Shown here: one piece after another, positions 1-64,000 of the stretch
Layout: every line of letters starts with the position of its first letter
How positions within the stretch are numbered: position 1 is the first letter of the stretch
NCBI RefSeq assembly: GCF_021134715.1
Contig: NC_060026.1
Span: 14,747,001-14,811,000, forward strand
Source: Daphnia pulex
Taxonomy: Eukaryota; Arthropoda; Branchiopoda; Diplostraca; Daphniidae
Length of the DNA stretch: 64,000 nt
Reading direction: 5' to 3'
The notes under the pieces: generated by a model
Database searches by the model: none
What the model was told of the DNA's origin: nothing
The model's input: only the letters and a program-made list of their open reading frames with translations
Position numbers and translations under genes: made by a program

Positions 1-3000
1 GAGAGTAAGTTTATGAACTTGGGGTTGTATATTAGTCCGTTCGGTTCCTCTTGTGTGTGGGGGGAGTAACTTAATCCTACAGGAGACTATCAAATGTTGT
101 TGGCTGCGTCCATCCTTCATTCCCCCCACCACCACCATGATGGTCGCCGTCCTCTTCAAAAAGAAGAAGAAAAACAAATAAATAACTTATACCTCCCGTG
201 AAGAGTCATCATCGTGAGCTCCTCCATTTTCTTCTTTAGAATTTGATGATGTCAGTCGTGCGATATACTAGTTCTCTTAAATAACAAAATGTTTCGAGAC
301 ACATGATTGAATGACTCATCCACGACCTTCTTCTTCTACTTTTTAAAATGGCGTAGGGGGGAAAGAAATTCCAACAATTTCAATTGCGGTTTCACCGACA
401 CACACCATTTTTGGGGATATTTTGAATTTGGCGCCGCTGGTTAGGTAATACATATCATTCAAAAATGGAATGATTCATGGGAATTTGATACGGGTCACCT
501 TAATGGAATCACCACGTCACACGCCCACAGATAATGAGAGACGTGTGGGTTGGACGTGATTCGATAGTCAATAATTTTTGAATGCATTTAAATTTGTTCA
601 TCACTATATATATCTAGTGACCGGAAAATAAGCGCCAAATAATCATTCAAATGACATGCATACGAAATGAGCTCTGGGGCTTTGTCGCACGGGCGCAGCA
701 GCTGTTTCGTGACCAACTTTGGAATTTGATTTGATCATTTCCAGAAAATGAAAGAACATTTTTTGGCGGTCAGTTTCGAAAACGCCCTTAAGGTGTTACT
801 CTTCTATTTTATGTGGATGATCTAATTAAACCCCCTCACAAACACACACATTGTTGTGGATATTTTGATGGCCAGATATATGTTTATAACTTTTCCAACT
901 AACCCCCTACAGGTTTTTATTTTAAACTCAAATATTTTTTCTTTTTCTTGGAATTAACTTTTCAGTTTCATCTCGGGAATGTGTCCAACATCATTTACAA
1001 TCTGCCGTTTGATTGTTTTTACACGCTGCACCGGACACACCAACTTCCAACTTTTTTATTTTCCCCCAACTTGAATAACAACAATTTGAGGTTTGATTGG
1101 ATTCAATGAAGTGTGTTGTTTTTATTTTTAAAATTTTTATTTTAAAATAAAAACAAAAAACTCGTTTCTTTACGTATAGGAATCGAATGAGTCGTCGTCT
1201 GGAATGAGATCATCGAGATCTTAAATTACTTGGTGTGTGGTTTTGGATCAAGTTCATTACCGACTTTATTTTTATTTATTTTATTTAAAAAAAAAATATT
1301 TTTCTTTCTTTAACCAGAAAAAGGGAAAAAAATTAAAAGTCGTTTGTTTACAACCCAAAGGCATTTGCTGGAAAGGACCAAGATGGCGTCTGGTGGTGGC
1401 ATTTTAACAACAGTTGGTCCATCTCTCATCGTCTGGTGGAAGGTCGGCCCCTAGCTTTTAAATCAAATAAACACACTTTGCACACACACACACACACAGA
1501 CAATATATATACAGACACCCCCGTCTAGCAGCAGCAGCCGTGTGTCAAGGATATTTCCTTCTAGGAAATGAACAAACAAAAGGAATTCGACCTCAAATGA
1601 CCTTGTTTTTCTTTTAATTTCCCAGGGTCATTAACCCTCTGGGGCGTGACGGAAGTTTGAAAAATGATTTACACTCTTCCAGATTTAAATGGCGGAAATC
1701 CCCCCCATCAGAAAAAAGTTTGCGATTAGAAATTTGGCCCCCCCTTCTATAAGAGTCACCCCCTGGGCGGATACATATTCTCTCTGGAGGATTTTTAACA
1801 CATGTAGACATAGAAACTATACAAGATAAAAAAACAATTTGCAATGGTGGTGGTGGCTGATGGTGAGTTAATTCTTGTAAGACATTCCACCGCCTTTTGT
1901 CAAAAATTTTTTTAGCCAGTCGGCGAAAATGAATAACCGGTTGTTTTTGTCTTTTTTATCTGAAAAGAATTTTCTCTTTTACAGTGATAACTTTCATTCA
2001 TGAAAAAGAAAGAAAAATGTTTGTTTTACTACTACGCAGTCAAAAAGTCCTTGATGGCTTTTTGGCGTGGGTCGTCTGCGCAGTAGACACTCCCCGGCGG
2101 ACTGTTGAGATGTGACGTGAATGACCAAATGATCTAACGTACACAAGTCGGTCCCAAAGAGGACCGACACATTCTGTCGGGAGAGAGAGAGAGAGTGACC
2201 ATAGCCAAAATTTGAAATTCTCTCTACTTACCCAATAGGTCAAGGATCGCAGACGAAAGAAAATCGCTCCTTATTAATTCCCTCTACATTTTGGAGCCCT
2301 TTATTTATTACGGTATTCTAATTGATTTCCCCCCGGAATTTTTGTGGAGGAATTTTGTTTGGGGGTATGCCGAGAATAGACTGGACAGACTAGACACAGG
2401 CCACTTGAAACGTGATTTCTACACAAGTTGGTCTTCTTCCTTTTTGAAATCTAAACATGTGTGTGTGTGTTCTTGGCCGAATTGCCAACGAGGTCGTCGC
2501 CGAATTCCTTAGATTATCTGCCCCGATTTTTACAAAATTAAACATTTGAATATTCAACGTACTACGAGCTTTGGGCGACACAAGGGAATCCGAACGAACG
2601 AACGTGAAATACGAACCCATCAAAAGGGGGGGGCCTAATCAAATTCTTTTTTTCATACGGAAAAAAATAAATTTGTTTCCTCTACTGGGTCACGTTTGAT
2701 GAGGTTTTCACGCCCCTTATATCTCCCATCCTATTATGTAGAACGTCCGGCTGTCTATACTGACAAACGAAAAACATTTTCAAAAAATTGAATTTTTAAA
2801 TTTAATCGAATTTTTTTTTCGTTTTTCCTCCCCAAATCTTTTGAAAAGAAATCTCAAGGTCGTGACTCTTTTATTTTATTGTTACGATTCCTCCGAGCTC
2901 CAACAACTTTTTGTTTCGATTAAAAAAGAAAAAATACCGCGGGGCTAACGTCTTTTTTTGATTATTTAAAAAAACCTTTTCGTTTTATTTCCCCTTTTTT

Positions 3001-5656
3001 CTTCGAAAGGGAAAAAATCACACGTGTATGGCCGACATCATTTGATTACCAAAAAAACACATTTTTATTATTTCCCCAATGTGTTCTGCTGCTCTACATT
3101 TTTTGAAAAGAAACCCCTCTAACCCACAAATAAAAAAAGGGTCGGTTGTTATGGCAACCCCTATACACACTGGTTTGGACAATGGGTTAAAGCCAAAAAT
3201 GGCTTCTGTGTCTCTTCAGCAGAGCAGACATTGTATTTCTTCACCCTGTCAAAAGACAAGGGGAGTAAAATTCAATGGTAAAAAGATGGTTGCTCAAGCA
3301 TTTGTGAAACAAATCAAAAATGATGGTCGTGTCTCTTTTGGAAATTCTTGTGTCGTGTCGTCTCTCGGGAGCTCGCAGGGTCACGCTGACAATTTTTTGT
3401 TGTTTTTTCTTGGTGTGACTCACCAAATAGAATTTAAAAAACAAAATTTAAAACAAAAAAGGTTTTCTTCGAAAATGGGTAGAAAGTTTCGAAATTGTGG
3501 AGGGGAGAAAAAAGCCCGCGGAGATACAACGTTGCCACCCGCGCGCCATTTTAAATAAAAATCCGAGTGGTGTGGTGTGGGGGTTAGATTGTGTCAGTGG
3601 GGCGGAGTCGAAAAAGGCGGGACCCAATGAGAAGCTTTGAATATCCCCTCCTCCCCCCACAAGTTGGGAAAAAGGGCGCGCAAAACGAGGGGGGGGAGTA
3701 AGAAAAAACTAGAAAAAGTTGTAGCGGCCGACCCTTTTGGTTGGTGAACTTACCAGTCGATTCCTTCAGAAGCGTCTCTTCAGTCGAAGCGTCCTAACGT
3801 GTTTGCACTTGACTCTCCGTGTTTTCTCTACATTTGAATTTCTCCGCTCTCAAAGGTTTGAATTTTTTATTCTTTTCTAGTTTGTCTGTTAAGTTGGGAA
3901 TGTTTGGAGGTTAAACCAGTCAGCGGGGGTCTGTCGTTACACATCATTTTCTTCTCCAGTGAAATTGGATGCCATTTGAAAAACGACTAGTCTTGTAAAA
4001 AGATTCATCTTCTTCTTGGTAACAAAACCATAAAGGAGCTAGACAGCTGTAAAGCGGAGACCCCCTCACTCCCCTCCCAATTTTATTGTAAGACATCTTT
4101 TCTTTGGACTCCCCTTTACGAAACCAGTCCACCTTGACAACATTTTTCCTAACATTTATTTTCAGTTCAAAAGAAGCCACCACCTCGTGTTTGATGGCCC
4201 GTTTTTACTGAGAAAAACGACGCTTTTGATAACGATTAACACTTGTGGAAAAATAATAATTTTACCCCCAAATAGGCAAGGAACTAGATAAGATAGGGTG
4301 GGTTTTAAAATTGTTAACGGTTTTTTGGGGGGCAAGTTTGAATTTTTAAGGGCCTTTTATTTTTTTCCCTTTGAAAAGAGATACACACACAATAACCCCT
4401 CCTTGACCAGTTTCTCCCCCCCTCCTATTTTTACCTTCTTGTAAAATTTAATCCTCTAGCACAGGTTTTATTCTTTCGGTTATCCGATGGCTTCAAAGTT
4501 GAAAAAAGAGGAGGGTCGTCAATTCGTTCAGGTTTCAGAATTTAAAAAAAAAATTTCTACTTTTGTTTGGTGGGGGGGATAAATGGTTGCATTCGGTTGG
4601 CTTGACCTCTTTGATCCCTTCCATTATAATTCCGTGTGTATATCGGCGACAATGTCTGCCAACTCGGGTTTTTATCTAGCCGATGAACAATAGAATTGCG
4701 AGAGTGGAAATGTGGCCATTAGATGAAGAAGAAGCTAATGGGTTGGCACGATCCTTGTAAGGAAACCCATCAAGTTTTTGTGTGTGGCAACTATCCACCT
4801 GCGCCATTCCACCCCTGTTTATTCTACATTGAATGCGTCATAATCCTAAATGTAATAAAGCTTAACGGGGGGAGAGAAATGTTTAAGTCACCGTGACTCG
4901 TGGCAGATGCACGTCAAAGTTTCTATCTAGGCATATGCTATTATTTTTTGATAATAGATCATAATGAAGCGATGAAGCCAGGTGTGTTTCCTGTTTTGTA
5001 ACCCACCCACTTGTATATATTCCGCCACAATTTCTGCTGCCGTCATCATGGCAACTAAAATAAAAAGGTGTGCGTGCGCGTCTGTTTTTATATTTTTTCG
5101 GGACCGTAACAGTTGGCGTCAAGTTAGCAATGACCAGGAACACTGGAGTAGAGAGGAAGGAAATGTAGGTGGAGGAATAGACATGGCGGAAGTGAATCGA
5201 AACCCCCCCTACAGCTCTTTTGTTAACTCATTAGCTATACTGTTGTCTGTAGATCGCTAGTCGCTGTGGCAACCCCCAGTTGTTGTTTTTTTAAAAAAAT
5301 GTCTATAAATAAATGAAGCCCCAAAATTATCCAACCCCAAGGGGTCGAATCCCAATCTACATTTTTTCGTTCACAGCGAGCAGCCCCCATTGATTGTAGT
5401 TAGTCGCTGACCCTTTTTTTTCTAAATAAAAATAATAATGTCGGCCAATTTTTAGTTGTTTGTGGTGGGAATATTTTCGTTCCGGATTCGAAACTCTGTC
5501 GCGTCACAAAGGAAAAATAGCCGCTTTTATATTTTTTAACGAACAAGTGTGGGAAAAGCTGTCGATGTACATCAAAAGTTAATTTTAATTTCTTACCTAA
5601 TTTCCTAACGTTATTAAATTTTTATTTTCCAGTCAAATTCCGTTGAATAAAATAAA
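1..5656. other. Non-coding upstream region, no gene recognised
   Basis: I find no open frame with family resemblance on either strand. The stretch is AT-rich with many homopolymer runs, a short CA run near 1481-1497 and a short GA run near 2180-2195. A GC-richer segment around 3720-3860, ending in CAAAG followed by GTTTGA, could be a 5' untranslated exon of the caveolin gene, because that gene's first coding exon is preceded by a good pyrimidine-rich AG acceptor just before 5635. That link is inference only. Confidence 0.5.
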
Positions 5657-7350
5657 ATGGCTGAAACCAAATCCACTTCCCGCGCTGGCTCCAAGTTGAA
5701 CTTGAACGAATCGACGATGCCGTTGTTGGACGACGAGGCTCACGAAAAGGCCGAGACTCCCGAGAAGGACGTCATCGAGATGAAGGAAAAGGCGTCGACC
5801 ACGTCGGAAGGTGAAAAGGACGATTCCAATCCCGAAAAGATTGTAAGTTTTTGGCTTTAAATTAACTATTACAAGTAATTCATTTAACTCAAATTTTATT
5901 CAAATTTCAGGAGGAAGAGAAGAAGGATGGCGATGAGGAGGGTGGCGACAAGAAGAAGAAGAAGAAGGAAAAGAAAGAAAAGAAGGAGAAAAAGGAGAAG
6001 AAGGAAAAGACGGCCAGTTGCCACCGCAGGACGCAGAGCTGCGTCCAGACTTTCACCGTCGGTTTGAACGTTCTCGACCGTGACGAGAAGCACATCAACG
6101 ACACCATCAACGTAAGACACACAGTTGGAATGTGTTTAGCTCTTCTTCTTCTTCTTTAGACCTCCGACCTTTCTCTCTCTTTGTGTATATTAAACTCCCC
6201 TAGAGAGGGGGGAAGGAGAAGAGCGGCCGTGCAGTCTAGCGAGCATAAACATCTGCTCATCGTTAATACGAACCAGATCACTTCCCAACTTTTTTTTTCT
6301 CGTCATGGCGAATGTGGAATGTGATAAGTTGAGAGCCAGACGCCCGGCGTCTATTTATTAAGTAAAATATGAATTTTTAAAAAAAGTTTAGGCCACCTAT
6401 CGGTTTCATAGAGAAGCTTTTTTAAGTGGTGGAAAAAAATAAGTTCTTGACCGGAATGACCGAATTTCCTGTTTCTTTTTTCACCAAAAGAAGGAAAAGA
6501 AACTTCACCACAGATAGACAATTGAAGGGGGGGGGAATGGTTTCCCGTATCTCCACCCTCTAATTCCCGACTGTATACACGCCCTTGTCTTCCTCCTCTA
6601 CACGCACCGAAAAGATATCATAAAATAAAAGACAGAAGGTTTCTCGCGTGATGCTTTACCACACTATTGCGTTAGTAACGAGGGCGACAACAATACGCCA
6701 GAGGTCTACTACTCCGGCGACGTTAGGCTAGTCAGAGGGGGGAGAAAAAATGGTCGTTAAAAGCTCATTGCAGTCCCCCTAGAATCACATCAGGGGATGA
6801 TTATTGACATCGTGCTGATGGAAGAGAGATATATAGTCATCATCATCATCATCTGTTACTACTTTCCATTCTTTTTTGAAGAGAGTAAATCACGATTTTT
6901 CTGTTTTTTTTTTACAGTTGAACTTTGAAGATGTTTTGGCTGAACCGGATGTGGCCCATGGATTCGATCCTATCTGGCGCGCTGCTTTCATCCTCTTTAC
7001 CGGCTCGCGTTTCTGGATTTACCGTCTGCTGTCGGCAATTCTAGCTCTGCCATTGGCCCTCGTTTGGGGTATTACCTTCTCGCTCATCACCTTCTTCTCC
7101 GTCTGGTTGGCCACGCCCCTTCTCCGCATCATGGACGTCTTCCTCTTCTACATCCGAAGGGTAAAAACAAAATTGAACATGTTTAATTTGTAAACAGCAT
7201 CTAATTATTTATTTATTTACATGTTGTGATGATTGACAGGTCTGGGTCGCTTTGGTGCAGACAACATTGGAACCAGTAGCCAACGCTGTCGGCGGATGCT
7301 TTTCCAACGTCAAACTGACGCACAACAACAACCAACTGCAAACGGTTTAA
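5657..7350 (+). CDS. Caveolin
   Basis: Four coding exons: 5657-5842, 5911-6111, 6918-7160 and 7240-7350, all joined in frame with GT-AG introns, giving 246 residues. Exon 3 opens with FEDVLAEP, the caveolin signature (FEDVIAEP in vertebrates), preceded by DRDEKHIND, also conserved. The scaffolding-domain-like stretch and the intramembrane hairpin follow (FWIYRLLSAILALPLALVWG and more), and exon 4 ends with the conserved LEPVANAVGGCFSNVK region, whose Cys is a plausible palmitoylation site. Caveolins insert as a hairpin into the inner plasma-membrane leaflet, bind cholesterol and shape caveolae. The N-terminal half is unusual: it is longer than in vertebrate caveolins (about 150-180 residues in total) and carries an acidic stretch followed by a long Lys/Glu tract in exon 2 (about residues 63-96). 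The start is the first ATG after the acceptor-like site. The paralogue type (1, 2 or 3) cannot be assigned. Confidence 0.95.
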
Positions 7351-9637
7351 ATAAACAAACAACAACACATTTTTTAACACAGGGAAGAAAGAAGAAAAAA
7401 GGTCGACATCGAGACAGTCGGAACGATACAGTCTCTTGCATTTTTTTTTTTAAGATTTTTCATTGATGAAATTTATTTTTGAATTGATGAGAAAATGTAT
7501 CGTGTGTTTTTGTGACATCATATCCAATTGGTATATCCCCCCCAACACCATCTGCCTTATTCGAAATCATTTGTCCTTTTTTTTATTATTTTCTTACATC
7601 ATAATCTTTTTGATTTGATTTTTAATTTGGGTTTGTTCTGTTTAATCGTTTGTCCTGTACTCCTGTTTTTGTACCGACATCATGTCAGACTCACAACCCG
7701 ATTCGCCCGTCATCATCGTAAAACTTTTTTTTTTACTGATTTTATGATTATTTTTCAAACACATTTCTTCGGTAATTTTTTTTTTTTACAATTACTAACA
7801 ACACACACCGTATCCCGCATGTGCAAATGCAAATATGTTGAGAAAAGAAAGGAAAAATGTGTGGAGGTGTTATTTTTTTAAATGGCGAAAAACAATAGAC
7901 ATTAATGAATTTTGCGAGAGAAAAAGAGAAAAAAAAAATTCTTTGATAGATTTAGTTAAAATGAAAAACACGGACGACAGAAAAATTAATAATAATAATT
8001 GTGAAAGGAAATTGCCACCAGATTAAAAAAAAATACACGGTTGTTTGAAAACAGAATTAATTATTCTTTGTCTCGTTTCCTTTGTTCACCGCTAGATGAC
8101 GACGCTTTTAATTGGGTATCGAAATTGGACGCCAGATGTCAGTGTAGCAGAACACACATTCAAGTAAACACGACGAGAAAAGAGTTTGGGACTGTCAAAT
8201 ATTATTTTCGTCACGATTGGAAAGCAAACAACATCTCCGGTCGTCTCCATGGAAGTCATCAAAACACCTAAAGTAGGTTCATTTGATTCCTGAAATTGCC
8301 GAACAAAAAAACAGTGCAGAAAACCTGTCATTTTCACTTCCACTTTACTCTCTATCTAAAGCTTTCTTGTGTCCGGCTGGTTTTTTACTGTGAAAAACTC
8401 ACTGGGCGAAACGGATCGAATGACATGCTTCAGAGATGTTGACAGATTCAGTGTGTTGATTCATCATCAAGTGTGAGGTGAGCGATCGATTACCTGCCAC
8501 GTCTCATTTTCTGAAAAAGGGGAATCACCCTGGACTTGTCAGTGGCTGAGTCAGTGACAGCGAGCCCCAACCTCGTTCCCAAATGACAATTCATTTTCTT
8601 CCCCCCTGGCCACGTCTTGCCAGAATTATCAATGCTAATCAGGTTTACTTTTTCGCAGTCAATGGGAGAAACAAAAACCAACCATTGGTGTGCTGCCTAT
8701 TGTATAATTCACGTGATCAACGAAAAGACAATTGGTCTCTATACATTATTCCCCTCCGTACACGTCATTATATGGCTGTAAAAACCTGAATTATACATGA
8801 CTCTGGTACACACACACACAGGTTAGATGAGGAAAAAAGAAGATCAGTAGGTGGGCCGGCAGAGAGAGTGGGGGCGGATATTTGAGCCGGCGTGCCGGTT
8901 TCTGCGCGCGCACGTTAACACGATCGAGTCTCCCCCGTTGCTTCTCGTTTGGCAAAATCGATCGCGTATTGTGAAAGAGCATTAAGGCCAGCACCAGGAG
9001 AAGACTTTGAGGGTGGGAGCTGTGTGTTGTACTACTACTACCAGTACTACTAGACACAGCTCCCGAAAAAAGCGACCGGCCAGTTGTCGGGACCGAGCTT
9101 CAGAAGCAGTCGTCACTTTGGCTCCCTTTTGTCGTGGTCGTTAAGATTGTGCCCGTTGATTTCTCCCAGCACTCAGATCAAACCTTCAAAGCGATCGAGA
9201 TACAAGATATAATAACTATAGCACTCCAATTCAATCTTTTCCCTTCTTCTCCTTTTCTGTATTATTTTTTCCTGGGAAGAAAAAATCTTAATCTTTTCTC
9301 TCGACTGACTTTCCTACTGGGCGGGTCGATAATTGTCTTAGTCAAGGATCCCAACACCACTCTTGCTTTCAATCCTATCTCTTCCTTGTCATCGACTAAA
9401 CATCATCTCCTTGTTGTCTACCCTGGGCACCGTCGTCTACTCTCTTGTTTCTATTCTCCAGTGTCCCCCCACACACACTTAAACTGTCTGTCATTGTTTG
9501 ACTTGTGAGCTCTCGTCAATTTTTAAGTTTTTATTTTTTCGCTAGTGCCGATCGATAACGTCGTTTTTTGCGTGTGTGTGTGAGTGGATTTTGTTAAGTT
9601 CATTTGGGTGGGGGGGATTTTTAGTTGGGGGGTTCCG
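7351..9637. other. Intergenic: caveolin 3' region and MTMR upstream region
   Basis: No coding region supported. The left part is the AT-rich 3' untranslated region and downstream DNA of caveolin. The part from about 8870 to 9540 is GC-richer and pyrimidine-rich and probably holds the promoter and leader of the phosphatase gene that starts at 9638. I could not place a transcription start with confidence. Confidence 0.4.
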
Positions 9638-12600
9638 ATGAACTGCGCCACGTATCCCTGGATGAAATTGGCTCACAGCGCCACTATTCCGTGCGTCAGT
9701 CAGATGCTGTCGTCGAATGGAAATACTAGTCATACTAGTGGCACAGCGGGAGCAGGAAGCGGTGGCGGCGGAGGAGGAGAAGAGCATGATTCAATCGAGA
9801 GGCCAACGGGATTCCAGCAGGACTCGACTGGCGACAAGGCGAAACCGAATCAGGGCGGAGGCAGTAGTGGTCCCGACGGCCAACTCAATCGCAGTTTGAG
9901 CTTTGACGGGAGACGTAAAGTTTGGGCCAGGGTTGAGGCCCACTGGGCTCGGGTCACGCTTGATCGAGACCGTTCAGTCCCGTCTGGCACGGGCCACCAC
10001 TCGCTTGTCAAATACGAGCCGCAGGCGGGCGGCGAACAGACTCCGTTTTATCAGCGCATTCGCTCCTGGTTGACAAGTCACCCCCAAACACAAACTTATC
10101 AGCAAAGTCCAGTCATGACCAAAGTAATTTAGAATCTCTCGAACTTATGAAAACAAATTCAACATTTCATATTGCCTTATTTCTCCGAATAGATTTTAAT
10201 CCATTTTCATCTTTTTTCCCACCGGCTCTGACAGATTGAAAATGTGCGGATGTTGGACCGTTACAACAACAGGAAACCGTCGACGGGCACCTTATACCTG
10301 ACTGCCACCCATTTGATCTTTGTCGATCCGGATGCTAAGAAGGAAACATGGGTATATACATAGTGTTATCATTTGCCTGTCATCTCCTTTTGACTTGGTC
10401 GTCAAACGAAACTGATGATTTGATGATTATTTTTCCTCCTCCTCAGGTTCTATTGATGCATGTAGCGACAGTGCAAAAGTTGCCTTTATCGACCGTCGGT
10501 GCTCCCTTGCAGATTCGCTGCAAGACATTTTTGTCGGTGACCTTCGTGCTGCCGAGAGAACGAGAGTGTCACGACCTCTATACAAGCCTCATGCAAATGT
10601 CCCAGCCCTGTAAGAAAGAAACTCTTTTTAAATAAAACGTAACCGGATAACAATTGAAAAACAATTTCGCATTTCCACAGTTCACATAGAAGATCTGTAT
10701 TGTTTTCATTACACGTCGAGCCTGGAAGAGATCCCACGGACGGCCGGATGGACTTTTTTCGACTTGGAAACGGAATTCCATCGCATGGGTGTTCCCAATG
10801 CCAACTGGACGATGACCAATCTCAACAAGGACTATCAGGTTCGGCCCTTTTTTGGGTTGTCCGATCAATATCGCGAGGGGGGGTTTGATCTGATCGATAA
10901 AAGGCGGGATCTGATGACCGTGTTTCGACTCAACTTTGTCTCTTTCTCTGATCTGATTGATTTGCAGCTGTGCGACACTTATCCTCAATGCCTCTTTGTA
11001 CCGACTTCGGTGTCGACCATTGTCTTGGTGGGCAGCGCCAGTTTCCGCAGCAAAGGCCGTCTTCCCGTTTTGACTTATTTACATAAAAATCAGGTATGTA
11101 ATACAGCAGAGGGCTAGCTGTGACGAGCGTAATTGACAGCAATTTTATCGATTGCCGATGGTTTCCAAGGCGGCGTTATGTCGGTGCAGTCAACCCCTGT
11201 CTGGATTCAGCGCCCGCTGCGTCGAAGATGAGCAACTATTGAACGGGATCGTCCAGGCCAATCCCAACGCTAAATTTATGTACGTCGTCGATACCAGGCC
11301 CAGAGTAAGTCAATTATTCATGACTCTATCGATTTTTCCGTTTCCTTTTTATTGAATCAAACGCCATTTCCATTTTGGTTAATCCGCAGATAAATGCTAT
11401 GGCAAACAGGGCGGCCGGCAAAGGCTACGAGAACGAGAATTTCTATGAGAACATCAAATTCCAATTCTGTGGCATTGAGAACATTCATGTGATGCGCAGC
11501 AGCTTATCTAAATTGCTGGAAGCCTGCGAACTCAAAACTCCGTCCATGGCCGCCTTTATCAACGGTGTCCAGTCGAGCGGTTGGCTCCGCCACATCCATG
11601 CCATTCTGGACACGTCATTACTCGTCGCCCGAAGTCTCCAGGAAGGTGTCAACGTTCTAGTCCACTGTTCAGACGGTCAGTCGAATTCATTCTAGATTTA
11701 TTATTCCAATTAAAAATCTAATGGAATTTGTTTTGATTTAACAGGTTGGGATCGGACAGCCCAAGTGTGTTCACTGGCCCAGGTCTTGCTGGACCCTTAT
11801 TACCGGACCCTGCAGGGATTCCAATCGTTGATCGAAAAGGATTGGCTTTCGTTTGGTCACAAATTCACCGATCGGTGCGGTTACCTGCAGAGCGACGCCA
11901 AGGAAACGGCCCCCGTCTTCACCCAGTTGGTGGACTGCATGTGGCAACTCCAGCGGGCCTATCCGTCAGCCTTTCAGTTCAGCGAGAGACTCTTGCTCCA
12001 CCTGCACGACCACGTCTACTCCAGTCAGTACGGAACATTCGTCGGCAACTGCGAGAAGGATCGACTCGATTTGAAAGTAAAAAATTCTTCTTTCTCCCCC
12101 ACAATTTTCGATTCCGCCAGTCAAAATGTAACAAGTTGATTTTGTTATTTTCCCAGTTGTCAGACAGGACGTACTCTCTATGGGGTAACATTGCCTCCCA
12201 CCTGGACGAGTTTCTCAATCCCCTGTACAAAAGCGAAGCTTATCCGGAGCTGTTGGAACCTAATCTCATGCCATCCAACATTCTCTTCTGGAGGGGACTC
12301 TATTGTCGTTTTGAGAGTGGTGTTCACCCCCGGGAGTCCATCGCAGATGTCTTGCTGGCCAACAGGTATAGAGATCCTTTTTCTTCTTTAGTAACGGATC
12401 AGAAAAATTGATGGATTTGACAGGGACCATTCCACTTCACTGGAGATGCACATTGCCCACCTGCAGAAGCGTATAACATCCATGAAAGCGCTGCTGGACG
12501 TGTCTACTCCGGTGACGGACAACCGGCTGGCGGATGATGAGGAGGATGAGCAACAACTTCTCGGCCTTCGACTCAAGAAGAGCATGCAAGTGGTGGACGA

Positions 12601-13022
12601 GCATCCGCTGTCGACGTCCAAGTCTGTCGATTCCGTCTTCTCGGACGGGCCGGGCATCGACAACACAATCACGTCGTCGTATCAACTGCGCCGTGAAATC
12701 GATTCCGTCAGCATCGACTGGCGCAGTCTGCGCAACATCAAGGAGTGCGTCTGCTCCACGCCGTTCGATCATTCCAGCAAGAAAGTGAGTACACACACAA
12801 CACAATCCATCAATCATCGACAACCACAACACAATTTCTTATTCAAATTTTTATCACACACACACACAGTCACACTGTTGGCGGTGCGGCGAAGTGTTTT
12901 GTACGAGATGCCTGGACAAGCAGACCCCCCTGCCGGGTCACGCTACTCACCGGCCCGTGCCCGTCTGTCGATCTTGTTACAGAGAAGTTCGACTCTCATC
13001 GTCATCCATCACTTCCACTTAA
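9638..13022 (+). CDS. Mtmr6: Myotubularin-related phosphoinositide 3-phosphatase (MTMR6/7/8 group) with C-terminal FYVE-like finger
   Basis: Eleven exons: 9638-10123, 10235-10351, 10447-10609, 10681-10838, 10968-11093, 11170-11304, 11390-11675, 11745-12076, 12157-12365, 12424-12784, 12870-13022. Phases agree throughout and give 841 residues. Domains in order: a low-complexity Gly/Ser-rich N-terminal extension (about 1-160), a PH-GRAM domain starting near VRMLDRYNN, the myotubularin phosphatase with active-site loop HCSDGWDR (Cys-X5-Arg intact, so probably catalytic), an acidic linker, then a zinc finger in the last two exons (HCWRCGEVFCTRC, then VCRSCY). Strong landmarks are CRCSQPLSGFSARC and MANRAAGKGYENE, both typical of MTMR6-8. 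The family removes the 3-phosphate from PI3P and PI(3,5)P2 on endosomal membranes. Vertebrate MTMR6-8 start close to the GRAM domain, so the N-terminal extension, and with it the ATG at 9638, is the least certain part; transcripts may also start at a later ATG. The finger's first pair is CVC rather than C-X2-C, and it lacks the usual basic RRHHC run. Confidence 0.95.
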
Positions 13023-13921
13023 TGGATGGGCGGAGTAGAAAGAAGAAGAAGAAGAGGATATATAAAAAAAGGTCAATATTACAAGAGCAATAGACTTTTC
13101 TTCTTCTTCTTCTTCTTCTCTTTTGTGCTTATGGGTATTTTTTCTTCTTTACTTCCTCCGGCAGCGACGGATTTGTTCCTGATTGAACATCGCCGCTTTC
13201 GTATGATTTCCCACCCGCCGCGCTCTCTTTCTTTTATTTCCTTCGTACAACAATTGGAAGGATCTTATATACTTATTTATTGTCCCCGGGGCTCTTGAAA
13301 AAAAAGGCAAAATGATCCGCTATTGTGTGTGTACATATACCGCTGTGCACTTTGATGTTTTTATCGTCAGCTCTCTCCTCCTCCCCTTATATAGTGCGTG
13401 TTGATACAAAATGGAGGGAGGAATAAAAGCTTCTCCATTTCCCAAAAATATATATTAAAAATAGCGAAATTTCAAATCAAATTTGCGTCTCTAATTTTTC
13501 AAACGATTCGAATTTTTTAGTTTTGGCGCCTTTTTTTGGGAATTAAAAGTTTGTATTTTAGCTCTATTAATTTCAATTGGCGAGAAAAATGGTAGGGAGA
13601 TATTTCAGCATTGAGAGAGGAAAAACTGGGCAACAAGAGTTTTGTTTCAAAAATAGTAAAAATTCAAATGGCAGTGATGAAGTACTTTAGTTGTGGTGCA
13701 CTCGCACTCGTCTTCTTTCCCCTTGAACAACGAACCCAAAAAAAAAGTTGAGAAACAAAACAAAACATTTTTTAAAAAACTGAAATGTCAAAGAAAACTA
13801 AATTCCATGTTCACATGTTCCAGTTTTCTTTTTTCAGGATCGTCCTAAAACCAAATTTTTTTTTCTTTTTTTCGTTTTTCAAAAGCAAATGAAAATGATT
13901 TTAAAAAGAAGAAGAAATGTT
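13023..13921. other. Convergent 3' regions of MTMR6 and SPARC
   Basis: AT-rich and homopolymer-rich DNA between two genes pointing at each other. It should contain both 3' untranslated regions. No gene is visible. Confidence 0.5.
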
Positions 13922-15146
13922 TTACAAGCCATTTTCGGCTTCATCTCTGACATCGTCGCATTTATCTTCGATTTCCTCCTGTAATTTAATTGAAATTCAA
14001 ATATTAATTTTTCTATCTTTTTTTAAAAAAACAAGGTGTAATAATTCAAACCTCTGTGAGTTCGAGACAGGTTCCCCACTCTTGGAGCGTGATGAAATGA
14101 TCGTTATCAGCGTCACATCCATCCAGGAAGGGCTGGATGCAGTGCTCTAAGGCTAGCAGAGGGGCGCGAATGGGGAACAGCTCATGGCGGGACACTTTCC
14201 TGCATAACAATCCCGTCAATTTTCTCTATCGGGGTGTGAATATCTCAACCGAAAGAATTGTGTTACCTGTCGTGAGGGTGGCCGTCCAGGTCGCAGAATT
14301 TCCAGATGGCGGCGTTGGCCCACCTGCGGCTGTTATCCTTTTCGGCTTCGCGTTCCAGTTTCAGGAAATGGGGACTCAAATCGTGACGGTCGGCCAAATC
14401 CCTCATGACGTTGAAGAGCCAATCGCGCATCCTGCGTGGGAAATCGGCCATCTCATCCGCCGTGCATTGCTGCCAACATCCACCCCAAAAAAGGATCAAT
14501 CAATTCTCAATTTAATCGGGAAAAAAGGGAGATAAGACGAAACGTACAGGGACATCCCGGCAGGTACCAAAGTACTCGACGTGGGCGTGATCGTATTTGG
14601 AATCGACGCATCCGGCCGATCCTGATTTGCAGAGGCAGCGCATGCGGTAAAGTTCACAATCGGAATTCCAAGTTTCATTTTGATTGCTGCAGATCTGCTC
14701 AATTCAAAAATAATTTCCAGTAAGTTAAAAGGGGATTTCGTGTGAAATAGGATTATTACCATGCGACGAGGATCCTTTTCCTCTGGGCAGTGATCCATGC
14801 AGACGCATTCGGCGGCTCCCATTTGATTAACGCGGCACTCCTTGCCGGCCCCGCAATGTTTCTTGGCGCAAAGGTTATCCTTGAGGGCAGCCTCGTCATC
14901 CGCCAAAACATCGATAGCGTCTTGAATGTCCAGCTGTTCGACGGCCTGTTTCGTGCCCGTTTCGTCAACCTTCTTCGACTTTTTAGCGACTTTGCGCTAT
15001 TTGTTAAAAAATGACATCATTTCCCTGTCAGGAAATTGATTGTTTGTTTAAAAAACCAATTCAATATTTACCTTTTTCTCTTGAGCTTCAACGGACAAGA
15101 GTAGACAGGCCGAAACAGCCAAAACGATGAGCCACTTGAACTGCAT
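13922..15146 (-). CDS. SPARC: SPARC / osteonectin / BM-40
   Basis: Six coding exons on the minus strand: 15072-15146, 14760-14996, 14548-14694, 14267-14469, 14052-14199 and 13922-13978, giving 288 residues (human about 303). The first exon encodes a clear signal peptide (MQFKWLIVLAVSACLLLSVEA). A short acidic segment follows, then a follistatin-like cysteine-rich module (LCAKKHCGAGKECRV, CVCMDHCPEEKDPRR, then exon 3 with NETWNSDCELYRMRCLC), and the extracellular calcium-binding domain (MRDWLFNVMRDLADRH, AAIWKFCDLDGHPHDR). The second EF-hand is legible as DGCDADNDHFITLQEW and is followed by the last paired cysteine in KCDD. The protein is secreted, binds calcium and collagen IV, and helps basement-membrane assembly. 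The next ATG is not better, and the start coincides with the signal peptide. A 5' untranslated exon near 15600 is possible. Confidence 0.97.
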
Positions 15147-16519
15147 CTGTGAATAACAAAAAATGATTTTAAAATGATTTAAAATCATTTTATGTGGAAA
15201 TGTGTTGGTATAGATATCAATTTTGTTTTGTTTTTCATCTTTTTTTCAAAAGGGAAATGAATCCCATATTGCCTGAAGGATGTGTGTGTGTGTGAAGCAA
15301 CCGGCTATCACATTACCAGAGAGTCTGCGTGTGAGAGAGAGTGAACATGCGCGTCCCAAATTCTTTCCTTTTTCTCCCTTTTTGATTTTTATTTTTTTGA
15401 AAAAGAACAGACGAGGGTCGAGACCTCTTACAAAGGGGAGGGACTTGTGTTTCGTGTGTATACACGTCGAATGAAAAAGAAAATGGTGCCAACAAACACA
15501 AAGACTTTTGAGTGCAAGAAACTAAAACAACTCGACTTCATTAGTTCAACTCATTTAGACTGTTGACGTGGAATTAATTCAACTAACTTTTTTAATTAAA
15601 TTGTTTTACCTTTAATGTTTGTTATAATCCGGATGCAACAAAATGCTGAACGGTGGAAGCTCCGAGAGCCTCAAAACTTTTTTTTTAAATGGTTGGAAAC
15701 GAGTGGCGGAGAGACGTCAAGTAACGACGAATGGCTGGCGATGACTGGACTGATGGAAGGAACCCGCTGGTATTATTCCGTCACCAGGCAAGAGGGGGGT
15801 AGAGCAGCAGCAGTGCAGCTAGACTCTTTTTGGTTGTTTTTAAAAATATATTTATCCCGGGCGCGCTGTTAAGAAAAAAACCTTGCCCTTTCAGTCGTGT
15901 CAACAAGCCCCAAACGCCGCGTTCAACTCGAGTTTATTTGCAGACGCACGATGCTCACACTCACTCTCTTCTTCTTCTTCCTTTTCGTATTTACTTTAGT
16001 CCTCTCCTTGTCTCCCACCATTCCGAAACTCTTTAATCACAAACTTGCTGGGCTGGGCTCCGGTTTCCTGTTTCTTCTTCAAATGCATTTTCTAGAATGT
16101 TCACAGTCTTGTTTACATCATCAGAAACACTTTATTTTTTTTTTTTTAACAACTTTACCAAAGTCGGTCGAGGCTTGATTATTATACAGAGGCGACATTT
16201 CGAATCGAATGCGCTAGAAGTTGATTTCACAGTCTAGCGGTCAAAGATCATCAAAATGCTCTAGACTTGTTTGTATTTTCTCGTTATAGAAACTTTTAAA
16301 ATCTATTCGACGATTTCAAAAGAATTATTTTCGAGTCAACTCTTGTGATGGTCTTGTGTTCTAGAAAAAGTAATCGTAATTTAATTGCAATTAGATTACG
16401 ATTTCACAGACTGTTTTTATTCGCCAGAGAAATCCCGGCAGCAAATAATGTTGATCCTATCAAGTTGTGTAGATCATTTATGATTAGGAAAGTCGTAAAC
16501 TCGTAATAATGAAACGATA
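15147..16519. other. SPARC upstream region
   Basis: No coding region supported on either strand. It probably includes the SPARC promoter and first non-coding exon (minus-strand transcription). A (GT)n run lies near 15279-15294. Confidence 0.4.
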
Positions 16520-18118
16520 AGATTACAGCTGCGCAAAAGTAAAGGGCGTCATTAATAATAATGTCCGACGTGAAAATAGAAGCGGCTAATCCATATAAAA
16601 TGAGCAATTGCAACGGTCGATGGCTTCTGGCAACCAACCGCGCGGGGGCCGCGAACAGGTCAGTTAATATCTGCACTGGGAGAAACCCAAAACTGGATGT
16701 AATAACTCAGCTGGAATATCATCCGGATGGCGATACACACACCTAGAGTCTCTTGACCAACGATTCTCATATCGTCGTTGACGTCAGAAAATACATGTAC
16801 AGTTGGCTGATCATAATACGCGCTGGACCCACCCAAAAAACGTCCACCTCCTCATTGTACAGGATCCATCTACCTCGCGATCCGATTGATTATATAATCC
16901 ATTGCAGAGCGGAATTGGGCTTCAGTGACCTTTCACATACACCAGGTTGGTTTTAATTATTTAAGAAATTTGAATTGCAAATATGCACCTGAGAGGGCCG
17001 GGGACCTTGATCAGTTTCAGGATCAAAAGGATCACCAAGTTTGCAGTTCAAAGGCAACTGATTCATTATAGGCATCACGTAATGAATTATGGACGAAGGT
17101 TCTCGGTGCACCAAGCTGCAGCAAACGCCGCCAAGTTGAGCGATTTCATCATCCACCGCCGAGGTTATTTTTTATTACATTTGAAATAATTGATTAATGC
17201 AGGAACAAAAAATTTGATTTGATTTACCGTCAATTCCAGGGGAAATAACCGCTCCCTTATTTCCAACAGTTTCCACAGAAACGCGCGTTTCCCAAAAAAG
17301 AACCTCCTCCGCAATGATTTTGCCAGTCTACATGTTAAATCAATAACAGATGAGAGATCTACTAGCTCGCATGAACTTTCCAGATTTATGGTTCATTTTA
17401 AGTGCGTGGATTGCTTATGAAACGCTCGCTGGCCTTGCCCTGGGCGTCATTCATAATTATAGCCAACCAACTAAAATAATTGAAGCTAAATGCATTAAGT
17501 TTTTTTTTTAAATTTTAGCAAGGCTTGTAAATGATGACGCCACTAGTTGAGCTACTTTCCAGGTAATAATAATCATCTGAAGCGGAAAGTTAGAATAAAG
17601 TAATTATTTTTTTATCTGAATTAATAATAATCATTTAAACGTTAACTATATACTTTTATGACTTTGTAGAAATGTACCCGGCGACTCCCACTGTCTCTTT
17701 ACGAGTTTTACCACAAAGAACATCACCGTCTGTTAGACGAGAAGTACTAGAGAGGGGGGAGAATAAAAAAGTTTAGAAAATCGATAAAATGTGACTTTAT
17801 ACGTTTCGTGAAACTTATGTAATGGCGGCTGATATATTTTTTCCGTGAATTTCAGCCGGCGTGTATAGCAGCATAACGTCAAGTTTAAATTCAACAGTCC
17901 ATGTCGGGAATGGATTCAACAAAAGGAGGGTTCCCGTCGAGTGGCCATCACGTTTCTTTTTATCACGCTCAATCAAGTGAAAAGAAAATTGTAAAAAAAT
18001 TGAATGGTCAACATTTTCTCCGTTAGAGACGATTAGATATCACGTCCATTGTGCGCCAATCAGACCCACTTATTTGAAAGCTTCAGCATACAAAACTGCT
18101 CGATCGGCATCATCGACC
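16520..18118 (-). pseudogene. Aldehyde dehydrogenase (ALDH1/2-like) pseudogene
   Basis: Pieces of one ALDH protein occur on the minus strand in the correct N-to-C order but in shifting frames with stops. At about 18118-18045 is DDADRAVLYAEAFK followed by a stop (the AD-V-D-AV-AA--AF region). At about 17330-17229 is TGKIIAEE, then RVSVE...GNKGAVI (the VELGGK region). At about 17165-16992 is AVDDEIAQ, then GDPFDPETDQGP ending at a GT donor-like site. At about 16918-16741 is EAQFRSAMDYI, two stops, GGGRFLGG, then QPTVHVFSDVNDDMRIVG. At about 16632-16524 is EAIDRCN, then in another frame YGLAASIFTSDIIINDAL. The region round the catalytic Cys is not recognisable as functional, and the expected C-terminal GGFKMSG region was not found. 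Interrupted spacing and intron-like gaps suggest an old decayed gene copy, not a processed one. Limits are approximate. Confidence 0.85.
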
Positions 18119-18891
18119 TAGAATCAATGCATTGTCAGAGAAATATTTATTGGGATATTGTTTTAAATACTTTGCAGCTGCAGTCCTGGACTATTCGTTT
18201 GTGTAGGGCTGATTGAAATGTACGACCGTCGGTTTTTTCTCAGCAGCGTCAAAAGGGTTTCAATAAAGAACTTTTTATTAGTGGGCTACATATTTGCATA
18301 TTCACTGAGAAGATATACCTGAGCGTGAATCACGCAGCTGGGAGAAGTCGTTTAGAGGCCGTTTCTCGCAGATGACTGAACCAATTTCAATAAAAAAGCC
18401 CAGGACTTTTATATCGGCACTCAAGTTCCTTATGGTCTCGTTAAAGTTTGTATTAAAAATAAAAAAAGGGGCCCAATTGGATGTTTTAACAAGTTACTTC
18501 CTCATTTCAAGTTTGAATGTACAGTATATGTGCCTGGTCATTTCGCAAAGTAGATATTTGAGGGCAGCCATCGCCCAAAGGGTTTTGAATCGTACTTTTC
18601 CCATCTGGTTAACCAGCAAAATAATAAAGGGCGTCAACCGGTTTTGGGGACACGCTTTTTCCGTAGGGGACTAAACGTTTGCTGTCAAAAAAGATTAGTG
18701 AAATTTATGTGGCAAAAGGGTCGATAAATAATACTGCTGATAACTCCAAACAAGGGAATAAATTGAAACGGCTGATTACCTGCGCTGTTGCACAAAAAAG
18801 GACAATAGGTATTTAGACAGATATACAATGTATTATTCAATCATTTTTTTGTATTAGTGGCATCCAAACAGATAATTTAAAATTTACATTG
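18119..18891. other. Intergenic between ALDH pseudogene and BLOC1S2
   Basis: A 100-codon open frame on the plus strand (18372-18674) has no recognised domain and no obvious coding signature; I do not call it. The rest may contain the missing 5' part of the pseudogene and the BLOC1S2 3' untranslated region. Confidence 0.3.
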
Positions 18892-19555
18892 CTACCGCTT
18901 CTCAGCTGTCAATGCTTTGAACTTGTTTTCCAATCTGACTGTGTAGGCATCAAGTTTGTAAGCAGCGTGTTCGAGCTTTGAAATGTTGTCCTCAATCTGA
19001 TCAATTTGTTCCAGGTATACTTCTAGACTTTTGACTGTAAAAAAAATACATTTAAGTATGTACACTGTCAATAAATAAATGTTTCCTTACATTTTGCATT
19101 GAGCTCAATGATTCCCTTTCCAACGTTGGCAGCCACTTGGGTCAGATCTTTGTATTTAGCCGCTGTGACTTTGTTCATCTGTTCAAGCAGCTGGTATTCA
19201 CTCTCTGAACTGGTCAGCTCTGCTTGGAGGTACTCGTGGACCTTTTGGAACATTGTGACCGCCAGCCTGTTCAGCGTGGGATCATGAGTCTCCAGAGGCT
19301 CATAGCTACTGGTGCTGGTAGATAAAGTGGTGAGACCTGCCAAAACATATCGTAATTAAGGACACCATCAACGATAATGCACGTAGCACTGAGCTTCCAT
19401 TATGGCCTACATGTCAATGGCTGTTTGCCAAGGGAATAGCTGCATCCTGAATCACACTAACCTTTTTTTGGCGAGCATTCGACACTGGGTGATTTAGCTT
19501 GATCGTTCTCAGGTTGACTTGTATCAGCAGGTCCCGGCTCTGAGCTGCTAGCCAT
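18892..19555 (-). CDS. Bloc1s2: BLOC-1 subunit 2
   Basis: Three minus-strand exons, 19462-19555, 19091-19336 and 18892-19034, join in phase to give 160 residues, close to the human protein (about 142). The conserved helical core reads [36 protein letters not shown], then [20 protein letters not shown] and [16 protein letters not shown], matching the C-terminal alpha-helical coiled coil of BLOC1S2. The N-terminal 30 residues are polar and disordered, as in the family. The protein is a small cytosolic subunit of BLOC-1 (and of BORC), which acts in lysosome-related-organelle biogenesis and lysosome positioning. The start is the first ATG of the frame, followed by ASSSEPG. There is nothing odd in the gene. 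Confidence 0.94.
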
Positions 19556-20183
19556 TATATAATATGAAAACAAAATATTTGCTGTTGAACCTATTCAATT
19601 TGTTGACAAATGCATCAATTGACGTATCGATCAGACGCCATCTAACGCTTTAATCGGCAAGCGGGTGTGTTGACGTCTGCCCCAATCAGCTGTGCAGCTG
19701 ATGGAAAGTGAACGTGGAGAAGAATTCTTGATAGTATTGTGTCTAGCTCGTGTTCCAACTTGTTTCGCAGCCTCTCCAGAGAGATGAGAGCATTGGACCT
19801 ACTTCAAGACCAATCTAGTGAATGAAAATAATACAAGTTGATCTCTCGTGAGTTTGCGCTGTGGAGTAAAAAGGTGCTGCTCAGGCGCACAGTGAACTTT
19901 GTTCAATTCGTGAGTGGTGATTCACTCGTCTCAACATTCTCACCCGTTGGCTATTCAGACGACGGTCTGCACGTGAGACCGTTGGGTGTGTGGAAAGTTG
20001 TTGGGGGTTTCAGTTTACAACATTCGTTATTCTCTCCCCTCTACCGATCGACAAAAAATCTCGTGTTAGATTCCATTTATTATTCATCCCTACACACACA
20101 CACACACACACACACCGTGACATTTTATATTATCATTTCAAGTTCAGCCATCTCTCTCTCGTGTGTGTGTGTGTGTGTGTAAC
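19556..20183. promoter_or_regulatory. Shared upstream region of divergent BLOC1S2 and MCU
   Basis: About 630 bp separate the start codons of BLOC1S2 (minus) and MCU (plus), so the two promoters must lie here or overlap. The region contains a CA microsatellite (about 20093-20114) and a GT run (about 20161-20180) within 25 bases of the proposed MCU start codon; the two could pair with each other. The BLOC1S2 initiator and the exact MCU start site are not identifiable by eye. Confidence 0.4.
20092..20180. repeat. Paired CA and GT microsatellites
   Basis: A run of about eleven CA units (from 20092) and a run of about ten GT units (to 20180) are separated by about 45 bases. They are complementary, so a transcript crossing both could form a hairpin in the MCU 5' leader just before the proposed ATG at 20184. 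Confidence 0.8.
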
Positions 20184-23100
20184 ATGATAGCCAACCGGGC
20201 TCGCGTTACGCTGAAATTCAGCCATCCAATCGACTGGTCGCAGGTATACCCAAACACTTTCTCTTCTTTATTTTCACGGTTCTACAATAAGATGAAGGAG
20301 CTTCAGTGTGTTGTTGTGCCTGTGGAGATAAAAGAACAGCCTCCATCTTTGTTGAAGTTGCTGTGCACTCTCCCAGGTTTACTCACGACGACTATGTAGT
20401 AGAAGTTGTGAGTTGTGCTGCTAACTATATGTGTGATGACATGGAAATTTGTTTGTTAGACGGCCAGGATCTCTCTCTCTCTCGGGCTATGAATAGTTTT
20501 CCATTTTCTGGAGAGATGCCAAGAAACGGAAGATCTTTTTTTTCCTATTCCGCTTTCATTAACTGGCAAATGTATTCAAATTTCTTTCTTCCACAATAAA
20601 AATGGGATTCTAGACGGGTCTTATCTGTGGGTATTGCCCCGGGTGTGGCCGTAGGATATTTAACGTCTCCCGAAATTTCGTTTTTTCATACCCTTGTGAT
20701 AAGGTGTGTAGTGTGTATCCGCCTAGAGCGTGCGGAAGTGGCTCTAGCGTGTAGTATTCAAATAATTGGGATCTAGAGAAAATAAAAACTACCAAGTAGA
20801 GAAACACAATACACATATCTAGTGTGTGTGTCCTCTTGTAATCTTCGCTTGATCTTATCAATTCTTGGCATGCGGGTTTACATCGATCCCTCACGGTCCA
20901 TCTGCCGTGAATCCCGCAGTGGGGCGCGGTCTCCCCCTCCTCCTGTAAATAATGGTGTTAATGAACCATCTGACGCGGCCAAGGGAGAAAAGAGGAAAAA
21001 GAAAACTTTTTTTTTTTTTTGCGGGAGGTTACATCTTTTTTTTCACGCTGACACACAAGAGAGGCGGGAAATTCAAGATGTACGAAGGGCCAGCAAATCG
21101 ATAATGGATGGTGGACAGAATCCAGCCAATGTTTTTTTATATTTTATCTCCCTTACCATTCTTTAGATAATAATCTCATTGTATATATCTATCTCATTTC
21201 ATACATTCTTTATCTTTTGTTTTTGTTTTGTTTTATATATCTAGTCCGTCTTCCGACCCAATGGATGGACCAGCGTCCGCCCTTGTTCTTCCTCCTCTCA
21301 TCCTGCAGGACCAGCAGCTGGCACAATAACCGACAAGAATTCAATTAAAAGTGAGTCATCCGTTAATTGTATTTTCATTTCTTTTCATCAAAGTGTCAAA
21401 TGAGTGGAAGGAATGGATGGGGGGGGGATAGGCGGCGGAATTGATTTGTTATTTGCGTGCGCCGTTTTTCTTCGATTATTATTTTTTTTTTTTTCATCCA
21501 GCGGCGAGCGGAAGAGAGAGAGAGAGCTACATTTTGTTGGGGGCGGATATATAATGTTCTAAATATAAAAATGATATTATATCTTATTTATTATAATAAT
21601 TTTAAACATGGGGGGAGGGTTTTCTTTTTTCGTGAGCGCGTGCGGAGTTGGATAAAATCGAAGAAAAATACGGATGACTTTTTTTTGTTGTTGTTTACGG
21701 ATCGAGTAAAAAGGATGAAACGAATTTTTTTTCTTTCGGAAGAAAAAAAAAAGAGAAAAAAGAAGTTTTTAGTTTAGACGTACATGGGGCTGCGTGCGGA
21801 AGCGTTGAAGCTGTAGACGACGGAATAACATCCGAAAGGGGAGGAGCCGACGGCTTTGCGAGTTCCCGATTGGCGTGGCCCAGGCGACGGGCTCCTCTCC
21901 ACCGTGTGATCCGCTCCGGCCGATTTGGTGCGTTTCAAACTGGCGAACGGAGAGTTGTGCTCGCTGCTGCTGCTGCTGTCACTTCCGGCATTGGTGCCGG
22001 AACTCACGCCCGAACTGGCCGACGATTCACCGGAACTGTGTCGGATCTTTTGAGTGAATCGCAGTTGTTGTTGGTTGTTGTTGTTGTTGTTGTTGGCTTT
22101 TTCGACCGTTTCCTGTTTGGGAAGGCAGGCGACAATCCGGGGCGGAGGGCTGGCGGATTTGAGTAGTTTCTCTTTCGTCTGCTGTTTGATGGCGGATTTT
22201 TTGGGGGCGAGTGGCGCTGGAGTGGATGTGGCCGTGATCGGTTGGCTCTGGCCGGCAGAGCGGATCGATTGGACGACTTTGCGGGTGGCGGCCTCTTTGG
22301 CCATGACTTCCGGCTCCTCTTGATCGTCATCTTCCTCGTCAACCATTTTGCCGTTGACGAAGGTGAGAGTCATGCCATACGAGCGGATCTTTTCCATCAC
22401 ATCCGGCGAGATGTAGCGCATCCCGTCCAGACTGTCCGACAAATCGTCCCGTCCACCTCCACCGCCGCCCGACACTGACGAATAGCTGGCCTCGCTCTCC
22501 AAATCGCTGCTGCTCCAGCAATCGCTTCCGCCTTCCGAGACGTAACTCTCGACATCCGTCGAGTGGAGCGAGTGGCGCGACGATCGGTACTGCGTCAGAG
22601 ACGGAGAACTCCGGTAATACGACGGAAGCGTCGACGATGTGATTTTGTGGTGGTGGGACTTGGTGGCGGCCGGAATGACCAGCGCCGGAATGGGTGACGG
22701 TGATGGTGATGGCGATGGCGAACGATTACGAGCGTGCTCCTGCCGTGACGGCCAGCGGAATGGCGACGGCCGGCTGGCCACCGAAGAGCTGCGTGTGCCG
22801 GCCCGATCCAGCGTCATGCTCGACTCGGATCGTAAAATCTTGCTGGATGGATTCGATTTGACGTGCTGCAACGTGCTGAAATTGCCGCTGCTGCTGCTGC
22901 TGGCCTCCATAAAACTCGACTCGAATAGGCAACGGGCGTTTTTGACCGTGTCCGGCTTGGGCAATTCCTCCTCCAGCACTTCCCGATTGGTCGGAATGAT
23001 TTTGCTGGGCGACGGAGTCCTCTCCTCGGCCACTTCCTTCTCCTCCTTGGCCATGATTTCCTGATGGATCGGCGTGGGCGGCTGAGTGACGGCCGACGAA

Positions 23101-26100
23101 AAGCTTTTGCCGGAATTGATGACCAAAGAGACGGCCACTGGTGGGCTGGTCAAAATCGATGAGCACTTGTCGCAGCGGATGCAAAGTGGACTCGACATAT
23201 CCACAGGTGCATTGTCAGTTACCGGACTGGCCGGCAATTTGAATTGGAGCGGAGTAGACGGTGGGGAGCTAACGGCTGTTGTTGTTGTTGTTGTTGGCTT
23301 GGCCGGCGTCGGAGGTGGTTGTTGTTTAATTGGGACGGCATCGACGACAACAGCTGGGATAGCCGTGACGATGTCGTCGGGTTGTTGTTCGGGACTGCCG
23401 GAAGCGCCAGATGGATAGAGAACGGCAATGCTGTTGCGTCTGAGTCTGGCGGCCTGGATTTGCTGTTTGATTTCGGCCCGGCTGAGCAGCGGCTGAGTTT
23501 CCCTGACGGGCTGCGTCTCGAACATTTGGCGGAGGCTGCGGGTCATGGCGCCCTGGCTGACGGCGTTGGCGCAGGCCAGCGCTAAATAAGTCGAATTCCG
23601 GCGGCGGGCCGGAATGTGGCTGACCGTGGTGGTAGTTGTCGTCGTCTGATCCATCGTAGACCCGCTGTCCATTTCCGTCGGGTGGCAACACTGCGAGCAG
23701 AGGGTCACCTGGACGGAAGAAGAAGATGATGATCCCGGGCCGGATTCTTGTTGTTGCTGGAAGAGAATTTGACGTCGGCTCAGTCGACGGTAATTCTTCC
23801 ACTCATCCGTCAATCTAAAAATAAAATTCCATCCAGCAGACAACAAAGAAAAATATCCATTAGCCAAATGAAGTCAACTATTTTTTCTTTATTCCGGCTA
23901 CAATAAAAAGGAGGGTAGAGGAAGCCAATCAATTAATCCGGGCCAACAACAGACACAACAACCGGATAAAGAAAAAAAATAATCCCGCGGGAATTTTGGG
24001 TGTAAGATGTACAAGAAATGGGAGTGCGCTTTTTTCTTTCTTTTTGTGACGGAGTGGATGGAAAAAAAAACTACTTTTGTGTGTGTCCCCATTTTCTTCC
24101 GGTGCGGATGCGTGTGGAAAAAAGGAAAAAAGATGAAAGAAAATGGGATGGATATGTAACAGCACAGACTCAACGTACAACCACCGGAAAGATTTGGTTA
24201 TTGCGTACTCCTCTTCTTCTAGACGGGCGATGGATGGCTGGAATTCGGCCGTCTCGTCTTCAAAGATGACTTCCAAACTATGACCACGTCGTAGACGTCC
24301 CATTTCCGCTGGATTAAGTGTTCAATGCCGGAGCGTAGGGCAACAACCTGCGTTCTTGTTGTTGTTGTTGTCGTCAATTTTTTTGCACAGATCAAAAGAA
24401 AACAAAAGAACACAAAAAAACTGGTCCGTTGGTATTTGTTGTCGACTTTCTTCTTATTTTTATCTAATCCGGGCCATCTCGCGTTCCATCCAATTGCCAT
24501 TCACACGATGCGCCCACCCGCCCCTGTCTTATTTTTCTTTTTCTTGTTGTACGTATAATAGCGGTGACCCAAATGTTTCTGTCGCTTGTGTGTGGGAAAT
24601 GTTCAGATTTTTTTTTAAACCAAAATAGAAGGAGAGAAAAAAAAGGACATGGAAGAAGCGACTTCCGGCCTTCCGGCGACGACACGAACAAGCACTCGGC
24701 GCGTGTGTGTCTGTAATTTTAACCCGTTAGGCGGGGTGGGAATCATAAAATAATAGCGATGACAACCAAAAATTTCGTTCTCTTAAATGGGGAAAAAAAA
24801 ATACAAAAAAAAAATAATTCCGGCGGATGAAAAAAAAAAAATCCGCCGGATGAAATTTTTTTTTGTTTGTTAAGGTCCGAAAAAACTGAGCAAAAGATCG
24901 AAACAACCGCAACCGTGTCGGCAAACGACCCGTTTTCGTTGTCGGGACGGATCTACAAGCCCGTGATTTAAATCAGGTTGACTGGGTCGGACGGGCCGTC
25001 GTCGACCCGTTCGCCCGAAAGGGCCCAGCGGCCGATTGGATGTGACACTTTTGCCAGGCCTGCGATGATCCATTCTGTCGTTTACTTCTTCTTCTTCTAT
25101 TTTTCCACTAGTGCTACAAAACGAGCGACTTGTGCACGGGCAGGCAGTCACGATGCAACTGGCCGGACGCACTTGATGGCCAGTCGTGGCTTCCTGATAC
25201 GACGGAGGTAAATCCGTACCGACAGCAACCGACGACGACATGTTGGTTTTTTTCGTACCCCTTTTATTCTCAGTTGAATAATTTCTAGAGATCGTCTTTC
25301 TTTCTCCTGCGTGCGTGTGTAACAAGATCAGCAATTGTGTAACGAATTTTCCTTTTCTTCTTTACAGACAATCCGGTTGGGTCTCTCTGAGTAATCCGAT
25401 CACTTTTTTCTGAGGGAAAACAATGTGCGTTTGTTTTTTAAATAAAAATAAAAATCTGGGAAACACTTTTGCCTTTTTGTGGGAAAAATAAAAGAAAAAA
25501 TTGGAAGACGAAACGTTTCCACTTCGTCGGCAGAGCCAAACTCAGAACTGGGCCGTTTCTTTCTGAGGCCCATCCAACATGTCGACAACAGCGACATTTC
25601 GATGTGACGAAAAATCATCTCGTGATTGGGAATGGACATGACACAAAAAAAAATCACCCGCGTGACAGACAAAGGAGGACACACAGACAAAAAAAGAAAA
25701 ATGGTGGATAGGGCTATTGCATACGCATTGTCTTTCTATGGTAAAAAATTGCGTCAGGATTTTTTTTGTAATAATCCCACGTGGTATGTGGGGGATCAAA
25801 TATGACGCCGTGTGACTTACCCGAATTCATGAAGTTCTTCCAAACGAAGGAGGATCGATAAAATCCAGAATCAATGGCGTCCTTCCGGCAACAAATCAAA
25901 AACCGCAAGGAAAAACTTTTTGACTGTAAATTTTTGTTTCGCTTCCCCCCACAAATCAGGTCAAACCCCAACGTCAAAGTAAAATGGGTGGAAAAACAAT
26001 CAAGGTAAAAATCTAAAAAATGTTGGTCGAATTGGTTAGTGGGGGGGATAGCAGTCGAGTTGTTGAAGACTCGCAGGTGTCGAAGCGACTGGAGGTTCGT

Positions 26101-29100
26101 CAGGTGAAAAGAGGAGCCCATATTTGAGGCCACCTACTATTTGGCTGGTTGTGTGTGTACGTGTGTGTGTGTGTGTACCGATGGAGCGTAAAAGGGCGGA
26201 GACCTGAATGGAGGTAAGGGGAGGAGTGGCAGGGGACTCCTTTTTCTTTTGTGTGTAGCTACTACTATAGAACTCACTTGTGTGTGTATTTCGTGTGATT
26301 AGACGTAGCGGAATAGAGCCGGCGGGCGAGTTTTTTTATTCATTTCAGATTTGGCGGGTTTCAGAATTTTTTAAAAAAAAGCCCAGGTAGATATACTTTC
26401 TCCTCGTATCTTTTCTCTTTGAATATGATAGAAAAATGACCCCCGGGATGAAAAGAGATGGAGAGAGAAACATCATGATGGTTTCTCTCTCTCCCCGCCG
26501 CAATGACTCTCCGGAATCTTTTAACCTGACTAGAAAGATAAAAAAAAAAACATTCTGTTCGTGACATGGCGGTCACGAATCACGACCACTTGTTCTGGAA
26601 TTTTATCCGAATTCTTATTTTTTCTTTTTTAGAAATTTTATTTCTCTTTTGATATCGATGCGAAAAATTGTCAGTGAAATATTTGAATTTTTGTTTCTGG
26701 CGGGAAATTTGAATTTTAGTTGGATGCGATTTCTTTTCACCTCTTTCCCCAAAAAAAAAACGCCCAATAAAATTAGCCTCAATCGTTTAGACAGATTTTC
26801 ACCTGCTGGCCCGACTACTCGGTGAAAAGAACTTTCTTTCACCCGGAGAAAGATAGCACAGCAGTTGAGTACAAGTATACTAAGTGGTAGTAGAGAGCCG
26901 AGGTCTCTAGCGTGCGTGCTGCAGATGGTGACTCCCAACAGGTTCTCTTCAGGTCAGCAGCCTCACCGGGTATATCTACCAGGTCTCTCTCTCTACCCTT
27001 TTAGTGGGTTAATAGCTGCGCCAGTCCCGGCCAGAGTTTCGGTACTAACGCATCTACACATACATATACCGCCCGGTTGTATAAGAACCAACCGAAATAC
27101 CCCGACGCCATGTGAACTTTCTCCAAAAAGCCACTGAGGGGTCGGTGTAGATCTCCATCATCAGAGTCTTCATCCATCATGGGCCCTTTTTTCTTTTTCT
27201 TTCACGGTGCGTGTAATGGTGGCCGATCGGGAGTGGGGGGGGGGGACTTTATGGGCTCTTCGTGAGCCCACGCGCCCAAATCTTTTCTCTCCTCGATTTG
27301 TTTTCTCTCTCCCGAACGAAACACCTTTTTTTTGGCGACATTGGCGCTGTGAATTTTCGGGGTTTGTATTGAGGTCAAAGCAGCAGATGCATCTCGCGTG
27401 ATGCTGGGCTGCTGCTGGTTCCATCTCTCCTCCGTTCTTTTTGGTTTTTTTCCACCTGTGTGTGTGTTTCTTACATGTTAATGTCCACTTCTCTTTTTAT
27501 CTTTATTTTTTAAAATTTTTCGGGTTCCCTTCTCTTTTCTTTTCTCCGGGTGGAAAAATATCAAAAAAACTTTCTCTCATCGATCGAGCGACCCCAACGG
27601 CATAGAGTCCAAAAGGGGCCTAAAACATGCTTCTTCTTCTAGGAGATAAAACACATTCCGTTCGTGAGTTGTCTCTCTACGCAACACGGAAAAAAAGGAA
27701 AGAGAAAGAGATGATTGTGATTAAAGGGTATTTGATTTACCATAGGAGGAGATGGAATAGAAGAAGCAGGTAGGTCAAAACGTTTTGGGGTTGCCCGCAG
27801 GTGAGAGTTTGACCCGCTTCTTTTTCTTCCCCTACCCCCAAACTGCTGACTGGGACTGGGGAAATGGGTTTTTCACGCTCACCAGAAATGTAGGAAGAAG
27901 AAGAAAAAAGGGAAAGATGAAAAGAAAAAAAAAACCTTGGAAATTATTATTTTATTTTTTATCCCTGGATCGTTTTGTTTGTCAAAGGAATTTCATTTTT
28001 TTTCGACCATATAAAAACCAAAGTGGCTACACTAAAATTGTGTTATATAGAGTAGACAGAGCCTGGTCTCAAATTGAGGATAACTATTTTTTTTTTCTTT
28101 CTTTGATGGGCGTCCATATAACTTTCTAGAAGAAATGAAAGATGAAGTGGCCAATACGAGTCGTACGAACCGGTCCAGTAAATTTGTTCTTCCGCGGGCC
28201 ATTTGATGATTACACCACCGACATTCTTCTTCTTTTTTTTCTTTATTAGTTCTAGACTCGCGCTGGGCGATCATCCAGCGCAATCGAAAGTGTCTAGAAA
28301 GCTTTCTTTCTACCAAGATTTTATTTTATTTTGTTTTGTCTGCTGGGCCCTAAAGGTCCATCGACGGAGAGAGTCGAATTTTTATATTTCTCCCACCGTC
28401 CCCTGGACAAAAACACCAGCCAAAAAACTTTCCGTTTCTCTAATTCACTTTCTCGTGTTGCACTTTTCGGGCTGTTGATTAAAAACTTTATTGCGAGCTC
28501 TCGATTGCCAATTAGCGCAGGTGAAAAGATTCACTGGGAAAAAACCGTTTCACTGGAACTATTTTTTAAGACCCGCCCCGTTTCTTTATTTCCGTCCAGG
28601 GGAGGAGAGAAATTTTCGTTCGATTTCCCGCAAATGATTTCGAAATCAAAAGGGGAAAAAGGGAAATTGAAAATTCGAGTTAGAAATCCTGGACAGTTGA
28701 CGAGCGGATGCGCGTGAATGGCTCATTGGATGGAATCGATGTATTGCCGATTAATTGGAACGACTGGCGGATGTGCGGAAAATGGTCGTCGACGCCACTA
28801 TACACTAATAAAAAAAGGCGACGAGAATTTTCGCTTACCGTTTCCGTTCCCGCGAATCGATCGTCAAATTGATAAGCCAAATAGAAAAGATACTCCCGAA
28901 TTGAAATTGAACAGCAACCAAAACAGAATCACTGGCGGGGAGTCCAGGCAAATTGGATTTGACGTTTGAGAAGAAGCCCAAATGGAGGCGAACGATCGCG
29001 GCGGGATGTGTTGATCGACTGGACGAGCTTTTCGTCCGTTGGTTTTTTGTTCTGGAAAAATCTACTTAAAAAATAGAAGAATCGACAGACTGCTGCTGCT

Positions 29101-32100
29101 GTTCTTTTTCTGTACGTGTAAAAATGGGGTGCGTTGTAATGAGGGTAGACATTCGGTTGTTGTTTTGTTGCATCTGAGAGACGGGCGATGGACGGTACCG
29201 GGGCAGACCATCTGCTCTTGTGCCCGCAAAACACGCGTGCCACCGGCCTCATTCCGTTACTTTTATTTCGTATTCGTACCTGGTATTTCTCTGCCATTTA
29301 TTTTATTTTTGCCGTTTTCAATGGCGTCGTTTAAAAATGTTGAATTTTTAAAAGAAATCACTGCCGCAACATCATTTTTTTTATCAAGATAAGAAAAGAA
29401 AATGATCCAATTTTTAATATTTCTTCACAAAAATTCCAATGGAAATCTGTTAACGTGCAGTGAATCTAAACATGGGGCGACAGATATATTATTCTGGAAC
29501 ACGTTTCCGACACCGTATCTTTTTTTTCCCCCTATGAGTCACCGCAAGTTGTCGGCCGGCCTGGCCCAGCACACCGAAATATACCGCGCTCTCCCATTAT
29601 TATTATTTTCTCCGAAAAAAAAACAAACAGATTATTTATTCAGCCGCCGAAACACCAAAATGCCGAAATCCGGTTCATTAATTCGGAATCGGAATTTTGT
29701 TTTTGGTTTTTTTAAATTTTATTTTCCGTTTGCCAATCGATCGAACGGACATTTTCATGATTAGTTTACGACTTCCCCCTTTTGAAAAAATTCGGAATTT
29801 CAGATTGAAAATAAAAGAAATAAAAAAAAAGACAATGATTATCATCATCAGTTGCGCATCAAAATCGACCTGGTTTCCCGCGGGCTGCGGTTTTTTGTTG
29901 TTGTCCCGGGCGTCCCGTTACACACACACAGGCACTTTGGGGCCGCCCAGTGCATCTGTGTGTGTGTGTACAGTACTGTCGAGGCCCACATTAATAAAGT
30001 ATACACACTCCCCCCACCTTCCTGTAAAAGTACATTACTACGTGATGTTTTCATTCCTTGTTTTATTATTTTTATTTTATTTTTTCCCGGAATATTTGTA
30101 ACAGAGAGAGAGAACCTGGAGGTCCGTGACTAGGTATATATTTATCCAGGCATAATTTAAGTGTTCCTTATTTTATTTTTTCTCCGTGTCTTTGGGGAGC
30201 ATTTTTCTATGTGTGGGTCTGTTGAATTGGTAATTTATATATTCTGCCGCCGCCGACTTGGTTATTCATCATTTTCTGGTGTTTTTCTTTATTTTTCAAT
30301 GGGAAAAAATTCCCATCACGCTCTCTTGGGGGCGACTTGACGGCCATTTTGTGTGTGTGTGTGTGTGTGGAGGGAGAGAATTATAAGGGCATAACATTTA
30401 ATTTGACGACAAAATAGGCTGGCATCCATCAAAATGAGCTGCTCGGCGTCTCAACCGTTTTTGGTGGGTGCGCGCGATCCCGGCCAATGTAATTTTCAAT
30501 GGACGTCATCAACTTCTTCCAAACGTGTTGAGAAAGAAAATCGCCTTTGGGGGGGTACTCGACATTGATGGAACCTTTTCCGTCACCATAGCGACACCCG
30601 ACGCCAATCGTAAAAAAAATTCCATAAAAGAATTTTTCCCTCAATGGGATTTACCCAAACAAAACGACGTGTGGAATGTCCCAAAAAATTCCAAAAGTCA
30701 TCGCCAAATCACGCAACAAAAATAACAAGAAATTCGACTTGTACGGGGCCAATTCAGTTCAAATGAGAAAGCGTCCCGAGATGAAATTTTTATTTGATTA
30801 AAAAAAAAGATGATTAACGAAAGCCAATCTCTCTCTCGATAACACGGGGGGGAAGGTAATCCATCATCAACTCTAACTCTTGTTTTCTTGTGTTTCTAGC
30901 CTGGAAATTCTCCAGTGGAGAGTGGAAAACTGCGCAATCTCTAATTCTCAACATGTTGTTAACTCGTGAGATTGTCGGGACCAGATTGACTACCCCCTTT
31001 TGTCCATTTTGGGGTTTCTCCCCTAGTAGAAAAAGAAGACCATTCACGAAACGAGTCTGAAAAAGAGTTAAAGAATTGAATTGGAACTTTTTATGATATT
31101 TTTGATTTCATTGCAAAATAAATCGTTGGATAGAAAAAAGAGCCGAGTCAGAAATGCAACCTAGATTCGCTCTAGCGGGTGGTGGTATTATTATTATATC
31201 GACTTGTTCTTTCACGGCCATTATGCAATCAAATCTCTCCGTCCTGGATATTTCTCTCCTGGGCACCACCAGCCACCAGCACTCCTCTGTATAACAAATC
31301 GGTGGAACACATTTGATAATAAATCTTTTTGTTCGGCTTCTCGTCACAAAAAGAATTCCTGCATAATATCTTGCGCAAAAAAAAACCAACTTTTGTGTGT
31401 GTCGTAACAATGTGTCGTACTAGCCGCAACAACAACTATCGGGAAAAGAAATAACAACAACGCGACTTGAAAGAAGAAGAAAAAAAAAAGGGAAAAGAAT
31501 TTTGGGTTTGTATAGAATGAGGTCGACGGGCATTGTACCTTTCTTTCTTTTCCTTCCGCGTTTTATTTAGAAGAAGAGGAACCCTTCCCTTTTTTCCCCC
31601 CAGCCAGCTCACGGTCCGTTCATCTCTTTTCTCTCTCTCCCGACAAAACTTCTTTCACGAACGGACAACGACTCGGAGCTACCAGTCCAGGAGAAAGTTT
31701 TCCTTAGCCAACGGGGGCATATATATTTCTTTATTTTGATTTCTTCTCTTCAGCTTTGCGTGTGTAGAATTTTCACGAAAATATCTTCTTAAAAAGGAAG
31801 AGATCAAAAGTTGACCATAAATTTATTGTCTTTTTTTTTCGGTCGGGTTGAATGGAACGTGAAACTAATTTTTTCTTTGAATCAAATTGGATGGTCAATC
31901 CCGCGCCACTGTTTTCTTGTTTTTGTTTGGTTTTTTTCCCGCAATTTTTTGGATTAGTTGCGGTTTATCAGTCAAATTTGCATGTGCCGATTATTAATCC
32001 TCCCGCCTCCCGGCCAGGAACTGGTTTTTGGATTCTCTTCGGTGCCGTAAGAGACTCACGAATATTTTGGTTTTTTGAGTCATCGACTAATAAATAATCG

Positions 32101-35100
32101 CCGGTGATTTGATTGAACATTTTTACGGTCTAAATCATTTGCGGTGTATCTATCTCACATTTATTCAAATCGGCGTGAAACTTTCTTTTCTCTCTCTCTC
32201 TCTCTCCCACCTACCCCCAAATGAATGTCTTTAACCTTTTCGGGATAATCAACAAATACCTACTAAAGGTATATCTCAACTTGAAAATAACTTAAGCACC
32301 GCCACCAACTGCAGCACAGGGAAAGATATCAGACTACTCATTCCAAAGTTACTTTCTTTTCCTGGACCATTCAAATGCTAACAAGTTTTGAGTCATAGAC
32401 TCTCTCTCTCTCTCTCTGGGCCGGCTGGCCGGTGCTGGGATGGATGGCGGAAGGAGGGGGGGGGGTTATAGTTGCAACTACTATAACCAACAGCTGAGAG
32501 CTCCGACCTTCTTCTTCCATAGTGAGAGGCAAGTTTTAGGTGGGGGGCAAGTCCAGCCATCGATCCGGCCGGAAGCCCATACACACAGTGTGTGTGTGTA
32601 TGTATCCCGCCCGCCATTACCCGTGTGTATGTTTAACTTCCGTGAGTTTTGGTTTTGATATTACGAGTCGTGACCAGCAGCCAAGGCGGACTGTTTGATG
32701 ATGGTCTACCATCATTTGGGTGTAGTTTTTCTTTCTTTATTTATTTATTAGATATTCTTTTTCGCACGAGTCTAAAACTCGTGCGTGTGTATTCAACTAT
32801 TCCTGCGGGAGTCACGATCAAGAGCCACACACACACACCAGTGAAAATCCATCAAAGTTTTGTGTGTTGCTATTTAGCCCCCCTTCCAAAGGGCTGCTGG
32901 CTGGGCTGGACTGAACTGGACTGGGGGGGGGGGGGTTAGATTGTAATACATATCCGGCAACTCCTCCTCCCCCCACTTCTTATACGGACGGATGGATTCC
33001 GCTTAGTTTTTTTCTTTTTTTCTATGACGCAATCGCCTAATGACCGTTAATGGCTGGGTGTTTCAACAGACACTCTTGTGTGTGTGTCACATAGTCCATT
33101 ATGTTTTTTTAACGATTTTGAACGATACCAGCGGGACAACTTTTTTTTTTTTGGCGGGTCTGCAATCGAACGGATCAATAAACGCGGGGGAAGAAGAAGA
33201 AGGAAGAAAAATAAAAGGCTAATAGTAATTAGGACTAACACGTTGGTTTGCCGTGGTTGGTGGTCATAAGAGAAAAGAAAAAAAAAAGAAAAACAACCGC
33301 CGGGTATTGATCGTCGGCCCTACCCAACACACACACACACAACACACAATTTCGGCCACTGCCAATACTGCATGTCCAAAGTCGAATTGGGTGGGGGGTT
33401 TCTTGTCTTGTTTAAATATTGATTTCTTTCCCGCCGAGGTTACTCGGTCTCTCTCTTCTCTTTCAACTCGATTGGACCTAACGGGATGTGTAACTTGAGA
33501 TTTGATTATTTTGTCCATTTGACATTTGCACAGATGGGCCGAAAGAGATGGGAGTCAGCGTCGAGTACCTCCGAGGGCTGCCACAGCTCACCGTGCCGCT
33601 GCCGTCCAGAAAAGAGCTCTGGTAAACAACACACACATTCCTTTTTCATTTTATTTTATTGGGAAGAAGCTTTTAGACTATTTGCATAATCTCCAGTGAC
33701 GCAATTTCTTCTTTTTCCCTTGCGTGATGCGGCCATTCAAATAAAAATAAAAAAGATCCCAGACCAATTGAATACAGCGAAAAAAGGCCAATTTGAATAG
33801 AGTGCTTTTGTACGTTGTAATATTCCCTTTTTTCCTTGTTGTACACATCGAAAATTAAAAGTAACCTAACGGCGCCTGACCTGATTCCTTTTTGTTTTCT
33901 GTCCGCCTATGTCGGTGTGTGTCGTCTAGTCGCTGTTAACTCTGGGATTTATTTCGGTTTTATTTGGAACCAATTCTTTTTTTTTCGCTTAGTCTCTTCT
34001 CATTGCGACCTGTCACGCATAGCGTCGGCGACCTGATGGAACAAATACGATCCGAAGACCGGGGAATCGATCGTGTCGTCTTGAAAACCATCGGTAAGTG
34101 CATTTCCCTTTTTATTCTTTTCCCTTTTTTATTATTTTGATTCCAGTTCAACTTCGTTCAACTCGGCGCAGTTCCGTCCGTCACCCGGGCCCATCACCTG
34201 TCCCAACGGGATTCGACCCCCTACCACCACTCCCTTTTTTGCGTGAAATAGGATCCCTTTTCTTATATCTAAGCCGCCGCTCTCTGCCATTTCTGTGAAA
34301 AATTGCCGAGCGTTCGTGACCGTTTTCAGTTGAGCCCATCACGAATTATTTTTTATTTTTATTTTTTAAAATAAAACAGACGGAACGAGGATCGCTGCGT
34401 CCAACACGATTGAATCGCTGATGGAACAGGACTTTGATCTCGTCATCAACGACGTCTCCTATCGCGTAACGACTCCCGAACGCGAACGCGTTTCCAGGGT
34501 AATTTCTTCTATTTTTGGGAATCATCATTTCTTATATAATAATCTGTCGCTGTCGACATTATTTTTTGTCTTCCTCCTTTGACTCCTCCAGGAAGAGATG
34601 GAACGACTTTCAGACGTGCAGAATTTAGTGATGCAATTGTACGAGGCCCTGCACGTTGGCGAACACCAACTGAAGAAGGAACGACATTTGATGGCCCAGC
34701 TGGAACAACTTCAATCGCAGCTTCTTCCCTTGGAACAAGTAAAAATATTCCCATCAAACTTTTTTCTCGTGTTAGACAACGTGATGGGTTGTCTCTGTCA
34801 CCCCCTTGTGTGTGTCTATCGGGAAAAAGAAAAAAAGATGTTGATATAAGAAGTACTCACTCGGGAAATAAGAATTCATTTTCCTTCTATTTCATCTTAT
34901 ATTCCGGCTGTCCGGAAGAGACTCTCGGCGGGGGGAGTAATTTTATTAGGGCGGCAGACGACGACGAGCCCCGTGCGTGTAATCCGATTTCATGCCATTC
35001 ATTTAGACCAGGAGCTGATGGCCCTTGCGTCTTTTCTATTTGTCTTGGTTGTCTTTGGGGTCGACCGAAAGTTACAACTTTTCGGTCTTGTCCGTCCGCA

Positions 35101-35710
35101 GACGGAGACTAATAAAAGCAAATCTTTTCTTTTCTTATTTTGATAGAAGAAGAATTTAGTGATGGCCGGAGCCGAGCGGAGGACGACAACCTTCACTTGG
35201 GTCGGACTGGCTCTCATGGGCGTCCAATTCGGAGCTCTGGCCCGTCTCACATGGTGGGAATACAGCTGGGACATTATGGAGCCCATCACGTACTTTGTCA
35301 CCTACGGAACGTCCATCGCTTGCTTCGCCTATTACGTCCTCACTAAGCAGGTATAGGATTTGACCCAGTTATCATTTAAAAGAAAATCGATTCATACTTA
35401 ATGTCATTGAAAATAGGAGTACATTCTGCCCGAGGTTCGTGACCGCGAGTACTTGCTGCAGTTCCACAAACGAGCCAAAAAGGTGGGCATGAACGTGGCC
35501 GAGTACAATCGGCTCCAGGAGAGCCTCGCCCAGGTTGAAAACGATTTGAAGCGGCTGCGGGATCCCCTGCGCGTTCACCATCCACCGGCCGGCGCCAAAC
35601 TCTTCGATCCAGCAGCCACCGCCATGGGCTCCTCTTCCGACCTCGTGTCGACGAGCCTCTGGAATCGAACTCAACTCCGTCTACAAAATCTTCTACGGAC
35701 TTCCAAATAA
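20184..35710 (+). CDS. MCU: Mitochondrial calcium uniporter pore subunit
   Basis: Eight coding exons: 20184-20243, 21245-21350, 33534-33621, 33993-34093, 34380-34498, 34592-34738, 35147-35350 and 35417-35710, all in phase, giving 372 residues (human 351). The matrix N-terminal domain is clear from [20 protein letters not shown] onward, then [20 protein letters not shown]. Coiled coil 1 lies in exon 6. Exon 7 holds both membrane helices and the selectivity-filter loop WDIMEP (DIME motif intact) preceded by ARLTWWEYS. Exon 8 gives the C-terminal coiled coil ([20 protein letters not shown]). The protein forms the inner-membrane channel that carries calcium into the matrix. Exons 1-2 encode a basic, Ser-rich leader suited to mitochondrial import. 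I assigned them because a GT donor, AG acceptor and phase (0, then 1) fit exactly across a 12.2 kb intron; they are less certain (about 0.7) than exons 3-8. The large intron contains an antisense gene. Confidence 0.94.
21774..24303 (-). CDS. Serine-rich, largely disordered protein nested in MCU intron 2
   Basis: Two minus-strand exons, 24185-24303 and 21774-23814, join in phase 2 (donor GTGGTT, acceptor TTTTTAG) to give 719 residues. I do not recognise the family. The N-terminus looks folded or conserved: [20 protein letters not shown], then [17 protein letters not shown] across the splice. A second possibly conserved island near residues 500-540 reads [20 protein letters not shown]. Most of the rest is Ser/Pro/Thr-rich with SP repeats, Thr runs, and Asn and Gln runs, typical of cytoskeletal or scaffold proteins with many phosphorylation sites. 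No signal peptide or membrane helix is seen. An in-frame stop lies seven codons before the ATG at 24303, which supports that start if no upstream exon is spliced in. The gene lies wholly in a 12.2 kb MCU intron on the opposite strand. Confidence 0.75.
24820..24849. repeat. Short inverted repeat (9-bp arms, A-rich loop)
   Basis: CCGGCGGAT at 24820-24828 is repeated in inverted orientation at 24841-24849, separated by a 12-base A-rich spacer. It lies between the two minus-strand reading frames in the MCU intron, just past the stop codon of the 24870-25241 ORF, and could act as a hairpin. Confidence 0.6.
24870..25241 (-). CDS. Small hypothetical protein with PPxY-type motif
   Basis: An uninterrupted 123-residue frame starts [20 protein letters not shown]. 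The PPSY motif could bind WW domains. A cysteine-containing stretch ([15 protein letters not shown]) follows, then a basic, low-complexity segment and a C-terminal [15 protein letters not shown]. The frame's base composition is higher in GC than its surroundings, which favours coding. I see no family match. The cysteine-rich stretch plus PPxY near the N-terminus loosely resembles small membrane-associated adaptor proteins, but that is a guess. A splice within it cannot be excluded. It lies upstream of the nested serine-rich gene on the same strand. Confidence 0.35.
   Translation of the reverse strand: MSSSVAVGTDLPPSYQEATTGHQVRPASCIVTACPCTSRSFCSTSGKIEEEEVNDRMDHRRPGKSVTSNRPLGPFGRTGRRRPVRPSQPDLNHGLVDPSRQRKRVVCRHGCGCFDLLLSFFGP
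25242..33533. other. Remainder of MCU intron 2, no gene recognised
   Basis: About 8.3 kb of AT-rich, homopolymer-rich and microsatellite-bearing DNA (CA/GT and CT runs near 26150, 29920, 30350, 32190, 32400, 32585 and 33325). Many open frames exist, but none shows a protein-family signature or neat splice context. Intronic enhancers or alternative MCU first exons could be here, but I see no direct sign of them. Confidence 0.4.
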
Positions 35711-37452
35711 CCTTAACATTTTCAACCAAAACAAAAACGAACAAAACGAAAATGAGAAAACAAAAATCACGACGCAACAAAACAATTACAGGTTCATTAC
35801 CCTTCGATTAGGTGCAAATAAGCGCAGCCGCCATGACAGTGCACAACCATTTGTCATTTATATAATGAAACAGTTGAAAAACAAAACAAAAAAAAGTATT
35901 CATATAGTCTAACATTTTCTTAACATCACTCACATATTTTTTCTCCTCCCCCCCTTAATATTTAACAGCCGCAAAAACTAACGTTTAAATGTTTCGTTTT
36001 CTTATTTAGGCATTTACAATACTGTAAACTTCCTGCCAGGTAAAACATTAACGAGATTTTTGTTTGCAAGTGAGCGTGTGTACTTATTATATATTATACA
36101 GTTTGTATTGTTATATCTTTTCCGGTGTTGGAGAAAAACAAGATTAAATTTTTTGATACAAATTAACCCCCTCCCTCCCTAATCTTTTACTTAACGCAGT
36201 ATTGTTAATCATGTTCATTAGCGTTTATAGGTGCTGAACTGTGCTGAACATTGTCCTTTCTACTACATTTCTCTCTTATTAACAAAAACAAGAAAATTCG
36301 TTTTTGGTTTAGCTCTTTTTTCGGTAGAGTCGATTTGTCATTGCTCCTCCTCCTTCCATACCGAAATAATGATTGTTACTACTCTTATTATTGTTATTAC
36401 TCTTACTAACTATATTATACCTTTCATCTTCTTCCTTCTTTTCTTTTCTTTTTTTGACGATTATAATTCAGCTGTGATACACAATCCATGAATGATGATC
36501 AATCCCGTCATATTTTTCTTTTCTTTTCTCCCTGTGATTTGTTTTTATTGTTATTATTTATTCCGGATCGGAATAATCTCATCTGTCGCCAGTCTCACGG
36601 CTCCTATTATTCAAGACAGTGACCGACGAGTGTGTGTATCTGCATCCTCGTCTTTTTTTCTCCCGATACACAATAGAGGATCTAGGGAATATCCAACGTC
36701 TACCCCACAAACAGTTCCATTCGTGTGTAATCACGTCGTCGCCGTGTGTGTGGGAAAAAAGTAAAGAACGAAGAAGTAAAGAATGGGGCAAAGAGTGGGA
36801 TTTGTTTGCCTTGCAATAACGGTCTATACGGTTTGTACATTTTGTGTCGAGTTTCTTTGAGTTGTTTCCCCATTGCCAGCGGATAGAATAGATGTATGTA
36901 GACTACTAGCTATATCCCCGGCTGTATTATACATAAATGCATACTCAAATAGAGTATGTCGTGTATAGTTTAGCCGAGGATGTGAACGTGACATCTTTTC
37001 AGGGTCCCGGTTCTTTTTTTATTCTTTTTCTTTTCTGTTCGCCGCGGCTCACAATGAGACGCGTGTCTCATCAACCCCCAGCCAAAGGGACCCCAAGTAG
37101 CTCTCAGAGAGAGAGAGAGAACTTGTTAGTAGCCATCATCACATGCCATCACGGTGACGTTTTGTTATGTTTTTCAACAGGAAAGATCCCGAAAGGCGTC
37201 AAAAACGGTTGAACAATGTTCGTTGTAATGTCGCACGTTGATTTATAGTCGGCAATTTCATTTCAAAGGGATTGAAGGGCGAATTTCAAATGAGAAACAT
37301 GTCAGAAAGGTCTGTGCAGTCGAGCCGAGCCGCCATGTTGGCTATTAAATAGCCCCCGTTGATGAGATGGAGGACGATATAATTGCATCAGTTTTCGCCA
37401 GTCAGCAACGAGACGAGCTTCATCATCAAGAAAGAATCTAGAAGAATAAAAA
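35711..37452. other. MCU 3' region and BTG upstream region
   Basis: No coding region supported. The first part is AT-rich and should hold the MCU 3' untranslated region. Near 37370-37410 a CAGTTTTCGCCAGTCAGC stretch resembles arthropod initiator-type start sites (TCAGT-like) about 50-80 bases before the BTG start codon; this is only suggestive. Confidence 0.4.
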
Positions 37453-38016
37453 ATGCATCCAGATGACTTGGTAATTATGCGACGGGCGACCGAAGTGGCT
37501 GCCAATTTCTTATCCAACTTCATTTTGTCGCGAGTGGAAGATGAGGTGAAACGCCGGGATTTCGTCGTCTGCTTGGAGCAATTGCTGGCCAGTCGTTTGG
37601 AACATCATTGGTATCCGGAGCATCCGAGCCGAGGGCAAGCTTACCGCTGCATCCGACTCAATCCATCCAGCGGTCGAGAAGCTCTGATTGAGACGGCCGT
37701 CATCGTGGCCGGTCTGACTTACGCCGACATTCAACTGCCCTTGGAACTGACCGTCTGGATCGATCCCGACAGCGTGGCCTACCGATTCGGCGAGAATGAC
37801 GGATCGCATTGTACTCTGCTATCCTTCGACGATCAATTCGAGCCTTTGAATAATAAGACGACGACGACGACGACTCCTCCTCAAACACCAATAAAAGGAG
37901 ACGGACGAGAGTGCCGGGCATGTCAGATTGTTTTCCAGCAGCACAGTTGTTGTGCTCCATGTCCGGCATTGTCTCATAGTACAACTTATATCGAGCAATA
38001 TAGATGCCAGGGCTGA
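37453..38016 (+). CDS. BTG/Tob-family antiproliferative protein
   Basis: A single-exon frame of 187 residues starts MHPDDLVIMRRATEVAANFL. It contains both BTG signature boxes: box A around HHWYPEHPSRGQAYRCIRLN and box B around LPLELTVWIDPDSVAYRFGE, NDGS. These define the APRO domain (about residues 1-125), which in the family binds the CAF1/CNOT7 deadenylase and promotes mRNA poly(A) shortening and growth arrest. The C-terminal tail has a Thr run and several cysteines (CRACQIVFQQHSCCAPCP) and matches nothing I know. Its size is closer to BTG1/BTG2 (158-171 residues) than to Tob. The lack of introns is common for BTG-like genes in some animals. The ATG is the first in frame. A polyadenylation signal AATAAA lies at 38152-38157. 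Confidence 0.93.
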   Translation: MHPDDLVIMRRATEVAANFLSNFILSRVEDEVKRRDFVVCLEQLLASRLEHHWYPEHPSRGQAYRCIRLNPSSGREALIETAVIVAGLTYADIQLPLELTVWIDPDSVAYRFGENDGSHCTLLSFDDQFEPLNNKTTTTTTPPQTPIKGDGRECRACQIVFQQHSCCAPCPALSHSTTYIEQYRCQG

Positions 38017-38151
38017 TTGATCTCGTCCGCTTTGTTTGAGATGTTCATACGACAGCACAATGTGTATGTATATCTTTTCCCTGTGTAAGTTGAGGCTATT
38101 CAAATGCCAATTGTGTCAATATTCTTTCTCGCTTGCGCAACAACTGCCACA

Positions 38152-38157
38152 AATAAA
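38152..38157 (+). terminator. Polyadenylation signal of the BTG-like gene
   Basis: AATAAA lies about 135 bases after the stop codon, and a second AATAAA follows about 13 bases later. The position is normal for a short 3' untranslated region. Confidence 0.6.
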
Positions 38158-39325
38158 ATTTCCAGTACAATAAATTGTTAGGTTTTTTATCTTTCATTTA
38201 TTTCATAGAATGTTATTTCCTTCACAATTTTCTGAATATTTTTGAAAAAGAAAATGTATCGTTGGATTATTAAAGTCTGGCAACGTCCAACCTGTCGTCT
38301 GCAGAATTTTTTGGGTAATAACAACGTGAACAATGGCCAATATCGCTCTGTTCACAGTAAAGTTCAAATCATTTATTTGTGTGATTAAAATTAGTTTGAA
38401 ATTGCAGAGATTGACGAGAATAGTCAATTTGGTAAGAAGAAGAAGATTCTTCACCTGAGCCACCGACATTGAAGAGGAATACCAAACGAAAATCATCAAA
38501 GTGGAGGTAGCAGGTAAGAACTTTTCCCTTTCTTTATCTGTCGCGAATTTGGATTGAGAACTGTCGATCGATCACATGCCTCAATTTGTCTAAATAATGG
38601 CGTTTAGTTAATTAGCACGACAAGATTAAATTGAAATTGAAATGTTGGTCTTTCATTTTGAAGTTTTATCTGTTGTCATTTTCACACCGAGCGAACAGAT
38701 GGCGCGCCCATCCATTTCGGCGGGTGAAATTCACATTTTGAAAATTAAAACCGAAAAAGTGAAACGCAATTACCAAAGAAAAACGAGATACGTAGGGAAT
38801 AAAAGGGTTTCATTCTCATGTTCATTTATTTAATTTCGAGCTGCGATAGGAAAACAAATGGAGACATTTATTACCGTATTTTTTGTAAGAAAATCAAGCA
38901 CTCAAAATGAGTTTTTCACGTCCCCTGCCCTTATTTTTTGAGATACCAAAGCGAATTATTCTGAACGAGTGCACAATTGAAATGCAAATTCACCAGTGGA
39001 AAAATTATTTCAAAATTCCAATCCGTAAACGAATTAGAGGCGAATGAATTTTTTCCCATATTATGGCCACCCACTTTTTGTTTGGTTGTTTGATTGGTTT
39101 TTTTATGGTCGCGTCTAGAGTTTTGGTTTTGCCGATAGAAACTTGAAGTGTGTGTATTCAATGATTGCACAGTCAAATTTTGGTACAGAAATGGCTACCC
39201 CTAAATGAATAAGAGTCGATCGAATTATCTTTCCCTTCCCCCTAAAAATTCCCATCCCCAAAATTTCGTGTCGACATTAAACAAAAATGGTCGAAAATGT
39301 TTCGTGTCGCCGATGAAGTTGAACC
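38158..39325. other. Intergenic between BTG and C1q genes
   Basis: A 98-codon minus-strand frame (38203-38499) is hydrophobic in the middle but has no family I can name and an internal GTGAAG donor-like site; it is left uncalled. The rest is AT-rich and should include the C1q gene's 3' untranslated region. Confidence 0.3.
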
Positions 39326-42300
39326 TCAAAGGGACGCCGCAATTTCCTCCTCCAACATGAAACCCGTGAAATGGGTAAAGTGGGAACTGCTGTCAGACAA
39401 ATACGAGGACAAATACGAACCAGAATAAGTAAACTGCACCCAGACTCGATCGCCTTTTTTCAAGTTCAGCGTCGACTGGAGGGTCATCGGACTCCATTGA
39501 TCAACGGGGCCGTTTCTCTCTTCAACATGACTCGACCCGATTCGATTTCCGTTCAAAAAAAGATCAGAATAAAACCAAGCAAAAGATGAAGATGTGAGAT
39601 GCGCCACTCCCGCGAAAGAGAAAGAATACATTCCCGGTCGCGGTGCCGTGAATATCCCCGATGTCAAATCCATGGCGTTTCCCTCGTTCACTACCGCCAA
39701 ATCGAACAGAATCGGAGTGAATGTTTCGTTAAATGAAGAATTTCTCGTGACGTGGAAATGGACGGGCGCTGATTTGACGTCGGAGTATCCGATCCATTTC
39801 TGTTGGTCTGTAAACAAAAGAATTAGACAAACAATAACAAGTAAAAGTAAAATAATTCCTACCATTTTGATTGGCATTAAAATTGCAGTAAATCATTTCC
39901 ATCTTCTTCGCTCCTTTGACAGAAAAGAATCCGCTCAGTTTATGTCCCGTCCGCTGTAGATCCGCACACGATGTTGGCATTTTACCAATGTCAACTATTT
40001 CACTCGTTCGGGCTGTTAAAAACAATTTGATTTACAATTTACTTAATTTGATTTACAATTTAATTCATCATTATATTGTAAACAAACTTTAAGTTTATCA
40101 TTTACCATTTAATTTTGTTGTCAAATCGGCAATGACCGCATTTGTCCTCGATGTTGTTGAGGCCAAATTTGTTGTTGTGGTTTCCAAAAGATTTAAGGTT
40201 GCTGAATCATTCATTCGGTTACATTATAAGAAACTTTTCATTTTTATTTAACAAGCGATCCACGATTCAAGTAGACCGAAATCATGGAGGGGCTTTCCAG
40301 ATCTAAATCCGGAAAAGGCCTTAAAAATATAAAAAAAATATAGGGATGTTTGTCTTCGCACGCCGGATTTACCTGCGTTTGCAGAATTACAAAATTCCCA
40401 CCCGTTTAGGAGTTATTTAGCTCTAAAGTTTGGGTTTTTTGAATTTTGTCAGAAAGTGGGGGGGCTTTGACATCCATTTTCGGATAAGCGGGGGAGCTAG
40501 GGAAAAAACTAATTTTTTAAAAAGGTTTATTGCATACTCAACCACCGAAATCCAAAAGGAATTTCCTTTCCGGATTTTATTGGTTGAGATATGACTGATT
40601 TAGTGAAAGGATAATTTAGCTGGTTTCCCTCCCTGGCTTGCAGCCATTTTTTCGTACAGTCCGCTGCGCTCCTGGTGGAAGCCAGAAGAAGGTCTTATAC
40701 ATCGGCCAATAAGAAATCTGGGTTCACTATATATGAAGGCCTGTATAAATGCAATGGGTCTAATGTGAAGGCCGATATATAAGACCTTCTGCTGGCTTCC
40801 ACCAGGAGCGCAGCGGACTGTACGAAAAAATGGCTGCAAGCCAGGGAGGGAAACCAGCTAAATTATCCTTTCACTAAATCAGTCATATCTCAACCAATAA
40901 AATCCGGAAAGGAAATTCCTTTTGGATTTCGGTGGTTGAGTATGCAATAAACCTTTTTAAAAAATTAGTTTTTTCCCTAGCTCCCCCGCTTATCCGAAAA
41001 TGGATGTCAAAGCCCCCCCACTTTCTGACAAAATTCAAAAAACCCAAACTTTAGAGCTAAATAACTCCTAAACGGGTGGGAATTTTGTAATTCTGCAAAC
41101 GCAGGTAAATCCGGCGTGCGAAGACAAACATCCCTATATTTTTTTTATATTTTTAAGGCCTTTTCCGGATTTAGATCTGGAAAGCCCCTCCATGATTTCG
41201 GTCTACTTGAATCGTGGATCGCTTGTTAAATATAAAGATATTACCGCCCAGTTCTTTTCTCAGATTGTCTTCGGTATCTTTTAGTTCATTCAACCGTTGC
41301 GAATTTGCTACTTATTTACAGAAACAAAATTACTAAAATTTAAAAATAGCTTAAATTCAAAATAATGTCATTTTACCGTTTAATTTTCTCGCCTGATCAT
41401 CGACGGTGGATTTCGTTTGACTCAATTCGATCCTAGTTGAGGTCAATAATGTTTTGGTGGCATCCAACTCTTTTTGGGTAATTTCCAACTTTTGTTGTAC
41501 CACTGGAAAATTCATATTAGACTTTAGTCGTAATTTGATTTCATGTTAGCGATTTAGAAATTAATTAAATTAATTAATTAGAAGATGCTAAATTTAATTT
41601 TGGTTATCACACAAAATAAGTCCCGCTGTGTAATGTAAAAAAAAACTCGTGCAAGAAAAAGAAAGAATTTCTTTCACAATAATTTGAAATTACCTGCGAG
41701 ATTTTCTTCAGTGACTTTAATTTTATCTGAAAACATCTGTGAAATTGCTGCAAATTCCTTTTTAGTTTCTGAAATTCACAAAATATTTTGTTTGTAATTT
41801 TTTTTAATATGTAAAACCTTTTAGTTACAAAAATTAATATGCAATTTCAACTTCTACAGCTTAATTAATTAATTTTTCTGAATATTACCTTCCCTAATGG
41901 CGATTAGCTCTTTCGCAAAATTGACTTCGACATTTTTCATTGTTTCTAAAAATATTTTTATGTAAATTTTTTATGTTAGGGCCATTTCATTCGCGAATAG
42001 AATTGTGATATGTTTCCGAATGAATCCATTTTAAATACCTTTGTTGTCTTGTGCTTGCAATTTATTTTCTTCAGATATAACCCCATCATCATTGACACAA
42101 ACATCTAGAAATTCAAAAATTAAATTAAACTTTTTTTTTGTTTATCCAATTTAAAAAAATTCAGCGCACCGTCGTTCAATTTACGATCAAATTCAAGTTG
42201 CAAATGTTCAAATTGCTTAGGAAATTCGAGCATTTGAGTCTTCACTCGACCGCAATCTTTCCGTGTCGGGCAGATCAAGGTAAACCTGAGTGACGGCTGA

Positions 42301-42779
42301 TTGTCATACAGGCGCCACTCATTGGTCAGTGAGAAATCAGGAGATTGCACTTTGCTGGTCAGCCTGACACTGTCGAAAGGAAGGACTTTCACGTGACTGG
42401 GCTCGATCTGTTGACTGAGGAGCTGGGAAAGGTGTTGGACCACTTTGTTTCTGACTTCTTGATTCCAAATTGTAAAACTGACACTGAGAATTCCCTGTGT
42501 GACCGTTTGATTGTGAATGGAAACGACATTCTTGTGATTTAGCAGAGCCATCGGCGAGTAGAAATAGATTTTCTTGTTGTTTGAAGTTATTTGACTGTCG
42601 TAAATGTTGACACAAACAGACTCGAATTGCACGGAGGAAATTTTAATCGGCGGTTTATCCTCGCGAGGCTCAGACGAGGCGGGATCGGTTAAAGGATCGG
42701 GCAATTCCGAAGAAGCCAAACTTATTGTCAAACAAAGAATCGACGCAACTATCAGTTTCCATGACAAACAAATTCCCAT
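39326..42779 (-). CDS. Secreted coiled-coil protein with C-terminal C1q domain
   Basis: Nine minus-strand exons: 42170-42779, 42039-42104, 41889-41945, 41694-41768, 41377-41502, 41245-41307, 40106-40201, 39863-40012 and 39326-39807, giving 574 residues. Every internal boundary is phase 1, so internal exons can be gained or lost without a frameshift. Exon 1 has a signal peptide (MGICLSWKLIVASILCLTIS) and a globular region of about 180 residues (FESVCVNIYDSQ, then CPTRKDCGRVKTQM) that I do not recognise. Exons 2-7 encode short heptad-like helical segments. Exon 8 has a short fibrinogen-like cysteine piece (MPTSCADLQRTGH, MIYCNF). Exon 9 is a C1q domain (GIFTAPRPGMYSFSFAGVAH, then DRVWVQF, FTGFML). 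C1q domains form trimers and bind ligands. Many arthropod members are predicted immune or lectin-like proteins, which is inference here. The ATG at 42779 follows a TTTACAG acceptor, so a 5' untranslated exon lies further right. A large foldback element sits in intron 6. Confidence 0.92.
40248..41229. mobile_element. Foldback (long inverted repeat) element with TTAA flanks
   Basis: Two arms of about 460 bp, about 40252-40709 and 40771-41225, are near-identical reverse complements, with a loop of about 60 bases around 40710-40770. The outermost bases are CAAGCGATCC on the left and GGATCGCTTG on the right. TTAA stands directly outside each end (40248-40251 and 41226-41229). TTAA target duplication is typical of piggyBac-type elements, but TTAA is its own complement, so it could be part of the arms. 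The element has no coding capacity and lies in an intron of the C1q gene between the 40106-40201 and 41245-41307 exons. The right end is only about 15 bases from an exon. The near-perfect arms suggest recent insertion or homogenisation. Confidence 0.85.
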
Positions 42780-43808
42780 CTGTAAATGACATTTGAAATT
42801 TACGAAATAACATGACAATTTATTGATATAACAATAATGATTTGTTTAATAATTTATTTTTGTTGTTGTTCCATTTTTACTACCTTTGAAACAGAACTCG
42901 GATCTCTCGATGTGCTTCGGTGAAGAGCAGCTGAAGGTGTTACGGTATGAACTGAAGGTAAAATGGAACACGAAGTTTTGTGTTGCGTTATTCTTAACAG
43001 AAACTATTTCTTTTCCAGCTGTCTCGTTCGTGCTTAGCAAAGTCTCATCACGGCCATCCGCCAGCGCCTGAGGAAAATGAAACCTGAAACGAAATTAAAC
43101 CTACCAGTTCACTGATCACATCCCATCTCCAAAAGGAAGAACTGCATTGCCACAAGGTTAACGTTCTACGATAGCCTTGCAAACAACGTAAAACCCCAAA
43201 CAAAATTATCGACGTCATGAAAATATTTTAGTAGTACGAATCAACAACCGACTCAAGTTAAGTTGCGGAACTGTACATTGAAAAACACATAATAAGGACA
43301 AGTTAATCCGTAAGTACAGCAGAGATTTTTTTAATTAATTTAGTATGTTATTTTTTTTAAAATAAGTTAGGTTAGGCTTTTGCAGCAAATATTCGCAGCT
43401 ACAAAAAAATTACTGTAAAATCTCTTTAATAATCTGGTCATTAGAAATTGGGGCAGCTGATTGGTGACGTCCGAGGCAGATCCGGTTACGGAATTATTAT
43501 GCAGACTGCTGCATTCTCTACATGGCCACCTCCTAATGCCGACGGGCCAGCTGGTTCCAAGTGAAGAATAAATAAGTCTCTGTCTGACTTTATTTTGTTG
43601 TGTTGGAAAACGGCTCAAATATTCCGATCAAAGATTGGGAAACCGCAAAACCGGGAACAAATTTAAACAGGGTTTACACAATTGCTTCGGTGTTGGAAGT
43701 GTTTAGAGCAGCGTGGCCACGATGTATCGCCGACAAGTAAATCACGACCAAGATCACATATCTGCTAAACGATTTGGCCCAGTGGTGACTGAATTTTTAT
43801 TCAGACGG

Positions 43809-44233
43809 ACGAGTTGCAGTTAAGTGATCGAACAATACGCATTATAAGGTAATTAAGGTAAGAAATTTTCCTTTAGTCCTTTTCTGTCCGATTTTGTGGT
43901 AAACCAAAGTGGCGCTTTTTCCTGTAGCCCTGGCATAAACCGCGTGTAAATTAGCTGTCGCCCCATGAAGACTAAATCATTTTTCCCCCCTTCACTTTCA
44001 ATTTTTGTCTAGAATTATCTATTAGCGTGTCTCGGCCGTTTCCGCTGATACTGTGCCAATCCTATGCCGGCTGGTGTTGTGAGCGATGAAACAATGACAT
44101 GAATGAGGAAACCTCGTTACGGACATCCGGATTGTATTTTACCGGAAGGTTCTTCCACTTGGCGGAAGCGCAACATTAACATTAATAATAGTTGCAGTTG
44201 TGGCATCGGATCGAACAATACGCATTATAAGGT
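43809..44233. repeat. Dispersed duplicated segment pair
   Basis: The 23-base segment from GATCGAACAATACGC through TATAAGG occurs at about 43827-43849 and again at about 44210-44232, each time shortly after GTTGCAGTT and followed by TA. Both copies end at a donor-like AAGGTA. This looks like a duplicated exon end or repeat unit about 383 bp apart. Confidence 0.7.
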
Positions 44234-44451
44234 AGTGACTTATAATAGTATGATTTCCTTATTCTTCCAGTGTCCTCATCTGTCAATCATTTAAGTGCTA
44301 CCAGAGTGATGCTACGTCAAATTACTTTGACTCAGTCGAGAAACGAGAGAGTACGCAGTCGAGAAGACCAACTTAAAAATCCTGAAGGGTGATGGCTGAA
44401 ACTGGAGAATAAATTATATTGATCACATCCTACTTCAATCACAGCCCCAAT

Positions 44452-44760
44452 CGTTTAAGGTAATAATTAGTAACAAAGCACAAACCATCTTATTTGACAA
44501 CTTTTTAAAATTTTATTAATGAGCTTCAAATTCTTTTGCCTCAAATGTGATTCTGAACGCGAAGACACCTTAGGATTCCGATAAACTCGGATAAACTCGC
44601 ACTGATTCATCTGGATGGAGCCAACTCAGCCGCAGTCTTTTAAGGTATAAGTTGTACTAGTACAAACCGTTTTAATTAAAAAATTTTTAAAATTTTAACA
44701 ATGAGCCTCTTAGGATTCCGATAAATTCCCACCGAATCATCTGGATGTCCTATCCAGGTC
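44452..44760. repeat. Degenerate tandem duplication
   Basis: A unit beginning TTTAAGGTA, continuing through ACAAACC and TTTTTAAAATTTTA, then CTTAGGATTCCGATAAA and ATCATCTGGATG-type sequence, occurs at about 44452-44638 and again at about 44639-44760. The second copy lacks about 55 bases in the middle. Confidence 0.65.
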
Positions 44761-45423
44761 ACACATGGGGCCCTATTTAAGCAAAGGATGTCACAATGGA
44801 CACGGCACATCCTCCATAACCAAAAAAGAATTGGATGAAAAGGTGCACAGCATATAAACGCATTTGATTTGTTATATAAAGAAGTCAATGTACTACCGAC
44901 AATCTTAAAGTCTTGAAGGTTTAAAAACGTATGAATCCTTTTAGATTGGTTAATTTTTAATTTCTTCTAATAATCTTTGAACAATTTTGTTAACAATCTA
45001 AACATTTTTCTAGCTGATTGCAAACTGCATGGACGCACACAAGTTGAGGCGGAGGCCACAGCTATAAAGACGCGATGAGGAAGCCAAATCAGAATAGTGT
45101 GATAAAAAAAGCCATTGATTTCTTGATTGTCGATTTTGACAGTAGTAACATGTCGAATAGCAGCTCAAAGAAGAGTCAGAAGAACCATCTACTTCCGATA
45201 CAGCAGCAACCAACAGAACGGCGCAAGACTGATGCCACAAGCAGGATTGATCCCATACGCCGAAAGAAGATCTGCCGTTCCTGTCAACCGCTGCTCGCCG
45301 CTGCTCTCGTAATCGAATGAGTTTGCAGCTAATAATTCTACTTCAACTTAAAGACTTGGTCAAGACGTCAGACTTAGTCCATCCATAATCATCCATCGGT
45401 AGTTAAGAAACCCTGACGGATTG

Positions 45424-45520
45424 GTATAGGCGATTGTATAGCATCTAGCGGAGAAATTCTTTACTGCCCATCTGCCATTGCCATTCATCGTCTGCTACTT
45501 AATGATTTTTTCATTTCTTG
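45424..45520 (+). repeat. Inverted repeat copy A (partner at about 53560-53656)
   Basis: A segment of about 97 bases with GGCGATTGTATAGCATCTAG, then AGAAATTCTTTACTGCC, and CATTCATCGTCTGCTACTT is present here. It occurs in reverse complement at about 53560-53656, with a few substitutions. It has no coding signal, so I take it as two members of an unknown dispersed repeat. Confidence 0.8.
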
Positions 45521-47361
45521 CGCCAGCAAGGTGTGCAGTGTGCATTTCTATGTGATCTATTTGCTTATAAACTTGACTCTCTTGAGAGAATGCAAATTTT
45601 AGTGTTTTGTCGGAATATACATCATCTACAATTACAAATAAAACACAAGTCAGGTAATGATTTATTTGCATTTCGTATTTCACGCCATATTTTCTTTGAT
45701 TTCCTATCAATGGTTTCGAATTGATTTTTATCTTTTAAAGATGGGATTTCGTTTTCAAGGTAATCACTAAACTGTGTTTCTAGGGATCTATTTTACATGT
45801 CGTTGCAAGGATCTTCTATCACTTCTGCCTGAAGGGAGAAAATGCTTCACGTTTTCCTGCACACACATTGTGTAGGAAAGAAGAAGTTGGATAATATTTT
45901 ACTTAATATTTCTCTTGAAACCAACAGTGTTAAAAATGCTTTCGTTATTCAGAAGTTGAACTGTACACATTAGATAAATTACCCACACATCAATTAATTT
46001 CTGCTATTGCAATTTAGAAGAAAATGGTCCATTCAAATTGTGATTTATTGATTTTTGCTGCACTCTCTCAGTGAGTCCTGTATTCATGATATCACCACTT
46101 GAAGCTTTAATCACTTAATAACTTTAATAACTTTAATCAATCAGCAAATTTATTTAAAATTTCTTGATGTGTCATGATTCAGGTTTCACTTAGTATATGC
46201 TCCTATTGAGAAGAATGGCGGGTATCCGGAAGGTGATGTTAGCCGATGGCCTCAACTCAGCTACACAAAATGCAAATGTTCATGAACGGACCCCACGGCA
46301 TTTACTCCGCAATCCAGCAGTGATCAACTTGTGTGAACCCAGTTCCAGTGTTCCAGCGTCAAGACACACACCCTCCGGTAAAACGGAAGAGCCATCAATC
46401 GACATTCGGTGAGTGCGACACGTTTTTTTCTTTTATTGTTTCGTTTGGTTCCCACTGTCACGATCAATTGATGTTTTCGTCATCCAATAATTTTAATATG
46501 GTGCTCTCCGTTTGCATCGATTTTGGTGGGAGAATTCAAATAGATGGGGCAAGACAGCGAGGGGAGAGAGAGCGAGAGAGATTTTCAACGCTAGTAGTTA
46601 TCCCACGTGAGTGATAGTACCCAAAACGATCTGGTAGCAGACATAGAAGACCGACCTCCTAATACCTGTCGTTCATTTAACTTGTCAATGTTCCCGACTG
46701 TTATGAAAAATCCCATCGACTTGAGACCAAGATTACAGGGAGATGTTACAAACGACAGTTATAACCAAGATTTCGTGTTTCATTCGATAGTAGTTGGATA
46801 AGTTTAAATTTAATTATGTTAGGCATTGGCGTAATTCCGTGTGATCAGTGGCACCTGCTTGATCTCGCGATTTGCTTTTGTTGATATAGTGGAAACCAAG
46901 AGTCGTTTTTCTTTATTTCGGGAGGTCTTTTAAGCTTGAAGTAAGTTTCTTATTATATTAATCAACATGTTCTATTTGTGTGATGAAATTACTTTGTAAA
47001 TATCATTTTAATTGTGGAGTCTAGTCTTTTTCAACATATGTATATTTGTAAATCTTTGATCACACAATTTTTGGCTTTCCTCGGGGCTTTCCCCAATTAT
47101 GATTTTATTATTTTCGCCATATTTAAAGATGGGTTAGATGTGGGTTGAATGATTTAAGTGAACAAATTTTTTTATCTAAAAGATTAGGATTTCTGGATTG
47201 CAGTTCTCGTGTAGAATATTAAGCGAGTTAAAATAATGTGGTTGATCATGCAGGTGCCAATAGTAGTTTCTTTTATTCTTTTTTGCTTTATTACGACATG
47301 TATTTATAATTAAAGTTTTTTTTTTAAATGTGCCTTTTCTTTATTATTTTATTCTTTATTA

Positions 47362-47670
47362 CGGCAGCGACGAGCCCTGTTTTAGCAGTTCTTACTTCTT
47401 AGTTGATGTCCTGGGTTTTGTATTGACTTTCTGTTTGTCTTTGGGACGACCAAAAGTTGTTACTTTTTTCTTCCCTCCCACACGAACGCTAATAAAAATA
47501 TTTTCTTTCTTTCTTTTGATGGATATATTTTTTTCTTAGAAGATGGCCGGAGCTGAAAGGAGGACGACATTTTGGGCCGGCCTGGCTCTCATGGGCGTTC
47601 GATTCGGCCCTTTAGCCCGTCTTACTTGGGAGGAAAACAGCTGGGATAATATGGAACCCATTACGTAATT
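47362..47670 (+). pseudogene. Partial MCU duplicate with retained intron
   Basis: The sequence aligns with the MCU intron and exon 7 at about 34950-35290. The intron part shares GACGAGCCC, then CTTTGGG..GACC.AAAGTT and a TAATAAAA tract ending in an AG acceptor. The exon part (about 47541-47670) reads [19 protein letters not shown] then [17 protein letters not shown] before a TAA. Compared with the parent, three codons are missing near the start, two codons are missing after RRTT, the TWWEYSW segment is altered to TWEENSW, Ile of the DIME motif has become Asn, and a stop replaces the Tyr after PIT. Retained intron shows DNA-level duplication rather than a retrocopy. It is about 12 kb from the parent exon. 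Confidence 0.92.
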
Positions 47671-47684
47671 GTTGGCTGTTTAGT

Positions 47685-48274
47685 CATAATCCAAATATTG
47701 AAGCCCTCATCAGTTCCAATTCTTTGCTGCCACTATATTAAAGTGGACTGTGAGTGAGTGTGTGTGCCACTCTAGAGGTTGCAGAAATCACCAAAATAAC
47801 TTCTCATTTAAGAGTTAAGACGATCTAGGATTGATTGTTTTGAGGTAATACTGATTATTATTCAATATTATTTGAAAATTATTGAATTCTAAACAAATCT
47901 TCATTCCTCTTTCAGTTGAATCCTTTACCGCTGTTCCAAAGACTTGATTCTTTGGTGAAACTGAGGAGAGAATGCTGCAATTCAAGACTGGCTGATAAAT
48001 TGTGTAGTTGTTAGATAAATTAAAAGTGCATATATCTGGGCTCCCTTCTTTTCTGTGGCCCCGTTTCCCTAACTAACCACTAACCAACGCCCGCCGGTGG
48101 TCACTCACCCGCTGTGAAACCAGGAGGAGGGGAGGGCTCTGGTCGAACGGGGACTTGGAAGGCGCATGATCCGATGAAAACTTTTGGAGGGTCATGAGTC
48201 TAACCCGGAAGCCTAGTATGACTACATCTCCCCGGTAAAACTTGCCTCGTACTTCTCTCTTCTTCTCGGTCCAG
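47685..48274 (+). pseudogene. Decayed inverted copy of the 65-residue gene at 49436-49837
   Basis: Read on the plus strand, this stretch matches the minus-strand gene and its downstream flank. A segment near 47690-47750 encodes NPNIEALISSNSLLPLY then a stop, against NLQDIDVFARSNSLMLSIL in the intact copy. A CTTTCAG acceptor near 47910 and AATTCAAGACT near 47980 parallel the last exon. From about 48040 to 48274 the 3' flank matches 49420-49189 in reverse complement at roughly three-quarters identity by eye. It directly adjoins the MCU fragment. Confidence 0.6.
48040..48274 (+). repeat. Left arm of a long inverted repeat
   Basis: It contains CTTCTTTTCTGTGGCCCCG, TTTCCCTAACTAACCACTAA, GAGGGCTCTGGTCGAACGGG and AACTTTTGGAGGGTCATGAG. 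The same elements in the same order are found reverse-complemented at 49189-49420. The arms enclose about 0.9 kb. Confidence 0.85.
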
Positions 48275-49188
48275 ATACATATCTCTGGGGGCCGTAGACA
48301 TGTCCTATAACAGCATGTGCGAGTTAAAACAATGCATCCACTACCTAATGAAACAAATAGCCATGGTTTATTTTTTGTGGAAATCTCCGTCAGTCAAGTT
48401 ACAAAGATTATGCAGATTTCCGCAAAACTAATCCATCGCTTTTTGTCTCATTGCCGCAGCGGTGGTGGCGGGTTGCGTTCTAACTCGTGCAGAAGAAAAA
48501 CGTCTTGAACCGGACGCTCTTTTAAGTGAATTTATATTATATTGCAGAAAAAAATAAAAGTTTGTATTAAATGTATCTTTTTTATTTATTACATACATCA
48601 TTTTGTTAAGTTAACACTGGTTTATGGGGTTGAGGGTGTAAGTTTGAGAGTTGGTAGGTATATGCTGGGTATATGTTTGTGGGGTTTGAAGATTAGAAGT
48701 TTGTGGAGTTTGGAGGTTAATTAGTAGGTATATGTTTGTTGTGTTACAGATTAATTGATTTTTTTCCATACTTGAAATCTCCTCCCTACTACATCCTCTA
48801 CTTTCCTATCCCAATCCCAAACACATGTTTATTATTTTTTTGACATAAAACATCCCCATATTTCTGTTTTTGTTTTTTCTTCACACAAAAACAGTAAACT
48901 GTATAGACACGATTACAATTTAACACGACAGCAGGACCAAGGAACAGCCAGTTTAACTTCATGCAATAAGAGCTTTCACCAGCATAGGCTGCAACAACGT
49001 GCCACATCGGGCAGCAATGACAGGAACATAAACAACACCTAGTAGAATTAAAATAAAATGAATTAATCTTCAGCATCAATGGAAATGCTCTTTGAAAAGA
49101 CAAATTAACGTCACTTAATTGTTTTCAAGAGTTAACCCTGAAAACATTATCTGATACTGCCTTGATTGTCTGCGACCAGGGAGATTAC

Positions 49189-49420
49189 CTGGCCGGTGAA
49201 GAAGAGAGAAGAGTCGTAGGCCAGTTTTGCTAGGGAACGATTAGTCATAGCAGGATTTCCGGATAGACTCATGACCCTCCAAAAGTTTTTCTCAGATAAT
49301 CCGTCTTCCAAGTCCCCGTTCGACCAGAGCCCTCCTCATCCTCCTGGTTATCAGTGATTGTAATAGTGATTGACCTGGTTAGTGGTTAGTTAGGGAAACG
49401 GGCCACAGAAAAGAAGGGAA
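49189..49420 (-). repeat. Right arm of a long inverted repeat
   Basis: Reverse complement of the 48040-48274 arm. Read on the minus strand it ends at GGCCAG followed by GTAATC, a good donor, and contains a short open frame starting MSLSGNPAMTNRSLAKLAYD. A second overlapping frame, EGSGRTGTWK...KTFGGS then stop, is preserved in both arms. Confidence 0.85.
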
Positions 49421-49435
49421 CACCTTCGCAAATTA

Positions 49436-49837
49436 TTAGTCTTCAATTCCAGTAATCTCTTGTAGGTTTCCATAACAGATGATAGGGATTAACCTGAAAG
49501 GAGATTATGTTTAATTATTTAGATTTTCAAACCATATTGTAGTGACAGCAAGCAATACCTCGAACCTATCAATCTCACATTGCCCTCCTAAATTAGAACA
49601 AAGTGGCGATTACCACAAAATCTTAAGTGGCAGCATTTTCTTGCTGTTGTGCCGCAAAATAGATAGCATCAAAGAATTGGATCTGGCGAAGACATCAATA
49701 TCTTGAAGATTTACAAAATCTTGAAAGGGAAAAGTTCATGTGAACATTATAAACCTTAAAGAACAGAGAAAGAACACCAGATAAATTTTGGTAAAATAAC
49801 TACCTTGCAACAGAAATTGTTTAGCTTCAGAAGACAT
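49436..49837 (-). CDS. Putative small protein (65 residues), family unknown
   Basis: Three minus-strand exons, 49804-49837, 49614-49719 and 49436-49493, join with GT-AG sites and agreeing phases (1, then 2). The peptide starts MSSEAKQFLLQ, continues DFVNLQDIDVFARSNSLMLS and ends with a hydrophobic LWLIPIICYG segment and GNLQEITGIED. I cannot name the family. Support for coding is the triple open-phase agreement and a similar peptide in the decayed inverted copy near 47700. Against it are the small size and the chance that exons are missing at either end, since the 3' arm also contains open, spliced-looking frames. A one-helix membrane protein is possible. Confidence 0.4.
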
Positions 49838-52800
49838 AGCTTGCGAACTTGGATTATTGGATTTTAGGCAATTTTATTTCTATTGTCACGAGCACCTAGT
49901 TGGCCAGGTACACGTGAAAACTTCACCTGAAACTATTGAAAACATTTAGTAAAGAATGCAGTAAGAATAATTAGCTAAGGATTGTGTTAGTGTTACCTAT
50001 TACTTTAAAAAATTAGACTCATTACCCGATCTCCGTTTTTTAACGTTTTAATTTGTTTTGAAGGAACTTTTGAAAGACTGAAAGTTACGACTTGTAATGT
50101 CCATGTAATGACATGTATGTGTGTGCTACTGAGATTGTGCAACTAACATAAGATTCAAAACTCATTACTAGATGTCGCCACTATCGCACTTGTTGTTTAC
50201 GTCCCATGTCATGAAACGAGATGAAAAAATGGGCGAAACAAAACAAATTTTTGCTAATTATACTTATATTCCTGTGATTTCAAATACCAAATGGATCTTC
50301 GTATCTTGTGTAGGTTTATCTTGACCTAGTTTCCTTATTTTCATATTATACCAACTTATTTCTTCAAATACTAGATGCATAGCTTATGTACTGTCAGCCA
50401 TCGTCCCAACAAGTTGACTTCTTAGCACTCAGTCACTTTCCATCCATTAGATCCCCATGCTGTCAAAAGCCTAAAACCCATTTTTGAAGCACACATATAG
50501 TGGAATATAAATGTGTGGGTATAAGGTATTTTCCCATTACTGCTACCACACCAACCACACCACGTCAAATGCCTTACTAAATCATCACTCATATGATAAA
50601 GGTAAGCATCAATATCACCTATCACCACGCTACTGTACAATACTTCATAACCCTTTCTTTAGCATCAGGAAATTTACCCCACCTGAGGAGTAATGCAGTT
50701 GATTGCTGTAATTCGATTATTACAAGTTTTCATCATGAACATTTCAGTGTGCTTCTTAAAAAAGGTAAAGATTGATATGCTTTTTAAATTTTTTAGATTT
50801 TCATTAATGTAACACATTTTTTTTACAGAGCATGCAAGATCCCCACGGACATCCTTGAGTCAATGCTGGATTTTGTCCATGACAGAAGCTAGGGACTTCC
50901 ACCAACTTTCTGCTCCATCCTCATCTTCAAGACGTACGCTCATCCAGCTTCACTGCTTCAGCGCTTCTTGTGCTGCTACACAACTTTTCTTGCTTTACTG
51001 GCGAGTTGGATCACTTCAGTTGCTGTGACACACCTGCAGTCACTCACCAAGGAATTATGGCCAGGTACCGGACAATTGACTTATTTTCGTAGATTATCTA
51101 TTAGTAATCTAATAATAATAATAGCGTTAAACTCTCTGTCTGTGTAATAATTCCAAAATCAGGCCCTTCTTGCGTGTAAAAGAATTGTGAACTCTTTTTT
51201 CCAACGCTAGATGGCTTTTCGATCATTTTCAGATGTCAAAACAGTCAGTTTAAGTTACTTTGCAAATCTCTTTAAACATTTATCGGCAGCTGTTGTGTGG
51301 AAATTTTTTAGTGAAAACTGACGTTAACTTTTCCTCCAACAAAGCTCACTTGTTAGATTTTTAATAATGGGTTTTTTTTTCTACTTCCGGTTTTCGCATT
51401 TCAGTCAGTACTTCAGTAAATACTCATTTGACGCACAAAAGAACCACATATTCGTGATCCTCATCAAATTTGTGGTAAAGTTCATGTTTATGTTTGTACG
51501 TACGCGTACTTCCGGTTTCGAGAACTTTCCTGAACTAGTTCAGGAAAATTCTCGATTTTGGCCAAATTTTAGATTTCGTTTAGATCACATCTAATCGACC
51601 CCAAATTTCATGGAGATCACGAATATCTGGTTTATTTTGACGGGAGCTCAATGGTTAAGGCGCTATCGCTTACTTCCGGTATAGTTCCGGAAAATTTGCA
51701 TGAAACTAGCAAGTGAGCTCTATTCTGCGTACATTTCTTGATATTGCCAGCTAGATTTTAAGCAAATAGAAGTGCCCTGTTTAAGTTTAGAGCAGAAAAT
51801 CTGATCCTTTTACCAATGTGTAAATTGTCATGTCATTTCATAAGAATTGTTTTCTCTTTCAGATATTGCAGAGGAGATGTTGAGAAGACCGACACCAAAA
51901 ACGTCGCCAGTGTGTCAAAAATGTCAGCTGCGGATCATCATTTGTTGTTGGTAATATGTTTTGTGTTAGTTAACTCGTTGGCTGCCACGCCTTTGTTCCC
52001 CCATGTTAGCTCTGTAGCACGGGCCCGCGCTGTTCGGTCTCGTGGTTTATTTGCCGCGGGGTCGGACAGTTGCACCAGCCCCAGATTCGCCGAAAGGCCC
52101 TGTTAGGCAATGCACCATAGGGACTTCCCCCCTTGTCGATACGGTGATGGATTCTAGAGGTTGTGCATTCCATCTTCTCCTGTCACCGTGTCAGCCCGGA
52201 CTTGTCAGCAATGGCAAGTCCCACCTTGGTCATGGATCCTTCTGACGTGGCGCGTAGAGTAGTAGAAAAGCAACCTACGGGTTGTATGGCGTGGCAGCCA
52301 ACGGGTTAACTTAAGTGTATGTATGTATGTTTGTATGTATGTATATTGTATGAAAAGTGGAGGAATTGTGGGCGGAGGTGGGAAAATAAATGCAATTCCA
52401 ACTATTTATTTCTGTTTTTAATTACACATCTCAACTTTAAGAATCAATACTTTTAAACACACTACATATCGTAAACGAATATATACAGTTTATTTAGCAA
52501 GAGAAAGAGCTGGTTGATGTTCGGGAAATCTTTTTAGAAATGTCTTCAAATGAAAGAACAAAATTTATCCCAATCTGTGTTAATTGTATGACTGCGTGAA
52601 ACCTCCCATCAGTCAAACTGTAAACATGGCCATGATAAAACTGCATCCAAGACATTCAGTCAGGAGAAGATTGTGGCAATTACTATTAGGAAGAAGTCGA
52701 TACGGAAAATAGCAATTACTAGTCAGGAGCAACTAATCTCGGGGAGAAGTAAAGTCAAGCTAATAAAAAACATTATCTAATTGAGACCATTCCTTACGAA

Positions 52801-53559
52801 ATCGCTTGACATGGCTGAAACTGAGTCAATTTTCTGGGAACAGGAACAAAAGAAATGTACAATACTCGAAAATTCTGTCAAATGACGCTGTCCTCCAACG
52901 CCACAGAACAAGGGTCAAGGAATTTACAGTTAAGTTTGAATCTTGCGACCTCGTCCACCTTCAGAAATAAAATTAAAGAATCCAAATTAACTCCTTCCCC
53001 CCCAAAAAAAATCCCTCCTTTTAATTTTCCTGTCAAAAATGAATCCTAACACAAAAAAAAACCTTTTACGAAAATGTTGATGTCTCAACTTAGGAAAAGG
53101 AATCACAATATAATCTTAGTGTTCACTTAACAGGTAAATTACTACATGAAATAATTTGGTGATGAACACGAGTCCTGGTCAATCTGGCAGATTTCTTAAC
53201 ACCTCACCGTCACTTAACACCTCACCAACTTCTGATGACAGGAAATCTGAATAAAATAGAGAGATTAACACAATTAATGTTTAGTTTCATTAACTATTCT
53301 AACTTAAATAAACAAGAACAAACTATTTTGGGAAAATTTCAATATGGAAGTTACTTTGAGCAACGAATCAAAAGCTGGGCTGGACATGAAGAACAAATAT
53401 CGATACTGTTTGACAGCGAGAAGTGTTTAATGAAAATGAAATGACAACAAAAAATTTGAAACAATACTGAGTACCATAATGAGAAGCTAGATAATCAACT
53501 AGACAAGGAATTTCAAAATTTCAGAAAAATGGCGACCAGGCGACCGTCTCGACTCCGAC
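49838..53559. other. Gene-poor tract
   Basis: No gene supported. A frame at 51816-52106 contains MSAADHHLLLVICFVLVNSL, which looks like a signal sequence, preceded by a CTTTCAG acceptor, but the downstream part is Arg/Ala-rich and recalls nothing, so I leave it uncalled. A frame at 51367-51594 is Phe-rich and looks like chance. The rest is AT-rich, with a TATG microsatellite near 52316-52350. Confidence 0.35.
51519..51554. repeat. Near-perfect 36-bp palindrome
   Basis: The arms CGAGAA(C)TTTCCTGAAC and GTTCAGGAAA(A)TTCTCG meet at ACTAGT. There is a single mismatched pair. It could extrude as a cruciform or form an RNA hairpin. No gene context explains it. Confidence 0.85.
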
Positions 53560-53656
53560 CACGTGAGAAATGAAAAAATGAAGTAGCAGACGATGAATGG
53601 CAATGGCCGATAGGCAGTAAAGAATTTCTCCGCTAGATGCTATACAATCGCCTGTA
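53560..53656 (-). repeat. Inverted repeat copy B (partner at 45424-45520)
   Basis: Reverse complement of the segment at 45424-45520, matching over about 97 bases with a few substitutions and small indels. The two copies lie about 8 kb apart. Confidence 0.8.
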
Positions 53657-53838
53657 TCAGGCGGCAAATGCAATGCAATCAAATTCTTTACCTTCGTGTT
53701 GTAACAAAACTGAAAGTTATTTAAAAATTTCAAATACAAACAATTTGACAAATAATTTAAAGCCTACATTGCGAAATATCAACTCTGAGGACTCAACATC
53801 TGGTAAATTTATACCTGAAGGCTGAACCATCGGTATGG

Positions 53839-54083
53839 CGACCGTAGAACTCCAAAGACAGAAGAACTCCACCGACAATAGAACCCCACTATTTTAGATA
53901 ATTTTAAATGTTTCTCGGTATGCGACAGTAGAACTCCAACGACATAAGAAATCCTTTTTTTAAATATTATTAAAAATACCCGACAATAGAACTCCAGTGC
54001 CCACAGTAGAACTCCACTACGCGACGATAGAACTCCAATAATTTTTTTAGTTATTACTTATTTTCATGTTCGACAATAGAATT
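53839..54083 (+). repeat. Cluster of degenerate 17-bp motifs (CGACARTAGAACTCCA)
   Basis: Nine copies begin near 53839, 53856, 53873, 53923, 53940, 53981, 54003, 54022 and 54071. The first three and the next two are exact 17-bp tandem steps; the others are separated by AT-rich spacers. The core TAGAACTCCA is the best conserved part. No open frame runs through the cluster. Confidence 0.85.
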
Positions 54084-57000
54084 AGAATCAGAAGCCTTAA
54101 AGGCTATGTTACCAGATACCACACAAATAACTAAATCAACACGCAAATAATTAAATTCAGTAACATCTAAGAATCCACGCAGGAATTATATTATCTATGA
54201 AAAAAAAAAATGTCAGGATAGAAAAGTACGCCGTAGGGGAGCCCATTTAAAGTTGAATTCTGTCTGCATAACAATTCCGTCACCAGATCCGCCTCGTATC
54301 CAACGGAACGTTTTCAATCAGTGTTCGGGCAGAATAAAAATACGAAAGTATTGCGGATAACGATAAAAATGTTGATGGTTTTGTCGTCCAAAAATAACGC
54401 AACAAAATGCCTAGCCTTGTATTTTTATAGTGCTAAATACGTATGGCAGGTAAGCTTTGGGCAGTCGAGTACGGTATTAACGTTCGGCAACTTGCAAATT
54501 TATTTATCTAATCACCCATCACCGAAATGTTTCATTAATCCGTACGGTTAAGGCTAGGCAAAATGGAACAAGATATCGGCATAGAAGAAGTTGTAAATGT
54601 GACCATATACTGGGTAATGGATGTTTGACACCAATATAAGAAAGAAATAAACAGAATACCGCAAGGGAAAATCAGGAAACGAATTGAAAAGGTGAGATTA
54701 TGTCAAACAATTGAAAAAAGATTCGGAAAAAGAGTGGCCTATATTTAATCAACTGGCGGAATATTATCAGCGCCGGAGTCTGTCTGCTCTTATTATTCAA
54801 ATTTGAGTATTCCTTATTTAAAAAAAAAAAATTCAACGAAGAAAAGACTACGACAGATCTTTTCAGACTTGCAAATCTGTTAGACAAGAAGTTAAAAGAC
54901 AAATCACTCGCTCCCGCCCACCCAGTGAACCCGCCCATCGAAGGAACGATTCCCCACGTTTCCTCGACAATCTAGAAGATCGATGTTTTATGTCGCCAGA
55001 AAATAAAAAAAAAATTGCATTCCTTAACAACAACAAAAAACATTGTCTTGGCAGCACTCACTTATTGAGTTTCCTTTTTCCCAATAAATTTTCCATGATC
55101 TCTCCTCCCCCGCACTGCGCATTTCTTTATTGCAATTATTTTGGATTTAATTTTGATGCGACCAATTTAAATGAAGTAAAAATTTCGCTTGGTACACAAG
55201 CTATAGTGGATAAGTAAGGATTTGGCTGAAATGGCTATTTGTGATTTTACGGTTTTTCCCATTTTTCTATCCGCTTCAATTAAGTAGAGCCGTTATTCTT
55301 AGATTGATATGGACGACCGGTTAGTGATGAACATATTTCATATACTGGCGGTTGGCTGACATGAATCAAATTTTAAAATAACCGAATGTTGTTTGACATA
55401 TGACTGAACGTTGTCGGTCATCTGAGAAATTCCAGAGGTTAATAGTACACTGGGTACGCGATAAAAAAGAGGCTATAACAAATGTAATCACTATAGGACA
55501 AGCATTCGGAGAAGAATCAGAGACGGTATACAAGTCGCTTTGAGATACGAATACGCCCTGAATAAAAAGAAAACAAGGGGGGAGCCTTTATCAGATGGTT
55601 TGTTTATGGTGCAATTACCCGAAATATGGTGGACAACCTTTGTAATGAAAAAGCGCTGATGTACGCAGCTGTTAGACCCAGCAGAGAGAGGCTCAAAAAC
55701 TGGACATAATATCTATAGTCTCTGCTGCAAAAAGTGCAAAGGGTATATTATGATTTGCTTTCTCCGTCTATAACACACGTCTACTTTTTCTTTCTTGAAC
55801 TCCCACACAGTCCGCTAAATCAATAATACAAAAGATTTTCTTTTTTCCAGACGCTCGAAATAACTTGTTCATATCCCAACTTTACTTTCCGTGGCTGTAC
55901 GAATGAAAGATTTCTTCGAAACTGTTTTTTTATTCAAAACATCACTGCATTTCTGTTGTCGGCTTTGATTTCGTCAGATTCGACCTTTCCAGTTTTGGGT
56001 TGAATGTTGTCCTACCGCGGAGCAAACACAAATGGCGACATATTTTTATTATTCAGTGCACTACAACACGTAGTCTATTTCTAATTAAAAAAAGGAACAT
56101 GAATAATTCAGCGAATTGTGTCTGTGACACTGTACGCATGTAAGTAACGTGGGGCTCCCAACAGCTGTGGATAAGCCAACTGGAAAATAGTTGACGTTAA
56201 CCGTGTTATTTTGGGGCGTAGCACACGGCTGATGAAACGGTTATAGGTATACACACGCAAAGGCAGTTCACGTCGCCGATCGACTTTTAATAGCTTCGCA
56301 ACAACGATGCATTGATGCGATGACATAATGCCGGCTAAGTGGCCAGCGCTGATAAAAACCCAAATAGGGAGCCTGGGGTGAACGAAAAAGTTTATAAGCC
56401 TACGTGTACTTGTAAGAATGAAGTGCACACGGAAAGAAAGGGGGTAGAGTCTAAACACATAAAGAGAGTGAATATTTGAGTTTCCCAAGTCACAATATCC
56501 CCTCTCAGCGACACAACGATTTTATGGCCGAAAGAATATCGTGTAGTACCGTGATTCATGAGGAGGTGCTATCAAAACCTGACTCGGCGCACCCCCATTC
56601 AAAACGTACCGACATGGAGCTGTCAGGACCACAATATTCCCACCCACTATTATACACGCCCTTTCAACTAATGAAAAGTCAGAGCAAGAAAGTCCCAGCT
56701 CGTTGGAAAAACACAAAAACTGGCGCAAGCGGAGGGGGTAATGCGCACTTTTTATGAGATTTGGCGCTTCAAAATTGCCTAGTTTGAATATAGCCCTGTA
56801 TAAACTGACTAACTATGGAAGCTACGTGACTGTTGTTTGATCTCGGAGACAAAAGAGCAAGAGAGGTAAAAGGGCATCGTTAATCCAATCCACTTGTGGG
56901 GCAAATAATGGCACACGGAAAATTGCTACTGTGTTTGTCAACATTTGGATTTCATCGACTTCTTGCTGAGGAGTCGAGTGAAATCGGTGAAATGGAAAAA

Positions 57001-57525
57001 GACTTCCAAAAATAGCGCTAAACTAAGAGTGAGGAATTATTCAATTATAATTTTAATAAATTTGGCGCTTCAATTTTATAACAGAAAAAGCAAAATGTTC
57101 GGAAATCTTTCGTGAAAGGGATTGAATAAAAATTCATTCAACAACAAGCCTATATCGCTGACGCAATAAACATTTCACTGCATAAATCCACCAGGACTTT
57201 GAGTCAGAGCAAAAAGAAGCGAATAGCCTTCAAAGTAAATTCATCCCCTAAGTAACAGACTGCGCTGAACATTTTTGGAACCAAACAACCTAGTGTCCGG
57301 CCTTTGCGCATGACTGTGCCAGCTGTACAACTGTGTACATGTCAGGTATACACACATATTGGCCGACATGATAGCACAAAATTCGGTCGGGTTTCTATCT
57401 AGTTTCTCGCTTCGTTTCCCCGCACGCAGTTCAAAAACAGAAGCACCAGTTGTCTCAAACAAAAATTATTTTAGGGGCTGTGATCGTTCGAGGGAGATAA
57501 TTCGTCAACGATTTCAGTGCGCAAC
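54084..57525. other. Intergenic tract before the receptor kinases, possible retroelement debris
   Basis: No intact gene. Around 54840-55110 short plus-strand frames contain a Lys/Asn-rich piece followed by CLGSTHLLSF, which faintly resembles the zinc-knuckle region of BEL/Pao-type LTR retrotransposons, but key cysteines are missing and I put this at only about 0.25. A 126-codon minus-strand frame (56108-56488) has no recognisable features. The last few hundred bases should contain the promoter of the receptor kinase gene at 57526. Confidence 0.3.
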
Positions 57526-61908
<4,383 letters not shown>

Positions 61909-62522
61909 AAAAACAAGTTGCGGAGAGAAAGAAGAAGCGTCACCTTATTTGTGAATGGACAAAATAAGGACAGAACTGCTATAGTTTTAAATATTCCCAA
62001 CACTATCGCTGGTACCTCCAAGAAAATACTCTGCAACGTCTTCAACTAAAATAAGAAAACCGCTATGAATTTCACCGATAAGGGAATCCAACAGACAGAG
62101 ACGGACGAGGGGGCTGTGCATATACCGAGGGTTTCCTCACTTCCACATCGGAACAAACCGCTGAAGGGAACAATTAAAAGAGCTGTTGCCAAGCGAAAAA
62201 CAAAAAAAACAACAAAATGCACGCCTGTTTTTATTCGAAACACGGTAGGAGTCTGACCAAAATGGGAATCGGTTTTTTCCCAGAATCCCGCCGGCAATCT
62301 CTCTCTCTCTCTCTGTATTGTATGCATGTATCCGACCTCCTTTTCTCTGTCAGTGTCTGTCAAGAAGCAAAGCTCAAAGAAACGTACGTTTTTCACTCCC
62401 GGCAATTTTGTTTCGTCTTGCGAGTTTTAGCGTGATAAGCCTACTGTGCTGATGTGCTTGTGATTGTGAAAAAAACGGTTGGCATTCATTCCAAAAGTGA
62501 AGTACACTTATTCTCTATTTCA
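61909..62522. other. Spacer between tandem receptor kinase genes
   Basis: About 610 bp containing the first gene's 3' untranslated region and the promoter and leader of the second. A CT run lies near 62299-62311. No gene is visible. Confidence 0.5.
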
Positions 62523-64000
62523 ATGTCGAGCTTACTGGCTTTCGGTGATTTTCAGTTGAAGACGATTCCACTTGCTCTTTTCTACTTTCTATTCGCCATT
62601 CAAACAGAATGTCAACAGCTCGAAATCATTCCCGGTGACACTGAACGAGTGGTCCAAGCCGGTTCACACTTGACACTCACCTGCACCTATCAATATGTAA
62701 ATGAATACGACAAAAGGGAAAACAATATTTCTTGGATCTTGCCCAGCTACCTTACCAGGAATCCGGTAAATAAAAAACAAACAACCAAAATAGACTTTTT
62801 TCAATTTCGCTGCGCTTCAGTGAATTCTTCAAGGTTTTCTTTTTAAAATTCCCCCCATTTAGAAAAGTGGCGTTGAGAAACGCTTGCTCAAGACTTTTAA
62901 CAGGAATGACACGCACCTGAGTTCGACGATGACGTTAATGAATTCCATACCTGAAGATACGGGCTACTTTGGTTGCGTCGAAATCTTGTCGTGGAACACA
63001 ATTGGGAAAATCAGCCAATACGTTTACGTTCACAGTTAATTTAGTTTAGCCTGACGTAAAACCCATTGATTTGAATAAAAATTAAAATGTCATTAATAGG
63101 CGATACAACTCTCATAATCGATAAGATGGACGACAAGTACTTATTTCCCAAATTTGAGCACCGACAAGGTGAATCTCTTCTCATCCCTTGCAAGCCGACC
63201 CATCCTAATGTGACAGTTTCGCTGAGTCGTGAGAAACTCAGCACAAATGGTGAATGGGATTGGGATAATATCACGGTGACTTAGATTTCCCCACAAAAAC
63301 AGGTTTCTCATATTTATATCTGACGTTGTTTTATAAATTCAATCAACAGGATTTGTTATCGCAACCGGATTCTAACTGGGCGTTCGAACCGAAACTCGGC
63401 ATGACACTAACAAATCCGAAGATTAATGACTCTGGAGAATACGGATGCGTTGGTAAAATGGACAATGCCGTTATTTACGAATACTTCTCTATCTACGTCT
63501 TGGGTAGTAAATGACAACTTGTTGAAACGAGTTCAAAAGTAAATAATCAAACAAAACAAAAAAACAGGAATGGAACTGACTCGAATAGACGAGATTGACG
63601 ATACGCTACAAGCCTGGCTGGATGGTAGTAACGCCACTTTTATTTGCCGTACTTCTGCTACCTCAGAGTTTCCTTCGCAACCGGAATGGGCCTATCAAAT
63701 CGGCGACGACGGAGAAATGCACGTCTTAAACGAGTCTAACCCAACCGAAGGTTAGAGATTTTTAAAGAAAAGCGGAATCGATTCGCTATAATTCACCTTT
63801 TATTTTAGGTATACACATCCAGTCTACAAATTATTATAGCGGAATGGGTTACACCTTTTACGAAAGTCGACTGGATCTGTTCGATTTTGCTAGTCAAATA
63901 CCATTTGATCCGTGGAATACTTCAATAATTTTCAAATGTACAGCAAATATCGATACGCAACCTGTATCGAAAACCATTTCTTTAACAATTAAAGGTATTT
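62523..64000 (+). CDS. Second PVR/VEGFR-like receptor tyrosine kinase, truncated by window end
   Basis: Six exons are visible: 62523-62765, 62863-63034, 63100-63275, 63350-63503, 63568-63750 and 63809-63994, followed by a GT donor and the window edge. The product starts with MSSLLAFGDFQLKTIPLALF, a plausible signal sequence, then three Ig domains: TLTCTYQY with GYFGCVE, LLIPCKPTHPNVTVSLS with GEYGCVG, and TFICRTSA with IIFKCTAN. Each exon has the same phase as its partner in the gene at 57526, and exon 4 has the same length (154 bases). CKPTHPNVTVSL in exon 3 is identical in both. The two are tandem duplicates. The membrane and kinase parts must lie beyond 64000, so whether the kinase is intact is unknown. 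Here Ig1 has both cysteines and intron 3 has a normal GT donor, unlike the neighbour. Confidence 0.93.

Follow-up and report, generated by a model that had tools for sequence, protein, structure and literature searches.

Among DNA transposons, piggyBac and Kolobok elements duplicate TTAA, and Sola3 may use TTAA as well. In the available parts of the sources, piggyBac elements have a CC[C/T]T end motif and terminal repeats of 12-19 bp (PMC2872659), Kolobok elements have 5'-RR...YY-3' ends (PMC9587614), and no Sola end rule is stated (PMC5199201). Pokey, a piggyBac element, and its MITEs mPok1/2 are known from Daphnia pulex, again according to partial text. In the same species, the accessible text of Schaack et al. 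2010 (PMC2884549) reports two unclassified TTAA-flanked families, TTAANA1.1 and TTAANA2.1, which had 130 and 40 BLASTN copies and were not confirmed as piggyBac. Very long terminal repeats have been found in Galileo, a Foldback-like element of the P-superfamily in Drosophila (PMC4168063, available portion). No foldback element of Daphnia was described in those titles and beginnings of abstracts that a literature search listed, and the word foldback is absent from the available part of PMC2884549.

We analysed a stretch of 64,000 nucleotides of Daphnia pulex contig NC_060026.1 (the window). A non-autonomous foldback (long-TIR, MITE-like) DNA transposon occupies positions 40248-41229. Its 974-bp body lies between two TTAAs, the target-site duplications at 40248..40251 and 41226..41229. 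The left arm, which is a terminal inverted repeat of 456 nt (40252..40707, plus strand), starts with CAAGCGATCC; it is followed by a loop of 62 nt (40708..40769, plus strand) and by the right arm of 456 nt (40770..41225, minus strand), which finishes with GGATCGCTTG. The preliminary description had claimed near-perfectly complementary arms of about 460 bp around a loop of about 60 bases, with TTAA outside both ends, and the measurements agree with all of this. The complementary stretches (40241-40707 and 40770-41236) are 467 nt each, 99% complementary and 62 nt apart; 456 of the 467 nt are inside the TTAAs, and the remainder consists of the TTAA, which is self-complementary, and a few AT bases. 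Counted inward from the TTAA, which is included, the first 460 positions of the two sides of the element mismatch at just two places, 40686 and 40700. Arms of such length are not chance. The longest ORF inside the element has 85 aa from stop to stop, indicating that it has no coding capacity. No Rfam match at the gathering score was found over 39900-41600, and a scan of the element for bacterial-type promoters and terminators gave numbers similar to those from shuffled sequences (0 against a mean of 1.7, and 2 against 1.4, respectively).

To be a transposon of this kind, the element should not be alone in the genome, and a single-copy locus with no empty site in relatives had been named beforehand as an outcome that would speak against it. 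The search with the element covered 133,188,837 bases in 13 contigs and gave 94 match rows. At least 22 full-length copies of 952-990 bp were found, including the window copy; this number is a lower bound because 40 of the 196 candidates were scored. The list of ends, which gives positions only, contained four further end pairs 950-952 bp apart. The end TTAACAAGCGATCC occurs 62 times in forward and 53 times in reverse orientation (100 of these 115 places were listed), whereas the reversed pattern used as a control occurs 1 and 0 times. TTAA was present at the left end of all 22 full-length copies and at the right end of 21 of them. One copy (L018) is without its final 9 positions. The two arms are 95.7-99.8% identical within each of the 22 copies. 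One full-length copy (L009, C2:10300431-10302735) sits in a tandem repeat with a period of about 176 bp, as judged by alignment offsets, and about 200 bp past its right end there is a further piece of the family with 74% similarity.

The comparison with empty sites was run on paralogous sites in the same genome, and precise empty sites were found. In two paralogous C1q genes on the same contig (L063, 96% over the query, and L064, 81%), the intron that hosts the element is uninterrupted and has a single TTAA at the insertion place. Both paralogues also lack 2 nt that are present beside the insertion place in the window. A third aligned relative (L065) gave no alignment over the host intron. Moreover, another repeat carries L004 in one of its copies and L019 in a second, at positions about 25 bp apart, and each of them therefore displays the site of the other without an insertion, and the site of L009 was seen empty in the neighboring unit of its tandem repeat. 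Since the empty sites carry one TTAA, TTAA is the duplicated target. These empty sites show that the element has been mobile. The multi-copy family and the empty sites thus uphold the earlier suggestion of a non-autonomous DNA transposon, here with TTAA as its target duplication, and the single-copy locus named as an outcome against it did not turn up.

This genome also has a larger element that shares these ends. It came from 20 stretches that were examined, 19 of them beside ends with no partner at the usual distance and one between ends 6.5 kb apart. This element (L042, C3:270551-277027, locus 552-7028) is 6,477 bp long and has TTAACAAGCGATCC at both ends. Its two terminal repeats of 446 bp show 100% identity, and compared with the arms in the window their identity is about 96%; the loop sequence of the short element adjoins one of these repeats. 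On the minus strand of the large element we built a gene model of 1,123 stop-free codons with two predicted introns (62 and 73 nt) and the first Met at residue 35. The predicted protein has a Cys-rich start and contains the motifs LLDYKMK at 536, SDNASCYQ at 629, and HTETQDGKSVLDAHF at 660, which by eye we read as a putative DDD/E triad. A DNA search for the gene located a single intact copy besides two decayed copies that contain stops (L067/L068, C12:5129155-5131238; L069/L070, C9:5299780-5300645). No convincing element ends were seen around the decayed copies in the stretches examined. The best-kept parts of both include the acidic motifs, with changes. Over residues 512-689, the intact gene and the C12 gene differ at 14, 15, and 38 of 173 first, second, and third codon positions, respectively, as expected of a protein-coding gene.

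Library searches yielded no usable name for the product of this gene. Pfam had no match for four ORFs of the large element or for a 194-aa core piece. Against PDB sequences, one search found nothing and another found a single match with an E value of 0.72. The one NCBIfam match (E 0.0087) reached 15.4 bits, compared with a cut-off of 250; the three PHROGs matches were weak and to entries of unknown function (E 0.058-0.43), and IMG/VR contigs and plasmids gave none. As none of these libraries recognizes the gene as a transposase, this role rests on the position of the gene within matching ends and on the acidic motifs read by eye. With its shared ends, identical repeats, loop sequence and stop-free gene model, the 6.5-kb element is the likely autonomous partner of the short one.

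Could the short element instead be a piggyBac-type MITE that is mobilized by Pokey or by a different piggyBac element in this genome? The TTAA duplication and the presence of Pokey and mPok1/2 in this host, as recorded in partial text, agree with it. Pfam includes a piggyBac model, but the ORFs of the matching 6.5-kb element had no Pfam match and a piggyBac-type transposase was thus not found. Furthermore, the element has CAAG ends and not CC[C/T]T, and its repeats are 456 bp (446 bp in the large element) and not 12-19 bp, which differs from the piggyBac rule in the available text of PMC2872659; Pokey itself was compared by description only. We therefore consider a piggyBac-type MITE very unlikely. 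A Kolobok identity also agrees with the TTAA duplication, but the element ends in CA...TG, while Kolobok ends are RR...YY (PMC9587614, available part). A Kolobok protein would have a C/DxxH motif between the second D and the last E; in the gene model this motif is found once after the second acidic motif, as DWPH at residue 752, it is not kept in the aligned L067, and the last catalytic residue is putative. Kolobok is a highly improbable identity. The element follows neither end rule, and both identities were rejected.

Two other comparisons concern long repeats and earlier annotation. Similar to the present family, Galileo has very long terminal repeats and its copies range from nearly complete ones with a transposase segment to a single repeat, but it duplicates 7-8 bp (PMC4168063, available portion), whereas the present element duplicates TTAA and the ORFs of its partner have no Pfam match. 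TTAANA1.1 and TTAANA2.1 resemble the family in being TTAA-flanked and multi-copy, although the comparison is by description only, and both are marked with ORFs longer than 100 aa in the accessible text of PMC2884549, compared with 85 aa in the element. The family may be one of these two.

Among the matches of the genome search, 16 partial copies were examined, not counting both ends of the 6.5-kb element and the 74% similar piece beside L009. In 8 of the 16 (L025, L026, L027, L028, L030, L031, L033, and L034), the match to the element breaks off where the second arm starts, from 7 nt ahead of that point to 24 nt beyond it. One end of L021 is short of 318 bp, L024 lacks an inner piece, and L041 is rearranged. 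L038 is without the loop, with one side of the gap at the loop edge, and L040 stops about 20 nt short of the end of its arm. Three copies (L035, L036, and L039) follow the short element into the loop, leave it there, and run on into the coding element's other subterminal stretch. Breaks within the first arm are under-counted because the search favors long matches. The break points were compared in 23 loci in all; 11 of these are older, and their match stops short of the second arm by 17-353 nt, in many cases just because of divergence. A break near the tip of the hairpin, whether from nuclease cutting or from gap repair that failed, would account for the eight copies; it is also possible that one-armed copies are mis-assemblies.

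We also asked whether the one-armed copies are the ends of long coding elements, and, short loci aside, this was rejected. Beyond the loop, those that were compared have nothing in common with the coding-element ends L032 and L037, except for L035, L036, and L039, and tblastn with the predicted protein against the loci collected by then, 19 stretches of 8-10 kb beside other ends among them, found only the 6.5-kb element. For short loci, with less than about 900 bp beyond the arm, being the end of a long coding element is possible. One of the partial copies, L025 (C10:8948393-8949298, locus 401-1306), is a chimera with TTAA on both sides, in which an arm and loop of this family are joined to an arm of about 365 bp from a second family. 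The second-family arm is 91% identical to L047 and has the same first bases as the present family.

The arm comparison used 20 full copies and excluded L022 and L023, because their loop was not recognized. Mean divergence between the arms is 1.57% within a copy; between copies it is 4.8% for arms of the same side and 5.3% for arms of opposite sides. When left and right arms were paired at random, none of 10,000 shuffles was as low as observed (shuffle mean 5.1%). There were 117 variable columns, of which 47 had at least one copy altered on both arms; in 36 of the 47 there was no one-sided cell. Private changes on both arms numbered 14, in 8 of the 20 copies, and private changes on one arm numbered 70. 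This pattern fits copying between the arms. Unsampled sister copies, or several founders that each arose from a fresh foldback, could also account for the likeness of the arms. The arm nearest or tied nearest to a given arm was the other arm of the same copy in only 14 of 40 cases, which counts against continuous arm-to-arm copying.

The element is located in an intron of a C1q gene on the minus strand, about 15 bases from an exon, as had been described. The gene has an ORF with a C1q domain (39329..39892, Pfam PF00386, E 1.1e-16), a downstream coiled-coil exon (40106..40201), the host intron (40202..41244, GT...AG, phase 1), and an upstream coiled-coil exon (41245..41307); the boundaries of intron and exons were placed from the sequence, by GT/AG and the reading frame for the upstream exon. 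The predicted splice sites are GT at 41244-41243 and AG at 40203-40202, and the two coiled-coil exons stay in one reading frame across the phase 1 intron. With the insert the intron has 1,043 nt, and without it 65 nt. A distance of 15 nt separates the 5' splice site from the outer edge of the nearer TTAA. Folding predicted the RNA of the whole intron as one long hairpin of -888 kcal/mol, a value given with no shuffled control at this length. Because the base of the hairpin is near both splice sites, folding would restore nearly the old distance between them and leave the intron near its original length. In the next C1q intron (window 40024-40065) there is a direct duplication of 21 nt, 95% alike, that is missing from the paralogue L063. 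Places that match the C1q coiled-coil exons form a dispersed local gene family on C10; 13 of 14, counting the one in the window, are within about 2.8 Mb (C10:12.26-15.08 Mb).

The hairpin might be functional in the C1q gene, as a source of siRNA, an editing substrate, or a splicing control, and be kept by selection. Its strong predicted fold within the intron and the short distance to the 5' splice site are in favor of such a role, but two paralogous genes manage without the element and 21 other full-length copies sit elsewhere, so we give selection for a function only a very slight chance. Effects through siRNA or editing may still possibly occur in this gene, but most likely the element has no role there and is a passenger that the gene tolerates. 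Palindromes are hard to assemble and one-armed copies could be mis-joins, but an assembly artefact at the window locus has a negligible probability, since there are 22 full-length copies with flanks alike only for L004 and L019, copy-specific changes are found on both arms, the loci examined contain no N, and the paralogues are empty.

Taken as a whole, we are confident that the best explanation is a non-autonomous foldback transposon that depends on the transposase of its 6.5-kb relative and is tolerated as a passenger in the C1q gene. A transposase from this relative (C3:270551-277027, or lost sister copies) would recognize the CAAGCGATCC ends and excise the short element, which would then be inserted at a TTAA. 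We infer that the gene of the large element encodes this putative transposase, and that the short element probably arose from an element of the 6.5-kb type by internal deletion, in which both terminal repeats and about 60 nt beside one of them would have been kept. A broader proposal combines a partner from a TTAA-specific DDD/E lineage outside piggyBac and Kolobok, copying from arm to arm, loss of a whole arm at a break no more than about 25 nt from the hairpin tip, and folding out that spares splicing in short introns; that all of these hold jointly seems rather unlikely.

This is a clean and recent case: a single genome contains the family together with its likely autonomous partner, the host gene, paralogues of that gene that lack the insertion, and several empty sites. 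The system would allow testing whether long palindromes in very short introns are tolerated by folding out. If confirmed by reads, the one-armed copies are a natural record of the genomic breakage of long hairpins. Furthermore, the partner protein may close a gap in how TTAA-targeting transposons are classified.
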